A DNA stretch of 64,000 bases from assembly GCF_014058705.1 (NCBI RefSeq), contig NZ_CP059692.1:1-64000 (forward strand), read 5' to 3'. This DNA is from Aureimonas mangrovi (lineage in GTDB: Bacteria > Pseudomonadota > Alphaproteobacteria > Rhizobiales > Rhizobiaceae). The notes beneath the pieces were generated by a model. That model saw only the letters and a list, made by a program, of their open reading frames with translations, was not told the origin of the DNA and searched no databases. Shown here piece by piece: positions 1 to 64,000 of the stretch. A program made the translations under genes and the position numbers. How positions within the stretch are numbered: the stretch's first letter is position 1; every line of letters starts with the position of its first letter.

Positions 1-1449
1 ATGGTAGACGCGCGGCATGCCCCCGAGCCCGAACTTCTGGAGCGCGTCAACGCGCGTCTGAAGGCCCAGCTCGGTCAGGACATCTTCGCGTCCTGGTTCC
101 AGCGCATGAAGCTCGAGCAGGTCGGCCGCGGCGTCGTGCTGGTCTCGGTGCCGACGGCCTTCCTCAAGACGTGGATCAACGGCCACTACCGCGAGCTCCT
201 CACTGGCATCTTCGCCGAGGAGGTGCCGGGCACGCTCAAGGTCGACATCCAGGTGCGCAGCGCCGTGCGCTCGTCGCCCACGCCTGCCCTTTCGCCCGCT
301 TTGCCCGTGCAGACGAGCGCGGCAAACGATGCGGCGCTCGGCCAGCGGCCGGTCCCCGTTCCGGCCCGCATGCCGGAGCGCGCACAGGCGCCGCGCACCA
401 ACGGCGAGTTCGGCTCCCCGCTCGACCCGCGCTACGTCTTCGAAAGCTTTGTGGAGGGCGCGTCGAACCGCGTGGCGCTCGCCGCCGGCCGCTCGATCGC
501 CGAGAATGGCCCGCAGTCCGTGCGATTCAATCCGCTCTTCATCCATGCTTCGGTCGGCCTCGGCAAGACGCATCTCCTGCAGGCGATCGCCAATGCCGCG
601 CTCCAGCGCGCCGATCAGCCGCGCGTGGTCTATCTGACGGCCGAGTACTTCATGTGGCGCTTCGCCACCGCCATCCGCGACAACCAGGCGCTGACCTTCA
701 AGGAGGCGCTGCGCGGCATCGACATCCTGATCATCGACGACATGCAGTTCCTGCAGGGCAAGTCGATCCAGCAGGAATTCTGCCATCTCCTGAACGCGCT
801 GATCGATTCGGCGCGGCAGGTGATCGTGGCCGCCGACCGGCCGGCCTTCGAGCTGGAATCGCTGGACAGCCGCGTGCGCTCCCGCCTCTCCGGCGGCGTC
901 GCCATCGAGATGGCCTCGCCCGATCTCGAGATGCGCAAGGGAATTCTTGCCTCGCGCGTTTCGGCGATGAAGGCCGAAGACCCGACCTTCGCGATCGGCC
1001 AGGACGTCGTCGACACGATCGCGCGTCGCGTGGCCGGTTCGGGCCGCGACCTCGAAGGCGCCTTCAACCAGATCGCCTTCCGCCATTCCGTCGGCCAGCC
1101 GCTCTCGCCCGAGCATCTCGACGACCTCCTCAACCAGCTCACGCGCTCCGGCGCCGAGAAGCGGGTTCGGATCGAGGACATCCTGAAATTCGTCTCGCGT
1201 CACTACAACGTCTCGCGCGCCGACATCCTCTCGGCCCGGCGCACCCGCACCATCGTGCGTCCGCGCCAGATCGCGATGTATCTCGCCAAGACCATGACGC
1301 CGCGCTCGCTGCCCGAGATCGGCCGGCGCTTCGGCGGGCGCGACCACACGACCGTGCTGCACGCCGTGCGCAAGATCGAGGCGGAGCGCGGACAGGACGA
1401 GAAGCTTTCCGACGAGCTCGACGTCATCCGCCGCATGATCGAGGAATAG
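1..1449 (+). CDS. dnaA: Chromosomal replication initiator DnaA
   Basis: DnaA binds DnaA boxes at the origin, melts the DNA and recruits the replicative helicase. The 482-residue protein has the N-terminal oligomerisation domain (about 1-80), a short variable linker, the AAA+ domain with Walker A GLGKTH (residues 186-191) and Walker B IIDD (244-247), and the C-terminal helix-turn-helix with the family signature [11 protein letters not shown] (445-455). Length is normal for alphaproteobacteria. The ATG is the first base of the window, so promoter and upstream origin sequence cannot be seen. dnaN follows 110 bases later on the same strand. No DnaA-box cluster is evident in that gap. Confidence 0.98.
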
Positions 1450-1559
1450 CGCGCCCGGCCCCTTCGCCCTTTGCGCACCGGCGGTCTTGCTCTACAAGGT
1501 TCGGCACCATTGTGAGGGGCGCCGCTGCGCGTCCGCCCGCGTAAGAGACGTCCGTTCCC

Positions 1560-2678
1560 ATGCACATCCTCATCGAGCGTTCCAATCTGTTGAAATCGCT
1601 GAGCCACGTGCATCGCGTGGTGGAGCGTCGCAACACGATCCCGATCCTGTCGAACGTTCTCCTCAAGACCGAGGCGGGCGCGCTGCGCCTGAAGGCGACG
1701 GACCTCGACATCGAGATCACCGAAAGCGTGCCGGCCACCGGCGAGCGCGAGGGCGCGACGACCGTTCCCGCCCACCTCCTCTACGACATCGTGCGTAAGC
1801 TCTCGGACGGCTCGGAGGTGAAGCTTTCGACCAACGCCGAAGGCACGCAGATGACGGTGGCGGCCGGGCGCTCGAACTTCCGCCTGCAATGCCTGCCGGA
1901 GGCCGACTTCCCGGACATCACCGCCGGCCAGTTCACCCATGCCTTCGAGCTGCCCGCCGCCGAGCTTTCGCGCCTGATCGAGCGCACGCAGTTCGCGATC
2001 TCCACCGAGGAGACGCGCTACTATCTGAACGGCATCTTCCTGCACGCGATCGAGGACGGCGGCGCGCTGCGCCTGCGGGCTGTCGCGACCGACGGCCACC
2101 GGCTCGCGCGCGCCCAGATGGAGGCGCCGGCCGGCTGCGAGGGGATGCCCGGCATCATCGTGCCGCGCAAGACCGTCAGCGAGATCCAGAAACTTCTGGG
2201 CGAGGCGGACGGCAGCGTCGCGGTCGAGCTTTCCGATGCCAAGATCCGCTTCACGATCGGCGACATCGTGATGACCTCGAAGCTCATCGACGGCACCTTC
2301 CCCGATTATCAGCGCGTCATTCCGACAGGCAACGACAAGGTTCTGACGCTGGACCGCCAGACCTTCGCCTCGGCCGTCGACCGCGTCTCGACCATCTCCT
2401 CGGAGCGCGGACGCGCGGTGAAGCTGGCGCTCGGCGAGGACCAGCTCGTCCTGACGGTGAATTCGCCCGATTCAGGCACCGCGACGGAGGAGCTGGCCGT
2501 CGGCTACGAGGCGGACGCGATCGAGATCGGCTTCAACGCGCGCTATCTCCTCGACATCACCGGGCAACTCGCCGGCGAGGAAGCGCGCTTCATGCTGGCC
2601 GATCCCGGCTCGCCGACGCTGATCAGGGACGGCGCGGACGACGGCACGCTCTACGTGCTGATGCCGATGCGGGTCTGA
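1560..2678 (+). CDS. dnaN: DNA polymerase III beta sliding clamp
   Basis: This is the ring-shaped processivity clamp that tethers DNA polymerase III to DNA and serves as a docking platform for mismatch repair and DnaA inactivation. The 372-residue product matches the usual length. It opens with the conserved start MHILIERSNLLKSLSHV, contains the family stretch RRNTIPILSNVLL near residue 22, and ends LYVLMPMRV, where family members typically end in a similar PMRL/PMRV tail. The purine-rich AAGAGACG before the ATG is a weak ribosome-binding site. The stop TGA overlaps the presumed CTG start of recF, so the two are probably translationally coupled. Confidence 0.98.
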   Translation: MHILIERSNLLKSLSHVHRVVERRNTIPILSNVLLKTEAGALRLKATDLDIEITESVPATGEREGATTVPAHLLYDIVRKLSDGSEVKLSTNAEGTQMTVAAGRSNFRLQCLPEADFPDITAGQFTHAFELPAAELSRLIERTQFAISTEETRYYLNGIFLHAIEDGGALRLRAVATDGHRLARAQMEAPAGCEGMPGIIVPRKTVSEIQKLLGEADGSVAVELSDAKIRFTIGDIVMTSKLIDGTFPDYQRVIPTGNDKVLTLDRQTFASAVDRVSTISSERGRAVKLALGEDQLVLTVNSPDSGTATEELAVGYEADAIEIGFNARYLLDITGQLAGEEARFMLADPGSPTLIRDGADDGTLYVLMPMRV

Positions 2679-3847
2679 GCGCCCTCCCCGTCGACGCCAC
2701 GGCCGCCGGGCCTGCCCGGCCTGCCCCGCGCATCACCCGCCTGAGGCTGGCCGATTTCCGCAACTACCGCAGCCTCGCGGCGGAGACGGATGCGCGCTTC
2801 GTCGTGCTCTATGGCGACAACGGCTCGGGCAAGACCAATCTCCTCGAAGCCGTCTCGCTCCTGACACCGGGGCGTGGCCTTCGTCGTGCGACCTATCGCG
2901 ACATGGCACGCGAGGGCGGCAGCGGCGGCTTCTCGGTGCGCGCAGACATCGTCTCGGCCGCCGAGGAGGCCACCGATGCGCTGACGATCGTGCGGCCGGA
3001 CGAGGGGGCGGCCTCGCCACGCACGCTTCGGCTCGACGAGGCGCCGGCGAAAAGCCTCGACGATCTTCTCGGCCATTGCCGGCTCCTGTGGCTGACGCCC
3101 GCGATGGACGGGCTCTTCACCGGTCCGGCGGGGGACCGGCGCCGCTTTCTCGACCGCCTCGTCCTGACGCTCGACCCCGAACATGGCCGCCGCTCGCTCG
3201 ACTACGAGCGCGCCATGCGCGGCCGAAACCGGCTTCTAGCCGAGGATCGGCGCGATCCGGTCTGGCTCTCCGGCCTTGAAGAGCAGATGGCGGGGCTCGG
3301 CCTTGCGATCGCGCTGGCGCGGGCCGAGACCGTGCAACGGCTCGGCGCGCTTCTGGCCGCGCGGCGCGAGGGCGCGGGCCCGTTCCCCGCCGCCGAGCTG
3401 GAGCTTTCCACCGGCTATGGCCCGCTCGACCTCTCGCGGCCCGCCGCGGAAACCGAGGACGAGATCGCCGCGCGTCTGGCGTCCGGGCGCGCGCAGGACC
3501 GCGCGGCAGGTCGTACGCTGGAGGGACCGCACCGCGCGGAGCTCACCGTCACCCATCTCGACAAGAACATGCCGGCCGCTCTCGCCTCCACCGGCGAGCA
3601 GAAGGCGCTCCTCATCGGGCTGATCCTCGCCCATGCGGGGCTCGTGGCGAACAGTTGCGGCCTCCCGCCGATCCTCCTTCTCGACGAGATCGCGGCCCAT
3701 CTGGACCCCGCCCGCCGCGCGGCACTCTTCGGCATCGTCGAAAGCCTCGGCGTCCAGTGCTTCATGACGGGGACGGACGAGGCGCTGTTCTCCGCGATCG
3801 CGGACACCGCGCGGATGCTGCGCGTCGACAAGGGCGCTATCTCGTGA
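2675..3847 (+). CDS. recF: DNA replication and repair protein RecF (presumed CTG start)
   Basis: RecF is an SMC-like ATPase that, with RecO and RecR, loads RecA at single-strand gaps. The product has the conserved opening RITRLRLADFRNYRSL, Walker A GDNGSGKTN and a C-terminal Walker B/D-loop region ILLLDEIAAHLDPARR. No in-frame ATG, GTG or TTG lies between the far-upstream dnaN-internal codons and the RITRL motif. The most plausible start is CTG at 2675-2677, which forms a CTGA overlap with the dnaN stop and gives 390 residues, a normal RecF length. A base change from an ancestral ATGA is the simplest explanation. The gene identity is secure; the start is inferred. Confidence 0.93.
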   Translation: MSALPVDATAAGPARPAPRITRLRLADFRNYRSLAAETDARFVVLYGDNGSGKTNLLEAVSLLTPGRGLRRATYRDMAREGGSGGFSVRADIVSAAEEATDALTIVRPDEGAASPRTLRLDEAPAKSLDDLLGHCRLLWLTPAMDGLFTGPAGDRRRFLDRLVLTLDPEHGRRSLDYERAMRGRNRLLAEDRRDPVWLSGLEEQMAGLGLAIALARAETVQRLGALLAARREGAGPFPAAELELSTGYGPLDLSRPAAETEDEIAARLASGRAQDRAAGRTLEGPHRAELTVTHLDKNMPAALASTGEQKALLIGLILAHAGLVANSCGLPPILLLDEIAAHLDPARRAALFGIVESLGVQCFMTGTDEALFSAIADTARMLRVDKGAIS

Positions 3848-4614
3848 GCGCGCTCTCGGGCGAGGAGATCGGCCGCTACGCCCGCCATCTGGTGCTGCCG
3901 GAGATCGGCGGGCCGGGGCAGCAGGCGCTGAAGCGCGCGCGCGTTCTCCTGATCGGCGCGGGCGGCATCGGCTCGCCGGCCGCACTCTACCTCGCCGCCG
4001 CCGGCATCGGGACGATCGGGATCGCGGACGACGACACCGTGTCGCTCTCCAACCTCCAGCGGCAGATCCTGCATCAAAGCGCCGATGTCGGCACGTCGAA
4101 GCTCGCCAGCGCCTCGCGCTCGATCAATGCCCTCAACCCGCATGTCGCGGTCGAGAGCCACGCACTGCGCATCGACGCGCGGAACGGCGCGGGAATCGTC
4201 ACGGGATACGATGTCGTCCTCGACGGCAGCGACAATTTCGCGACCCGCTACGCGGTGGCCGATCTCTGTGAGGCGCAAAGGAGGCCGCTCGTCAGCGCGA
4301 CGGTGGAACGGTTCTCGGGCCAGCTGACGACGCTCGCTCCCTTCGCACAGGACGAAGCCGGTGCGCCCCGGCCGCGCTACCGCGACCTCTTCCCAGCGCC
4401 GCCGCCGGCCGGGCTCGTCGCCTCCTGCGAAGAGGCCGGCATCCTCGGTGCGGTGGCCGGCGTCCTCGGCACGCTCGCCGCCAGCGAAGTGGTCAAGCTC
4501 GTCTGCGGGATCGGCGAACCGCTCTTCGGCCGCCTCCTGCTCTTCGACGCGCTGGCGATGCGTTTCGAGGAGATTCGCTATCGCGCGCGACGGTCCGACG
4601 CGGGCTGCGATTGA
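3844..4614 (+). CDS. moeB: MoeB/ThiF/HesA-family adenylyltransferase
   Basis: This E1-like enzyme adenylates the C-terminal glycine of a ubiquitin-fold sulfur carrier (MoaD or ThiS) for molybdopterin or thiamin synthesis. It has 256 residues with the nucleotide-binding motif GAGGIGS (38-43), the conserved RQ pair at 73-74 and DGSDNF (127-132). The GTG start at 3844 overlaps the recF stop as GTGA. The zinc-binding CxxC found before LFP in E. coli MoeB is replaced by Arg178 and Asp181, and no C-terminal CxxC pair is present, so this copy is probably zinc-free. Which carrier it serves cannot be told, as no moaD or thiS is nearby. Confidence 0.85.
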   Translation: MSALSGEEIGRYARHLVLPEIGGPGQQALKRARVLLIGAGGIGSPAALYLAAAGIGTIGIADDDTVSLSNLQRQILHQSADVGTSKLASASRSINALNPHVAVESHALRIDARNGAGIVTGYDVVLDGSDNFATRYAVADLCEAQRRPLVSATVERFSGQLTTLAPFAQDEAGAPRPRYRDLFPAPPPAGLVASCEEAGILGAVAGVLGTLAASEVVKLVCGIGEPLFGRLLLFDALAMRFEEIRYRARRSDAGCD

Positions 4615-4720
4615 GGGTCTGTTAACCCCAAAGGCGCATGATCAAGGCGACAGCGGAGCGGGCCGAACGCTCCGCCCCACCCTTACGAAGGGCCTCGTGC
4701 CGGGACCCACGGTCGCGCTG

Positions 4721-5341
4721 ATGCGCGGGCGCGTGGAGAGGCGCGGCCCTCCACCGGAGCAGATCGCCTTGCGCACCGTTTCCAGCCGCCTCCTCCTCGC
4801 CTCCATCGCCCTCGGCTTCGCCGCGCTCGCCGCCCCGGCGAAGGCGCAGGAGAACTCGACCGAGGTCGCCAGCCTCGAGACGCGCGCGGCGCCGCAGGAG
4901 AACCGCTCGGCGAGCGGCCTGCCGCTTCCCCGCTTCGTCTCGCTCAAGGCCTCGCGCGTGAACCTGCGTGTCGGGCCGGGGCGCGACTACCCGGTCTCCT
5001 GGCTCTATCTCAAGCAGGGACTGCCGGTCGAAGTCATCCAGGAGTACGACAACTGGCGCCGCGTGCGCGACGCCGAGGGCGCCGAGGGCTGGGTCTACCA
5101 TTCGCTCCTGTCGGGCGAGCGCACGGCCGTGGCCGCCCCCTGGCTGAAGGGCAAGAGCACCACGGTCGAGATGCGACGCGACGCGACGGCCGAGGCGCGC
5201 GTCGTCGCCCTGATGGAGCCCGGCGTCGTCACCAGGGTGGAACAGTGCTCCTTCGGCTGGTGCCGGGTGCAGGCGGGCGAGACCACCGGCTTCGTGTCCC
5301 AGAACGACATCTGGGGCGTCTACCCGGATGAGCGCTTCTAG
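4721..5341 (+). CDS. Exported SH3-domain protein (SH3b/COG3807-like)
   Basis: The mature region carries two bacterial SH3-like repeats. The first begins SLKASRVNLRVGPGRDYPV and the second covers the segment around KSTTVEMRRDATAEARVV, with paired cysteines in CSFGWCRV. Such proteins act in the periplasm, often near peptidoglycan, but no specific role is known here. The ATG at 4721 gives 206 residues with a long n-region. A TTG at 4769, preceded by GGAGC at good spacing, would give 190 residues beginning directly at the signal peptide (hydrophobic core LLLASIALGFAALAA, cleavage near AKAQ) and may be the true start. A strong bidirectional terminator follows. Confidence 0.8.
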   Translation: MRGRVERRGPPPEQIALRTVSSRLLLASIALGFAALAAPAKAQENSTEVASLETRAAPQENRSASGLPLPRFVSLKASRVNLRVGPGRDYPVSWLYLKQGLPVEVIQEYDNWRRVRDAEGAEGWVYHSLLSGERTAVAAPWLKGKSTTVEMRRDATAEARVVALMEPGVVTRVEQCSFGWCRVQAGETTGFVSQNDIWGVYPDERF

Positions 5342-5357
5342 CGATCACCACGACGAA

Positions 5358-5396
5358 ACGCAAAAAGGCCGGGCGATGCGCCCGGCCTTTTTGCGT
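5358..5396. terminator. Bidirectional intrinsic terminator
   Basis: A near-perfect inverted repeat lies between the convergent SH3-protein gene (+) and irr (-). The stem runs ACGCAAAAAGGCCGGGCG against its complement around an ATG triloop. The A-run on one side and T-run on the other make it a functional-looking terminator in both directions. Confidence 0.9.
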
Positions 5397-5421
5397 CTAG
5401 GTCATTCTCAGGCCAGCCCCG

Positions 5422-5883
5422 TCAGTCGGCCAGCGCGTTCGGATCGCGCTTGCGGCGCAGGCGCACCACGACGTCGACATTGACGATCTCCATGCCTTCG
5501 GGCGGCTCGGGCAACTCGCTCATGCGGATCGCCCCGTCCGGAATGTCGATCATCGCGTTCTCGGACTCGATGAAGAAGTGATGGTGATCCGACGTGTTGG
5601 TATCGAAATAGGTGCGCTGGCCCTCGGCCGAGAGCGGGCGCACGAGGCCGACATCGGTGAACTGGTGCAGCGTGTTGTAGACGGTGGCGAGCGAAACCGG
5701 CTCGCCGGCCTTGTGCGCCTCTTCGTGCAGGTCCTCGGCCGACAGGTGACGATCGCCCGCACCGAAGATCAGGTTGCACAGCGCGACACGTTGGCGCGTG
5801 GGGCGCAGGCCGGACGCGCGCAGACGTTCGAACACGCAGAAACTGCCCTGCGTTTTCGCGTCATGCTTATGCGCCTGTGCCAT
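5422..5883 (-). CDS. irr: Iron response regulator Irr (Fur superfamily)
   Basis: Irr is the Rhizobiales iron regulator. It represses heme and iron-storage genes when iron is low and is inactivated by heme. The 153-residue protein has the Fur-type winged helix (about 20-90, recognition region SLATVYNTLHQF) and the diagnostic histidine cluster HHH (100-102) followed by FF, which in Irr binds heme. The N-terminal GCPWH heme regulatory motif of Bradyrhizobium Irr is absent, as in Rhizobium and Brucella Irr. It reads away from fabABI, a neighbourhood known in Rhizobiales. No strong Shine-Dalgarno is visible, only ACAGG. Confidence 0.93.
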   Translation of the reverse strand: MAQAHKHDAKTQGSFCVFERLRASGLRPTRQRVALCNLIFGAGDRHLSAEDLHEEAHKAGEPVSLATVYNTLHQFTDVGLVRPLSAEGQRTYFDTNTSDHHHFFIESENAMIDIPDGAIRMSELPEPPEGMEIVNVDVVVRLRRKRDPNALAD

Positions 5884-5950
5884 CGCCTGTCACCACTTCA
5901 AACTTGACCGTGAGGGTCCGCTTTTACGGATTTCCCCATCGCTATGCAAC

Positions 5951-5978
5951 ATATAGCCGTTCGCTCGCGGTAAAACAA
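5951..5978 (-). promoter_or_regulatory. Candidate promoter of irr
   Basis: Read on the minus strand, TTGTTT and CTATAT are separated by 16 bases, close to the rhizobial housekeeping consensus CTTGAC-N17-CTATAT. The -10 box lies about 70 bases upstream of the irr start. No clear Irr box (ICE-type TTTAGAA...TTCTAAA) is seen beside it. This is motif reading only. Confidence 0.45.
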
Positions 5979-5981
5979 ACG

Positions 5982-6443
5982 TCACGCGGGCGCGGGGCAG
6001 GCCTGCGCAAAGGCCGAGAGCGCCGCGCTGGAGCCCGAGAGGCCGAGCGTGTAGCGACCGGACGGCGCCGAGACCTCGACCGCCGTGCCCTTGGCCAAAG
6101 CGGCCAGAAGCGGCGCCAGCGCGGCCGCGTCCGTCATCGCCACGAAATCGTCGTCGCCCGTTCGCTCGCTCGGCTGCGCGCGTGCCTCGAACGGAAAGGC
6201 CGTGCCGTCGACGGACAGCACGATCGTGTGCGTGCGTTCATGGTCGAAGGCCGCGGCGTTGTGGGTCAGGTGAAGCTCCTGCGCCCCCTCGCGGCAACGC
6301 AGGACCACGCCCGCCAGTTCGCCGTCGGCGAGCGAGCCGGCCGCGCCCTCGCCGGCCCGGAACGCCCAGTCCTGCGCCGCCGCCGGGGATGCGATCACCA
6401 TCAGGGGCCATGCGGCCAATACCGCTGCGATCCTCGCCTTCAT
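5982..6443 (-). CDS. Small exported protein of unknown function
   Basis: I do not recognise the family. The 153-residue product starts with a classic signal peptide ([17 protein letters not shown], then an AxA site at ASPAAAQ), so the mature protein of about 130 residues is probably periplasmic. It contains a single Cys near residue 50 and another close to the C-terminus (QACPAPA), which could pair. The start at 6443 is chosen because GGAAGCGGAG precedes it at good spacing and the signal peptide begins there. The gene lies upstream of irr on the same strand and diverges from fabA. Confidence 0.7.
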
Positions 6444-6573
6444 CTCCGCTTCCCTTACGACCCCTTCGCGCCGGCCCATATGCGACTTTCGGGCCTCGCG
6501 CGCATTTGCCCTTGCCGACACCCGTGCTAAGGGCCTTGGCCGAATCCGGCAAGCGGGCGGTGCCCGCGACACG

Positions 6574-7107
6574 ATGGGCAGTATGATGGACGCAAAGAAG
6601 ACCAGCTTCGACCGCGAGGAGGTTCTGGCTTGCGGGCGCGGAGAACTCTTCGGGCCGGGCAATGCGCAGCTGCCACTCCCGCCGATGCTGATGTTCGACC
6701 GCATCACCGAAGTGAGCGAGACCGGCGGCGAGTTCGGCAAGGGCTCGATCAGGGCCGAGTTCGACATCAACCCGGACCTGTGGTTCTTTGCCTGCCACTT
6801 TCAGGGCGACCCGGTGATGCCCGGCTGCCTCGGCCTCGATGCGCTGTGGCAGCTGACCGGCTTCTATCTGGGCTGGCTCGGCGAGCCGGGGCGCGGGCGC
6901 GCGCTCGGCGTCGGCGAGGTGAAGTTCACCGGCCAGGTGACGCCGGACGTCAAGCTCGTGGAATACGGGGTCGAGTTCAAGCGCGTCATGCGCTCCAAGC
7001 TCAAGCTCGGCATCGCGCAGGGCTGGATGAAAGCGGACGGCGAGGTCATCTACAGGGCGAGCGACCTGCGCGTAGGCCTGTTCGTCGACGAGGCGGCCGG
7101 CGGCTGA
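6574..7107 (+). CDS. fabA: 3-hydroxydecanoyl-ACP dehydratase/isomerase FabA
   Basis: FabA dehydrates 3-hydroxydecanoyl-ACP and isomerises trans-2- to cis-3-decenoyl-ACP, the branch point to unsaturated fatty acids. The hot-dog-fold protein of 177 residues has the active-site signature [17 protein letters not shown], with catalytic His75 and Asp89 (His70 and Asp84 in E. coli), and the conserved GRGELFG near residue 21. The reading frame opens with three closely spaced ATGs (6574, 6583, 6586), and the last two also match family N-termini. fabB and fabI follow on the same strand, completing the unsaturated/elongation set. Confidence 0.97.
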
Positions 7108-7157
7108 GCCGCTCGATCGAGGGCGCGCGGCGCCGGCAACAGTCAGGGAGCACATCC

Positions 7158-8381
7158 ATGAAGCGCGTCGTCGTGACGGGTATGGGCATCGTCTCTTCCA
7201 TCGGCAGCGATGCGGGAGAGGTCGAGGCATCGCTGCGCGCGGCCAAGTCGGGCATCTCCTTCTCGCCCGATTTCGCCGAGCATGGGTTCCGCAGCCAGGT
7301 CTGGGGCCGGCCCCAGGTGGACGTCGCCTCGCTGGTCGACCGGCGCGCCATGCGATTCCTCTCCGAAGGCGCCGCATGGAACCATGTGGCCATGATGCAG
7401 GCGATCGCCTCGTCCGGCCTCGAGGACAAGGATGTCGGCGGCAACGAGCGCACCGGTATCATCATGGGCTCCGGCGGCCCCTCCACCCGCACGATCTACG
7501 AAGCGGCGGAGCTGACGAAGAAGAACGGCAGCCCCAAGCGCATCGGCCCCTTCGCCGTGCCCAAGGCGATGAGTTCCTCGGCTTCGGCGACGCTCGCCAC
7601 CTGGTTCAAGATCCACGGTGTCAACTACTCGATCTCCTCGGCCTGCTCCACTTCGGCGCACTGCATCGGCAACGCCGCCGAGCAGATCCAGTGGGGCAAG
7701 CAGGACGTGATGTTCGCTGGCGGACACGAGGGCCTCGACTGGACGATGGCCGATCTCTTCGACGCGATGGGCGCCATGTCCTCGCGCTACAACGAGACGC
7801 CGGAGGTCGCCTCGCGCGCCTACGATAAGGACCGGGACGGGTTCGTCATCTCGGGCGGCGCGGGCGTTCTCGTGCTGGAAGAACTGGAGCACGCGAAGGC
7901 GCGCGGCGCGACGATCCTCGCCGAAATCGTCGGCTACGGCGCGACGTCGGACGGGCACGACATGGTCGCGCCCTCCGGCGAGGGGGCGGTTCGCTGCATG
8001 CGCCAGGCGCTTTCGGGCGTGACGGGCAAGGTGGACTACATCAATACCCACGGCACGGCGACCGAGGTCGGCGACTCGCGCGAGATGGCCGCGATCCGCG
8101 AGATTTTCGGCGAGGAGGTGCCCTACATCTCCTCCACCAAGTCGCTCACCGGGCACAGCCAGGGTGCGGCGGGGGTTCAGGAATCGATCTACTCGCTCCT
8201 GATGCTGAACGGCGGCTTCCTCGCCGAAAGCGCCCATATCGACAATCTAGACCCGGAATTCGAAGGCCTGCCGGTGCTGCGCGAGCGCCGGGACGACGCC
8301 GGCATCCGCACGGTGATGTCGAACTCCTTCGGCTTTGGCGGCACCAACGCGTCGCTGGTCTTCCAGGCTTACGAGGACTGA
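7158..8381 (+). CDS. fabB: Beta-ketoacyl-ACP synthase I FabB
   Basis: FabB condenses malonyl-ACP with acyl-ACP and is needed to elongate the cis-3-decenoyl product of FabA. The 407-residue thiolase-fold protein keeps the whole catalytic triad at E. coli numbering: Cys163 in [10 protein letters not shown], His298 in [11 protein letters not shown] and His333 in [10 protein letters not shown]. The start at 7158 is supported by CAGGGAG eight bases upstream. The gap from fabA is 50 bases and fabI begins 5 bases after the stop, so the three genes very likely form one operon. Confidence 0.98.
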
Positions 8382-8386
8382 TCCCC

Positions 8387-9247
8387 ATGGGCGATCTAAT
8401 GAAAGGCAAGCGCGGCCTCGTGATGGGCGTCGCCAACCACAATTCCATCGCATGGGGAGCAGCCAAGGCGCTCGCGGCGCAGGGCGCGGAGATCGCGCTC
8501 ACCTATCAGGGCGATGCCTTCGGCAAGCGGGTAAAGCCTCTGGCGGCCGAGATCGGCTCGACGCTGCTGATCGACTGCGACGTCGAGGACATCGCCTCGG
8601 TCGACGCCCTCTTCGAGACGCTGAAGGAGAAGTGGGGCACGATCGACTTCGTCGTCCACGCCATCGCCTTCTCCGACAAGAGCGAGTTGAAGGGCCTTTA
8701 CGCCGACACCACGCGCGAGAACTTCACGCGCACGATGGTGATCTCGTGCTTCTCGTTCACCGAGATCGCCAAGCGCGCGGCGGCCATCATGAACAATGGC
8801 GGCTCGCTGGTGACTCTGACCTACGGCGGGGCGACCCGCGTGATGCCCAACTACAACGTGATGGGCGTCGCCAAGGCCGCGCTGGAGGCCTCGGTGCGCT
8901 ATCTTGCGGCCGACTTCGGCCCCCGCAACATCCGCGTCAACGCGGTTTCGGCGGGGCCGTTGCGCACGCTGGCGGGCGCCGGCGTCTCCGACGCGCGCCT
9001 CATGCTGAACTACCAGCGCAAGAACGCGCCGATGCGCCGCAACGTCACGCATGACGAGGTGGGCGGCTCGACGCTCTACCTCCTCTCCGAGCTTTCGAAC
9101 GGCGTGACGGGCGAGATCCACTATGTGGACGCCGGCTACAACATCATGTCCATGCCCGCGCTCGACGAGTTGAAGGCGCAGGAGCGCCGCGCCGAGATCG
9201 CCGGCGAGGACAACACGACCGAGGCGGTGAGCGAAGCGGCGAAATAA
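8387..9247 (+). CDS. fabI: Enoyl-ACP reductase FabI (NADH-dependent)
   Basis: FabI reduces trans-2-enoyl-ACP in the last step of each fatty-acid elongation cycle and is the target of triclosan-type inhibitors. The 286-residue short-chain dehydrogenase has the FabI-specific nucleotide-binding start GVANHNSIAWG and the catalytic pair Tyr156 and Lys163 in NYNVMGVAK. The C-terminal extension of about 25 acidic and Ala-rich residues (ERRAEIAGEDNTTEAVSEAAK region) is longer than in E. coli. It is the last gene of fabA-fabB-fabI, and a hairpin follows. Confidence 0.97.
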   Translation: MGDLMKGKRGLVMGVANHNSIAWGAAKALAAQGAEIALTYQGDAFGKRVKPLAAEIGSTLLIDCDVEDIASVDALFETLKEKWGTIDFVVHAIAFSDKSELKGLYADTTRENFTRTMVISCFSFTEIAKRAAAIMNNGGSLVTLTYGGATRVMPNYNVMGVAKAALEASVRYLAADFGPRNIRVNAVSAGPLRTLAGAGVSDARLMLNYQRKNAPMRRNVTHDEVGGSTLYLLSELSNGVTGEIHYVDAGYNIMSMPALDELKAQERRAEIAGEDNTTEAVSEAAK

Positions 9248-9278
9248 GCCGCGCGACCGCAGGAGGACTTTCGGGGAG

Positions 9279-9307
9279 GCGCCGGGTCCGGAAGGGTCCG
9301 GCGCTTT
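9279..9307 (+). terminator. Probable terminator after fabI
   Basis: GCGCCGG and CCGGCGC form a 7-bp stem with a 12-base loop, followed by TTT. It sits in the gap between fabI and the aldo/keto reductase. The short T-run makes it a moderate candidate. Confidence 0.55.
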
Positions 9308-9330
9308 CGCGCGCTTAAAGGGGACCTTTC

Positions 9331-10383
9331 ATGAAGACCAGCCCGCTCGGCCGCACAGGCATTCAGGTCAGCCGCATCTGTCTCGGCACCATGACCTTCG
9401 GCGAACAGAACACCGAGGCCGAGGCGCACGCCCAGCTCGACCGCGCCGTGGAGGCGGGCGTCGACTTCATCGACACGGCCGAGCTCTATCCGATCCCGCC
9501 CAAGGCCGAGACGCAGGGGCGCACAGAGGCCTATATCGGCTCGTGGCTGAAGGCGCGCGGCCGCCACGACGACCTGACGATCGCCTCCAAGATCGTCGGC
9601 CGCTCGGCCAACACCTGGTTTCGCGACGACGGCTCCGAGCCGCGGCTCGACGCGCGCAACATCCACGAGGCGGTCGAGAAGTCGCTGAAGCGGCTCGGCG
9701 TCGAGCGGATCGATCTTTACCAGATCCATTGGCCCGACCGCACGACGGCCGGCTTCGGCTCCAATCCGACACGCTGGAAGACGCCTGAGCCCGCCGCCGA
9801 CGAGGTCGCGATCGAGGTGACGATGGGCGCGCTCGCCGATCTCGTCGACGCCGGCAAGATCGGCCATGTCGGCCTGTCGAACGAGAGCCCGTGGGGAACG
9901 ATGCGCTGGGTGGCCGGCGCGGAAGCCGGCAAGGGCCCGCGCATCGCCTCGATCCAGAACGCCTACAACCTCGTGAACCGGACCTTCGAGGGCGGGCTCG
10001 CGGAGATCGCACTTCGCGAAGATGTCGGGCTTCTGGCCTATTCGCCGCTGGCGCAGGGCTACCTTACTGGCAAATACGCCAACGGCGCGCTGCCCGAGGG
10101 GTCGCGCAAGCAGCTCTTCGACCGGCTGGGGCGCTACGAGCTCGCCCATGCCGCCGAAGCGGTCGACGCCTATGTGGCGCTCGCGGCCGAGTTCGGGGTC
10201 AGACCCGCGACCTTCGCGAATGCCTTCGTCCTGGCGCAGCCTTTCGTGACCGCGACCATCATCGGCGCAACGAGCATCCCGCAGCTCGAGGAGTGCCTCG
10301 CGGCCGCCGATCTGACCTGGACGGACGAGATGCAGGACGCGGTAGACGCCCTGCACCAGCGCTTCGGCAATCCCTGCCCGTAA
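9331..10383 (+). CDS. NADP(H)-dependent aldo/keto reductase (Tas-like)
   Basis: A TIM-barrel oxidoreductase of 350 residues, most like E. coli Tas. It starts MKTSPLGRTGIQVSRICLGT and carries the family landmarks GVDFIDTAELY (catalytic Asp and Tyr), ERIDLYQIHWPD (catalytic His region) and a C-terminal NADP-binding stretch TIIGATSIPQLEE. The insertion ELYPIPPKAETQGRTE between barrel elements is typical of the Tas subgroup. The substrate is unknown; such enzymes reduce aldehydes and ketones. AAAGGGGA precedes the ATG. It is probably transcribed separately from fabI, given the hairpin between them. Confidence 0.88.
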   Translation: MKTSPLGRTGIQVSRICLGTMTFGEQNTEAEAHAQLDRAVEAGVDFIDTAELYPIPPKAETQGRTEAYIGSWLKARGRHDDLTIASKIVGRSANTWFRDDGSEPRLDARNIHEAVEKSLKRLGVERIDLYQIHWPDRTTAGFGSNPTRWKTPEPAADEVAIEVTMGALADLVDAGKIGHVGLSNESPWGTMRWVAGAEAGKGPRIASIQNAYNLVNRTFEGGLAEIALREDVGLLAYSPLAQGYLTGKYANGALPEGSRKQLFDRLGRYELAHAAEAVDAYVALAAEFGVRPATFANAFVLAQPFVTATIIGATSIPQLEECLAAADLTWTDEMQDAVDALHQRFGNPCP

Positions 10384-10490
10384 CGGCGTTCCGTGGGCCG
10401 GGACACGCTGTTCCCGGTGGCGCGGGTTGCCTTCCAGCGCCACCCGATCCACTGTCCGCCGCGATGAGAAAAGCGACGGGAGCGCGCGGC

Positions 10491-11759
10491 ATGACGAAGG
10501 CGAACTGGCCCGAACTCGACTATCTGAGCTGGCGCGACACGTGCTCAGCCCTGCATCTGTACCTGCAGATCGTCGGCAAATACCGGTTCTCCCATACGCC
10601 GTGGGTCAATCACTCCTGGCACGCGACCTTCTACCTGACGCCGCGCGGCTGGACGACTTCCCCCATTCCCGACGGCCCGGGCATCGAATTCCTGTTCGAC
10701 CTCGTCGATCATCGCCTCGTCGGGCAGGCGGCGGACGGGCGCACCGGCTCGATCGAGCTGCGCCCGATGACGGTCAAGGACTTCCACGAAGAGTTCCGCG
10801 CGCTCGTCACCCAACTCGGCGGCGATCCGACATTCCACGGCAGTCCGAACGAGGTGCCCTACCCGGTCCCCTTCGCCGAAGACGATCGCGAGCGCCCCTA
10901 TGACCGCGATGCCGTGAACCGCTTCTTCCGCGCGACGCTCACGGTTGACCGCGTGTTCAAGGCATTCCGCACCGGCTTCCTCGGGAAGGTCAGCCCGGTG
11001 CATCTGTTCTGGGGCTCCTTCGACCTTGCCGTCACGCGTTTTTCGGGCCGTGTCGCGCCGACCCATCCCGGCGGCGTGCCCGCTCTGCCGGACGACGTCG
11101 CGCAGGAGGCCTATGATCACGAGGTGTCGTCGGCCGGCTTCTGGCCGGGGGGTGGCGGCCTGGATTATCCGGCCTTCTACGCCTACGCCTATCCGGGGCC
11201 GAACGCCTACAAGACGGCGAGGGTCGCGCCCGAAGCCGCCTTCTGGAGCAACGAACTCTCCGAATTCATCCTGCCATACGAGGCGGTGCAGAGTGCGGCT
11301 GACCCGGACGCGGCGCTGACGGCCTTTCTGCAGACGACCTACGACGCGGCCGCCGATCTCGCCGGATGGGACCGTGAGAACCTCGAATGCGAGCCGGGCC
11401 GCCCACGGGCCGTGCGCGCCGTGCGCACCCCGTCCAGCGAGCCGGCAACAGCAAGGCCGGCGCCCGCGCCGATCGACGCGCCTGTGCGCCGCGAGGACGG
11501 GCCGGCGAAGGGGCGCTATGCGATCACCGTCGACGGGAACGATGCCGAGATGACCTACAGCCGCGCCGGTGCGGGGCTTGTCATCATCGACCACACGGAG
11601 GTTCCCGACGCGCTGCGCGGCCGCGGCGTGGGGGTCGTCCTCGTCAACCGGGCGGTGGACGATGCGCGCAAGGATGGCGTCGCGCTCCTGCCGCTCTGCC
11701 CCTTCGCCAAGGCCCAGTTCGGCAAGCATCCCGAATGGGCCGACGTTCTGCGTCGCTAG
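10491..11759 (+). CDS. DUF5996 protein fused to a GNAT-like (COG2388) domain
   Basis: The first 300 or so residues match the uncharacterised DUF5996 pattern (LDYLSWRDTCSALHLYLQIVGKYR, then HATFYLTPRGWTTSPIP and SPVHLFWGSFDLAVTRFSGR, given here in separate pieces). After a Pro/Ala-rich linker (about 305-335), the last 85 residues resemble the small COG2388 acetyltransferase: a Y-x-I strand, AEMTYSRAG, EVPDALRGRGVG (the acetyl-CoA loop) and CPFAKAQFGKHPEW. The length is 422 residues. The start at 10491 is preferred over 10464 because GGGAG precedes it at 8 bases. The function of the DUF5996 part is unknown; the fusion suggests both parts act on the same substrate. Confidence 0.8.
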   Translation: MTKANWPELDYLSWRDTCSALHLYLQIVGKYRFSHTPWVNHSWHATFYLTPRGWTTSPIPDGPGIEFLFDLVDHRLVGQAADGRTGSIELRPMTVKDFHEEFRALVTQLGGDPTFHGSPNEVPYPVPFAEDDRERPYDRDAVNRFFRATLTVDRVFKAFRTGFLGKVSPVHLFWGSFDLAVTRFSGRVAPTHPGGVPALPDDVAQEAYDHEVSSAGFWPGGGGLDYPAFYAYAYPGPNAYKTARVAPEAAFWSNELSEFILPYEAVQSAADPDAALTAFLQTTYDAAADLAGWDRENLECEPGRPRAVRAVRTPSSEPATARPAPAPIDAPVRREDGPAKGRYAITVDGNDAEMTYSRAGAGLVIIDHTEVPDALRGRGVGVVLVNRAVDDARKDGVALLPLCPFAKAQFGKHPEWADVLRR

Positions 11760-11776
11760 CCTCCGGGCTCGAGCTC

Positions 11777-11810
11777 CTGGCCCGAAAACCGGAGACGGTT
11801 TTCGGGCCAG
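11777..11810. repeat. Perfect palindromic element with GAGA tetraloop
   Basis: CTGGCCCGAAAACCG and its exact complement flank GAGA, giving a 15-bp stem with a GNRA-type loop. It lies between convergent genes and could end transcription from both sides, although there is no long T-run. The core CCCGAAAACCG...CGGTTTTCGGG is the core I recall for short intergenic repeats scattered through Rhizobiales chromosomes, and a degenerate relative occurs near 34433. Confidence 0.6.
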
Positions 11811-11814
11811 GGCA

Positions 11815-12564
11815 TCAGAAGACGTAACGCAGCATCCAGATCGCCATCGCGACCATCATCAGGTTCTCGGTCAGCGATACGAAGCCGAGCGGAACGTTGG
11901 AATCGCCGCCGACGCAGGCGCATTTCAGCTCCCGTTTGTCCACGTAGACAGCCTTGAAGACTGACACCGCGCCGATCGTGCCGATGACGAAGGCGAGCGG
12001 GATCGACACCCACATCAGCGCGCCCGAGATCATCAGGACACCGGCGGCGGCCTCGGCGAACGGGTAGACATAGGCGTAGGGCACCCAGCGCTGCGCCAAG
12101 AGGTCGTAGCCGAGGAACATGTTGGAGAAGCTCTCGACGTCACGCAGCTTCTGAACCGCCAGCAGGCACATGGCGATGGCGATGAACCATTCACCGGCGC
12201 GCACCGGGGCCAGCGTGCCGAAGGCCGCCCAACTGGCCGCGAGCGCCATGAGCGCGGCCATCGCGAAGATCGCGATCACGGGCTTGTAGGTCACCGCCTT
12301 CGGATCGGCGACGGGCTTGCCGAAATGACGCCTCAGATCGTCGTAGCCGCCGACGCGCTCGCCCGCGATGAAGGTCTGCGGCGTTGTCCTGACGCCGTTC
12401 TCGGCTTTGAACGCATCGGTCTCCTCGCGCGTCTTCAGCCAATGGTCGTCGACCGTATAGCCTTCACGCTCCAGCAGGGCCTTCGCCTTGAGGCCGAAAG
12501 GGCAGGTGTGCTGCGGCATCACCATGCGATAGAGGGTTGCCGTGCGGTCCGTGGCGGCGCTCAT
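11815..12564 (-). CDS. Glutaredoxin-MauE/DoxX-type membrane fusion protein
   Basis: Residues 1-85 form a glutaredoxin-like domain with a monothiol-style CPFG motif and the cis-proline region TTPQTFI. The rest is a four- to five-helix membrane domain of the MauE/DoxX type ending with the CACVGG motif typical of MauE-like proteins. It probably relays thiol reduction between cytoplasm and membrane, but no partner is known. The start at 12564 is chosen because GAAAGGA precedes it at good spacing; an ATG at 12594 lacks one. It is 249 residues long. It lies 78 bases downstream of ohrR on the same strand, so co-transcription with the peroxide regulator is possible. Confidence 0.78.
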   Translation of the reverse strand: MSAATDRTATLYRMVMPQHTCPFGLKAKALLEREGYTVDDHWLKTREETDAFKAENGVRTTPQTFIAGERVGGYDDLRRHFGKPVADPKAVTYKPVIAIFAMAALMALAASWAAFGTLAPVRAGEWFIAIAMCLLAVQKLRDVESFSNMFLGYDLLAQRWVPYAYVYPFAEAAAGVLMISGALMWVSIPLAFVIGTIGAVSVFKAVYVDKRELKCACVGGDSNVPLGFVSLTENLMMVAMAIWMLRYVF

Positions 12565-12642
12565 CGTGCCGGTCCTTTCGCCGATTGCTGACATCCCGCC
12601 GGATATGGAGCTTCCCCTTGCTGGAAGGTCAAGGGCGCCTCG

Positions 12643-13125
12643 TCAGCGCGCCGGCTCGCTGTCCTTCGCTCCGGCCGCGACGGCATCGCGCAGGTCGCGC
12701 ACATCCCCTGCGAGCTTGCGCAGCTTCTTCATCGAGAGGCCCGAGGCTTCGGAGAGCCTGCGCGCCAGGCATGCGCGCTGGACACACACACCGGTGCCCT
12801 TTTCCGTCAGCCGCACGACGATCTGACGTCCATCGTTCGGGTTGCGCTCACGGGTCACGAAACCCGCCTTCTCCAGCCGCCCGACGAGCGGCGTGATGGT
12901 GCTTGGCTCGAGGGCGAGGCGCGTAGCCAGCGCACCGGGGCTCTGGCTGCCGTCCTCCCAAAGAGAACTCAGCACGAGATATTGCGGATAGGTGATGCCC
13001 CATTCGTCGAGCAGAGGCTTGTAGGCGCGTCCGACGGCCATCGACGCGCCGTAAAGCGCGAAGCACAGGTGATCGTCCAGCGCGGTGACGCGGTTTTTCT
13101 TGCCCAAAAGCTCCTCCTTGATCAT
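12643..13125 (-). CDS. ohrR: Organic peroxide sensor/repressor OhrR (MarR family)
   Basis: OhrR represses ohr until its reactive cysteine is oxidised by organic hydroperoxides. The 160-residue MarR-type winged helix has the sensor Cys21 in HLCFALYGAS and the conserved AYKPLLDEWGITYPQYLVL. Cys114 and Cys119 near the C-terminus suggest a 2-Cys disulfide mechanism. The ATG at 13125 has no Shine-Dalgarno; AAGGAGGAG lies inside the frame just before a TTG at 13107, which may be the actual start. It is divergent from ohr with a palindrome between them. Confidence 0.9.
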   Translation of the reverse strand: MIKEELLGKKNRVTALDDHLCFALYGASMAVGRAYKPLLDEWGITYPQYLVLSSLWEDGSQSPGALATRLALEPSTITPLVGRLEKAGFVTRERNPNDGRQIVVRLTEKGTGVCVQRACLARRLSEASGLSMKKLRKLAGDVRDLRDAVAAGAKDSEPAR

Positions 13126-13133
13126 GACACAGA

Positions 13134-13147
13134 ATTATCATGATAAT
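13134..13147. promoter_or_regulatory. Candidate OhrR operator palindrome
   Basis: ATTATCATGATAAT is a perfect 14-base palindrome in the 88-base gap between divergent ohrR and ohr, adjacent to the ohrR start. A second imperfect inverted pair, AACGAA (13159-13164) and TTCGTT (13180-13185), lies closer to ohr. AT-rich dyads in this position are the usual OhrR targets. Which one OhrR binds is an inference. Confidence 0.5.
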
Positions 13148-13213
13148 CGATAGCGAACAACGAAGTGGCGTAGCTCTATTTCGTTATCACGCTAACCGTA
13201 TCAGGAGGGCAGA

Positions 13214-13642
13214 ATGTCCGTCGAAGCGATCTACAAGACGAAGGCCACGGCCAGCGGCGGCGGCCGCAGCGGCCACACGCGCTCGGAAGACGGGTCGATC
13301 GACCTCGATCTCGTCGTGCCGAAGGAGATGGGCGGGCCGGGCGGCGACGGCGCAAACCCTGAGAAGCTGTTCGCGGCGGGTTACTCGGCCTGTTTCCTCG
13401 GCGCGATGCGCGCCGTCTCCAAGACGGTCGGCGTCGCGGTCCCGGACGATGCGACCGTCACCGCCGAGATCGGCTTCGGCAAGCGCTCGGAGGGTGGCTT
13501 CGGTATCACGGCCGATCTCACGATCTCGATGCCGGGCGTCGACAGGGCGGACGCGCAGAAGCTCGTCGACGAGGCGCACAAGGTCTGCCCCTACTCCAAC
13601 GCCACGCGCAACAATGTGGATGTCGGCCTGACGATCGCCTGA
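13214..13642 (+). CDS. ohr: Organic hydroperoxide resistance protein Ohr
   Basis: Ohr is a thiol peroxidase of the OsmC/Ohr fold that reduces organic and fatty-acid hydroperoxides, using lipoylated proteins as electron donor. The 142-residue protein keeps both catalytic cysteines: Cys60 in GYSACFLGA and Cys125 in VCPYSNATR, within one residue of the well-studied Ohr numbering. Start at 13214 with AGGAGGGCAG in front. It is transcribed divergently from its repressor ohrR, and a strong terminator follows. Confidence 0.97.
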   Translation: MSVEAIYKTKATASGGGRSGHTRSEDGSIDLDLVVPKEMGGPGGDGANPEKLFAAGYSACFLGAMRAVSKTVGVAVPDDATVTAEIGFGKRSEGGFGITADLTISMPGVDRADAQKLVDEAHKVCPYSNATRNNVDVGLTIA

Positions 13643-13656
13643 GACGTCTCGCGGAC

Positions 13657-13692
13657 AAAAAAAGGGCCCGGCCGATGATCGGCCGGGCCCTT
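13657..13692. terminator. Terminator between ohr and doxX-like gene
   Basis: GGGCCCGGCCGA pairs perfectly with TCGGCCGGGCCC across a TGA loop (13664-13690). An A-run precedes it and TTCTC follows. It fits best as a terminator for the minus-strand DoxX gene, whose transcript would end in a U-run, and it can also stop ohr transcription. Confidence 0.8.
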
Positions 13693-13706
13693 CTCGTCTT
13701 TGGACC

Positions 13707-14147
13707 TCAGAATGTGCGGCCGAGCCTGGCGTCGACCGACTGCGCATTGCCGCCGCGGATGACGAAGTAGAACGTCATCGCCGCCCACAGGATCGACTTC
13801 TCGGCGCCGGCATAGCCCTGGCCGAGAGTGACCCAGTGGAACCACACCGTGACGAGGAGCACGAAGGTGGCCGCAAACGCTGCCGGCCGTGTCAGGAAGC
13901 CGATGGCGAGGAAGAGCCCGCCGACGACCTCGGTGAGCGCAAGGAGCGGCGAGAAGACAACGCCCGGATAGAAGCCGAGACCCTCGACCATGCCGATATT
14001 GGCCATGGGGTCGACGATCTTCGGCGCGCCATGAACGATGAGGATGAGGCCGGCGGTGACGCGGAGCAGCGTCTCGGCGAAATCGTGAAGGCTCGAATAG
14101 ACGCGGCCGAGCGCGGGCACGATGAGGCGGTTGTTGGTCGTGGACAT
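13707..14147 (-). CDS. DoxX family membrane protein
   Basis: A 146-residue four-helix inner-membrane protein of the DoxX family (YphA/YqjF type). The segment RVTAGLILIVHGAPKI is the typical first helix with its conserved HG, followed by PLLALTEVVGGLFLAIG and later helices. DoxX proteins have been linked to thiol redox and oxidative stress responses, but no activity is established for this group. The start at 14147 has AAAGGAAAGC in front, which excludes the longer upstream reading frame. Its position beside ohr and the glutaredoxin-MauE gene fits a redox theme but does not prove one. Confidence 0.85.
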   Translation of the reverse strand: MSTTNNRLIVPALGRVYSSLHDFAETLLRVTAGLILIVHGAPKIVDPMANIGMVEGLGFYPGVVFSPLLALTEVVGGLFLAIGFLTRPAAFAATFVLLVTVWFHWVTLGQGYAGAEKSILWAAMTFYFVIRGGNAQSVDARLGRTF

Positions 14148-14260
14148 CTTGCTTTCCTTTGAAAACGGTCGCGCGCGGCGGTCTCTGCCGTCGATGGCGC
14201 GCGATGAAACGGGCCCGCGACCTCCTCGAGAGACGCGGGTATTCGATCGTGTAGCCGTTT

Positions 14261-14587
14261 TCAGGATCGGGGCGGCGGGTCGATAGCACCGACGCCAATG
14301 CCGCGACCCACGTGCGAGAGCGCGGCGTAGACCACGGGCTCGCAGGCGGCGCGCGGCGTCATCGCCGTTTTCTGGGCCTCGATCACCTTCACGTGGCAGG
14401 GGGCGTCCGCTGCGGCGAGCGCGCGCAGCGCCGCCAGAGCGTCGTCCGGCGCGCAGGCGAGCAACACCGTCTGCGAGGGGCATGGAGGCTCGCCATCGCG
14501 CAACTGCGCCTGCGCCTGCGCCTGCGCCGGCCAGCACAAGCCGGCGGCGAAGAGGAGGAGCAGGGCAAGGCGCGAGAGAAGCCGCAT
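14261..14587 (-). CDS. Small exported cysteine-containing protein, unknown
   Basis: I do not recognise the family. The 108-residue product has a signal peptide (MRLLSRLALLLLFAAGLCW) and a likely cleavage region in a short QAQAQAQ tract encoded by a repeated GCGCCT hexamer. The mature part has four cysteines (in PPCPS, LLACAPD, APCHV and RAACEP), an even number that could form two disulfides. It is transcribed toward the DoxX gene with a 113-base gap. The start at 14587 is chosen because the signal peptide begins there. Confidence 0.6.
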   Translation of the reverse strand: MRLLSRLALLLLFAAGLCWPAQAQAQAQLRDGEPPCPSQTVLLACAPDDALAALRALAAADAPCHVKVIEAQKTAMTPRAACEPVVYAALSHVGRGIGVGAIDPPPRS

Positions 14588-14666
14588 GGGGTCTGGCAAT
14601 AAGGCGAGGGACGCCGAACCGCAAGACTCAACCAGATGACGCCCTCGTCCCGGCGTGCGGAAGGGA

Positions 14667-15851
14667 TCAGGCGTCGAGACCTTCATGATCCACGCGGGTC
14701 GGGCCTTCGATCGTGCTCAGCCCCAACCAGCCACGCATGCGCTCGAGTTCGCCGTCCAGCGCTTCGCGCGTGCCGTCGAGCGCGTCCGGCTCCAGATGGA
14801 TCGCCTTCACGCTCAGACATCCGGTCGCCCTGTCCGCCTTGAGATCGACGCGCGCGACGAGCCGGTCGCCGAGAAGGAAGGGCAGCACGTAGTAGCCATG
14901 CTGGCGCAGATGCGCCGGCACATAAATCTCGATCCGGTAGCGGAAGCCGAAGAGGCGCTCGGCGCGGGCGCGCTCCCAGACGAGCGGATCGAAGGGCGCC
15001 AGAAGCGCGGTCGCCTCGATCCGGCGCGGCAGGCGAGCCTCGCGATGCAGAAAGGCCGCCGGCCAGCCGGGTACGGCGATGGGCTCCAGCGTACCCTCCT
15101 CGACGAGTTCCGAGACGGCCCGCCGCGTCTCGGGGATGCCGAGCCGGAAATAGTCGCGCAGTTCGGGCTTGGTCGCGATGCCCAGCGCACGGGCGGAACG
15201 CTCCACGAGCGCGCGGTGGGCATCGGCCTCGCTCGGGCTTGGCCGGTCGAGGATCGCGGCGGGGATCACGCGCTCGGTGAGGTCGTAGACGCGTTCGAAC
15301 GAGTTGCGGCGCGTCTTCGTCGTCACGAAGCCGGCGTAGAACAGCCATTCCAGCGCGACCTTCGCCTCGCTCCACTCCCACCAGCCCGGACGCCCGGAGC
15401 CGAGATCCGAGGCCGCCATTGGTCCTTCGTTGCGCAGCCGGTCGAGGATCGCCATCGCTTCGCCGCGCCGCTCGCCCGCGAACACGCGCATCGACCGGTA
15501 GCCGGCTTCCCCGCGCTCGGCGCGCGCCATGCGCCAGCGCAAGGCCGGCTGGAGATCGAGCGGCAAGAGCGAGGCTTCGTGCGCCCAGTATTCGAAGAGG
15601 CGCCGCTCGCCCGGACGCCCCCAGGCGGCGCGCTCCAGGAGCGTGCGGTCATAGGCGCCGAGCCGCGAGAAGGCCGGCAGATAGTGCGCGCGGGCGAGGA
15701 CGTTGACGCTGTCGATCTGGTGCAGCCCGAGCCGCGCGATGGTGCGGGCGAGATGGCCGCGATCGACGTTGGCCGGGCGCGCCGTGCCGAAGCCCTGCGC
15801 AGCGAGAGCGACCCGCCGCGCTAGAGCGGGGCCCATCGTGCGATCCGTCAT
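14667..15851 (-). CDS. ycaQ: YcaQ/AlkX-type winged-helix DNA glycosylase
   Basis: This 394-residue protein belongs to the HTH_42 (formerly DUF1006) family of winged-helix DNA glycosylases that remove alkylated bases; E. coli YcaQ unhooks interstrand crosslinks. The catalytic QxD motif is visible as Gln45-Ile-Asp47 in LHQIDSVNV, the crosslink-type signature as opposed to the QxQ of Streptomyces AlkZ. Further family marks are ARAHYLPAFSRLG and the C-terminal LAPFDPLVWER. It is preceded downstream by the pnp terminator, so it is a separate transcription unit ending before the small exported gene. Confidence 0.85.
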   Translation of the reverse strand: MTDRTMGPALARRVALAAQGFGTARPANVDRGHLARTIARLGLHQIDSVNVLARAHYLPAFSRLGAYDRTLLERAAWGRPGERRLFEYWAHEASLLPLDLQPALRWRMARAERGEAGYRSMRVFAGERRGEAMAILDRLRNEGPMAASDLGSGRPGWWEWSEAKVALEWLFYAGFVTTKTRRNSFERVYDLTERVIPAAILDRPSPSEADAHRALVERSARALGIATKPELRDYFRLGIPETRRAVSELVEEGTLEPIAVPGWPAAFLHREARLPRRIEATALLAPFDPLVWERARAERLFGFRYRIEIYVPAHLRQHGYYVLPFLLGDRLVARVDLKADRATGCLSVKAIHLEPDALDGTREALDGELERMRGWLGLSTIEGPTRVDHEGLDA

Positions 15852-15868
15852 GCCGATCCCTCCTGACG

Positions 15869-15895
15869 AAAAAGGGCGAGCCTTGCGGCCCGCCC
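15869..15895 (-). terminator. Intrinsic terminator of the pnp operon
   Basis: On the minus strand GGGCGGGCC pairs with GGCTCGCCC (one G-U pair) around a GCAA tetraloop, followed at once by TTTTT. It begins 27 bases after the pnp stop, the expected place for the end of the rpsO-pnp transcript. Confidence 0.88.
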
Positions 15896-15921
15896 CTCAT
15901 ACTTCCTGGAAGACGTCCGGC

Positions 15922-18069
15922 TCAGGCCGCGTCGTCTTCCTCTTCGTTGCGAGGAGCCTTCTTGATCTCCTCGCCGGTCTCCTGGTCGACGACCTTCATC
16001 GACAGACGGACCTTGCCGCGCTCGTCGAAGCCCATCAGCTTGACCCAGACCTTCTGGCCTTCCTTGACGACGTCCTGCGTCTTCTGGACGCGGTCGGCGG
16101 CGAGCTGCGAGATGTGGACGAGGCCGTCCTTGGAGCCGAAGAAGTTCACAAAGGCGCCGAACTCGACGCACTTCACGACGGTGCCCTCGTAGATCTCGCC
16201 GACTTCCGGCTCGGCCACGATCGAGTGGATCCACTTCCTGGCCGCCTCGATCTCCTTGCCGGAGGAGGAGGCGATCTTCACGGTGCCGTCATCCTCGATG
16301 TTGATCTTGGCGCCGGTCTTCTCGACGATCTCGCGGATGATCTTGCCGCCGGAGCCGATCACGTCACGGATCTTGTCGGTCGGGATCTGCATGACCTCGA
16401 TGCGCGGGGCGAACTCGCCGAGTTCGGCACGCGCTTCGCCGAGCGACTTGTTCATCTCGGTCAGGATGTGCTCGCGGCCGCCCTTGGCCTGATCGAGGGC
16501 GATCTTCATGATCTCCTCGGTGATGCCCTGGATCTTGATGTCCATCTGGAGCGAGGTGATGCCCTCGTTCGTGCCGGCCACCTTGAAGTCCATGTCGCCG
16601 AGGTGGTCCTCGTCGCCGAGGATGTCGGACAGGACGGCGAAGCGCTCACCCTCGAGGATGAGGCCCATGGCGATGCCGGCCACCGGGCGCGCCAGCGGAA
16701 CGCCGGCGTCCATCAGCGCAAGCGAGGTGCCGCAGACGGTCGCCATCGAGGACGAACCGTTGGACTCGGTGACTTCCGAGACGGCACGGATCGTGTACGG
16801 GAACTGTTCCTTGGCGGGCAGCATCGGGCGGATGGCGCGCCAGGCGAGCTTGCCGTGGCCGATCTCGCGGCGGCCGGGCGAGCCCATGCGGCCCGTCTCG
16901 CCGACCGAGTAGGGCGGGAAGTTGTAGTGAAGGAGGAAGGTCTCCTTGTAGGTGCCGGTCAGGGCGTCGACGAATTGCTCGTCCTCGCCGGTGCCAAGCG
17001 TGGCGACGACCAGGGCCTGCGTCTCACCGCGCGTGAACAGCGCCGAGCCGTGGGTGCGCGGCAGGAGGCCGGCCTCGGCCACGATCGGGCGGACCTTGTC
17101 GAGCTCGCGGCCGTCGATGCGGCTCTTGGTGTCGAGGATGTTCCAGCGAACGATCTTGGCCTGGAGCTCCTTGAAGACCGAGCCGACCTCTTCCTTGGAG
17201 TACTTCGTCTCCTCCGTGCCTTCCGGCAGGAAGTGCGCGACGACCTTCGCCTTGACCGCGTCGACGGCGTTGTAGCGGGCCATCTTGTCGGTGTTCTTGT
17301 AGGCCTCGCGCAGCTCGCTCTCGGCGATCTGGAGCATCTCGCCCTCGAGCGCCGAATGGTCGGGCACCGAATGGTCGCGCGGCTCCTTGGCGGCATGCTC
17401 GGCGAGCTTGATGATCGCGTCGATCACCGGCTGGAAGCCCTTGTGTCCGAACATGACGGCGCCGAGCATCGTCGCCTCGTCGAGCTCCTGCGCCTCGGAC
17501 TCGACCATCAGGACGGCGTCCTGCGTGCCGGCGACGACGAGGTCGAGCTTGGACTCGGGCATCTCGTCGACATGCGGGTTCAGCTTGTATTCGCCGTTGA
17601 TGTAGCCGACGCGCGCGCCGCCGATCGGGCCCATGAAGGGCACGCCGGAAAGTGTCAGAGCGGCCGAGACGGCGACCATCGCGACCACGTCCGGATCGTT
17701 CTCGAGGTCATGCTGGAGAACGGTCGCGACGACCTGCGTGTCGTTCTTGTAGCCTTCGGCGAAGAGCGGGCGGATCGGGCGGTCGATGAGGCGGGAGACC
17801 AGCGTCTCCTTCTCGGACGGACGGCCCTCGCGCTTGAAGAAGCCGCCGGGGATCTTGCCGGCTGCGAAGGTCTTTTCCTGGTAGTTGACCGTCAGGGGGA
17901 AGAAGTCGAAGCCGGCCTTCGGCTGCTTCTGCGAGACGACGGTGGCGAGGACGACGGTCTCGCCGTAGGTGGCGAGGACGGCGCCGTCGGCCTGGCGGGC
18001 GATCTTGCCCGTCTCCAGGGTCAGCGGACGGCCCGCCCAGTCGATCTCGACGCGATGGGTGTTGAACAT
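15922..18069 (-). CDS. pnp: Polyribonucleotide nucleotidyltransferase (PNPase)
   Basis: PNPase degrades RNA 3' to 5' by phosphorolysis and is part of the degradosome. The 715-residue protein has two RNase PH domains (active-site region [17 protein letters not shown] and the conserved [16 protein letters not shown]), an alpha-helical linker, then KH ([15 protein letters not shown]) and S1 ([15 protein letters not shown]) RNA-binding domains. The acidic Glu/Asp tail is short. The start at 18069 gives the family N-terminus [16 protein letters not shown]. It follows rpsO in the classic rpsO-pnp arrangement with a 301-base gap. Confidence 0.98.
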
Positions 18070-18370
18070 GAGACTTGCCTTTTTCTGCCGCGCCCCACGA
18101 TGGCGGGAACGGCGGCGTTCGGTTCCAGAACGCGCACGGGCAAGACGGCCTGAGGCTTCGATGCGAGACCTTGCATTCGGTCTCGCGGCACGGTGCGCGG
18201 ATCGATTCCGATCCTTTCGCAAGCGCGGCCGGGAAGCATCCGGCAATCCTGCCCCGTGAGCGTCGGCTCTGCGGCGGGGACGTCCCTTGCCGCGGGGTTC
18301 GGCGCCCGCGTCGATCGCGGGGGCCATAGAGAAACGGCGGGGCGCTGGAGGGCGTCCCGCCGTGAACTGT
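18070..18370 (-). promoter_or_regulatory. rpsO-pnp intergenic region with hairpin
   Basis: This 301-base gap holds no gene. Just after the rpsO stop, 18334-18363 forms a 12-bp stem (ACGGCGGGACGC with GCGCCCCGCCGT, one G-U pair) and a six-base loop followed by TTCTCT, a likely partial terminator. In E. coli the same gap holds a terminator, an RNase III site and the PNPase autoregulation site. An equivalent role here is inferred from position. I see no convincing second promoter. Confidence 0.5.
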
Positions 18371-18640
18371 TTAGCGGCGCAGGCCGAGACGGCCGATCAG
18401 GGCCGTGTAACGCTCTTCCTCGCGATCCTTCAGATAGTCGAGGAGGCGGCGACGCTGCGAAACCATCTTCAGAAGGCCACGACGCGAGTGGTTGTCCTTC
18501 TTGTGGCCCTTAAAATGCTCGGTCAGGTTCGAGATGCGCTCGGAGAGCAGCGCGACCTGGACTTCGGGCGAACCGGTGTCGCCTTCCTTGGTCGCGTATT
18601 CCTTGAGGAGCTCGGCCTTGCGCTCGGGCGTGATCGACAT
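18371..18640 (-). CDS. rpsO: 30S ribosomal protein S15
   Basis: S15 binds the central domain of 16S rRNA early in 30S assembly. The 89-residue product has the standard length and the family hallmarks [28 protein letters not shown] and [18 protein letters not shown] precedes the ATG. It lies between the translation-factor operon and pnp, but here it is separated from truB by three unrelated genes, so it must have its own promoter in the 164-base gap upstream. Confidence 0.98.
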
Positions 18641-18804
18641 CGTGTCCCCTTTCTTGAATGTGGAGGGTTCGGTCGCCCAAAGCCGGGATGTCGTCCAGCG
18701 CGGGCCATGGAAAAGCGCCCTTCGCTGCGGAACCGCAGGAGGGCGACGGCCGGGATATAGCCGATCGCGCAACCGATTACCAGTGGCGCCGCCGGGCCGG
18801 CCCC

Positions 18805-19752
18805 TCAACGCAGCCGATGCAGGAATTCGGTCATCGCTGCCATCAGATCGTCGCAGGCGTCGATGCGCGCGCCCATCTGGAAGAAGGCGTGGATCATCGC
18901 GGGATAGGCAAGGTGCGTGACGGACACGCCGGCCTCCACGAGGCGCCGGGCATAGGCCTCGCCTTCGTCGCGCAGAGGGTCGTGGCCGCAGGTCACGAAG
19001 AAGGCCGGCGGCAGACCTTCAAGGTCGGGCGCCAGAAGCGGCGACGCGCGCGGATCGGTGCGGTCGACCTCGTCGGGAATGTGACAGCCGGCCTCGTAGG
19101 CGAGCGAGGCGCGTGTCATGATCTGCCCCTCGTTTTCCACGAGCGACGGCCAGCCGCGATCGGTGCGCATGTCGGTGTTCGGGTAGAGGATCACCTGCCC
19201 GGCGAGCGTCGACCCCTCGTCGCGAGCAAGCCGCGCCGCCACTGCCGCGAAGGCGCCGCCGATCGAATCCCCGCCGACGACGATGCACGCGGTGTCGAAC
19301 CCCTCACCCGCCCCGGCTTCGGCGAGCCCGCGCAATGCGTCCACGCAATCCTCCAGCGGGCGCGGAAAGGGATGCTCGGGCGCGAGCGCGTAGCCGACCG
19401 AGGCGACGGCCCAGCCGCTTCGCGAGGCCAGCGCCGCGAGCGGGGCGCGATGCGTCCCGATCGAGCCGGCGATCGCGCCGCCGCCGTGGAACCAGACGAT
19501 CAGCGGCAGCACATCGCCGCTTGCCGGTCGACAGATCTCCACCGGGATAGGCCCGCAGCGACCGGCGATCGTTATCGCGCGAATATCGATCTCCGGTACC
19601 GGCGCCGAGAAGCGCTGCAGTGAATTCGTGTCCGCGCGCGCGCGGGCAAGCTTTTCGGTAGCATCGCGCGGCTCGGGTCGCCCCTCGCCCGCTTCTGCGA
19701 TCTCGCGCAGGATTTCGGCGGCCTGCGCGTCGAGCGGTTCGTGTCGGGTCAT
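18805..19752 (-). CDS. Alpha/beta hydrolase (HSL-type esterase)
   Basis: A 315-residue esterase/lipase of the hormone-sensitive-lipase group. It has the oxyanion-hole motif HGGGAIAGS, the nucleophile elbow GGDSIGGAF (catalytic Ser), the acid in [10 protein letters not shown] and the histidine in AMIHAFF. The [10 protein letters not shown] segment is typical of the family. Such enzymes hydrolyse short acyl esters; the natural substrate is unknown. The start at 19752 is chosen for AAGGAAG at good spacing. The gene sits between truB and rpsO, an unusual place for a metabolic gene. Confidence 0.88.
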
Positions 19753-19807
19753 CGGCTTCCTTTCGCGGCGCAACAACGGGTGGCCCGCCGAAAGGATGCC
19801 GTGCACG

Positions 19808-19831
19808 AAAAGGGCCGGCGCGCGCCGGCCC
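19808..19831 (-). terminator. Terminator after the DUF4394 gene
   Basis: The 20-base palindrome GGGCCGGCGCGCGCCGGCCC is followed on the minus strand by TTTT. It lies 28 bases past the DUF4394 stop and before the esterase start, so the two genes are likely separate units. Confidence 0.7.
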
Positions 19832-19858
19832 CCGAACCATCGTCACCGATTGGGCGAA

Positions 19859-20638
19859 TTACATCGCCGGCATCACCGCGATGTCGCGCAGATCACCGTC
19901 GAGGCCGGCGATTTCGCCGACTTCCGTGGCCGCGCCAGTCTCGAGATCGACGGTGTAGAGCATGCCGCCGGTCGCGAGATAGGCGGTGTTCATGTCCACC
20001 TCGGTCGCCTCGATGTCGAAGGCGTGCGTGGCGCCGCCGTCGATGCCGAGTTCGCCGATCGTCGCCAGCGTGCCGTCGTTCGGCGCGGTCTGCTGCAGGA
20101 GCGCGCCGAGCCCCGCGTCCAGATCGTACATCGCAGTCGCCTCGGGCGAGCCGACCGAATTGGTGTAGGCGACCGCGACGATGTCGGACGTGGCGTCGGC
20201 GTTGGCGTCACCCTCCGTCCAGTTGAGCTCGCCGTCGGTCGTCACCTCGCCATTGTCCACGTTCACGCGCAGATTGGTGGTGCCGGACACGATGCGCAGG
20301 CGGTCCGCGACGGGGTTGAAGTCGACGGCGACCGAGTCGGCCATCGGAACCTCGGTGTTCAACGTGGAGACCTCGGTCGTCTCTCCGGTCTCGGGATCGA
20401 CGGTGACGATCGTGTTGGCGGAGGTGACACCGTAGATCATCCCGTCGGCCGGGCGCACGTCGATGCCGTAGAGCCTCTCGACGCCGGACACCTCCATCGT
20501 GGCGGTGACGGCCGGGTTCTCTGTGTCGAACATGACGAGCGTCGCCTCGTCGACCAGCCCGACGACGGGCGCTGCGAAGGCAAAGCTCGTGGAAGCTGCG
20601 AGGGCTGCGGCGGTGGTTCCGATCCTGGTGAAGGTCAT
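19859..20638 (-). CDS. Exported DUF4394 protein
   Basis: The 259-residue protein begins with a signal peptide (MTFTRIGTTAAALAASTSFAFA) and the rest is a DUF4394 domain, a predicted beta-propeller-like repeat family of unknown function. Visible repeat units include RLYGIDVRPADGMIYGVT and the motif NPVADRLRIVSGTTNLRVN. The mature protein is acidic and poor in lysine. Start at 20638 by the signal peptide and an AAGGA upstream. Related proteins occur next to ECF sigma or fasciclin genes in other genomes, but no such partner is adjacent here. A terminator follows. Confidence 0.78.
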   Translation of the reverse strand: MTFTRIGTTAAALAASTSFAFAAPVVGLVDEATLVMFDTENPAVTATMEVSGVERLYGIDVRPADGMIYGVTSANTIVTVDPETGETTEVSTLNTEVPMADSVAVDFNPVADRLRIVSGTTNLRVNVDNGEVTTDGELNWTEGDANADATSDIVAVAYTNSVGSPEATAMYDLDAGLGALLQQTAPNDGTLATIGELGIDGGATHAFDIEATEVDMNTAYLATGGMLYTVDLETGAATEVGEIAGLDGDLRDIAVMPAM

Positions 20639-20860
20639 CCGTCTCAATCCTTGTTCCGGTTGGCACCTCGGGAGGATTCCCGAAATTCGTTCCGGGTCAG
20701 ATACGAGTGGCTTTCGCGGCCGGATGCATAACCGTCGCGTCATCGAGCACCGAACGTCACCACCCCGACGACGCTGCTTCACCCATCCAGCGCCTTGCGG
20801 CGGTGCAACAGAGGATTAAGTTCGCCGGACTTACTTCATCGCCAGAAGGTGCCCAACATC

Positions 20861-21439
20861 ATGAAGACCATCGCCGTTGTCGTCGGCAGCCTGCGCAAGG
20901 GCTCGCTCAGCATGAAGCTCGCCAAGGCGATGGAGGCGCAGGCCGAGGGCCGCTTCGTCTTCCGCTATGTCGAGCTCGCTGACCTGCCGATGTACAACGA
21001 AGACCTATGGGAGAATGTGCCGGCCTCCGTAACGGCGCTGAAGAGCGCTGTCGAAAGCGCGGACGCCGTCCTGTTCGTCACGCCGGAATACAACCGGTCG
21101 ATCCCGCCGGTGGTGAAGAACGCGATCGACTGGGGCTCGCGGCCCTACGGCAAGAGTTCGTGGAACGGCAAGCCGGGCGGTGTCATCGGCATGAGCCCCG
21201 GCGCCATCGGCGCGGCGACGGCCATCGCGCATCTGCGCTCGGTCCTCGTCACGCTCGACGTGGTGCTGATGGGCCAGCCCGAGGTCTATTTCTCTTATCG
21301 GCCCGATACGCTGGACGCGGACGGCCGCTTCGCATCGCCGGACACGGCAGCCTTCTTCGAGACCTATCTCAAGCGCTTCGACACCTGGATCGCACGCACA
21401 ATGCAGCCGAAGGCCGACACGCAGCCCGACAACGACTGA
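20861..21439 (+). CDS. NADPH-dependent FMN reductase (ChrR/azoreductase-like)
   Basis: A 192-residue flavodoxin-fold reductase with the phosphate-binding loop GSLRKGSLS near the N-terminus, the FMN-contacting TPEYNRSIPPVVKNAIDW and PGGVIGMSPGAIGAA. Homologues reduce FMN, quinones, chromate or azo dyes using NADPH and protect against quinone stress. It is the only plus-strand gene within the minus-strand rimP-pnp region and converges on truB. The start at 20861 gives the usual MKTIAVVVGSLRKGS opening. Confidence 0.88.
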   Translation: MKTIAVVVGSLRKGSLSMKLAKAMEAQAEGRFVFRYVELADLPMYNEDLWENVPASVTALKSAVESADAVLFVTPEYNRSIPPVVKNAIDWGSRPYGKSSWNGKPGGVIGMSPGAIGAATAIAHLRSVLVTLDVVLMGQPEVYFSYRPDTLDADGRFASPDTAAFFETYLKRFDTWIARTMQPKADTQPDND

Positions 21440-21463
21440 CGCGAAGATCTGCGAGGCGTGGCT

Positions 21464-22450
21464 TCAGCCCCGCCCGCCGAAGACCCGCTTGGGGTGGAAG
21501 GCCCCCTCCTCCACCGAGCCGATGGCGACCAGCCGTCCACGACCGGTGGCGAAAGCCTCCTCGCAGAAGGCCGGCGCATCGCGGCCGCGCAGAAGCACCG
21601 GGTTGCCGGATCGCACGCGCCCTGCCTGGTCCTCGGAGAGAGAGACCTCGTAGAGATCGCCGAGCGCGGTCGCGGGATCGAGGAGGATGTCGTCGAGCGG
21701 GCCGAACTCGACGACGCGCGCGGTCGAGCCCGCCTCGACAGCCGCCTCGTCCAGCGTCTCGCGTCCCTCGTCGGCCGCCGCTTCCAGATCCTCCAGCGTG
21801 ATCAGGTCGTCCTCGTCGAAACCGCCGACCGCGATGCGTCGCAGGTCGATCACGTGGCCGAAGCAGCCGAGATCGCGGCCGAGGTCGCGCGCGATGGCGC
21901 GCACATAGGTGCCCTTTCCGCATTCGGCTTCGAAGACCGTCGTCTCGCCGTCCGGCATGTCGACGATCTGGAGCCGATGCACCTCGACGGTGCGCGCTGC
22001 GATTTCCACAGCCTCGCCGCCACGGGCGATGTCGTAGGCGCGTTCGCCGTCGATCTTGATCGCCGAGAACTGCGGCGGCACCTGGCTGATCGCGCCGGTG
22101 TAATCGGGCAGCAGCGCCTCGATCGCGGCACGCGCGGGACGCGTGTCGGAGGCGTTCGTCACCGGCCCCTCGGTGTCGTCGGTCGTCGTCTCCGCGCCCC
22201 AGCGCACGGCGAAGCGGTAGACCTTGCGCCCGTCCATCACGTAGGGGACCGTCTTCGTCGCATCACCGAGCGCGATCGGCAGCATGCCGGAGGCCAGCGG
22301 GTCGAGCGTACCGGCATGGCCCGCCTTCTGGGCGAAGTAGAGCCACTTGATCTTGGCCACGGCCTGCGTGGAGCCCATGCCCTTCGGCTTGTCGAAGATT
22401 ACCCAGCCCGAGACCGGGCGGCCTTTCGGCCTGCGGTTGCCGCGCGCCAT
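21464..22450 (-). CDS. truB: tRNA pseudouridine-55 synthase TruB
   Basis: TruB converts U55 in the T-loop of tRNAs to pseudouridine. The 328-residue protein carries the catalytic Asp50 in [14 protein letters not shown], plus the family stretches [14 protein letters not shown] and [17 protein letters not shown], and a C-terminal PUA-like extension. Its ATG overlaps the rbfA stop by one base (TGATG), indicating translational coupling. It ends the rimP-to-truB run. The neighbouring FMN reductase converges with only 24 bases between stops and no visible terminator. Confidence 0.97.
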
Positions 22451-22869
22451 CAGCCCCGGCCCTCCTCGTCCTCGTCGCCAAGGTCGCGGGCGACCTCCGG
22501 CGAGCGCAGCAGCGCATCGATGCGGGCGTAATTGTCGAAACTTTCGTCCTGGCGGAACCGGATTTCGGGCATGTACTTCATCTGGCGTAGGGCGGGGCCG
22601 AGGCGCCCGCGGAGAAACCTGGCGTGGCGGTTCAGCGCCTCGACGTAGGGCTGGACGTCGTCCTGCCCGAGCACCGAGATGTAGGCCGTGGCGAGCTTGA
22701 GGTCGGGCGACATGCGCACCTCGGTCACCGAGACGACGGCGCCCTCGATCAACGGGTCGCCCCGGATCTCGCCGCGCTGCAAGGTCTCGGTCAGCGCGTG
22801 GCGCACCTTCTCGCCCACGGAGAGCTGACGCTGGGAGGGGCCGCTCGCGCGGCCTTGGGTCTTCTTCAT
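22450..22869 (-). CDS. rbfA: 30S ribosome-binding factor RbfA
   Basis: RbfA is a KH-like factor for late 30S maturation and 16S rRNA 5'-end processing. The 139-residue product has the typical pieces [30 protein letters not shown] and [21 protein letters not shown]. Its start overlaps the stop of the preceding ORF (ATGA) and its stop overlaps truB, so it is embedded in a tightly coupled translation-factor operon. The acidic C-terminus (DLGDEDEEG) is common in alphaproteobacterial RbfA. Confidence 0.95.
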
Positions 22870-23410
22870 ACGGTGTCCGTCTTGGGGTCGCTCGCCGTGG
22901 CCGGCTTCAGTGTGCGCTCGCGCGTCATGCGGGGCCGGGTGCGCGGGGCACGCCCGTACCAGCCTTCCAGCACGTTGTCGAAGTCTTTCCGTTCGGCCTC
23001 GTCGAAGGCGTTATTCGTGATCGAAGTCGCCGGCGCGGTGGAGAACTTGAGGTGGCCGTCAGGACGATCGACGGCAGGGTGGCCGTCGAAGGTCGGCGTG
23101 CGGGTCTCGTCCAGAACGGGCGCGCCGTCGCTCGTCCGCGCCGCCGGCCCGTGCGTCCGTGGCGCATGTCGCCCGTCCCGCGTCTCGATGTCCGTCATCG
23201 CCTCGCGCCTCTCCTCGATGTGCAGGCGAACGTCTTCGATGCTCGCCGGCCCACACAAGCCTCGCCTCGGGAGAATGATCGCGCGGCGTCTTCCGATCCA
23301 CAGGAGCGGGTGTTCGGGGCGCTGTCCACGAAGAGCGCTGCCGGATAGGCGAAGCGCTCGACCGTGTCGCCATGATAGTCTCGCGGCTCCAGCCGATAGA
23401 CGAAGCGCAT
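22866..23410 (-). pseudogene. Frameshifted ORF between infB and rbfA, family unknown
   Basis: Two overlapping pieces lie here. From ATG 23410 the frame reads MRFVYRLEPRDYHGDTVERF and onward with GC-rich third positions for about 34 codons, then becomes unlike coding sequence until a stop at 23195. The other frame becomes coding-like from about 23320 (PLLWIGRRRAIILPRRG, then ASIEDVRLHIEERREA) and runs to 22866, where its stop overlaps rbfA. A one-base loss around 23301-23330 in an original gene of about 181 codons explains both. Alternatives are -1 ribosomal frameshifting, an assembly error, or a separate 110-residue protein from ATG 23198, whose start overlaps the first stop as ATGA. No family is recognised. 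Confidence 0.6.
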
Positions 23411-23493
23411 GGGCGGGCGACCTCTCCCTCAGGAAACGAGACGGCGCCCGCCCCGAGGGGCGGACGCCGCATGTTCGATCCTCGTGGCTTGCG

Positions 23494-26400
23494 TCAGAGC
23501 GTGCGCGCGACGTGTTCGACGCGGAAGCACTCGATGACGTCGCCCTGGCGGATGTCGTCGTAGTTCTGGAAGGCCATGCCGCACTCCTGGCCGCCCGGCA
23601 CCTCGGCCACTTCGTCCTTGAAGCGCTTGAGCGTCTTGAGCGTGCCCTCGTGGATGACGACGCCGTCGCGGATGAGGCGCACGCCAGCACCGCGCTCGAC
23701 CTTGCCTTCCGTGACACGGCAGCCCGCGACCTTGCCGACCTTGGTGATGTGGAAGACCTCGAGGATCTCCGCATTGCCGAGGAAGGTCTCGCGACGCTCC
23801 GGCGAAAGGAGACCCGACATCGCCGCTTTCACGTCGTCCACGAGGTCGTAGATGACGTTGTAGTAGCGGATCTCGATGCCCGACTGGTCGGCTGCCTGAC
23901 GCGCCTGCGTGTTGGCACGCACGTTGAAGCCGATGATCGCAGCGTTCGAGGTCTGGGCGAGCTGGACGTCGGATTCGGTGATGGCACCGGCGCCCGAATG
24001 GACGATGCGCGCCTGCACCTCTTCCGTGCCCAGCTTCTCCAGCGCGACCGAGATCGCCTCGACCGAGCCCTGCACGTCGCCCTTGATGACGAGGGGGAAG
24101 GTCTTAAGGCCCGAGTCCTGAAGCTGGCTCATCATCTGCTCGAGCGAGCCGCGCTGACCGGCCGACTTGGCCACCGCCTTCTCGCGGGCTAGCCGCTGGC
24201 GGTAGTCCGCGATCTCGCGGGCCTGCGCCTCGTCGCGCACCACGGCGAAGCGGTCGCCGGCACCCGGCGTGCCCTGCATGCCGAGAACCTCGACGGGCAT
24301 GGACGGGCCGGCGGTCTTCAGCTGCTTGCCCTTGTCGTCGACGAGGGCGCGCACGCGGCCCCACTGATCGCCGGCCACCACGATGTCACCGGTCTTGAGC
24401 GTGCCGGCCTGCACGAGCACGCTCGCCACCGGGCCGCGGCCCTTGTCGAGCTTGGCCTCGATCACGACGCCCTCGGCCGTGCGGTCGGGATCGGCCTTCA
24501 GGTCGAGGATCTCGGCCTGCAGGATGATCGCCTCCAGCAGCTTGTCGAGATTGGTGCCGTTCTTGGCCGACACCTCGACGTCGAGCACTTCGCCGCCCAT
24601 CGATTCGACGAACACTTCGTGCTGCAGCAGCCCGGTGCGGACCTTGGATGCGTCCGCGCCCGGCTTGTCGATCTTGTTGATCGCCACGATGATCGGAACG
24701 CCGGCCGCCTTGGCATGGCTGATCGATTCGATCGTCTGCGGCATCACCGAATCGTCCGCCGCCACCACGAGGATCGCGATGTCGGTCGCCTGCGCGCCGC
24801 GGGCACGCATCGCGGTGAAGGCGGCGTGGCCCGGCGTATCGATGAAGGTGATCGGCTGGCCGTCCTGCTCGATCTGGTAGGCGCCGATATGCTGCGTGAT
24901 GCCGCCGGCCTCGCCGGAGACGACGTTGGTCTTGCGCAGCGCATCGAGGAGCGAGGTCTTGCCGTGGTCGACATGGCCCATGATCGTCACGACCGGCGGA
25001 CGCGAGATCATCTTCTCCGGATCGTCGGCGACGTCGAACATGCCTTCCTCGACGTCGGACGCGGCAACACGCTTGACCATGTGGCCGAACTCGGCCGCGA
25101 TCAGCTCGGCGAGATCGGCCTCGATCACGTCGCCCGGCTTCATCATCTGGCCCTGGGCCATAAGGTACTTGATGACGTCGACGGCTCGCTCCGACATGCG
25201 GTTGGCGAGTTCCTGGATGGTGATGGTCTCGGGTAGAATCACTTCGCGGGCAATCTTCTCGCGTGGCTGGCTCTGCTGCGAGCGCTTGAACTTCTCCTGA
25301 CGCCTGCGCATCGAGGAGAGCGAACGGCCGCGCGCATCGTCGTCCGACAGGGCGCGGTCGAGGTTGACGCGGCCGGCACGACGGTCGGCATCGCCGCGTC
25401 CGCGCGTCGGCTTGGCGGCCTCCGCCGTGCGCGCGCCGGGACGGCGGGCGCGGTCGTCCTCGTCCGCCTTGGAGCGGGCGCGTCCGTCGAGCGAGCGACC
25501 GGCCGGGCGAAGGCCGAGATCGTCGGCCGGCGGCGGCGGGCCGGGAATGACGTTGGCGCCGGCGCCGGCCGGGCCACGGGAGGTCGGACGGGCCTGCGCG
25601 CGACGCTGCGCATCCTCCTCGGCCTTCTTGCGGGCAGCCGCCTCCATCTCGAGACGCGCGGCCTCCTCGGCCTGACGGCGCTCGGATTCCTCACGCTCGG
25701 CGCGGCGGCGTTCGTCCTCGGCGATGCGCCGGGCCTCTTCCTCCTGGAACAGGCGGCGATCCTCGACCTCACGCTGGCGTGCAAGCTCGAGCGCGCGGCG
25801 ACGCGCGTCCATTTCCTTCGACGACAGGTCCGATAGGACCGCGCCGCGCGGCTGGCGGGCACCGGGAGCCGGAGAGCGCTGCGGAGCGCCGCCCGGACGG
25901 TTGCCGGCCGGAGCACCGGGACGCGAGGACTGGCCGGGGCGATTGCCGACGGGCGCTCCGGGGCGGGCGCCGGGCGCGGGGCGCGCCGGAGTTGCGGGCG
26001 ATGCGGGGCGGGCGGTTGCGGCGGGCGCAGCCGGACGCGCCGGAGCGGGCGCGGCCGCTGCCACGGGCGCGGCAGGCGCTTCCTTCACAGGGGCGGTCTC
26101 GGCCTTCGCCTCTATGGGCGCTGGCGCGGAAGACGGTGCAGGAGCCGGGGCAGCCGCGGGCTCACTCTTCGCCGGAGCGGCCTCGGCGGCCTTCGCCTCG
26201 GCAGCGGCGGCCTCCTCCTTTGCGCGCGTCTCGGCGGCGCGTGTGGCTTCCGCCTCGCGCTCGGCCGCAGCCTTCGCCTCGGCGGCGGCGGCCTCTTCCC
26301 GCGCGCGGGCCTCTGCGGCCTCGGCCTCGGCGGCTTCCTGCGCCCTCACGTTGGCGAGCGCCTGCGCCTGGGCTGGCGTCAGGGACGGACGCGGACCGAG

Positions 26401-26607
26401 CCCGGCCGCGACCGAGCCGGAAGCCGCAGCGGGGCCTTCCGGCTTGTTGATCCGGCGCTTCTTCGTCTCGACGACGACGCTGTTGGAGCGCCCGTGCGAG
26501 AAGTTCTGCCGCACCGTCGACTGCGAGACGCCGCCGGGCTTGATCGACAGCGTCTTCTTCGGCTGAACGCTCAGCGTCTTGTCGTCGCCCGATTTCGTAT
26601 CGCTCAT
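23494..26607 (-). CDS. infB: Translation initiation factor IF-2
   Basis: IF-2 is the GTPase that delivers fMet-tRNA to the 30S P site and promotes subunit joining. It is 1037 residues long, larger than the E. coli protein because of a long N-terminal region rich in Ala, Glu, Arg and Pro with several GAPxGNRPG-like repeats (about 220-255). The G domain has [15 protein letters not shown] (about residue 545), [15 protein letters not shown] and NKIDKPGAD, followed by the usual domains II, III and IV. It abuts ylxR with no gap (stop TAG directly before ATG), so the two are co-translated. Confidence 0.98.
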
Positions 26608-27372
26608 CTACGCTTCCACTTCCTGCCCGGGGATCGTCCCGAGCCTTTGGTCCGTGCGGGGCGCTCCGTTTGCGGCGCCCCCGTCAATGTCGTTCGATTC
26701 CGCCTGCTCGCGGCCGGCATCCGCCGTCCGCTCCGCCTGCGCGGGGTCATCGCCCCGATAGACCGCCAGCGCCTCCAGCCGAGACAGGAGCGCCGAACCC
26801 GCATTTCCGGCAAGGACGGCGGCATGTACCACATTCACCCCGCCCAAGGCCAAACCCAATTCGTCCGCGGTGAACGGACGATGCACCGGAATGGCTCCCG
26901 CCTTGCCCGCGACGATCGCGGCATGGCGGGCACCCTCCATCTTGCGCCGACCGTCCGGCGCCGCGTCGCTGGCCTGCAGCAGCGCCAACGCGCGCCCCGA
27001 GCGAAGCTCGGCATCGACCTTCGCGGCGCCGCTGACGAGCTGGCCCGCCTTGCGCGCGAGACCGAGCGCCCCGAGCGCGGAACGTGCCAGAAGCGCGTCC
27101 ACGTCGCCGGCCAGGTCCGGCCGCGCCGCGCCGGCGCCCTTGAAGGCCCGCCGGAAGAGGTTGCGCTTGACCGCCGCCTCCACCGCCTCGCGCCGCGCCT
27201 CGACATGGGCGCCGCGCCCGGGCAGCTTGCGCCTGATATCGGGGACGACCGCACCGTCCGGCCCGACGACGAAGCGGATCAGGCGCTCGGCGGGAAGGCT
27301 CTGGCGCGAGACGATGCACATGCGCCCGTTCAAGCCGTCCTCCTCCCAGTCGTCATCGCGCGGTGAGCCCAA
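26608..27372 (-). CDS. YlxR (DUF448)-L7Ae fusion RNA-binding protein
   Basis: A 254-residue protein with an N-terminal YlxR/DUF448 domain (GRMCIVSRQSLPAERLIRF, then GRGAHV) and a middle ribosomal L7Ae-like domain (about 95-200: ALGLARKAGQLVSGAAKV). The fused form is common in alphaproteobacteria, while Gram-positive bacteria have two separate genes. It probably binds RNA and may work with NusA. The start appears to be TTG at 27370-27372, preceded by AAGGAG; the first ATG, at codon 18, would cut into the YlxR domain. It lies between nusA and infB in the standard order. Confidence 0.9.
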   Translation of the reverse strand: MGSPRDDDWEEDGLNGRMCIVSRQSLPAERLIRFVVGPDGAVVPDIRRKLPGRGAHVEARREAVEAAVKRNLFRRAFKGAGAARPDLAGDVDALLARSALGALGLARKAGQLVSGAAKVDAELRSGRALALLQASDAAPDGRRKMEGARHAAIVAGKAGAIPVHRPFTADELGLALGGVNVVHAAVLAGNAGSALLSRLEALAVYRGDDPAQAERTADAGREQAESNDIDGGAANGAPRTDQRLGTIPGQEVEA

Positions 27373-27403
27373 GCCTCGATCGCTCCTTGCCTCTGCGGCG
27401 CCC

Positions 27404-29005
27404 TCAGAGCGCCTCGCTCGCCTCGGCCTCTTCCACTTCGGCCGTGGCCGCGAGATCCTGCTCGCTCACCCAGCCGGCCTGAATGCGGGCCTGCATAATC
27501 ATCGCCTCGGCGTCCTGGCGGCTGACCTCGAACTCCGAGAGCGCGCCCGGATAACGCTTGGTCTCGCCATCCTTGCGCTCGGTCCAGCCGACGAGATCGT
27601 CCGCCGCGCAGCCCGCGAAATCTTCCAGCGTCTTCACGCCGTCCTCGCCGAGGGCGACGAGCATCGGCGTCGTCAGCCCGTCGATGCCGCGCAGTGCGTC
27701 GTCGACGCCCAGTTCCTTGCGGCGGGCATCCAACTCGGCCTCGCGGCGCTCCAGATACTCGCGGGCGCGGGACTGGATCTCGCCAGCCGTGTCCTCGTCG
27801 AAGCCCTCGATCGATGCCACTTCGTCGGCATCGACATAGGCGACTTCCTCGACGCTCGAAAAACCTTCCGAGGCGAGGAGCTGGCCAACCATCTCATCGA
27901 CGTTGAGCGCGTCCATGAAGAGGCCCGAGCGCTCGACGAATTCCTTCTGGCGGCGGGAGGACTCCTCCTCCTCGGTCAGGATGTCGATGTCCCAGCCCGT
28001 CAGTTGCGAGGCAAGGCGCACATTCTGCCCGCGGCGGCCGATCGCAAGTGAAAGCTGGTCATCGGGCACCACGACTTCAATACGCTCGGCATCCTCGTCG
28101 AGGACGACCTTGGCCACTTCCGCCGGCTGAAGGGCGTTGACCAGGAAGGAAGCCGCGTCCGGCGACCAGGGGATGATGTCGATCTTCTCGCCCTGGAGTT
28201 CGCCGACGACGGCCTGCACGCGCGAGCCGCGCATGCCGACGCACGCGCCAACCGGGTCGACCGACGAGTCGCGGGAGACGACGGCGATCTTGGCGCGCGA
28301 GCCCGGATCGCGGGCCACGGCCTTGATCTCGATGATGCCGTCGTAGATTTCCGGCACTTCCATCGTGAACAGGCGCGCCATGAACTGCGGATGCGTGCGC
28401 GACAGGAAGATCTGCGGTCCGCGCTGCTCGCGGCGAACGTCGTAGACGAAGGCGCGCACGCGGTCTCCGTAGCGGAAAAGCTCGCGCGGGATCTGCTCGT
28501 CGCGGCGGATGATGCCCTCGCCCTTGCCGAGATCGACGATGACGTTGCCGTACTCGACGCGCTTGACGGTGCCGTTGACGATCTCGCCGACGCGATCCTT
28601 GTACTCGTCATACTGCTTGTCGCGCTCGGCCTCGCGCACCTTCTGCACGATGACCTGCTTGGCCGACTGGGCGGCGATGCGACCGAAATCCATCGGCGGA
28701 AGCTGCTCGGCGATGAAGTCGCCCGGCTCGGCGTCGGGGTTCTTGTCGCGGGCGAGATCGAGATAGATCTGTGTCGCCGGGTCCTCGACGTCCTCGACCA
28801 CCTCGAGAAGACGCTGGAGCTTCATCTCGCCTGTCTTCTGGTTGATGTCGACGCGGATGTTGGTCTCCTGGCCGTAGCGCGAGCGCGCCGCCTTCTGGAT
28901 CGCGTCGGCCATGGCGGCGATCACGATCTCGCGGTCGATCGACTTCTCGCGCGCGACCGCATCCGCGATCTGCAACAGTTCAAGCCGGTTCGCACTGACT
29001 GCCAT
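27404..29005 (-). CDS. nusA: Transcription termination/antitermination factor NusA
   Basis: NusA binds RNA polymerase and nascent RNA and modulates pausing, termination and antitermination. The 533-residue protein has the N-terminal polymerase-binding domain ([20 protein letters not shown]), S1 domain ([21 protein letters not shown]), two KH domains ([15 protein letters not shown] and [14 protein letters not shown]) and C-terminal acidic repeats. The start at 29005 is chosen for AGGAG in front; the longer frame to 29041 lacks one. It follows rimP by 89 bases in the same operon. Confidence 0.97.
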
Positions 29006-29094
29006 TGTCTTCGTCTCCTGGTGGAGGGCTTCACGCCCCATCCGCCTTCAGGCCTCAAGCACCCGCCCTTTCGCGAGCCGCTCGGCCGCCATGA

Positions 29095-29703
29095 TCAGTG
29101 GCGCGTCTCCGCGCCGGTCTCGTCGTCGTCGCCCTCGCCCGCAGGCTCGCCGCGCCCCTTGCGCGCGGCCTTGTCGGCTTTCAGCGAGGCGGCGATCAGA
29201 TCGTCGGTCAGGATCAGCCGGGCTTCGCCGACCGCGTCGAACGGAATCTCGACCGAAGGCGCCTCGCCGTAGGCGGCGCCGTCGCGGTCGAGCCTGAAGC
29301 CGGCCTCGCCGACCTCCACTATGCGGCCGCGGAAGCGCTTGCGCGCATCGATCATGCGGCTCGTCTCGAGCTTCATCAGATGGCCCGCCCACAGCTCGAA
29401 GTCCGAGCGCCGCACGAGCGGGCGGTCGATGCCGGGCGAGGACACTTCGAGGTGATAGGCGCCGTCGAGCGGATCAGCCACGTCGAGTTCAGGCGAAATA
29501 CCGCGCGACACCGCCTCGCAATCCTCGACGCTCATCGTGCCGTCCGGCCGTTCGGCCATGATCTGCACGGTCATGCCGTTGAGGCCGGAGATGCGCACAC
29601 GCACGAGACGGTAGCCGAGCTGTTCGATCACCGGCTCGACGATGGCGGCGATCCGGGCCTCCATCCCCTGTTCGATGACGATGCGTTCGGACGTTTCGTT
29701 CAC
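29095..29703 (-). CDS. rimP: Ribosome maturation factor RimP
   Basis: RimP helps assemble the 30S subunit by binding S12. The 202-residue product has the N-terminal domain ([19 protein letters not shown], then [15 protein letters not shown]) and the SH3-like C-terminal domain with SSPGIDRPL as the family signature. A GTG start at 29703 with GGGAG five bases upstream is preferred over longer or shorter options. The C-terminus is extended and charged. It is the first gene of the translation-factor operon, and its leader contains several hairpins and a terminator-like element. Confidence 0.93.
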
Positions 29704-29814
29704 GTAGGCTCCCGCGTATCGGAATGATCGTGGAGCCGTCGGCTCCCACCTTGCGAGATGGTGGTTGGGCGATCGCCCTAACAAAAAAGAGCGGGACCGG
29801 CGGGACCCACTCTC
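29704..29814 (-). promoter_or_regulatory. Hairpin-rich leader of the rimP-nusA operon
   Basis: Reading toward rimP, there is a stem GAGTGGG/CCCGCTC followed by TTTTTT (29783-29812), the palindrome GGGCGATCGCCC (29767-29778), a CCACC/GGTGG hairpin (29746-29764) and GGAGCC-GAC-GGCTCC (29732-29746). The first looks like an intrinsic terminator 80 bases before rimP. It may end the upstream small gene or act as an attenuator of the nusA operon. Secondary structures were found by eye. Confidence 0.6.
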
Positions 29815-29868
29815 ACGACCACATCGCTAGAGAATATGCAGTGCTTCTACACCCGCGCGGGTGCCAGA

Positions 29869-30075
29869 TCAACCCTCGCCGCGCTTGGCCCGGGCCATTG
29901 CCCTCCGCTCCGCGTTGGCCGCCCGCGCCATCGCATGGAACAGGCTGGCGACCACCAGCCACGATGTCGTACCGAAGACGAGGACTGACAAGAGGAAGCC
30001 GCGGTCCAGCGGTGTAAGCTCGCGACGACTTGCCGTCACGGCCGGGCCGCGTACGCCGACGGCAAGAGCGGCCAT
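29869..30075 (-). CDS. Possible small single-span membrane protein
   Basis: A 68-codon frame with moderately GC-rich third positions. The middle (LDRGFLLSVLVFGTTSWLVV) is a plausible transmembrane helix, followed by a positively charged tail (ANAERRAMARAKRGEG), which would orient the C-terminus to the cytoplasm. I know no family. There is no clear Shine-Dalgarno. A perfect palindrome CACCCGCGCGGGTG (29850-29863) and then a terminator-like hairpin lie downstream. It could be spurious. Confidence 0.4.
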   Translation of the reverse strand: MAALAVGVRGPAVTASRRELTPLDRGFLLSVLVFGTTSWLVVASLFHAMARAANAERRAMARAKRGEG

Positions 30076-30150
30076 CGATGATCTGTCGAGCGCGTTGGCG
30101 AGAAGCTTGATGGCTCGTTGTGAACGAGAGTGGACACCGGCGCGGCCATC

Positions 30151-30885
30151 TCAGCGCCTTGTGAACGTCAGGTACACGCCGCGCCGTCCTTCGCGATGGG
30201 CCTTGGCCTCGTAGCGTGTGCCGGGCCAGCCCTCATAGGGCGTCGTCCACGTCTCGGAGCCCCCCTGCGGCGGGGAGAAATGCGGATGCCGGGCGCAATG
30301 GTCGAGCGTCCAGGACACGTAACTGTCGATGTCGGAGGCGAAGCGGAAGCGTGAGCCGGGCTTCAGGACCCGCGAAAAGCGCGACAGGTTCTTCTGCGAC
30401 ACGAAACGCCGCTTCCAGTGCTTCGATTTCGGCCAGGGGTCCGGGTAGAAGAGATCGATGCCGTCGAGCGATGCTTCCGGCAGCCAGTCGAGAAGCTTCG
30501 TCGCGTCGTCGTCGTAGAGGCGCAGATTGGGTCGCGGCTCGGCGTCCAGCGCGACCAGCATCTTCGCCATGCCGTTGACGAAGGGCTCAACGCCGATGAA
30601 GCCGGCGGTGGGCAGGCGCCCGCTCTCCAGGTGCAGGTGCTCGCCGCCGCCGAAGCCGATCTCGAGGCGCACGGCCTCGACGGGTACGGGGAAGAGATCC
30701 GTCAAGGCCGCAGCTGTCGGCGGCGCGCCGATGGGGTCGACGCGCCGGGCCGGCAGGCTGTCGCGGAAGAGCCGCGCCTGCGCCGGGCTGAGGGGCTTGC
30801 CCTTGTGGCGCCCGAAAAACGCCTCGCGCGAGCGCGCCGGCCATTGCGGCGCGCTCGCGATTTTCTCGTCCTGCGGCTCGATCAC
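30151..30885 (-). CDS. trmB: tRNA (guanine-N7-)-methyltransferase TrmB
   Basis: TrmB makes m7G46 in the variable loop of tRNAs using S-adenosylmethionine. The 244-residue protein has the SAM-binding [13 protein letters not shown], the catalytic/specificity segment [17 protein letters not shown] and the C-terminal [10 protein letters not shown]. The GTG start overlaps the metK stop as GTGA, coupling the enzyme to the synthesis of its cofactor. The N-terminal extension of about 45 basic residues is usual in alphaproteobacteria. Confidence 0.96.
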
Positions 30886-32090
30886 GCCTTCAGCGCAGCC
30901 TTCAGCTTCGGCGCCAGGTCCGTCTTTTCCCAGGAGAACGAGCCGTCCCGACCCGGCTTGCGGCCGAAATGGCCGTAGGCCGCAGTCTTGGCGTAGATCG
31001 GTTTCGAGAGCTGGAGATGCTCGCGGATGCCGCGCGGCGTCAGGCTGACGAGCTCGCGGATGGCCTTCTCGACAGCCGCCTCATCCACCTCGCCGGTGTC
31101 GTGAAGGTCGACATAGATCGAGACGGGCTCGGCGACGCCGATCGCATAGGCGAGCTGGATCGTGCAGCGGTCAGCGATGCCGGACGCGACGACGTTCTTG
31201 GCGAGATAGCGCGCCGCGTAGGCTGCCGAACGGTCGACCTTCGTCGGGTCCTTGCCCGAGAAGGCACCGCCGCCGTGCGGGGCCGCGCCGCCATAGGTGT
31301 CGACGATGATCTTACGGCCGGTCAGCCCGGCGTCGCCGTCCGGCCCGCCGATCACGAACTTGCCGGTCGGGTTGACGTGCCACACGCAGTTCTCGGCGAT
31401 CGGCATGCCGTTTACCGCTTCGCGCACGAAAGGCTCCACGATCACGCGCACGTCCTCCGAGCTCAGAGTTTCGTCGACATGCTGGGTGGACAGGACGATC
31501 GAGGCGATCTCTGACGGCTTGCCGTCCTTGTAGCGCACCGTGACCTGGCTCTTGGCATCGGGGCCGAGCTTGACGGCATCGCCCTCGGCGCCGCGGCGCG
31601 CCTCGGACAGGCGCTCGAGGATCTTGTGGGCGTAGAAGATCGGCGCCGGCATCAGCTCAGGCGTATCACGGCAGGCATAGCCGAACATGATGCCCTGGTC
31701 GCCAGCGCCTTCGCTCGCCTTGTTGCCTGCGTCGACGCCCATCGCGATGTCGGCGGACTGGGCGTGCAGAAGCACGTCGATGCGCGCGGTCTTCCAGTGG
31801 AAGCCGTCCTGCTCGTAGCCGATCGCCTTCACGGCGCGGCGAGCGGCCGCCTTCACCTTGGAACGGATCTGGCGCTCGTCCAGCGAGCAGCGCACCTCGC
31901 CGGCGATCACGATGCGGTTGGTGGTGGCGAGCGTCTCGCACGCGATGCGCAGATCGCCGAGATCCATGCCGGCCTTCTTGGCCTCTTTAAAGAAGAGATC
32001 CACGACCTCGTCGGAGATTCGGTCGCAGATCTTGTCCGGATGACCCTCGGAAACGCTTTCGGAAGTGAACAGATAGTCGCTGCGCTGCAT
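30882..32090 (-). CDS. metK: S-adenosylmethionine synthetase
   Basis: MetK joins ATP and methionine to form S-adenosylmethionine. The 402-residue product has the standard N-terminus with [20 protein letters not shown], the ATP-binding [12 protein letters not shown] and the phosphate loop [24 protein letters not shown] precedes the ATG at 32090. It forms a two-gene unit with trmB. The 5' leader contains a hairpin close to the Shine-Dalgarno sequence, described separately. Confidence 0.98.
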
Positions 32091-32098
32091 CGTATAGG

Positions 32099-32141
32099 GC
32101 CTTTCGGACCGCTCACCGTCGGATATTGCATCCGCCGGTCT
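32099..32141 (-). promoter_or_regulatory. metK leader hairpin next to the ribosome-binding site
   Basis: On the minus strand ACCG-GC-GGAT-GCAAT-ATCC-GA-CGGT folds into a two-part hairpin (32115-32139). An alternative pairing GACC/GGTC (32137-32140 with 32107-32110) excludes its lower stem and lies next to the AAAGG ribosome-binding site. Two exclusive folds next to a start are compatible with translational control. I do not recognise a known SAM or SAM/SAH riboswitch consensus here. Confidence 0.35.
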
Positions 32142-32267
32142 CAAGGAGACGTTGCCCGCGCCGGGTCGGCGCGACGAAATGAAGATGCCTTTGTGGAAAG
32201 ACGCAGAGGGTTTGCTTTCATGCACCTGCAAGGTCAAGCAAAATCCATCCGCACGAGGGTAAAGTCT

Positions 32268-32681
32268 TCAGCCGTTGAACCTGGCGATCGCGGCGACCAG
32301 ATCGGCCACGGCGCTTCGCACCTGCGCGTCCTTGATGAGGGCGAAGGATTGGACCAGGCGCAGGATGTCGTCGTCGCCTTGCGGCGCGCCTTCCAGCGCT
32401 GGCTGGCCCTCCTCTTCGCCAAAACCCGCGAGCGCCATCCCCCCGCCATCGTGGAAGCCGTCGAGGAAGTAGCCAGGCGTCACGCGCAGCGCGCGGCTGA
32501 TCGAGAAAAGCCGGCCAACCGACATGCGGTTGGCGCCCTTCTCGTATTTCTGCACCTGCTGGAAGGTGATCCCGAGATGCCCGCCGAGCGTTTCCTGACT
32601 CATGCCGATCTCGCGGCGGCGCTGCTGCACGCGTGCTGCGACATATTCGTCGATCGGCTCGGGTTTCTTGGTGTTGCTCAT
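32268..32681 (-). CDS. XRE-family regulator, PraR/PhrR-like
   Basis: A 137-residue cytoplasmic DNA-binding protein. The helix-turn-helix spans about residues 16-70: RRREIGMSQETLGGHLGI, then TFQQVQKYEKGANRMSVGRL. The remaining tail is acidic and predicted helical. In Rhizobium and Sinorhizobium the PraR/PhrR regulator, involved in quorum-sensing and acid-response control, lies between lnt and metK, exactly as here. The assignment therefore rests on fold plus synteny. The start at 32681 is chosen to match family N-termini; GAGGG lies upstream. Confidence 0.8.
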   Translation of the reverse strand: MSNTKKPEPIDEYVAARVQQRRREIGMSQETLGGHLGITFQQVQKYEKGANRMSVGRLFSISRALRVTPGYFLDGFHDGGGMALAGFGEEEGQPALEGAPQGDDDILRLVQSFALIKDAQVRSAVADLVAAIARFNG

Positions 32682-32771
32682 CCGGCCCTCGGTCATCCCA
32701 CGAAGGGTTCGCCGATCCCTTCTATCCTTCATCATGTAGATGACTTGGGTATGCCGCAGAGATGCTGGGGG

Positions 32772-34370
32772 TCAATGCATTGCGCGGGATAATCTCCATC
32801 TTTCCCGAAAGGCGACCGCGAAGCCGAGCACGAGAATGAGCGCGAAAGGGAGATTGCCCACGCGCGAGAACGCCGTTCCGGGCAGCGGGGCAGGCAGAGC
32901 CGAGGCGACGACGCCCTCCTGGTTGAGCCCGAGCCCGGCGATCTCGCGCCCGCGTGCGTCGGTGACGACGGAGACGCCGGTGTTGGCCGCGCGCACGAGA
33001 GGCAGGCCGTGGGCGATCGCACTCGCCTGCGCGCTGCGCAGGTGCTGGTAGGGGCCGGGCGTCGCGCCGTACCACGCATCGTTGGTGACGTTGAGGATGA
33101 AGCCGGGGCGCTCGGCGGGATCGTCGGGAAGCGAGATCTCGTCCTGGAAGATGATCTCGTAGCAGATCAGCGCGAGGAAGGAGACACCGTCCGCGAGGCG
33201 CACCGGTTCGCGCGTCGCACCGGCCGAGAACCCGCCGGGGAGCTGCGTCAGCTGGGTTATGCCCATCGATTCCAGCCGATCCTGGAAGGGCAGATACTCG
33301 CCGAAGGGCACGAGATGCACCTTGTCGCGGGCATCGACGATCGTGCCCTCCTCATCGATCACCAGAACGGAGTTGTAGTAGCGCCGGTCCGGGTCCTCGC
33401 GCGGGCCCTCGGCGCGCGCCGCGCCGGCCAGCAAAGTCTCGCCCGGCTCCAATGCGGCGGCGATGCGCGCGAGCCCCTCGGGACTGTCGGTCAGGATGAA
33501 GGGCACGGAGGATTCGGGCCAGACGACCAGCGTCTCGCCCGGCCCCTCGCCGCGCCCGCGGCCGGACAGATCGAGAAGCGTCGCGAAGATGCGCTCGGCC
33601 TCGGCCGCGTCCCATTTCTGCGACTGCAAGATGTTCGGCTGCACGATACGAAGGGCTACGCCCTCGACCGGCGCCGGCGTCCCGCGCGAAAGCGCGAGCG
33701 CGCCGTAGCCGAGATGGGCAACGGTCAGGAGCGCCGCCGTGGCGAGCGTCAGCGGCCGCAGAGCGGGGCTTCCCACGATCAGCGCAGGCGCGGCGAAGAC
33801 GAGGACGGCCGCGAAGGTCAGCCCGTGGACACCGACGACCGCCAGCGACTGCATCATCATCGGCACGGGCGCGACCATCAGGCCGATCTCGTTCCACGAG
33901 AAGCCCGTCAGAAGGAAGCCGCGCAGATATTCGGCAAGCGCGAAGGAGCCGGCGAGCGCGAAGACGCGCCCGCCGCCCTCGCTCCACAGGCTGCGTGCGA
34001 GCGCGGCGGCAAGGGCGTGATAGAGCGCAAGGACCGCCGGCAGTCCGAAGACGGCGAAGGGCAATGCCCACCAGAAGGTGGCAACGTCGACGAGCATCGC
34101 CGCTCCGAGCCACCAGAGCCCGCCGACGAAATAGCCGAAGCCGAAGCACCAGCCGACGCGGAAGGCGGGCCAGAGCCGTCCGAGGGTTCCGCGCGAAGGC
34201 TCGCCCACCGCTCCATCCAAGAGCCAGACGAGAACGGGGAAGGCGAGGAAGCCGGCGAACGGCAGGTCGAAGGGCGCGAGCGCAAGCGTCGCCACCGCGC
34301 CGGCGAGAAAGGCGACGAGCCCCCGCCGCCAGCCTTCCAGGAGGATGATCGTACCTGCAATCCGCTGCAT
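32772..34370 (-). CDS. lnt: Apolipoprotein N-acyltransferase Lnt
   Basis: Lnt adds the third acyl chain to the N-terminal cysteine of lipoproteins in the inner membrane. The 532-residue protein has about six N-terminal transmembrane helices and a periplasmic nitrilase-like domain. The catalytic triad is visible: Glu in VVWPESSVPF, Lys in DKVHLVPFGEYLP and Cys in ALICYEIIF. The order corC-lnt-praR-metK is standard for Rhizobiales. A run of ten C's (34422-34431) lies about 52 bases upstream of the ATG. Confidence 0.96.
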   Translation of the reverse strand: MQRIAGTIILLEGWRRGLVAFLAGAVATLALAPFDLPFAGFLAFPVLVWLLDGAVGEPSRGTLGRLWPAFRVGWCFGFGYFVGGLWWLGAAMLVDVATFWWALPFAVFGLPAVLALYHALAAALARSLWSEGGGRVFALAGSFALAEYLRGFLLTGFSWNEIGLMVAPVPMMMQSLAVVGVHGLTFAAVLVFAAPALIVGSPALRPLTLATAALLTVAHLGYGALALSRGTPAPVEGVALRIVQPNILQSQKWDAAEAERIFATLLDLSGRGRGEGPGETLVVWPESSVPFILTDSPEGLARIAAALEPGETLLAGAARAEGPREDPDRRYYNSVLVIDEEGTIVDARDKVHLVPFGEYLPFQDRLESMGITQLTQLPGGFSAGATREPVRLADGVSFLALICYEIIFQDEISLPDDPAERPGFILNVTNDAWYGATPGPYQHLRSAQASAIAHGLPLVRAANTGVSVVTDARGREIAGLGLNQEGVVASALPAPLPGTAFSRVGNLPFALILVLGFAVAFRERWRLSRAMH

Positions 34371-34421
34371 GGGCCCCCGCCGCCGTCGATCGAACTCACG
34401 CGGAAGGGCGCTCGCGATCCT

Positions 34422-34470
34422 CCCCCCCCCCTACAGCATCGGTCCGCAAAGCTGAATCGGTTTCGGGACG
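34422..34470. repeat. C10 homopolymer and degenerate Rhizobiales-type repeat
   Basis: Ten consecutive C's (34422-34431) adjoin a 38-base element, CAGCATCGGTCCGCAAAGC then TGAATCGGTTTCGGGAC, that I recall as a form of the short intergenic repeat common in Rhizobiales. It shares the CGGTTTTCGGG-like core with the palindrome at 11777. It lies in the 159-base gap between corC and lnt. Family membership is from memory, not a search. Confidence 0.5.
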
Positions 34471-34529
34471 TGCCGTCCCCAGGCGACATTCGCACCGGCG
34501 GCCCTCACGCGGCCGCCGGTGCTATAGCG

Positions 34530-35549
34530 TCAGGCCGACAGGGCCTCGGTACCCTCGCCGCGCCGGACGATGCGCACGCGCTTGACGCGGCGCGTATCGG
34601 CCTCCAGCACCTCCAGGCGGAAGCCGGCGAGCGTATCCACCGTCTCGCCCTCGGCCGGGATGCGCCCGAGTTCGGTGACGACGAGCCCGCCGATCGTGTC
34701 AGCCTCGTCCTCGTAGGCGGCAATGTCGAAATCATCGCCCACGAGCTTCTGGACTTCTTCGAGTTCGGCGCGCGCGTCGGCCTGGTAGACGCCCTCGCCC
34801 TCGTCGACGATCAGCACTTCGTCTTCGTCGTGCTCGTCCTCGATCTCGCCGACGATCGTTTCGATCAGGTCCTCAAGCGAGACGAGGCCATCGACGCCGC
34901 CATACTCGTCGATGACGAGCGCCATCTGGATGTGCGTCGCCTGCATGCGCGCCATCAGCTCGGAAGCGGGCATGGAGGCTGGCACGAACAGGATGCGGCG
35001 GATGATACCGAGATCGGCGACCGAGCGCGACAGGTCGACCTTCGTCAGATCGAGATGCTGCCCGTCACCGTCGGCGATGGCGTGGCGCGTCATGTAGCCG
35101 ACGACGTCACGGATGTGGACCATGCCCTTGGGGTCGTCGAGGCCCTCGCCGTAGACCGGCATGCGCGAACGCCCGCTCTCCTCGAAGCGGCGCATCGTCT
35201 CGCCGAGGCTGGTTCGGATGTCGATCGCGTCGATCTCGACGCGAGGGACCATGGCGTCCTCGACCCGCGTGTCGTGCAGTTCGAGGAGGTTGGTGAGCAT
35301 CGCCTGTTCCTGCACGGTGAAACCGCTGGCGCCGCTCTCGGCATTGCGCAGCGCTTCGGCGAAGCTCTGGCGCAGGGGCGCCACGGCCCGTGGCTTCAGG
35401 AACTGGACGATCTGCTCGAAGAATCCCGGCTCGGGCGCGGCCCGTTCGGCCGGGACGGGACTTCGCTCGTCCTGGCCCTGATCGGGAGAAGGCTCTTCGC
35501 CTCCGCTTGGCTCCGCGGCGCGGCCGGCGCCGTTCGCGTTGATGTTCAT
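34530..35549 (-). CDS. corC: CorC/HlyC-family CBS-domain protein
   Basis: A 339-residue protein with paired CBS domains (AMVPRVEIDAIDIR, then MPVYGEGLDDPKGMVHIRD and IQMALVIDEYGGVDGLVS) and a C-terminal CorC_HlyC domain (TIGGLVVTELGRIPAEGE). It lacks the N-terminal membrane DUF21 domain, so it is the soluble CorC/YbeX type, linked in E. coli to cobalt/magnesium efflux and in others to ribosome and membrane stress. The disordered N-terminus (about 1-40) is Gly/Pro/Glu rich. It follows ybeY by 21 bases, the conserved phoH-ybeY-corC order. Confidence 0.9.
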   Translation of the reverse strand: MNINANGAGRAAEPSGGEEPSPDQGQDERSPVPAERAAPEPGFFEQIVQFLKPRAVAPLRQSFAEALRNAESGASGFTVQEQAMLTNLLELHDTRVEDAMVPRVEIDAIDIRTSLGETMRRFEESGRSRMPVYGEGLDDPKGMVHIRDVVGYMTRHAIADGDGQHLDLTKVDLSRSVADLGIIRRILFVPASMPASELMARMQATHIQMALVIDEYGGVDGLVSLEDLIETIVGEIEDEHDEDEVLIVDEGEGVYQADARAELEEVQKLVGDDFDIAAYEDEADTIGGLVVTELGRIPAEGETVDTLAGFRLEVLEADTRRVKRVRIVRRGEGTEALSA

Positions 35550-35570
35550 CGCCTCTCTCTTCGCGTCTCT

Positions 35571-36104
35571 TCAGGGTACTGCTACGGCCGCGTCGTCTTC
35601 GTCGACGCGATAGGGGTCGTCGATCGAGAGCTGCGCGAGGATGGCGATCTCCGTCGCCTCCATCCGCTCGGCCTCGTCGTCGTCGATATGGTCGTGGCCA
35701 AGGAGGTGCAGAACCCCATGGACCACGAGATGGGTGAAATGATCGCGCGGGGCCTTGCCTTCGGCCGCAGCCTCGCGCTGCAGCGTCTCGCGCGCCAGGA
35801 CGAGATCGCCCATCAGCGGGCCGGGTCGCTCGCCGACCTCGATCCGGCGCGGCGGGAAGGACAGGACGTTGGTGGGGGCATCCTTCTGCCGCCACTCTGC
35901 ATTCAACTCGCGCACCGCCGCGTCGTCGGTCAGCGTGACGCCGATCTCAGTGCGGAGGTCTTCCATCGCATGGGCGCGCAGAGTGGCGGCGAGCGCGATC
36001 TCGACCAGCCCTTCAGGGTCGGCGCCCAGGAGTTCCGGCCAGCCCTCGCATTCCTCAACGAGGAGGAGTTCGGGGCCGGCGGCGGTTCGTGAGGGGTCGT
36101 TCAT
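35571..36104 (-). CDS. ybeY: Endoribonuclease YbeY
   Basis: YbeY is a zinc-dependent single-strand RNase needed for 16S rRNA 3'-end maturation and ribosome quality control. The 177-residue product has the metal site in HLVVHGVLHLLGHDH with three histidines, and the conserved NVLSFP upstream. Its ATG overlaps the phoH stop as ATGA. The C-terminus carries an acidic extension. Confidence 0.96.
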   Translation of the reverse strand: MNDPSRTAAGPELLLVEECEGWPELLGADPEGLVEIALAATLRAHAMEDLRTEIGVTLTDDAAVRELNAEWRQKDAPTNVLSFPPRRIEVGERPGPLMGDLVLARETLQREAAAEGKAPRDHFTHLVVHGVLHLLGHDHIDDDEAERMEATEIAILAQLSIDDPYRVDEDDAAVAVP

Positions 36105-37143
36105 CGCTGCTCGGTGAGAAGCGCGGCCCGGCCGCGCGTCGCATCCGCCTCGTAGGCTTCGACGATCGCCTGGACGAGGCGATGACGCACCACGTCCTTG
36201 GCCTCGAAGCGGCAGGTGACGATGCTCGGCACGCCGTCGAGGACGCGCAGCGCCTCCACGAGGCCCGACTTCTGACCCGCCGGCAGGTCGATCTGCGACG
36301 GGTCGCCGGTGACGATCATCCGGGCGTTTTCGCCCAGGCGCGTCAGGAACATCTTCATCTGCATGGTGGTGGTGTTCTGCGCCTCGTCGAGGATGACGGC
36401 GGCGTTGGCGAGCGTGCGCCCGCGCATGAAGGCGAGCGGGGCGATCTCGATCACCTGCGCGGCGATCGCGCGCTCCACCTTCTCGGCGGGCATCATGTCG
36501 TAGAGCGCGTCGTAGAGCGGGCGCAGATAGGGATCGACCTTGTCCTTCATGTCGCCCGGCAGGAAGCCGAGGCGCTCGCCGGCCTCCACGGCCGGGCGGG
36601 AGAGGATGATGCGCTCCACCTGCCCGCGCTCCAGGAGCTGCGCGGCGTGGGCGACGGCCAGATAGGTCTTGCCCGTGCCGGCCGGGCCGATGCCGAAGAC
36701 GAGTTCGGCGCGGTCCATCGCGCGGATATAGGCGTCCTGCGTGGGCGTCCTTGCGTGGATCGTCTTCTTGCGGGTGGAGATGCCGGCCATCGCCATGCGG
36801 GCGCCCTTGCTCTCCAGCGTCGGCAGGACGAGCTGGTCGTCCTGCGCCACCGCCATGCGGATCGCGCCCTCCACGTCCGAGCGCTGCAGTTCGTGGCCGG
36901 CCTGCAGGCGGCCGTAGAGATAGTCCAGCGCGCGCCGCGCCTGCTCGGAGGCCAGCGCGTCGCCGCGCAGCTCCACCTTGTTGCCGCGCGCGCGCGCGTC
37001 GACCCCGAGCTTCTGCTCGATCAGCGCCAGATTCTCGTCGTACTGGCCGAAGAGCGCGCCCGCCAGACGATTGTCGTCGAAGGTGAGCTCGATATGGGCC
37101 ATGTCCGAAGCGCCGGAGGCCGGCGCCGCGCCGCGAACAGCCT

Positions 37144-37147
<4 letters not shown>
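36101..37147 (-). CDS. ybeZ: PhoH-like ATPase (YbeZ)
   Basis: A cytoplasmic P-loop ATPase of the PhoH family that partners YbeY, probably as an RNA helicase-like factor. The 348-residue protein has the N-terminal KH-like region, Walker [16 protein letters not shown], Walker [11 protein letters not shown] and the sensor region [10 protein letters not shown]. Start and stop overlap miaB and ybeY respectively as ATGA, so the three are coupled. The order miaB-phoH-ybeY-corC-lnt is widely conserved. Confidence 0.95.
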
Positions 37148-38559
<1,412 letters not shown>

Positions 38560-38594
38560 CGAGTCCTTGTGGGGCGCCCTCAAAACAGGTCGCC

Positions 38595-39437
38595 TCAATA
38601 TCGGCTGACGGAGGGCTCGACGCAAGCGGCGTTTCCATGACACTCGCCGGCCGTCCCCCGAAGGCTGGCGAGAAGCATCCGCGAGACCTCGCGCTCGCAG
38701 GCGCTCGTCAGTGCCTTGCGGTTCGTCTCGACGGTCACGACGATGGGTTCGGCGAAGGCGATCTCGGCGTCCACCGCCCCGTTGAGGACGAAGGACTTCA
38801 GGTGCGGCCCGAGCGCGACGTCGCCAGGCCAGGCGGCAAGCGGGCGCCCTGCCCGGCCGAGCGGCAGGCCGTGCGAGCGCGTATAGGCGATGGAGACGGG
38901 CTGCACGAGGACCTCGCCGCGCCCCGAGGCTGCGAGAGCGCCCTGCGCGGCGCCGAACAGCGCCGACTTGAACGGAAGGACGGCATTGCCGTCCGAGGTC
39001 GTGCCTTCCGCGAAGAGCACCATCGCGTCGCCCGCCGCCAGACGGTCGGCGATGGCATTCGCTTGAAGGCCCGTCTCGCGGCGCGCCTCGCGCGCCACGA
39101 AGACGGTGCGCTGAAGCCGCGCGAGGATGCCGATTCCCGGCCAGCCTCGGACCTCGGCCTTCGCGATGAAGGAAGCCTCCGCCACTGAGCCGAGCGCCAC
39201 GATGTCCGCCCAGGACTGGTGGTTGGAGACCAGAAGCAGGGGGCGGCCCTTCGCCGGCGCCCCACGCACCGTGACGCGCAGGCCGAGGGCGCGCGCGGCC
39301 AGCCGGTGCCAGAGGCGCGGCAGGACGCGCTTCAGCCAGCCGCGCTTGGTGAGCGCCAGCGCCTGCACCGGGATCGCCGCCAGAGAGAACAGGAATAGGG
39401 CCGACAGGAGAAGGCCGGCGCGAAGTCGGATGATCAC
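38595..39437 (-). CDS. plsC: 1-acyl-glycerol-3-phosphate acyltransferase (PlsC family)
   Basis: A 280-residue inner-membrane acyltransferase that makes phosphatidic acid. It has an N-terminal hydrophobic anchor ([16 protein letters not shown]), the catalytic HX4D motif in [12 protein letters not shown] and the acyl-acceptor motif [13 protein letters not shown] start at 39437 with GGAG upstream is preferred because it places the anchor at the N-terminus. Two cysteines near the end ([10 protein letters not shown]) are unusual. It lies between rimI and miaB. Confidence 0.9.
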
Positions 39438-39453
39438 GGCTCCGGCGCGGCCC

Positions 39454-39984
39454 TCACGCCGTGCGCAGGGCGCGTTTGAGGACGAGGGCGCTGGTGCGCT
39501 TTCCGTCGGCGCCCGCGTAATAGGCCGGCCGGCGACCCACTTCCTCGAAGCGCAGGCGGCGATAGAGCGCCAGCGCCGGCACGTTGGTTTCCTCCACCTC
39601 GAGGAAGAGCGCATTCGCGCGCTCGGCGTGGAGGCGCTGGAGGACGCTGTCCATCAGGAGACGGCCGACCCCCTTGCCGCGCGCGGCGGGGGAAACGGCG
39701 ACGGTGAGGATTTCGGCCTCGTCGACGGCGAGACGCGCCAGCACGATGCCGAGCGGGTTCGTATCGGGCGCCGCCACGCGCCGCGCCGCGAAGCCGAAGA
39801 CGCCGTCCTGTCCGAGAAGAGCGGCGAATTCGTCACCGGACCAGGCCTGCGAGAAGGCCTGCGCGTGGATTTCGGCCGCGGCGTCGAGATCGACCTCGGC
39901 AAGCTCGGTGCTCGTCACGGCGGGCCCGCGCAACATCTCATCCCAGAAGGTCATTCCCCACCCGAACGGCAGATACCAGAACAT
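39454..39984 (-). CDS. rimI: Ribosomal protein S18 alanine N-acetyltransferase RimI
   Basis: A GNAT acetyltransferase whose E. coli counterpart acetylates S18. The 176-residue product has the acetyl-CoA loop PAARGKGVGRLLM and the C-terminal NVPALALYRRLRFEEVGRR. It follows tsaB by 39 bases; tsaB-rimI pairs are common. The true start is uncertain: at 39984 the GGAGG touches the ATG directly, while the ATG at 39954 is an alternative. Both would leave the acetyltransferase domain intact. Confidence 0.88.
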   Translation of the reverse strand: MFWYLPFGWGMTFWDEMLRGPAVTSTELAEVDLDAAAEIHAQAFSQAWSGDEFAALLGQDGVFGFAARRVAAPDTNPLGIVLARLAVDEAEILTVAVSPAARGKGVGRLLMDSVLQRLHAERANALFLEVEETNVPALALYRRLRFEEVGRRPAYYAGADGKRTSALVLKRALRTA

Positions 39985-40023
39985 CCCATCCTCCCAACGC
40001 CGCCCGCGAGCGCCCGGAGGGGA

Positions 40024-40758
40024 TTATTTCAGCGCAAAGCCCGGTTGTGAACCGGATCGGCGCAGCGAGGGCGCAGTTTGCGGCTTGGCGTCGGCACCGC
40101 GCAGATAGAGCGGGCGCACCGCCTCGCCCGGCATCCTGCGCGCACCGATCCGCGCGACGGCGGCGATCGCCACCGCGCCGGTATCGTCGGCGATCTCGGC
40201 GTCCGGCAGTCGCTCTGCTGCGATCCCCGCGCCCGAGCCGACAAGGCGCAGCGGCGCGGCAGCCTCGCCCGCGAAGACCGGAAGATCGTCGGGAGCGATC
40301 GCGGCGGGCCCGGCCAGGAGCGCGCCGTCCGGCGCATAGAGCGCGACGTAGACCTCGCCGCGCTTGGCGTCCTGCACGGCGAGGACCGAACCCGAGCCAT
40401 CGAGGAACGGCTCGGCGAGCGCTTCGAGCGTCGACACCCCGAGGGCCGGCACGTTCAGCGCGAGCGCGAGGCCACGGGCCGTCGCGACGCCGACGCGGAT
40501 GCCGGTGAAGGAGCCCGGCCCGAGCGTGACGGCGACGCGCGAGAGATCCGCATAGGAGGCGTCGGCCGCCTTCAGGACGTCCGCGACGACCTCCATCAAC
40601 TTCTCGGCATGGCCGCGCCCGATCTCCGGTTCGGCTTCCGCAAGAACCGCCTTCGCGCCCATGTCCAGGACAGCGGCGGAGCAGCGCGCACCGGCCGTGT
40701 CGATGGCAAGACAAAGCCCGCCGGACGGGCGGGCTTCATCGTCTTTCGAATTCGTCAC
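40024..40758 (-). CDS. tsaB: tRNA threonylcarbamoyladenosine synthesis protein TsaB
   Basis: TsaB (YeaZ) is an ASKHA-fold partner of TsaD in the complex that makes t6A37 in tRNAs. The 244-residue protein shows the ATPase-like start LCLAIDTAGARCSAAV, the family motif LGPGSFTGIRVGVATARGLA and the C-terminal region with VRPLYLRGADAK. A GTG start at 40758 is supported by GAGG six bases upstream. It follows nfu by 7 bases and precedes rimI. Confidence 0.93.
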   Translation of the reverse strand: MTNSKDDEARPSGGLCLAIDTAGARCSAAVLDMGAKAVLAEAEPEIGRGHAEKLMEVVADVLKAADASYADLSRVAVTLGPGSFTGIRVGVATARGLALALNVPALGVSTLEALAEPFLDGSGSVLAVQDAKRGEVYVALYAPDGALLAGPAAIAPDDLPVFAGEAAAPLRLVGSGAGIAAERLPDAEIADDTGAVAIAAVARIGARRMPGEAVRPLYLRGADAKPQTAPSLRRSGSQPGFALK

Positions 40759-40765
40759 GGAAGCC

Positions 40766-41347
40766 TCAGGCCGCTTCCATCGCCTCGACGCCCTCGACCT
40801 CGGGCACGAAGTGGCGAAGAAGGTTCTCGATGCCGTGCTTGAGGGTGGCCGTCGAGGACGGGCAGCCGGCACAGGCGCCGCGCATGTTGAGGAACACGAC
40901 ACCGTCCCGGAAACCGCGGAAGGTGATGTCGCCACCGTCCTGCGCGACGGCGGGGCGCACGCGCGTCTCCAGAAGCTCCTTGATGGTCTCGACGATGTTC
41001 TCGTCGCCGGCCTCGAAGAACTCCTCGCCCGAATCGTGGGTCGCGGTCTCGCCACTGCCCCCCGGCGCCATCACGGCGCGGTTCGACATGAAATGCTCCA
41101 TCAGACCGGCGAGGATCGCGGGCTTGAGATGTTCCCAGCCCGTCGCGTCCTTGGTGACCGTGACGAAATCATAGCCGAAGAAGACGCCGGTGACGCCGTC
41201 GATCGCCATCAGCTTGGCGGCGAGCGGCGAGCGCATCGCCGCGTCCTCCTCCGTCAGGAACTCGGCCGTGCCGGTTTCGAGCACCACCCGGCCGGGCAGG
41301 AACTTCAGCGTCTGCGGGTTCGGCGTGGCTTCGGTCTGGATGAACAT
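40766..41347 (-). CDS. NifU/Nfu-type iron-sulfur scaffold protein
   Basis: A 193-residue Fe-S carrier. It has the N-terminal Nfu_N domain (MFIQTEATPNPQTLKFLPG) and the C-terminal NifU domain with the cluster-binding CxxC in MRGACAGCPSS. Nfu proteins pass assembled clusters to target enzymes, and the MiaB methylthiotransferase encoded a few genes away is one plausible client. The start at 41347 is chosen to begin the Nfu_N domain. It is the first gene of nfu-tsaB-rimI-plsC-miaB. Confidence 0.93.
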   Translation of the reverse strand: MFIQTEATPNPQTLKFLPGRVVLETGTAEFLTEEDAAMRSPLAAKLMAIDGVTGVFFGYDFVTVTKDATGWEHLKPAILAGLMEHFMSNRAVMAPGGSGETATHDSGEEFFEAGDENIVETIKELLETRVRPAVAQDGGDITFRGFRDGVVFLNMRGACAGCPSSTATLKHGIENLLRHFVPEVEGVEAMEAA

Positions 41348-41440
41348 CGCTCGGGCCCTCATCTGGCACACCTGAAATCGGAGCGCGCCTGAAATCTGAC
41401 GCTGGAGATAAGCCTCCCGAGCCCTGCCCGCAAGCGAGCG

Positions 41441-41932
41441 TCAGGAGAGGCTTTCGATCTCCTCGTCCGTCAGCGTCGCGGGCACGATGGTGACGGGCAC
41501 GGGGAAGGCGGCCGAGCGCCCTGCCACGGCCGCGACGAGCGGTCCCGGCCCTTCGGAGGAGTCCGAGGCGGCGAGAACGAGGATCGCGATCTCGCGGTCC
41601 GTCTCGATCAGCTTGTGGATTTCCTCCTGGACCTTGCCCTCGCGCACGACGAGTTCGGGCTCGACGCCGACCTTCTCACGCATCTCGTCGGCGACGCGCG
41701 CGAGGCGGTTGTCGGCCTCTTCGGCCGCCTCGGCGCGCATGATCTTTTCGACGCCCAGCCAGTGCTGGAAGTCGCCTTCGGCAATCACGTACAGGAAGAC
41801 CACGCCGCCCCCGCTCGCGGCTGCCCGCATGGCGGCATAGGTGGCCGCACGCCCGCATTCGGGCGTGTCGTCGATGATCGCGAGGAACTTGCGCTTGCCG
41901 CCCTCGCGGCGCCCGAGACGTCTTGAAACCAT
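41441..41932 (-). CDS. Universal stress protein (UspA family)
   Basis: A 163-residue cytoplasmic Usp-fold protein. It begins with a basic N-terminus, then the first strand KFLAIIDDTPECGRAATYAA, and ends with a conserved stretch around VPVTIVPATLTDEEIESLS. The ATP-binding GxxGxG(S) motif is not obvious (SDSSEGPGPLVAAVAG), so it may not bind nucleotide in the usual way. It lies downstream of trpS with a 72-base gap, also seen in other Rhizobiales. Confidence 0.85.
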   Translation of the reverse strand: MVSRRLGRREGGKRKFLAIIDDTPECGRAATYAAMRAAASGGGVVFLYVIAEGDFQHWLGVEKIMRAEAAEEADNRLARVADEMREKVGVEPELVVREGKVQEEIHKLIETDREIAILVLAASDSSEGPGPLVAAVAGRSAAFPVPVTIVPATLTDEEIESLS

Positions 41933-42004
41933 GGCGGCAAGATGGCGAGACCACGCCCGCCGCGCAAGCCCTATCTCGACAAGACGTGTAGACTGAGCGG
42001 TGGC

Positions 42005-43072
42005 TCAGCCCTGCAGCATTCCGACGATCGTCTTGACGTCGCGCATGGTCGCCTCGGCGATCTCGTTCGCGCGTTCCCCGCCGTCGCGCAGAACCGCATC
42101 GATATGGCCGGGGTCGGCGATCAGGCGACGCATCTCGCCCGTGACAGGGCCGAGCGCCTCGGCCGCGAGTTCCACGAGCGCCGGCTTGAACTCGGAGAAC
42201 TGCCGACCGCCATACTCGGCCAGCACCTCTTGCTTGCTGCGTTCGGCGAGCGCGGCGAAGATGCCGACGAGATTGTCCGCCTCCGGGCGGCCCGTGAGGC
42301 CGTCGATCTCCGAGGGCAGCGCGTCCGGATCGGTCTTGGCCTTGCGGATCTTCTTTGCGATCGTCTCCGAATCGTCCGTCAGATTGATGCGCGAGAGGTC
42401 GGAAGGGTCCGACTTCGACATCTTCCTGGTGCCGTCGCGAAGGCTCATGACGCGGGCCGCCGGGCCGCCGATCAGCGGCTCGGTGATCGGGAAATAGCCC
42501 TGCACCGTCTCCTCTCCCATGCGGATGGGCGTGCCGAGGCCGGCGCCGGCGATCCGCGCGGAGAAGTCGTTGTTGAACTTGATCGCGATATCGCGCGTCA
42601 GTTCCAGATGCTGCTTCTGGTCCTCGCCGACGGGGACGTGCGTCGCGCGGTAGACGAGGATGTCGGCCGCCATCAGGCTCGGATAGGCCAGAAGCCCGAG
42701 CGAGGCGTTCTCGCGGTCCTTGCCGGCCTTGTCCTTGAACTGCGTCATGCGGTTCATCCAGCCGATGCGCGCCACGCAGTTGAAGATCCAGGCGAGCTCG
42801 GTGTGACCGGCGACGCGGCTCTGGTTGAAGATGATCGCGCGCTTCGGATCGATGCCGGCGGCGAGATAGGCGGCTGCGATGGAGCGCGTCTGGCCGGCGA
42901 GATCGTCCTGCACGAGCTGCGCGGTGATGGCGTGCAGGTCCACGACGCAGAAGAGGCTCGGATACTCGTCCTGCAAGGGCACGAAGCGCTTCACCGCGCC
43001 GAGATAGTTGCCGAGATGCAGATTTCCCGTCGGCTGGATGCCCGAAAGGATGCGGGGCGCGAATTCGCTCAT
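42005..43072 (-). CDS. trpS: Tryptophanyl-tRNA synthetase
   Basis: TrpS charges tRNA-Trp. The 355-residue class I synthetase has the HIGH-like motif in [12 protein letters not shown] and the KMSKS loop in [13 protein letters not shown]. Other landmarks are [14 protein letters not shown] and [18 protein letters not shown]. The start at 43072 gives the standard [13 protein letters not shown] opening. It is downstream of murJ with a 90-base gap, the usual murJ-trpS pairing. Confidence 0.97.
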
Positions 43073-43162
43073 ATACGGTCGTCTTCCGTTCGGGTGCGGC
43101 GGCGCGAAGGTCGGCCGCTTATGGACCGGCCGAGGGCCGCCGATCAAGGATGCGGGAAACCG

Positions 43163-44764
43163 TCAGGCGCGCCTGCGCTTCACAAGCCGCATGACGACCG
43201 CACGGTCGGCGGCACCGGTGGCCAGCGCGAGCGCGAAATAGACGGCCATGCCGCCGCCCGCCAGAAGAGCGAGGCCGGCAAGCTGGCGATGCAGCCCGGC
43301 AGTGGCGGACAGATGCGGCTCCAGGACGCCCATCAGCGCGATCAGCACCGCGCCCATCAGCGCAGCCGAAAGAAGCACCAGCGCCGAGCGCTTCAGAAGC
43401 GCGCGATCGCCCTCCCAGAGCCCGCGCCGCTTCAGGCCCCAGAACAAAAGGCCGGCGTTCAGCCAGCCGGCGAGCGTCGTCGCCAGCGCGATGCCGCGCT
43501 CGGCCATTGCCCAGAACAGGACGAGGGACAGGACGATGTTGGCGACCGCCGAGATCAGCGTGACGATCATCGGCGTCCTCGTGTCCTCGCGCGCGAAATA
43601 GCCCGGCGAGAACACCTTGATAAGGACGAAAGCAGGCAGGCCGAGCGCGTAGAGGCCGAGAACGGCGGCCACGGCCTCAGTCACCTCCGGGCCGAAGGCG
43701 CCGCGCTCGTAGATGACGCGCACGATCGGCTCGGGGATGAGGAACAGCGCGATCGCCGCCGGAACGGTGAGGAAGAGCGCGAACTCGAGGCTGCGGTTCT
43801 GTGTGTTCTGCGCTTCCGCGAGGCGTCCCGCCTTCAGGGCGCGGGCGAGCTCGGGCAGGAGCACGACGCCGATCGCCACGCCCACCATGCCGAGCGGCAG
43901 CTGATAGGGCCGGTCGGCATAGGTCAGGATCGACACGGCGCCCGGCTTGAAGGAGGCGATCGCCTGGCCGACGAAGAGGTTGATCTGGGTGATGCCGCCG
44001 ATCAGCGCGGCGGGGCCGGCAAGGACGAGGAGGCGCTTCAGGTTTCCCGTCCAGCGCGGGCGCCGGATCGAGACAGAAAAGCCCATATGGCGCATGGCGA
44101 AGGTGACGAGCGCAAGCTGAGCGACGCCGGCCACGAGCACGCCCCAGCTCATCATCCAGCCGATCGTGACGGTCGAGGCCTCGACATGCCAACCGTAGAG
44201 GAGGACGGCGATCAGGACGAAGTTGAGGAGCGTCGGCGCGACGGCCGCCGCGAAGAACCGCCGAAAGGCGTTGAGGATGCCCGCCACCATCGCCATCAGC
44301 GACATGCAGGCGAGATAGGGGAACATCACCCGCGAGAAGGCGACGGTGATGTCGAAGCGCTCGGCACAGGAGAGCGCCTGCGCACCGCCCGCCTCGTCGA
44401 CGCAGGCCGCAAGGCCGGGCGCGATCACCGTCGTCACCAGCGCCGGCATGAAGACGATCGCGACGATCGTCAGAGCCGCGAGGACGGTGAAGAGCGTGGA
44501 GAAAATCTCGGCCGCGAAGCGCCGCGCGCCGTCCTCGCCCTCTTCCTCCAGCGACCGCGCGAAAAGCGGGATGAAGGCGGCGTTGAAGGCGCCCTCGGCG
44601 AAAAGGCGCCGGAAGAGGTTGGGAAAGCGGAAGGCGAGGTTGAAGGCGTCCGCCACCGGGCCGATGCCGAGCGCGGCAGCCATCATCATCTCGCGCGCGA
44701 AGCCGAAGATGCGGCTGAGGAGCGTCGCCCCGCCGACGGTCGCGAATTTGCCGAGAAGGTTCAA
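43163..44764 (-). CDS. murJ: Lipid II flippase MurJ
   Basis: MurJ flips lipid II across the inner membrane for peptidoglycan synthesis. The 533-residue protein is almost wholly hydrophobic with about 14 helices and shows the family N-terminus KFATVGGATLLSRIFGFARE, ADAFNLAFRFPNLFRRLFAEGAFN and the Arg-rich cytoplasmic loops. The start is a TTG at 44764 overlapping the glnD stop as TTGA. No ATG near this point would keep the conserved N-terminus. Confidence 0.96.
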   Translation of the reverse strand: MNLLGKFATVGGATLLSRIFGFAREMMMAAALGIGPVADAFNLAFRFPNLFRRLFAEGAFNAAFIPLFARSLEEEGEDGARRFAAEIFSTLFTVLAALTIVAIVFMPALVTTVIAPGLAACVDEAGGAQALSCAERFDITVAFSRVMFPYLACMSLMAMVAGILNAFRRFFAAAVAPTLLNFVLIAVLLYGWHVEASTVTIGWMMSWGVLVAGVAQLALVTFAMRHMGFSVSIRRPRWTGNLKRLLVLAGPAALIGGITQINLFVGQAIASFKPGAVSILTYADRPYQLPLGMVGVAIGVVLLPELARALKAGRLAEAQNTQNRSLEFALFLTVPAAIALFLIPEPIVRVIYERGAFGPEVTEAVAAVLGLYALGLPAFVLIKVFSPGYFAREDTRTPMIVTLISAVANIVLSLVLFWAMAERGIALATTLAGWLNAGLLFWGLKRRGLWEGDRALLKRSALVLLSAALMGAVLIALMGVLEPHLSATAGLHRQLAGLALLAGGGMAVYFALALATGAADRAVVMRLVKRRRA

Positions 44765-47613
44765 CGCGCGCTCATGCCGAAGGCGACGGTAGAGGGCTGG
44801 GCGGACGGCGAGGAGGCCTCGCCCTCGGCGCTTTCCAGAACCGCCGTCAGCCGCCGCTCGATGCGCTCGGCGCGCCCCTCGCCGGCAATCTTCATGCCGA
44901 GGAGATCGGTGACGTAGAAGACGTCGACGACCTTCTCGCCATAGGTCGAGACATGGGCGGAGCGGATGTCGAGGTTGAGGTCGGAGATCGCGCCGGTGAG
45001 GTCGGAGAGAAGGCCCGTGCGGTCCAGTCCCTCGACCTCGATGACGGTCAGGTTCTCCGAAAGCTCGTTGCGCACCGTGGCGCGCGGACGCACCGCGAAG
45101 GAGGAGAGGTCGCGCCCGCGCGCCTTGCGGCTGGCCAGAAGCTCCGGCATCGCCTGGCGTCCGTGCAGCAGCGAGCGGATGTTCCTGGCGATCCGCTCGG
45201 CGCGGCGCAACTCGTCCTCGTCCTCGGCGAAGGCGCGGTTGACGGTGATGATGTCGAGCGCGCGGCCGTCCGTCATGGTGAAGATCTGCGCGTCGGCGAT
45301 GTTGGCGCCCGTCGCGGCGCAGCCGCCCGCGATGAAGGAGAGAAGACGCGGGTGGTCGGGCGCGAGCACCGTGATCTCGGTCACGCCGCGGAAGGCGTCG
45401 GTGCGCACGCTGGTGGACAGCTCGGCGCCCGCCTCGATGTTCTCGCGCAGGAAGGCGGCATGGCGCTTCTGGTCCTCCAGCGGCACCGTCAGCAGATAGT
45501 TCGGATAGTGCGCCTCGACGATCTGGCGCCGCTCCTCGTCCGGCCAGTCCATGAGGGCATCGGCCAGTTCCCAGCGCGCGGCCGCGGTGCGCTGGGCACG
45601 CGAGGACTGCGAGAAGCCGCCGGTCAGGACCGGCTCGGTCTCTGTGTAGAGCGTGCGGATGAGCTGGCCCTTCCAGCCGTTCCACACGCCCGGCCCCACC
45701 GCCCGGATGTCGCACACGGTGAGGATCGTCAGAAGCTGCAGGCGGTCGAGCGTCTGAACGCGGTCGGCGAAGTCGCGGATCGTCTTGCGGTCGGTGAGAT
45801 CGCGCTGCTGGGCGACCATCGACATCGTCAGGTGTTCCTCCACCAGCCACGCGACGAGCGCCGTCTCGCGCTCGTCAAGGCCGAGGCGCGGACACAGATG
45901 CCGCGCGATGCGCGCGCCGGCCACCGAATGATCCTCCGGGCGCCCCTTGGCGATGTCGTGCAGGAGGAGCGCGACGTAGAGCGGCACACGGTCCTTGATC
46001 GCGCCGACGAAGCCGGACGTCAGGGGCAGCTCGTTCTCCAGTTCGCCGTGTTCCAGCCGCGAGAGCGTCGCGACGGTGCGCAGGAGGTGCTCGTCCACCG
46101 TGTAGTGGTGGTACATGTTGAACTGCATCATCGCCACGATGCGCCCGAACTCGGGAATGAACCGGCCGAGGACGCCGGCCTCGCTCATGCGCCGCAGATG
46201 CAGCTCGGGGTTGGCGGGGTCGGTCAGGACGTCGAGGAAGAGGCTGTTGGCCTCCGGGTTCTCGCGCAAGGCTCCATCAACGAGGCGCAGCTGCCGGCGG
46301 ATCAGCTTCAGCGCGTCCGGATGGTATTCCAGCTCGTGGCGCGCGGCCAGCCGGAAGATGCGGATCATGTTCACCGGATCGTCCGAGAAGACGGTGCGGG
46401 ACGTGACGTTGATGCGGTTGTTGTCGATGACGAAGGCGAGCGTGCCGGGGATCTGGCGCGAGCGCTGGCGCAGCGAGCGGATCAGCCCGCGCAGTCCCGG
46501 CGCCTCCTTGGCGTGCTCCTCCTCCAGCCCGGCGCAGAAGATGCCGGTGAGGTCGCCCACGTCCTTGGCGATCAGGAAGTAGTGCTTCATGAAGCGCTCG
46601 ACTTCCTTCAGCCCGGGATGCTCCGAATAACCGAGCCGTTCGGCGATCTCGGGCTGCAGGTCGAAAGACAGGCGCTCCTCGGCCTTGCCGGTGAGGAAGT
46701 GCATGTGGCAGCGCACGGCCCAGAGGAAGTCCTCCGCCTTGGCGAAGATGCGCCCCTCGCGGCGCGAGAAGACGCCGGCCGCCACCAGCTCCTCGCGCGT
46801 GTCGAGACGGTAGTGATCCTTGGCGATCCAGAAGAGGGTGTTGAGGTCGCGAAGGCCGCCCTTGCCTTCCTTGACGTTCGGCTCGACGAGGTAGCGCGTG
46901 TCGCCGCTCTTGGCGTGGCGCGCGTCGCGCTCGGCGAGCTTGGCGGCGATGAAGGCCGCGCCCGTGCCCTCGACGACTTCGGCGTCGAAGCGCCGGCCGA
47001 GCTCGTCGAAAAGAGCCGGTTCGCCGACGATCAGCCGCCGCTCCAGAAGCGCGGTGCGGATGGTGAAATCCTCGCGTGCGAGGCGCACGCATTCGTCGAC
47101 CGAGCGGGTGGAATGGCCGACCTTGAAGCCGAGATCCCACAGGAGATAGAGCAGGTACTCCGCCACCTGCTCGCCCAGTGCGGTCTGCTTGTAGGGCAGG
47201 AGGAACAGGAGATCGATGTCCGAGCCCGGCGCCAGCGTGCCGCGCCCGTAGCCGCCGACGGCGCAGATCGCCATGCGCTCGCCCGCCGACGGGTTGGGCG
47301 CCTGGAAAACATGGGCCAGCGCGTAATCGTGGATCGCCCGGATCAGCGTATCCTGCAGCGCGGAGATGCGCATGGCGCAGGCAAGCCCGCCGCCATCGGC
47401 GAAGAGCATCGCCTCGGCCGCCTTGCGACCCACCGCATTGGCAGCCTTCAGCACCTGCAGGACCGCCGGACGCGCATCCGTGCCCATTTCGGCCGTGGCC
47501 TCCAGATCGGTGGCGAGGCGGGCGGTGTCGACGATCTCGGCAAGGCGCAGGTCGAGGACCTCCGGCTCGCCGAGCACGGCCCGCTTCGCTTCTTTCGTCG
47601 CTGATGCGTTCAT
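44761..47613 (-). CDS. glnD: PII uridylyltransferase/uridylyl-removing enzyme GlnD
   Basis: GlnD senses glutamine and (de)uridylylates PII proteins, controlling nitrogen assimilation. The 950-residue protein has the nucleotidyltransferase motif GGYGRGTLAPGSDIDLLFL, an HD domain with LLHDIAKGRPEDHS and two C-terminal ACT domains (VTEITVLAPDHPRLLSFIAG and NLTVIEVEGLDRTGLLSDLT). Start at the ATG 47613, which directly follows an in-frame TTG. It is coupled to murJ and lies near mutS, a known Rhizobiales order. It ties functionally to rpoN and ptsN at the end of the window. Confidence 0.97.
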   Translation of the reverse strand: MNASATKEAKRAVLGEPEVLDLRLAEIVDTARLATDLEATAEMGTDARPAVLQVLKAANAVGRKAAEAMLFADGGGLACAMRISALQDTLIRAIHDYALAHVFQAPNPSAGERMAICAVGGYGRGTLAPGSDIDLLFLLPYKQTALGEQVAEYLLYLLWDLGFKVGHSTRSVDECVRLAREDFTIRTALLERRLIVGEPALFDELGRRFDAEVVEGTGAAFIAAKLAERDARHAKSGDTRYLVEPNVKEGKGGLRDLNTLFWIAKDHYRLDTREELVAAGVFSRREGRIFAKAEDFLWAVRCHMHFLTGKAEERLSFDLQPEIAERLGYSEHPGLKEVERFMKHYFLIAKDVGDLTGIFCAGLEEEHAKEAPGLRGLIRSLRQRSRQIPGTLAFVIDNNRINVTSRTVFSDDPVNMIRIFRLAARHELEYHPDALKLIRRQLRLVDGALRENPEANSLFLDVLTDPANPELHLRRMSEAGVLGRFIPEFGRIVAMMQFNMYHHYTVDEHLLRTVATLSRLEHGELENELPLTSGFVGAIKDRVPLYVALLLHDIAKGRPEDHSVAGARIARHLCPRLGLDERETALVAWLVEEHLTMSMVAQQRDLTDRKTIRDFADRVQTLDRLQLLTILTVCDIRAVGPGVWNGWKGQLIRTLYTETEPVLTGGFSQSSRAQRTAAARWELADALMDWPDEERRQIVEAHYPNYLLTVPLEDQKRHAAFLRENIEAGAELSTSVRTDAFRGVTEITVLAPDHPRLLSFIAGGCAATGANIADAQIFTMTDGRALDIITVNRAFAEDEDELRRAERIARNIRSLLHGRQAMPELLASRKARGRDLSSFAVRPRATVRNELSENLTVIEVEGLDRTGLLSDLTGAISDLNLDIRSAHVSTYGEKVVDVFYVTDLLGMKIAGEGRAERIERRLTAVLESAEGEASSPSAQPSTVAFGMSAR

Positions 47614-47695
47614 CAAACGCTCGCCCGCATTCGTGGCCCACCTCGTCGGAATGGCGGGCTATAGACCATTTCCGATGCGCGGCGAAAGACTTGGC

Positions 47696-50377
47696 TCATT
47701 CCACCGGCCGGGGCAGCGACTTCAGGCGGTAGAGCGCCTCCAACGCTTCGCGCGGAGAAAGGGCGTCCGGGTCAAGGGCCTCAAGCGCGGCGAGGCGCGG
47801 GTCCGGTTCCGGCGCGGCGGGGGCCGCGCGCACGGCCGAGAACAGCGGCAGGTCGTCGACGAAAGCGGCCCGGCGTTCCCCGCGCCCGCCCTTCTCCAAC
47901 TGTTTGAGGACGTGGCGCGCGCGCTCGACGACGGCTGGCGGCAGTCCGGCGAGCTTGGCGACCTGGATGCCGTAGGAACGATCCGCGACGCCCGCCTTCA
48001 CCTCGTGGAGGAAAACGACCTCGCCCTCCCATTCCTTCACGCGCATCGTCACGTTGTGCAGGCGCGTCAGCCGCGCGGCGAGCGCCGTCATCTCGTGGAA
48101 ATGCGTGGCGAAGAGCGCGCGGGCGCGATTCGCCTCGTGCAGATGCTCGACCGCGGCGAACGCGATCGACAGGCCGTCATAGGTCGCCGTTCCGCGCCCG
48201 ATCTCGTCCAGAACCACCAGCGTGCGCGGGCCCGCCTGGTTGAGGATCGCGGCGGTCTCGACCATCTCGACCATAAAGGTCGAGCGCCCTTCCGCGAGAT
48301 CGTCCGACGCGCCGACGCGGCTGAACAGGCGGTCGACGACGCCGATATGGGCCTTCGTCGCCGGCACGTAGGCGCCGATCTGGGCGAGCACCGCGATCAG
48401 CGCGTTCTGGCGCAGGAAGGTGGACTTGCCGCCCATGTTCGGGCCGGTGAGAAGCCAGATCGCGCCGGCCTCGGCGCCTTGTGGCGGCGAGAGATCGCAG
48501 TCGTTGGCGACGAAAGGCTCGCCCGAGCCCGCCTTCAGCGCCGCCTCCACCACCGGGTGGCGCCCGCATTCGACGAGGAAGGCGAGGCTGTCGTCGACGA
48601 GCGGGCGGACCCAGTCCTCCTTGGCGGCGAGATCGGCGAGCGCGGCCGAAAGGTCGAGAAGCGCCAGAGCGCCGGCGGCCGCCCGCAAGGGCTCCAGCGC
48701 ATCCAGCACCGCCTCTCGCAGCGCCTCGAAAGCCGCGATCTCGAGCGACAGTGCGGTTGCGGCGGCCTGCGTAATGCGCGTTTCGAGATCGGCGAGTTCG
48801 ACCGAGGAGAAGCGCATGGCGCTCGCCAGGGTCTGTCGGTGGACGAAGATGGGCGAAGCGGCGAGCGCCGCCCCCTGCGCCTCCGGCACCTCGACGAAAT
48901 AGCCGAGGACGTTGTTGTGGCGGATCTTGAGCGAGCGCACGCCGGTCTCGGCGAGATAGCGGGCCTGGAGATCGGCGACGACCTTGCGCGCGCGGTCGCG
49001 CAGATCACGCGCTTCGTCGAGCTCGGCGATGGCGCCGGCCGCGATGAAGTGCCCGTCGCGCTTGTGCAGGGGCAGTTCGTCGGCAAGCTCGCGCTCCAGC
49101 CGCTCGGCGAGGGCCGGCGGCGGGCCGGCGAGAGCGGCAAGGGCGGCCTCGATCTCGCGGCCCGCCGCGCCGCCGGCCATCACGCCCCGCACCGCTTCGA
49201 TGCGCCGCAGCGCCTCGGCGACGGCGCCGAGATCGCGCGGGCCGCCCCGGTCGAGCGAAAGGCGCGAGAGCGCGCGCTCGATGTCCGGCAGGCCCTTCAG
49301 GCATTCGCGGAGGCCGGCGCCCGCACCCCGCTCGGCGAGGAAGAAGGAGACGCTCTCCTGCCGCTCCCGGATGGCGGCGGGGTCCGTCAGGGGCTGCGCG
49401 AGGCGGCTTGCCAGAAGGCGCGAGCCTGCGCCCGTCACCGTCCGATCGATCGTTGCAAGGAGCGATCCCTGCCGGCGCCCGGCCAGCGTTCGCGTCAGTT
49501 CGAGACTTGCGCGCGTCGCCGGGTCGATCAGCATGACCGCGTCGGCGTCGACGCGTTGCGGGCGCTCCAGCGCCGGGCGCGCCGCGAGCTGCGTCTGGCC
49601 GAGATAGGACAGGAGCGCGGCGGCCGCGCTCATCTCGGCGCGCGAGAAGTCACCAAAGCCCTCGAGCGTCGCGACGCCGTAGAACCGCGAAAGCCGCGCC
49701 TCGGCGCTCGTGCCGTCGAAGAGGCTCGCCGGCTCGGCCCGCAGGAGCGTCTTCAGCGGGCGCAGCGCCGCTTCCAGCTCGGGATCGGCCAGCAGAGCCT
49801 CGGAGACGACCACCTCGCTCGGCTCGATGGCGAGAAGATCCCCGGCAAGGCGCGCGGCGCTCGTTCTTGCCACGCGGAAGAGCCCGGTCGACAGGTCGCT
49901 CCAGGCGATTGCGAAATCGGCTTCCCCACCGCGCCCCAGCCTTGCGGCGCATGCGAGATAGTTCGGCCGACCCGCATCCAGCAGCGTCTCCTCGGTGATG
50001 GTGCCGGGCGTGACGAGCCGCACGACCTCGCGCTTGACCACCGACTTGCCGCCGCGCTTCTTGGCCTCTGCCGGGTCCTCGACCTGTTCGCAGACGGCGA
50101 CGCGGCGCCCGCTCGCGATCAGCTTCTGGAGATAGTCCTCGGACGAGACGACCGGCACGCCGGCCATCGGGATGTCCTCGCCCAGATGCTTGCCGCGCTT
50201 GGTGAGCGTGATGCCGAGGATCGCGGCGGCGATCTCCGCGTCCTCGAAGAACAGTTCGTAGAAATCGCCCATCCTGTAGAACAGGAGGCAATCCGCGTGG
50301 GCGGCCTTGATCTCGAGGAACTGCGCCATCATCGGCGTGGGGGCCGGTGCGTCGTCCTTCATGGGCGCGGTCCGCAT
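47696..50377 (-). CDS. mutS: DNA mismatch repair protein MutS
   Basis: MutS recognises mismatches and recruits MutL. The 893-residue protein has the mismatch-binding motif [15 protein letters not shown], the core and clamp domains, and the ABC-type ATPase with [34 protein letters not shown] and ATHFHEM. Two starts are possible, 50377 and 50362; both fit family N-termini. I chose the longer one, preceded by GAAAG. It is transcribed toward glnD and diverges from a small exported protein gene. Confidence 0.97.
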
Positions 50378-50709
50378 GGCGTCTTTCGGAAACTCGGCAG
50401 CATCGCCGACCCATAGACGAAGCCGACGGCGGCGAAAACGGGCCGGCGCGCGCCGTCCACGGGAATGCGAGCGGCGGCCCGTTCGGCCGCGCTCGCGATT
50501 GGTTGAGTGCGCGGGACTTGAACGCGCCCTCTCCAACCGCGATATTTGCGGCGGATGTTCACCCGGCGTTCACGGCGGTTGGGTCATAGGTCTTCGCGTC
50601 ATCGGCCGATGCAGCCAGCGTCATCGCCGGGCCGGCAGAACCGTTAGCGGCCCGGAACGTTATACGGGCCAGGGACGCAATTGCCGCTCGAAGCGGACGA
50701 GGAATGCAG
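50378..50709. promoter_or_regulatory. Gene-free divergent promoter region of mutS
   Basis: This 330-base stretch separates divergent mutS and the DUF1236-like gene and holds no convincing ORF. It presumably contains both promoters, but no clear -35/-10 pair stands out. A GGCCCG/CGGGCC hairpin with a ten-base loop (about 50656-50680) precedes the DUF1236-like gene. A TTCAAGTCC-like string on the minus strand near 50512-50522 mimics a tRNA T-arm but does not fold as one. Confidence 0.45.
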
Positions 50710-51006
50710 ATGAGTGTCGCAAGGATTTTCGCTTTGAGCCTGGCCGGTCTGCTCGCGGGCGGCGCCGTCGCGGTCGGCGCGCAGGAGAACGCGCAGTCGC
50801 GCACGCTGATCTACGACTACGCGGTCGATCATCCGACGGAGAACGCCGACCTTGCGTCGATGCCGTCCATCGGCGCGTCGGTCCCCTCCAACGTCGTCGT
50901 CGCCACCTCCGAGGATGACGACACGGTCTATGGCTATTTCTACTACGAGGGACGTCCGGTCATCGTCGACCTGACGACGCGCTCGGTCGTGCGCATCGGC
51001 AACTGA
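50710..51006 (+). CDS. Small exported DUF1236-like protein
   Basis: A 98-residue protein with a signal peptide (MSVARIFALSLAGLLAGGAVAVGA, cleaved near AQE). The C-terminal half (DDTVYGYFYYEGRPVIVDL, then TTRSVVRIGN) matches the DUF1236 pattern, a small beta-rich periplasmic family of unknown function common in Rhizobiales. The ATG at 50710 is preferred over 50704 because GAGGA then sits at proper spacing. The stop lies 12 bases from the convergent olsB end. Confidence 0.7.
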   Translation: MSVARIFALSLAGLLAGGAVAVGAQENAQSRTLIYDYAVDHPTENADLASMPSIGASVPSNVVVATSEDDDTVYGYFYYEGRPVIVDLTTRSVVRIGN

Positions 51007-51018
51007 GGGCGCGCCGCT

Positions 51019-51960
51019 TCAGGCGGCGACGCGGCGCTCCCCGCGCCCTTCTGCGCAGCCCTGACCGAAGCGGCCCTTGTCCTCGCCGTAATGCGAAAGA
51101 TACCGCCCGGCGATCCGCTCGACGGGCAGAATGACGAAGACGTCAGTCGTCCCGAAGGCGTGATCGACGACGAGGCCGTCGGAGACGTATCCTCCGATCC
51201 GCAGATAGCCCTTCACCAGCGGCGGCATGTCCCGCAGAACCGAACGCGGATCGGCGCAGGTTGCGGTCGGCAGTCGCGTGCCGGCATGGGGCAGCGGCGC
51301 GACCTGCCACTCGTCCGGCGCCATCGCGCTCTCACGCAGGAGCGCGAGCGCCGGCGTCAACGCCGCAACGTCCGTGCCGGGCAGCGAGGCGCAGCCGAAC
51401 ATCGTATCGATGCCGTTCTCGCGCGCGAAAGCCCAGATGCCCTGCCACAGAAGCTCGACCGTGCGCCGGCTACGGTAGCTCGGCTCCACGCAGGAGCGTC
51501 CGAGTTCGAGGAAGCGGCGGCCATCGTGGCGCGCAAGCATCGGCGCGATATCGAACTCTCCGGCGCTGTAGAACCCGCCCGCCGCCCGCGCGCGCTCGTG
51601 GCGCAGCAGGCGGTAGGTGGCAACGACGCGCGGTCCCATCGGCGTGCGCACGTCGTGGTCGAGCACGATGAGATGGTCGCAGAAGGCGTCGAAGCGGTCC
51701 TCGTCGCGCCGGGTCAGGCGCTGACGAAGGGTCGGGCGCGCGCCCATCTCGTTGCAGAACACCTCGTAGCGCAGCGTCTTGGCGGCGACGATCTCGGCGC
51801 GCGAACCGGCAAGCCGCACCTCCAGGCCGCCGAGCCGGCCGAGCGTGCGTGAGACGCGGCGCCGGGGCACCGGCCAGGAAGCGCGCAGCCCCTGCCCGAG
51901 AAGACCGGCGATCGCCGCCGGGGACTTGCCACGGAACTGTCTGATGTCTGCCGCGTTCAT
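51019..51960 (-). CDS. olsB: OlsB-type ornithine N-acyltransferase (GNAT)
   Basis: OlsB transfers a 3-hydroxyacyl chain from ACP to ornithine, the first step of phosphorus-free ornithine lipid synthesis. The 313-residue protein matches the COG3176 pattern: LRYEVFCNEMGA near residue 68, DHLIVLDHD, FLELGRSCVEPSYRSRRTV, and the long C-terminal region with PPLVKGYLRIGGYVSDG. GGAGGAA precedes the ATG. The second enzyme, OlsA, is usually elsewhere, though the PlsC-family protein at 38595 belongs to the same superfamily. Substrate is inferred from family. Confidence 0.85.
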   Translation of the reverse strand: MNAADIRQFRGKSPAAIAGLLGQGLRASWPVPRRRVSRTLGRLGGLEVRLAGSRAEIVAAKTLRYEVFCNEMGARPTLRQRLTRRDEDRFDAFCDHLIVLDHDVRTPMGPRVVATYRLLRHERARAAGGFYSAGEFDIAPMLARHDGRRFLELGRSCVEPSYRSRRTVELLWQGIWAFARENGIDTMFGCASLPGTDVAALTPALALLRESAMAPDEWQVAPLPHAGTRLPTATCADPRSVLRDMPPLVKGYLRIGGYVSDGLVVDHAFGTTDVFVILPVERIAGRYLSHYGEDKGRFGQGCAEGRGERRVAA

Positions 51961-52012
51961 CGCGATTCCTCCGCCGTATCCCCTAGCGGATTAGTCTCCT
52001 AACAAGACGGGT

Positions 52013-52504
52013 TCATGAAGCCTCTTGTGAGCGCGCCGCGCGCCTGCGCCGCCGGGGCTCGAGAAGGAATTCGTCGAGGATGATCATGCCGGCGCCGACC
52101 GTGATAAAGGTGTCGGCGAGATTGAAGACCGCGAAGGACCAGACCGGCGTGTGGAAGTAGATGTAGTCCACCACGTAGCCAAGGAAGAAGCGGTCGATAA
52201 GGTTGCCGATCGCCCCGCCCACGATGATGGCGAAGCCGAACCGCGACACCAGCCGCTCGCGCGGGGTGGAGCGCCAGAGCCACAGCACGAAGGCGAGGAC
52301 GACGGTCGAGAGCGCGGCGAGCGCCATGCCGTGCAGGCCGGCGAACATGGAGAAGGCGATGCCCTCGTTGCGGGCGTGCAGAAGCGCGAAGAAGGGCAGG
52401 ATCTCGATCGCCTGGCCGAGCGCCATCGTCTCCACGACGACGAGCTTGACGAGCTGGTCGATGAAGACGGCCGCCACAACCGTGAGAATCTGCCACAGGA
52501 TCAT
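52013..52504 (-). CDS. lspA: Lipoprotein signal peptidase LspA
   Basis: LspA is the inner-membrane aspartic protease that cleaves signal peptides of diacylated prolipoproteins. The 163-residue protein has four hydrophobic helices and both catalytic aspartates, Asp113 in GYVVDYIYF and Asp131 in [11 protein letters not shown], plus the conserved [10 protein letters not shown] and [10 protein letters not shown]. Its ATG overlaps the upstream RNA methyltransferase stop as ATGA. It works in the same pathway as Lnt at 32772. The basic C-terminus ([12 protein letters not shown]) is cytoplasmic. Confidence 0.96.
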
Positions 52505-53379
52505 CGCGACGCCTCCGCGAGCTTGAGAACCGAGCGCCGCGCCTCGAAGATCATCAGGCCGGTGGCGACGGCGAGATTCAGGCTGTCGGCCTTGCCGACC
52601 TGCGGGATGCGCACGAGCGTGTCGCAGGCGCCCGCCATCGCCTCGCCCAGCCCCGCCTGCTCGTTGCCCATCACGAGCGCGACCGGCCGCCCTGCATAGT
52701 TCGGCGCCCGATAGTCCGTGTCGCCCTTCATGTGTGTGCCGACGACGAGGCCGGCGAAGCGCCGGCGCCATGCGAGGAACGCCTCCTCGCTCGCGCGCGC
52801 CATCGGCACGGCGAATATCGAGCCCATCGTCGCCCGCACGGTCTCCAGCGAGAACGGATCGACGCAATCCCCGACGAGAACGACGCCCCGCGCGCCCGCC
52901 GCGTCAGCCGTGCGAAGGACCGTGCCGAGATTGCCCGGATCGCGCACCCGGTCGAGGACGACGAGAAGCCCGTCCGCGCCGGGGTCGAGCCGGTCCAGCG
53001 GCGTCAGATGCCGGTGGAAGACGCCGATCGCCCCTTGCGGGTTGTCGCGGCGTGCGACTGCGGCGAGCACCTTCTCCGAACATTCGAGAAGATCGGCACC
53101 GCTCGCAACGGCGCGCGCGGCGGCCTTCTGCAGCAGCTCGCTCTCGGGCAGCCGGGCGCGCGAGACGAGGAGCGTCTCCATCTTCCAGCCGGCATCCACC
53201 GCGTCGAGCACGAGCTTCAGCCCCTCGGCGAGGAACAGGCCGGTCTCGTCGCGCCCCTTCTTCAGGGCGAGCGCGCGGATGTCCTTGACGATGGGATTGG
53301 AGACGCTCGTCACCTCCTTCACCCGGCCGGGCGCCACCGTCGGCTTCATGGCGGCCGGACCGCCTGCCCGCTCGCTCAT
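52501..53379 (-). CDS. TrmH/SpoU-family RNA 2'-O-methyltransferase
   Basis: A 292-residue SPOUT methyltransferase. The knot motifs are clear: [17 protein letters not shown] (motif 1), [12 protein letters not shown] (motif 2) and [19 protein letters not shown] (motif 3). The N-terminal part is the substrate-binding domain common to rRNA enzymes such as TsnR and RlmB relatives. Target (tRNA or 23S rRNA) cannot be told from sequence. Start and stop overlap the neighbouring genes as ATGA on both sides, so this is one coupled operon with lspA. Confidence 0.9.
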
Positions 53380-54473
53380 GTGTCTGCTCCTTGTGCGATC
53401 CAGCGCGAGAAGAGGGAGGTGGAGAGCATGCGCGCCTGCGCGCCCTCCTCGCGTATCACCAGTTCGCCTGATTCGATCCGCCCGCCGAGGCCCCGGCAGT
53501 GCTCGGCCATCAGCGCCGAGAGCGAATAGAAGGACGAGCGGATGGAATAGGCCGTCAGCACCAGCGCCAGCGGGCGGTCCGACAGGAGGCGGCGCGTCAG
53601 CGACAGAAGGTAGGGCAGGTCCTCGAAGACCTGCCAGATCTCGCCCTTCGGGCCGCGGCCGAATTTCGGCGGGTCGAGAAGGATGATCTCGTAGGAATTG
53701 CCGCGCTTCACCTCGCGCTCGACATAGCGCACCGCGTCCTCGCACACCCAGCGGATCGGCGCTTCGGCAAGGCCCGCGAGATCGGCGTTCTCGCGCGCCC
53801 AGCCGATCGCCTTCTTCGAGGCATCGACATGCGTGACCTCGGCGCCCGCGCGCGCGGCCAGGAGCGAGGCAAGGCCGGTGTATCCGAAGAGATTCAGGAC
53901 GCGCACGGGGCGCCCCTTGCCGGCGCCCGCCCGTGTCAGCGCCTCGACGAAGCGCCAGTGCGCGGCCTGCTCGGGAAACACGCCGACGTGGCGAAAGGAG
54001 GTGAAGCGGCCGTGATAGGAAAGGCCGTCCTGGCGCATCGGCCAGGTCTCGCCGAGCGCCGCCTTCGGGAAGCGCCAGCGTCCGACACCCTCCTCGTCGG
54101 TATCGCCGGTGAAGATCGCGTCGGCGCCGTCCCACTCGCGCGCGGGCCGGCGGCGCGGCCAGATCGCCTGATTTTCCGGGCGGCGGATGACGAGTGGGCC
54201 ATAGCGCTCGAGCTTCTCGCCGTCACCGGAATCCAGAAGCGCGTAGTCCTCGTTCGGCTCGACATTGAGGATGACCGGCAGCGCCTGCTCGGGCCGTTCG
54301 CCGGGCGGGAGAACCGGCGGTTCGCGATGCGCACGGGCTTCCTGCGCCTGAGCGGCCGCGCTCGGGCGCTCAGCGCCTTTGTCGCCAGCGCGCGGTACAC
54401 CGCGCTCCGGGCCTTGGTTGCCGGCCCGGCTCTCGCGACGGTCGCGCCTGTCCTGTGATTTCTCTCGCCTCAT
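53376..54473 (-). CDS. Class I SAM-dependent rRNA methyltransferase (RlmI-like)
   Basis: A 365-residue enzyme of the COG1092 group. After a basic, disordered N-terminus (about 1-60), it has RVLNLFGYTGLASLLAARAG (SAM motif I), THVDASKKAIGWARENA (motif II) and the catalytic loop IILLDPPKFGRGPKGE (motif IV). Relatives methylate cytosine or guanine in 23S rRNA; the N-terminal PUA domain of RlmI is not evident. The start at 54473 is the first ATG before the conserved region. It is coupled to the SpoU gene by an ATGA overlap. Confidence 0.87.
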   Translation of the reverse strand: MRREKSQDRRDRRESRAGNQGPERGVPRAGDKGAERPSAAAQAQEARAHREPPVLPPGERPEQALPVILNVEPNEDYALLDSGDGEKLERYGPLVIRRPENQAIWPRRRPAREWDGADAIFTGDTDEEGVGRWRFPKAALGETWPMRQDGLSYHGRFTSFRHVGVFPEQAAHWRFVEALTRAGAGKGRPVRVLNLFGYTGLASLLAARAGAEVTHVDASKKAIGWARENADLAGLAEAPIRWVCEDAVRYVEREVKRGNSYEIILLDPPKFGRGPKGEIWQVFEDLPYLLSLTRRLLSDRPLALVLTAYSIRSSFYSLSALMAEHCRGLGGRIESGELVIREEGAQARMLSTSLFSRWIAQGADT

Positions 54474-54540
54474 CGGCGGGGCTTTATCGCGATCGCGACG
54501 ACTTGGCAAAGCGCCGGCCGCAGGGGGGCCGCTCCTCGGG

Positions 54541-54996
54541 TCAGGCGGCGCGCGGGCCGGCGATCGCAGGCCGGCCGGAAGGCGCAGGTGCGGCGAGCCC
54601 GGCGGGCGCATCCCTCGGCGCGGGCGGGGCGACCTGTGCCGTGGCCTGAGACGTGGCTTGGGCGGCACGCTCGCGTTCCCGGTCCTCGCGCTCGCGGCGC
54701 AGGCGCTCGTTCGAGGCGTCGACCTCCTGGCGCAACGTCTCCAGTTCGCGGGCGCGGCGGGCGGCTCGCGCCCGGTAGCGGGCCTGCGTGACGAAGGTCG
54801 CGATGCCGCCGAGGAGGACGCCGAGGATCAGCGAGGCGAGGATCAGGACGAAGAGCGGGGCCTGGAAGGCGAGTTGCGGCGAGGTGCCGAGCGCGTCCAT
54901 CGAAACCGAGACCGGCTCACGGTTCACCACGCAGAAGATGACGATCAGGATCGCCAGCGGGACCAGCACGATGATGGACAGGAGCCGTGAGATCAT
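54541..54996 (-). CDS. LapA-domain inner membrane protein
   Basis: A 151-residue protein with two transmembrane helices (LSIIVLVPLAILIVIFCVV and APLFVLILASLILGVLLGG) separated by a short loop containing NREPVSVSMD, the LapA (YciS) pattern, then a basic coiled-coil segment (about 75-115) and an Ala/Pro-rich tail. LapA works with LapB to control LPS synthesis through LpxC turnover in enterobacteria, but LapB is not visible here. It follows ihfB, the common himD-lapA arrangement. Confidence 0.85.
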   Translation of the reverse strand: MISRLLSIIVLVPLAILIVIFCVVNREPVSVSMDALGTSPQLAFQAPLFVLILASLILGVLLGGIATFVTQARYRARAARRARELETLRQEVDASNERLRREREDRERERAAQATSQATAQVAPPAPRDAPAGLAAPAPSGRPAIAGPRAA

Positions 54997-55114
54997 GAAG
55001 TTTGCTCGCCGATGATGCCGAAGGGCGCGGCGCCTGCCCGGCAAAGCCGGAGACGCGCGTGATTCAGCGTCAAGTTATGGAGTTGCGCGCCAAGGTCAAC
55101 GCGCGGGACGGTCT

Positions 55115-55160
55115 GACGACGCTTTCACGACCGCCGACCGGCCGCTCGTGAAAGCGCGTC
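55115..55160 (-). terminator. Long hairpin after ihfB
   Basis: CGCTTTCACGA (55120-55130) and TCGTGAAAGCG (55146-55156) form a perfect 11-bp stem, extended by GACG/CGTC across a one-base bulge; the outer strand overlaps the ihfB stop codon. There is no T-run, so it may act as a processing or partial termination signal between ihfB and lapA. Confidence 0.55.
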
Positions 55161-55449
55161 AGGCGCCCTGCGAATCGTTCAGGCGCTCGCGCAGTTCCTT
55201 GCCGGCCTTGAAGAAGGGCACCCACTTCTCGTCCACGGCCACCGATTCGCCGGTGCGCGGGTTGCGGCCCGCGCGGGCCGGGCGGTTCTTGACCGAAAAG
55301 GCTCCGAAGCCGCGCAGTTCCACGCGGTTGGAGGCGCAGAGCGCGTCGGTGATCTCGTCGAAGATCGCGTTCACGATGGTCTCGACGTCGCGCTGATACA
55401 GATGCGGGTTGCGGCTCGCGATGATCTGCACGAGTTCGGATTTGATCAC
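55159..55449 (-). CDS. ihfB: Integration host factor subunit beta
   Basis: IHF bends DNA at specific sites and is a co-activator of sigma-54 promoters. The 96-residue HU-fold protein has the usual opening ([16 protein letters not shown]), [21 protein letters not shown] with the intercalating Pro, and [16 protein letters not shown]. The start appears to be GTG at 55449 with GGGGA upstream; the family normally starts MIKSELV at the same point. It lies between sppA and lapA, and links functionally to rpoN at 59038. Confidence 0.95.
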
Positions 55450-55569
55450 GTCGAAAAGTCCCCGAGTGCCCGGCCCCCGGCCGGTTCTGCCGCCGCATCG
55501 GGCGGCGCGTGCGCATGAAGCTGTCACGCTGGCCGAACGGCGCCCCCCGACACCGCATCGTCAGCAAAG

Positions 55570-56544
55570 TTAACCGGCGGCAGGCTGCCAGAGCGACAGG
55601 AGACCGTCAAGCTGGCCGGTCGATCGCGCCAGCGCGTCCGGCAGCGATTCGGCCCTCGGATCGAGACCGAGAAAGGCAAGGAACGAGGCGCGCATGCCGG
55701 GCAGTAAACCGAGCGCGCCGCGCTCGCGCACGGGCTCGCGATCCACGATGGCGATGCCCTCCGGCAGGCCGTGTTCTTCCCGGAGCCAGCGCCGGATCTC
55801 GCCTTCTCCGCCCAGCGCGTCGACGAGGCCGTTATCGAGCCCCTGTCGGCCGCTGAAGACCGAGCCATCGGAAAGGGCGCGCGCCTGCGCGGGCGAAAAG
55901 TCGCGGCGCGCGGCCACGAGGTCGACGAACCAGTCGTAGGTGGAGGCGACGAGGCGGGCGATCATCTGACGAGCCTCCTCGCTCGTCGGCTGGAAGGGCG
56001 AGGGCTCGGCCTTCAAAGGCGAGGACTTCACGGCGTTGACGTCGACGCCCACGCGCCCGAGCAGCGTCGAGGCGTCGACATACTGGAAGATGACGCCGAT
56101 CGAGCCGACGATGGACGATTCGCGCGCGACGATATGGTCGCTCGCGGCCGCGACCATGTATCCGGCGGAGGCCGCCAGGGAGCCGACCTCCGCGACGAGC
56201 GGCTTGGCCTCGGCGATCCGGCGCGCGGCTTCGTAGAGGCTTTCGCCGCCCACCGTCGTGCCGCCCGGCGAATTGATCGCGAGGACGACGCCCTTCACCG
56301 TATCGTCGCGTGCCAGCGTGTCGAGGAGCTCCAGGAGATCGTCGTCCTGACGGATGATGCCGGATATCTCGACGCGGGCGACACTGGCGACGCCCGCCGC
56401 GCCGAACAGCCCCGTCTGGGCGGCGACGAACAGCGGACCGGCGGCGATCGCGACCGCGAGGCACACGAGCGCGACGATGCGCCAGAAGCCGAGCTTGGCG
56501 CGCAGGCGCCGCCGGTCGATCATGTCCTCAGCGCTCCGGCCCAT
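55570..56544 (-). CDS. sppA: Signal peptide peptidase SppA (S49)
   Basis: SppA degrades cleaved signal peptides in the inner membrane. The 324-residue protein is the short, single-domain type. It has one N-terminal helix (FWRIVALVCLAVAIAAGPLFV), LAINSPGGTTVGGE, the catalytic Ser in SLAASAGYMVAAAS and the catalytic Lys in NAVKSSPLKAEPSPF. AAGGGGC precedes the ATG at 56544. It precedes ihfB with a 120-base gap, the usual order. Confidence 0.94.
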   Translation of the reverse strand: MGRSAEDMIDRRRLRAKLGFWRIVALVCLAVAIAAGPLFVAAQTGLFGAAGVASVARVEISGIIRQDDDLLELLDTLARDDTVKGVVLAINSPGGTTVGGESLYEAARRIAEAKPLVAEVGSLAASAGYMVAAASDHIVARESSIVGSIGVIFQYVDASTLLGRVGVDVNAVKSSPLKAEPSPFQPTSEEARQMIARLVASTYDWFVDLVAARRDFSPAQARALSDGSVFSGRQGLDNGLVDALGGEGEIRRWLREEHGLPEGIAIVDREPVRERGALGLLPGMRASFLAFLGLDPRAESLPDALARSTGQLDGLLSLWQPAAG

Positions 56545-56763
56545 CGGCGCCGCCCCTTCACGTTTCGCGGCCCGATGCGATAAAGACGGGCCCAGCGCTT
56601 GCCAAGCCGCGCGATTGCGCGGGCGCGCACTTTCTTTACCATGCAAAAACCTCATATGCGCATTATCAGCGCGCTCCCTTCTCTCCGGGAGCGCGAGGCG
56701 GACTTGCTTCGCCCATCCGAGCAACCGGCCTCGCCGCCATTCGCAGGACACGATCTGGGCCGC

Positions 56764-57495
56764 ATGAGCAGGCACGCGACCACCACGGGCATGGACGGAA
56801 CGGACGCTGCTGCGGCGGCGTCAGCGCGTTCCGCACGCGAATTCGCGCGCGCCCGGCGCCATTCGCGCTTCGTGCGCCTGATGAAGATCGGGCTGCCCGT
56901 CGTCGCGCTCCTCATCGTTGTCTCGGTGATGGCGGCGCTGTGGCTCGCGCGCAGCCTTCCGGGCAACTTCTCGCTGGCCGCGACCTCGATCGAGGACGGG
57001 CGCCTCGTCATGCAGGACCCGCGCATGAGCGGCAGCGATTCCAACGACCGGCCCTATGCGGTGATCGCGCAGCGCGCCGTGCAGTCGCTGACAGGCGGCA
57101 ATATCGACCTCGAGGGCATCCGCGCCGAACTCGCGCTCGACGAGCGCACCAACGCCGTCATCTCCGCCGCGAACGGGATCTACAACCCCGATCTGGAAAC
57201 GCTGCGCCTGTCCGACGACATCGCCGTGGACACCTCCGACGGCGTCGCGGTGCGCCTGAGCTCGGCGGACATCGATCTTGCCGCGGGCAGCCTCGTCGGC
57301 TCGGGGCCCGTCATCATCACCGCGCCGAACCAGCGTCTGGAATCGGGCAGCCTCGCCATCGAGGACGGCGGCGCGCGCTTCACCTTCGCCGACCGCGTCA
57401 AGCTGACCCTCCTGCCGGAGGGCAGCGACGGCGAGGCCGATCCGCAGACCCCGACCGAGAATCCCGCCGCCCCCGCCCCGACCTCGAGCGATTGA
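56764..57495 (+). CDS. lptC: LPS export protein LptC
   Basis: LptC links the LptBFG transporter to the periplasmic LptA bridge for lipopolysaccharide export. The product has one N-terminal membrane helix (LPVVALLIVVSVMAALWL) preceded by a basic stretch (ARRHSRFVRLMKIG), then a periplasmic beta-jellyroll (ISAANGIYNPDLETLRLSDD). The start is uncertain: 56764 gives 243 residues and matches family N-termini, but ATGs at 56641 and 56791 are possible. It is followed by lptA and lptB, the standard order. Confidence 0.87.
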   Translation: MSRHATTTGMDGTDAAAAASARSAREFARARRHSRFVRLMKIGLPVVALLIVVSVMAALWLARSLPGNFSLAATSIEDGRLVMQDPRMSGSDSNDRPYAVIAQRAVQSLTGGNIDLEGIRAELALDERTNAVISAANGIYNPDLETLRLSDDIAVDTSDGVAVRLSSADIDLAAGSLVGSGPVIITAPNQRLESGSLAIEDGGARFTFADRVKLTLLPEGSDGEADPQTPTENPAAPAPTSSD

Positions 57496-57506
57496 GAGCC
57501 CCGACC

Positions 57507-58115
57507 GTGCGACACAACGCCGTCCTCCTCGCCCTTCTTCTCCTCGCGCCCGCCGGTGCCGCGTCCGCGCAGCAGCAGGGCCTCGGCCAGAGCTTCGGCG
57601 GCCTGCAGGTGCAGGGCGACCAGCCGATCGCGATTGAATCCGACCAGCTCGACGTCGACGACCGCGAGCGGATCGCGACCTTCTCCGGCTCGGTCTTCGT
57701 GGAACAGGGCGAAACGAGCATGCGCGCCGAGCGCCTCGTCGTGCACTACACGCAAGGGGCCGACGAGGGTGAGGACGAGGCGGCGCCCGCGCGCTCGAAC
57801 ATGCCGGGCGGCTCCAACGAGATCGAGCGCCTGGAGGCCAGCGGGCAGGTCGAGATCACTTCGGCCGATCAGGTGGCGACCGCCGAACAAGCCGATTTCG
57901 ACATGGCCACGCAGATCGTTGTGATGAGCGGGGACGTCGTCCTCAGCCAGGGGCCGAACGTCGCCACCGGGTGCCGCCTGACGATCCAGATGGACACCGG
58001 CGTCGCGCGCCTGCAGAGCACGGACTGCCAGGGCGCATCCGGCGGCAGCGGCGCGGGGAACCAGAGCGGGCGCGTGCGCATGCTTCTGACGCCCGGCTCC
58101 GAAGAGCAGCAGTAA
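57507..58115 (+). CDS. lptA: LPS transport periplasmic protein LptA
   Basis: LptA forms the periplasmic bridge that carries LPS to the outer membrane. The 202-residue product has a signal peptide (HNAVLLALLLLAPAGAASA, cleaved near QQQ) and an OstA-like domain (IAIESDQLDVDDRERIATFSG, then SMRAERLVVHY). The GTG at 57507 is chosen as start. A TTG at 57492 that overlaps the lptC stop as TTGA is an alternative and would leave the signal peptide intact. lptB follows 15 bases later. Confidence 0.9.
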   Translation: MRHNAVLLALLLLAPAGAASAQQQGLGQSFGGLQVQGDQPIAIESDQLDVDDRERIATFSGSVFVEQGETSMRAERLVVHYTQGADEGEDEAAPARSNMPGGSNEIERLEASGQVEITSADQVATAEQADFDMATQIVVMSGDVVLSQGPNVATGCRLTIQMDTGVARLQSTDCQGASGGSGAGNQSGRVRMLLTPGSEEQQ

Positions 58116-58130
58116 GCGAAGGCCGCAAGG

Positions 58131-58922
58131 ATGTCGCAGACCGAGACGGGCGCGCGCACGAGCGCCCTGCCCCCTTCGCCGATGCCCCCCGCCTCGCGGG
58201 AGGGTACGCTCGTCGCCGCGGGGCTGACGAAGACCTATCGCGGCCGGCGCGTGGTGGACGGAGTGGGCGTCGCGGTGCGGCGCGGAGAAGCGGTCGGCCT
58301 GCTCGGCCCGAACGGCGCCGGCAAGACCACCTGCTTCTACATGATCACCGGCCTCGTGGCGGTGGATGCGGGGCGCATCGAGCTCGACGGGCACGACATC
58401 ACACGAATGCCGATGTATCGGCGTGCGCGGCTCGGCATCGGCTATCTGCCGCAGGAGGCCTCGATCTTCCGCGGCCTGACCGTCGAGCAGAACATCCGCG
58501 CAGTCCTCGAGATCGTCGAGCCGGACGGCAGGGCGCGCGAGACGCAGCTCGACGAGCTTCTCGAGGAGTTCCGCATCGCGCATCTGCGCAAGCAGCCCGC
58601 CACGGCCCTGTCGGGCGGCGAACGCCGGCGCTGCGAGATCGCGCGGGCGCTCGCCTCGCGACCCACTTTCATGCTTCTCGACGAGCCCTTCGCCGGCGTC
58701 GACCCGATCGCCGTCTCCGACATCCAGGAACTTGTGCGCCATCTCAAGCGGCGCGGCATCGGCGTGCTCATCACCGACCACAACGTGCGCGAGACGCTGG
58801 GCCTGATCGACCGCGCCTACATCATGCACGCCGGCGCCGTCCTCACCCACGGCGCCCCGCACGAGATCGTCGCCAATTCCGATGTCAGGCGCATCTATCT
58901 CGGCGAGCAGTTCAGCTACTGA
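58131..58922 (+). CDS. lptB: LPS export ABC transporter ATPase LptB
   Basis: LptB powers LPS extraction from the inner membrane. The 263-residue ABC ATPase has Walker [14 protein letters not shown], the Q-loop in [13 protein letters not shown], the signature [15 protein letters not shown], Walker [14 protein letters not shown] and the H-loop in [10 protein letters not shown]. The N-terminus (about 1-25) is Pro/Ala rich. It ends 115 bases before rpoN, the order found in most Proteobacteria. Confidence 0.97.
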
Positions 58923-58953
58923 CATCGGCCGCCTTACGGGACGCTCGCCGATA

Positions 58954-58982
58954 TTGACAGGCCACTTCCGGACCCGCTTCAT
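58954..58982 (+). promoter_or_regulatory. Candidate rpoN promoter
   Basis: TTGACA is followed after 17 bases by CTTCAT, about 55 bases before the rpoN start. The -35 box is perfect and the -10 box weak. It suggests rpoN can be transcribed separately from lptB. Confidence 0.45.
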
Positions 58983-59037
58983 TAGGCCATGAAGCTGCCC
59001 CGTCTGCGGTAGCGGCGATGGGGAGGGCGACAGAGCG

Positions 59038-60426
59038 ATGACGCTCTCGATCCGGATCGAGGCCCGCCAGCAGCAATCGCTGGTGATGACGCCGCAGCTC
59101 CTGCAGTCGATCCGGCTCCTGCAGCTCGGCCATCAGGATCTGCGCGCCCATCTGGAGCGCGAGGCGGACCGCAACCCCTTCATCGAGCTGCACGAACCGC
59201 ACAGCGGCGGCAAGGGACGCGTGCGCGCTGCCATGCCGGCGTCGCCGAGCGCCAAACCCTCGCTACCGACTTCCACCGGCGCCGCTTCATCCGACGGCAC
59301 CGAACGCCTTGCCGAGACACGCGCCGAAACGCGCTCGCTGGAGGCGCACGCCAGCGCCGAAATCGCAGAAATCTTCGCCTGCAGGACGGACCGTGCCGTC
59401 GCGTTCGCCCTCGTCGGCGCGCTCGACGAGGCCGGCTATTTTCGCGAAGACGTCGATGCGTTCTCTCTTGCGCATGGTCACGAAGCCGAGACCGTCGGCC
59501 GCGTCCTGGCGCGGCTGCGCGCGCAGGCAGAGCCGGCGGGCCTTTTTGCGGCCGACCTTGCCCAGTGCCTTGCCCTGCAGCTCGATCGACGCGGCAGGCT
59601 CGACCCGGTCGCCGAGACGGTTCTTGCCCATCTTGATCTCGTCGCGCGCGGCGATCTGGCGACCCTGCGCCGGCTGACGGGCGAGGACGAGGCGGGGATC
59701 GCGGAGCTCATCGGCGAAATCCGGCGGCTGGAACCTAAGCCCGGCCGCCTTTTCGACACGGCAGATCGCGTCAGCGTCGTGCCGGACGTCGTCGTCACCG
59801 GCGCGCCCGCGAAGGGGTGGCGGGTGGAGCTGAACGCGGCGATCCTGCCGCGCGTCCTCGTCGACGAACGCTACGCGGCGCGCGTCGCGGCCGGCCCGCT
59901 CTCGCGCGAGGAGCGCGACTTCCTGTCGGACTGCCGCGCGTCGGCGCAATGGCTGACGCGCGCGCTCGACCAGCGCTCGCGCACCATCACGAAGGTCGCG
60001 GCGGAGATCGTGCAGCGCCAGTCGGGCTTCTTCGCGCACGGGCCGCAGGGGTTGAAGCCGATGACGCTGGCGAGCGTCGCCGAAGCGACGGGCCTGCATG
60101 AATCGACCGTCAGCCGCGTGACGACGGACAAGTTCATGCAGACGCCGCGCGGCACCTTCGAAATGAAGTTCTTCTTCACCACGGCCATCGCCTCCTCGGC
60201 CGGCGGGGAGGCTCATTCGGCCGGCGGTGTGAAACACCGCATCCGCCGCCTCGTGGATGCCGAGACGCCGGACGCGGTCCTGTCCGACGATGACATCGCC
60301 GCGCGCCTGCAGGGCGAGGGCATCGAGATCGCCCGACGCACTGTCGCGAAATATCGCGAAGCGCTGGGCATCGCCTCCTCGGTGCAGCGGCGCCGGGCGC
60401 TGGCCATGCGGCGTATCGCATCCTGA
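59038..60426 (+). CDS. rpoN: RNA polymerase sigma-54 factor
   Basis: Sigma-54 directs polymerase to -24/-12 promoters under control of AAA+ activators, typically for nitrogen and transport genes. The 462-residue protein has region I (RQQQSLVMTPQLLQSIRLLQLG), a short region II, the core-binding region III and the C-terminal RpoN box ARRTVAKYRE (432-441). Region II lacks the long acidic stretch seen in other members, so the protein is a little short. It is followed by hpf and ptsN, as in most Proteobacteria. Confidence 0.96.
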   Translation: MTLSIRIEARQQQSLVMTPQLLQSIRLLQLGHQDLRAHLEREADRNPFIELHEPHSGGKGRVRAAMPASPSAKPSLPTSTGAASSDGTERLAETRAETRSLEAHASAEIAEIFACRTDRAVAFALVGALDEAGYFREDVDAFSLAHGHEAETVGRVLARLRAQAEPAGLFAADLAQCLALQLDRRGRLDPVAETVLAHLDLVARGDLATLRRLTGEDEAGIAELIGEIRRLEPKPGRLFDTADRVSVVPDVVVTGAPAKGWRVELNAAILPRVLVDERYAARVAAGPLSREERDFLSDCRASAQWLTRALDQRSRTITKVAAEIVQRQSGFFAHGPQGLKPMTLASVAEATGLHESTVSRVTTDKFMQTPRGTFEMKFFFTTAIASSAGGEAHSAGGVKHRIRRLVDAETPDAVLSDDDIAARLQGEGIEIARRTVAKYREALGIASSVQRRRALAMRRIAS

Positions 60427-60646
60427 CGGCGCGGCCGGCGGTTCGCGATTCTTTTGCGCGGAAAGCTCCGGCGGCCATGTCGAGGGCGTCTTGCCCTCCT
60501 AGATTCATGACGTCCCTACGGCATCGTCCGGCGGGATCGCATGCGGAAAAGGGCCCGGCGCCAGCCGGCGGCGCCCGTTTCCGACAGACAGGCCGCCCTC
60601 CACGGGCTTTCCTGCGGCGGGCGAGGACAGGGAAGGAACAGGACGC

Positions 60647-61222
60647 ATGTCACTGCGAGTATCAGGCCGCCACATGGATGTCGGCGAAGCGTTCCGCACA
60701 CGCATCGAAGACAAACTCAGCGATCAGGTGGGCAAGTATTTCGACGGCAACTTCTCCGGAACGGTCGTCGTCTCGAAGGATGCGTCACGCTACACGACCG
60801 ACTGCACGCTGCATCTGGACAGCGGCGTCATCTTCCAGGCGGCCGGCATGGCGCACGACCCGGAAGCCTCCTTCGCCGAGGCGTCCGAGCGCATCGATAA
60901 GCGCTTGCGCCGCTACAAGCGCCGCCTCAAGGACCATAAGGCCAACGGGGCGGCGGTGCGCGAGGTCGCCTACACGGTGATGGAGGCGATCCCCGACGAG
61001 GCCGAGGACGTGCCGGAGGATTACGCCCCTGCCATCGTCGCCGAAACGTCCATCGTCGTCGGCACATTCTCCGTCGCGGGCGCGGTCATGGAGCTCGATC
61101 GGCGCGACAGCCCGATCGTCGTCTTCAAGAACGCCGGCTCGGGCGCCATCAACATCGTCTATCGCAGAAGTGACGGCAATTTCGGCTGGGTGGACCCTTC
61201 CACCTTGCGCGACGAGGCGTGA
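60647..61222 (+). CDS. hpf: Ribosome hibernation promoting factor, long form
   Basis: Long HPF binds the 30S decoding centre in stationary phase and dimerises 70S ribosomes to 100S. The 191-residue product has the N-terminal ribosome-binding domain (SLRVSGRHMDVGEAFR, then DKRLRRYKRRLKDH) and the C-terminal dimerisation domain (SPIVVFKNAGSGAINIVYRR). GGAAGGAACAGG precedes the ATG. A 220-base gap separates it from rpoN and contains a GC-rich hairpin near 60563-60590 but no visible gene. Confidence 0.94.
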   Translation: MSLRVSGRHMDVGEAFRTRIEDKLSDQVGKYFDGNFSGTVVVSKDASRYTTDCTLHLDSGVIFQAAGMAHDPEASFAEASERIDKRLRRYKRRLKDHKANGAAVREVAYTVMEAIPDEAEDVPEDYAPAIVAETSIVVGTFSVAGAVMELDRRDSPIVVFKNAGSGAINIVYRRSDGNFGWVDPSTLRDEA

Positions 61223-61335
61223 GCGTTTAACCCGCACGCCCGCCGGGCCTTCGCATCGAACGCGAGATCGCGCCGCCCGGCAGCCCTGCCGGGCGGGCGA
61301 TCGATACACGCGTCAGTGCAAGGCGAAACCGCAGC

Positions 61336-61797
61336 ATGGAACTGGAAGACCTGATCCGTCAGGACGCGATCCTGCCGCAACTGAAGGCCAGCTCGAAGAA
61401 GCAGGTTCTGCAGGAGCTTGCGCAGAAGGCGGCCGAACTGACGGCGCTCGACGAGCGCGAGATCTTCGATACCGTCATGGAGCGCGAGCGCCTCGGCTCC
61501 ACCGGGGTCGGCAACGGCATCGCGATCCCCCACGGCAAGCTCGCGGCCCTCGACAAGATCACCGGCGTCTTCGGCAGGCTCGCGCGCCCCGTCGGCTTCG
61601 ACGCGCTGGACGATGAGCCGGTGGACCTCGTCTTCCTCCTGATCGCCCCTGCGGGCTCGGGCGCCGACCATCTGAAGGCCCTGTCGAAGATCGCGCGCCT
61701 CCTGCGCAATCCCGAGATGGTCGCCTCGCTGCGTGCCTCGCAGGACGCAGCCGAAATCTACAGCCTCATCAAGTCCCCTCCGCCCGCTCCGGCATGA
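61336..61797 (+). CDS. ptsN: PTS IIA-like nitrogen regulatory protein PtsN
   Basis: PtsN (EIIA-Ntr) is the phosphoryl acceptor of the regulatory PTS that links carbon, nitrogen and potassium homeostasis. The 153-residue protein has the phosphorylation site His66 in GNGIAIPHGKL and typical PTS-EIIA-2 landmarks (RERLGSTGVG, then VDLVFLLIAPAGSG). Its usual partner genes rpoN and hpf are directly upstream. A terminator follows. Confidence 0.96.
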   Translation: MELEDLIRQDAILPQLKASSKKQVLQELAQKAAELTALDEREIFDTVMERERLGSTGVGNGIAIPHGKLAALDKITGVFGRLARPVGFDALDDEPVDLVFLLIAPAGSGADHLKALSKIARLLRNPEMVASLRASQDAAEIYSLIKSPPPAPA

Positions 61798-61800
61798 GAA

Positions 61801-61822
61801 AGCCGGGGCTCTCGCCCCGGCT
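61801..61822. terminator. Terminator-like hairpin after ptsN
   Basis: AGCCGGGGC and GCCCCGGCT form a 9-bp stem with a TCTC loop, four bases after the ptsN stop and between convergent genes. The T-run is absent, so its strength is uncertain. Confidence 0.6.
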
Positions 61823-61879
61823 CGTCATCACCTGGTCGTGTCCGGCAAAACCCGGCCGCCGAAGCGCGACGGATGCCTC

Positions 61880-62131
61880 TCAGTGGATGCTGAGCGTCAT
61901 CAGCTCGTTCTCGCTGGCGCTCGCCAGGATCGAGGATCGGTCGTCGGAGACCGCGAGCGGGGTGCCGTCGGCCGAGAACAGGGCCCACAGCTTGATGCCG
62001 GGGCGGATCGACTGGGCGGCTGGGAACTTCGCGCGGATATCGTCGGAGGACATGCGGCGCAGATAGGCCAGATGCCCCTCGCCGAGCGCGGCGAAGTCCG
62101 TCTTGGAAAGGTCGTTGTGTGCGTCGAACAT
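61880..62131 (-). CDS. DUF1150 family small protein
   Basis: An 83-residue cytoplasmic protein of the DUF1150 family, restricted mainly to alphaproteobacteria, with the conserved LAYLRRMSSDDI, LWALFSADGTPLAVSD and a polar C-terminus. Its gene typically lies immediately downstream of a small heat-shock gene, as here (39 bases after hsp20), so it is probably co-expressed under stress. No activity is established. Confidence 0.85.
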   Translation of the reverse strand: MFDAHNDLSKTDFAALGEGHLAYLRRMSSDDIRAKFPAAQSIRPGIKLWALFSADGTPLAVSDDRSSILASASENELMTLSIH

Positions 62132-62170
62132 CTCTAGGCTCCTTATCGAGCATCGGCGAGCTTCGCGGGT

Positions 62171-62608
62171 TCAGTCCGAAACCGCGATCTCGATCTTCTT
62201 CACCACTCGCTCGGGCCTCGGTCTTGCCAGATCGATCATGAGAAGACCGGTCTTCAGTTCGGCACCGAGGATGCGCATTCCGTCCGCGAAGAGAAAGCTC
62301 TTCTGGAACTGACGTGCGGCGATCCCGCGATGCAGGAATTCCCGGTCCTTCGCCTCGCTCTGCGCACCGCGGATGGTCAGCTGGTTCTCCTCGGTCGTGA
62401 TCTCGAGGTCTTCCGGCCTGAATCCCGCAACGGCCAGCGTGATCCGGATGATCTGCTCCTCCTGCCCGCCATCGGCGTCCCGCATGCGGACACGCTCGAT
62501 ATTGTAGGGAGGATAGCCATCGGCGCCTTTCCCGATCCTTTCGAGCGTGCGTTCCACGCTGTCGAAGCCCAAGAGTAGCGGGCTGGAGAAGGGCGACAAC
62601 CGGCTCAT
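62171..62608 (-). CDS. Small heat shock protein Hsp20
   Basis: A 145-residue IbpA-type holdase chaperone. The N-terminal region (SRLSPFSSPLLLGFDSVERT) is typical of the alphaproteobacterial class, followed by the alpha-crystallin domain (about 38-125) with LAVAGFRPEDLEITTEENQL and the GLLMIDLARPRPE segment. The start at 62608 is chosen for AAGGA nine bases upstream. DUF1150 follows. I see no ROSE or fourU element in the short leader, but I cannot fold it reliably. Confidence 0.92.
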   Translation of the reverse strand: MSRLSPFSSPLLLGFDSVERTLERIGKGADGYPPYNIERVRMRDADGGQEEQIIRITLAVAGFRPEDLEITTEENQLTIRGAQSEAKDREFLHRGIAARQFQKSFLFADGMRILGAELKTGLLMIDLARPRPERVVKKIEIAVSD

Positions 62609-62750
62609 CGGCGACAAGTCCTTGTTACAAGCGACTTTCAGAAAAGCGACCCGTCTATCGGCATCGCCCTTCCTTGTCGGCTTGATATGGCCCCGTCACG
62701 GTTCGCCTTCAATGGCATGCGCCGTCCCCTTCACGAGGGCGTGCGAAGCA

Positions 62751-63266
62751 TCATCCGAGCGTCGCGGCTCCGGGCGTGAATGCCATCGCCACGCCGTTGA
62801 TGCAGTGCCGCTTGCCGGTCGGCTGCGGTCCATCGTCGAAGATATGGCCGAGATGGCCGCCGCAATTGGCGCAGTGCACCTCCGTGCGCGGATAGACGAG
62901 CACGTAGTCCGTCTGGGTGCCGATGCGGCTCTGGTCGATCGCCTCGTAGAAGCTCGGCCAGCCGGTGCGCGAATCGTACTTCGCCTGCGAGGAATAGAGC
63001 GGGTTGTCGCATCCGGCGCAGTGGAAGATGCCGGCGCGCTTTTCCTCGTTGAGGGCACTCGTGTAGGGGCGCTCGGTCGATTCCTGCCGCAGGACGGCAA
63101 AGGCGTCGGGCGACAGCCTTGCGCGCCACTCATCCTCGCTCATCGAAACGGGGAAGCTGCCCGTCGCCGCCTGCGCCACGGCCGCAGGGCCGAAGCCGAA
63201 GCGCCAGCCGATCAGACCGATGGCGGCGAGCGCCACACCGCCCAGAAGAAACTCGCGTCTGCGCAT
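62751..63266 (-). CDS. msrB: Exported peptide methionine-(R)-S-oxide reductase MsrB
   Basis: MsrB repairs methionine-R-sulfoxide in proteins. The 171-residue product has both zinc CxxC motifs (HCAGCDN and HCANCGG) and the catalytic RHCINGVAM near the C-terminus. It begins MRRREFLLGGVALAAIGLIG, a twin-arginine signal, so unlike the common cytoplasmic MsrB it is probably folded first and exported to the periplasm. No msrA or msrP is adjacent. The start at 63266 is fixed by the signal. Confidence 0.92.
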   Translation of the reverse strand: MRRREFLLGGVALAAIGLIGWRFGFGPAAVAQAATGSFPVSMSEDEWRARLSPDAFAVLRQESTERPYTSALNEEKRAGIFHCAGCDNPLYSSQAKYDSRTGWPSFYEAIDQSRIGTQTDYVLVYPRTEVHCANCGGHLGHIFDDGPQPTGKRHCINGVAMAFTPGAATLG

Positions 63267-63389
63267 CTCGTCATCCTCCGCTTTCGGCCGACGGCCAGCC
63301 TCCAATGTCGATCTCGCACACCGTGCGCGCAAGGCCGCGACGTGCGTCATAAAGGTGTCTGAGCGAAGGATCGCCCCGGCACCGCGCCG

Positions 63390-63642
63390 TCAGTTCGCGG
63401 GCATCCGGGCGGCATCGATCACACGCACGGCGCCGTTGGACTGCATGACGTCGGCTTGCGTGACCGTCGCGACGTTGCCTTGGGTGTCGGTGACGGTCAG
63501 GTCGTCGCCGTCCATCGCGAGCGTGAGGGCCTCTCCCGCCCTCGACGGTGATGACTTCGTGGCTGCCGCCGTCGTCCGCGATCATCTGCATGGGGGCCGC
63601 TGACGTCGCCTCGGCCGGCACCACGTGATCATCATCGTTTCC
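63390..63642 (-). pseudogene. Fasciclin-domain remnant with frameshift
   Basis: The C-terminal half of a fasciclin (FAS1) domain is visible in two frames. From 63642 the frame reads GGSHEVITVEGG, then a one-base gain in a GGGAGAGG stretch (about 63534-63540) moves to ALTLAMDGDDLTVTDTQGN and ADVMQSNGAVRVIDAARMP, ending at 63390. The last part matches the conserved ASNGVIHVIDxVLMP end of fasciclin. The N-terminal half and signal peptide are missing: a stop precedes 63642. It is a decayed gene fragment unless the sequence contains errors. Confidence 0.75.
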
Positions 63643-63754
63643 TCACCAACGGAAGGCCCGCATCACGGGCGTCCGGGAGGAAATACGGATCGCGATGTCC
63701 CAGGATGCGAAATCACCGATTCACGGCCGCGTGATGATGCGCGGGCGAGCTCCG

Positions 63755-64000
63755 TCAGTCCTCGACGCGGCCGCGCATGCGCTTGATGCCCGAGCGGCCC
63801 TTCTTCTCCTTCAGGCGCCGCTCCACCGCTCCGCGCGAGGGCCGCGTCTTCTTTCGCGGCGGCGGGGGCGGCACGAGGGCTCGGCGCACGAGGACCGCGA
63901 GGCGCTCGCGCGCATCCTCGCGGTTGCGTTCCTGCGTACGGAAGCGCGAGGCCTCGATCAGCACCTCGCCCTCCTTCGTGGCGCGCGCACCGGCAAGCTT
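63755..64000 (-). CDS. arfB: Alternative ribosome-rescue factor ArfB (3' part)
   Basis: ArfB (YaeJ) is a peptidyl-tRNA hydrolase that rescues stalled ribosomes without a stop codon. The last 81 codons are in the window. They show VLIEASRFRTQERNRED and the basic tail with KKTRPSRGAVERRLKEKK, which inserts into the mRNA channel. The catalytic GGQ motif and the start lie beyond base 64000, so the gene is incomplete here. The reading frame is open to the window edge. Confidence 0.9.
   Translation of the reverse strand, partial: KLAGARATKEGEVLIEASRFRTQERNREDARERLAVLVRRALVPPPPPRKKTRPSRGAVERRLKEKKGRSGIKRMRGRVED

Follow-up and report, generated by a model that had tools for sequence, protein, structure and literature searches.

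A probable YcxB-family pseudogene between infB and rbfA in Aureimonas mangrovi

What are the two short, overlapping reading frames that lie between infB and rbfA in Aureimonas mangrovi? A first-pass annotation, made from the letters of the DNA, had offered three answers: a gene in decay, an assembly error, or programmed -1 frameshifting within the translation operon. Comparison with relatives favors the first of these. We conclude that the stretch is quite probably a pseudogene, the remnant of a membrane-protein gene of the YcxB family (PF14317) that once stood directly behind infB.

The locus lies on the minus strand of the window, by which we mean the whole 64,000-nucleotide stretch of contig NZ_CP059692.1 analyzed here. 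Upstream is infB (23494..26607), an open frame of 1037 aa for translation initiation factor IF2, and downstream is rbfA (22450..22869), an open frame of 139 aa for ribosome-binding factor A. The last 250 residues of infB are 86-93% identical to their best matches among 20 genus relatives, and a search for rbfA gave a match in each of 61 genomes, among them that of the window. The gap between the two genes spans 624 nt and contains ORF A (23195..23410; 71 codons, frame 1) and ORF B (22866..23198; 110 codons, frame 3, which is -1 relative to ORF A). ATGA overlaps had been reported at both later junctions and are indeed present: the stop of ORF A overlaps the ATG of ORF B at 23195..23198, and the stop of ORF B overlaps the start of rbfA at 22866..22869. 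Directly past infB, RNAfold predicts a hairpin with a 13-bp stem (23441..23470). The first 80 nt after infB also hold predicted G+C-rich hairpins in genus relatives (L005-L024; RNAfold), often two of them consecutively.

The coding signal changes frame within the gap. It had been described as running in frame 1 first and in the -1 frame thereafter, and a codon score trained on the window's own genes bears this out: a path through both frames reaches +46.3 bits, whereas one confined to frame 1 scores -86.6 and one confined to frame 3 scores -4.1. The switch is best placed at 23308. Positions 23302..23326, the main zone of the frame change, lie within 3 bits of it, as do 23281-23287 and 23248. 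Along this path, the first 27 codons of ORF A score 0.65 bits/codon in frame 1, the 43 frame-3 codons immediately ahead of ORF B score 0.05, and ORF B itself reaches 0.20 in that frame. In a comparison with 2000 resamples from a first-order Markov model, the start of ORF A gives P 0.0005 and the frame-3 stretch ahead of ORF B only P 0.08. An open run of 208 codons is not unusual for the composition (P 0.119).

A gene occupies the same genomic place, on the same strand behind infB, in one member of the genus. Aureimonas sp. ME7 carries an intact 176-aa gene of the YcxB family (PF14317) between infB and rbfA (L043, 3274-3804); its gap measures 778 nt and its protein scores 38.5 bits against the Pfam YcxB profile. 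In the other 19 of the 20 genus relatives, the gap is 120-330 nt long and lacks such a gene. When the frame-3 protein of the window was searched against 21 genus genomes, it matched itself and the ME7 YcxB gene only (E 0.0058). The gaps of the window and its 20 relatives were also searched with two YcxB HMMs, made from 13 and from 36 sequences. ME7 came first at E about 1e-41, being itself a training sequence, and the frame-3 piece of the window came second at E 0.001, with nothing further above the inclusion threshold.

Two pieces of the window resemble YcxB proteins, and they differ in how firmly they do so. At the level of sequence, the C-terminal match is solid. This piece (23199..23330, frame 3, core QRPEHPLLWIGRRRAIILPRRGL) shares 12 of 21 residues with the ME7 protein in a block of the form RPEH-LLW-RA-I-P-R, and the alignment has a score of 71, whereas none of 300 shuffles went above 53. 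In hmmsearch over 1139 six-frame segments of the window, it ranks first with both HMMs (E 0.015 with the 13-sequence HMM and E 0.0057 with the 36-sequence HMM); with the latter, the next-best segment stands at E 0.053, about tenfold behind. Against the Pfam YcxB profile, it gives E values of 0.015 and 0.025 (15.5 and 14.8 bits) over profile positions 36-60 of 61, which places the window remnant below the PF14317 gathering cut-off of 23.3 bits. At the thresholds applied, the rest of the window's genome yielded no YcxB match.

The N-terminal match is only suggestive. This probable piece (23375..23410, frame 1), MRFVYRLEPRDY, lies at the start of ORF A and shares 10 of 13 residues, over PMRFVYRLEPRDY, with the start of the YcxB protein of genome G055, whose gene is also linked to infB. 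Its score was equalled or beaten in 2 of 300 shuffles. The 13-sequence HMM places it third of the 1139 segments, at E 1.1; the 36-sequence HMM does not list it at E 10. Beyond its start, ORF A appears to be out of frame, while ORF B continues the frame of the C-terminal piece.

The distance between the two pieces points to a large internal loss. In the intact G055 protein, the two motifs are about 119 residues apart; in the window they are separated by 56 nt. Thus, roughly 300 nt of the gene core are missing. A model of the ME7 protein places helices at residues 35-56 and 65-87, before the C-terminal domain; built from four sequences with a mean pLDDT of 53, it is of low confidence and was used solely for the order of helices and strands. 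On this model, there is no room for the predicted membrane helices within the 56 nt that separate the window's two pieces. The homologues that we read are usually 165-236 codons long and in one frame, against two frames in the window and a YcxB-like part of about 70 codons.

The history of the gene within the genus cannot be followed through the nearest relative. In a tree of infB, rbfA and truB segments, the window stands beside genome G003 (support 0.916) and ME7 is placed elsewhere. G003, the window's closest relative on this tree, has no trace of ycxB in its gap, and the window's copy is therefore untraceable through it. Since G003 lacks the gene and ME7 sits elsewhere on the tree, the presence of ycxB in the genus is patchy, through either repeated loss or repeated gain. 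At the nucleotide level, none of the alignments of the window's gap with the 20 genus gaps, that of ME7 included, outscored the best of 100 shuffles.

We propose that the original ycxB gene had roughly 175 codons and belonged to the infB operon, immediately behind infB. Most of its core, including the predicted membrane helices, would have gone in an internal loss of roughly 300 nt. Judging from intact relatives, a -1 frame change would also have parted the surviving ends. From the ATG at 23410, ribosomes would now translate 71 residues, the last of them nonsense, and halt at the ATGA; from there they could restart on ORF B and then on rbfA, so that translational coupling to rbfA may persist. 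ORF B itself would most likely be derived from the tail of the gene or be a chance open frame. The suggestion of a decayed gene holds up: ME7 and other relatives carry a single-frame YcxB gene at the same place, and the window carries one clear and one probable piece of it, in two frames. The frame switch, seen independently in codon statistics, also supports the pseudogene reading.

The remnant resembles the YcxB-like family in its place, its strand, its C-terminal block and, suggestively, a start like that of the G055 protein, and it differs from the family in lacking about 300 nt of core, in being split over two frames and in falling under the Pfam cut-off. It also resembles an ordinary operon pseudogene, with a deletion and a frame change, patchy presence among relatives and open neighbors, although the window retains ATGA overlaps and a putative coupling to rbfA. 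As for the expectation of intact homologues of about 181 residues in relatives, the figure of 181 looks coincidental: the span is the sum of a brief remnant and a 110-codon ORF for which no relatives are known.

Several observations weigh against the pseudogene reading. ORF B has a third-position GC of 0.85 and coding-like statistics, more than a long-dead stretch needs. The frame-3 stretch that holds the C-terminal piece has the weak codon score given above. The Pfam cut-off is not reached, and with the larger HMM the C-terminal piece leads the next segment only about tenfold. The N-terminal piece is missing from the list of that HMM, and shuffles can reach its score. Finally, G003 is without a trace of the gene, and none of the genus gaps aligns with the window's at the nucleotide level any better than the best shuffle. 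Even so, we regard decay as the probable explanation. As a pseudogene the locus is an ordinary one; reading it in this way answers most of the question of a frameshift and is a caution to annotators not to enter ORFs A and B as genes.

An alternative takes ORF B for a real orphan gene of recent origin, restarted at the ATGA and coupled to rbfA, with ORF A merely its leader. The codon score of ORF B exceeds that of all 2000 Markov resamples, its own frame is the best of six, and ATGA overlaps flank it at both ends. However, when stop-free stretches of 110 codons were taken from real genes in the wrong frame, 23 of 102 scored as high, and its coding signal is thus weak. The overlap with rbfA also says little and needs no gene B, because rbfA begins with ATGAAG in ME7 as well, where ORF B is absent. 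Furthermore, among 397 genomes of the order, the window itself is the sole match to ORF B, and an AlphaFold model from this one sequence is of low confidence (mean pLDDT 58, pTM 0.15). ORF B has no match in Pfam, PHROGs or NCBIfam; the whole frame-3 protein has none among phages and plasmids at E 0.1; and matches of ORF B to the PDB are weak only, the best at E 0.035. We therefore consider an orphan gene unlikely.

Two further observations concern the origin of ORF B. With a 115-residue query against 61 genomes, it found itself and one weak match in G018 (L003, E 0.0088), which lies at a different place in the genome and which we take to be a putative chance match. As a normal YcxB tail, ORF B would be too long: frame 3 runs for 129 residues from the C-terminal block to the stop, against 22-59 residues in those 22 of 24 infB-linked loci that have a recognized block. 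Its origin would be one of two: a tail of unusual length left by the dead gene, or an open frame that is young or due to chance. Separately, the ATGAAG start of rbfA occurs only in the window and in ME7 (L007), the two with a ycxB remnant or gene; in the remaining 19 of the 20 genus relatives, rbfA starts with ATGG or ATGC.

It is about equally improbable that the locus holds a shortened, YcxB-derived gene with a single open frame of about 181 codons, from 23410 to rbfA, and that an error in sequencing or assembly created the frame change. A short homopolymer does sit in the switch zone, frame 3 is open all the way to rbfA, and the third-position GC of ORF B is coding-like. An error of this kind, which had been raised at the outset, could account for the frame change but leaves the absence of about 300 nt of core unexplained. 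The single-frame product would have neither the predicted membrane helices nor the bulk of the core, and would end in a 129-residue tail, against 22-59 residues in relatives with a measurable tail. Moreover, the neighboring reading frames of infB, rbfA and truB are all open.

Programmed -1 frameshifting, which would yield a 71-residue product and a longer fusion, is very improbable: although the two-frame codon statistics and the ATGA restart site where ORF A ends would fit it, no XXXYYYZ slippery heptamer occurs in 23410..23195, 24 of 24 infB-linked loci have one unbroken frame of 169-236 codons as their largest gap ORF, and the gene core is gone. Programmed -1 frameshift cassettes of the dnaX type use an X XXY YYZ slippery heptamer. 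The window is like them in that its coding signal moves into the -1 frame; it is unlike them in having no such heptamer, single-frame relatives and a product whose core is missing. Two of the 55 matches listed in a profile search biased toward infB (G233 and G288, from the searches described below) have an internal stop.

Beyond the genus, ycxB lies next to infB in a sizeable part of the loci that we examined. In the order, a Pfam query gave 68 matches in 347 genomes, and infB was present in 13 of the 30 loci examined; in the class, the same query found infB in 4 of 10 loci (337 genomes), one of the four, L202, being under the Pfam cut-off. In all of these 17 loci, ycxB is on the strand of infB and 3' of its end, and rbfA comes next in 14 of the 17. 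In a smaller Pfam search, infB was linked to 3 of 7 matches. With the G055 protein as query, itself infB-linked, 10 of 11 loci were linked to infB. The profile biased toward infB gave 24 linked loci out of 30 examined, among 55 matches listed. This last count is biased toward linkage because 8 of the 10 rows of alignment A2 are infB-linked: seven come from the infB-rbfA gap and the eighth, L036, is linked to infB. Three of the 30 profile-search loci (L123-L125) also repeat rows of A2. The Pfam searches are free of this bias. Six of the 10 members of A2 match PF14317 at E 0.01; the other four rest on alignment, position and profile similarity.

In some lineages, the association involves infB alone. 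Six loci of the G055 group (L154-L159) have infB adjoining ycxB but do not contain rbfA, and in G055 itself rbfA lies far off on the same contig. The link in this group is to infB, since rbfA is not adjacent there. Tandem pairs of ycxB copies occur in G046, G229 and G333. The infB-linked ycxB loci comprise L036, L154-L163, 24 out of L123-L152 (30 loci) and 17 out of L034, L036 and L165-L202 (40 loci), L036 thus entering twice.

This linkage, which is incidental to the pseudogene and possibly unreported, deserves a note. It was not found in the open-access full-text literature, a scope that leaves aside most subscription papers and bioRxiv preprints. The YcxB family is called uncharacterized and predicted transmembrane in a passage of one report (PMC8112048), and the ycxB-sipU region of Bacillus subtilis is named among deleted non-essential regions in a section of another (PMC4893254). 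We tentatively suggest, while holding it doubtful, that across Alphaproteobacteria infB is repeatedly, though patchily, accompanied by the gene of a YcxB-family membrane protein, in a partnership that is unrecorded. Because this gene stays with infB even where rbfA is not its neighbor, its product may act with IF2 or in co-translational membrane targeting. If this is true, the window would represent a lineage that lost ycxB recently enough for the ends of the gene to remain readable. For the uncharacterized YcxB family, the linkage to infB is a genomic hint.

The gap between infB and rbfA holds other small ORFs elsewhere. In L091 (a Roseitalea MAG) and L106 (Hoeflea olei), it contains another pair of small overlapping ORFs, of 98 and 110 aa and of 125 and 105 aa, respectively, whose second members share the stretch NILRLER. 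These ORFs look unrelated to ycxB, and the infB-rbfA gap may have taken in small genes more than once. A further locus, L078, comes from a record titled Bacillus subtilis strain SK6B4; its rbfA is 66% identical to that of the window and has infB upstream, and the record is probably mislabelled or contaminated.
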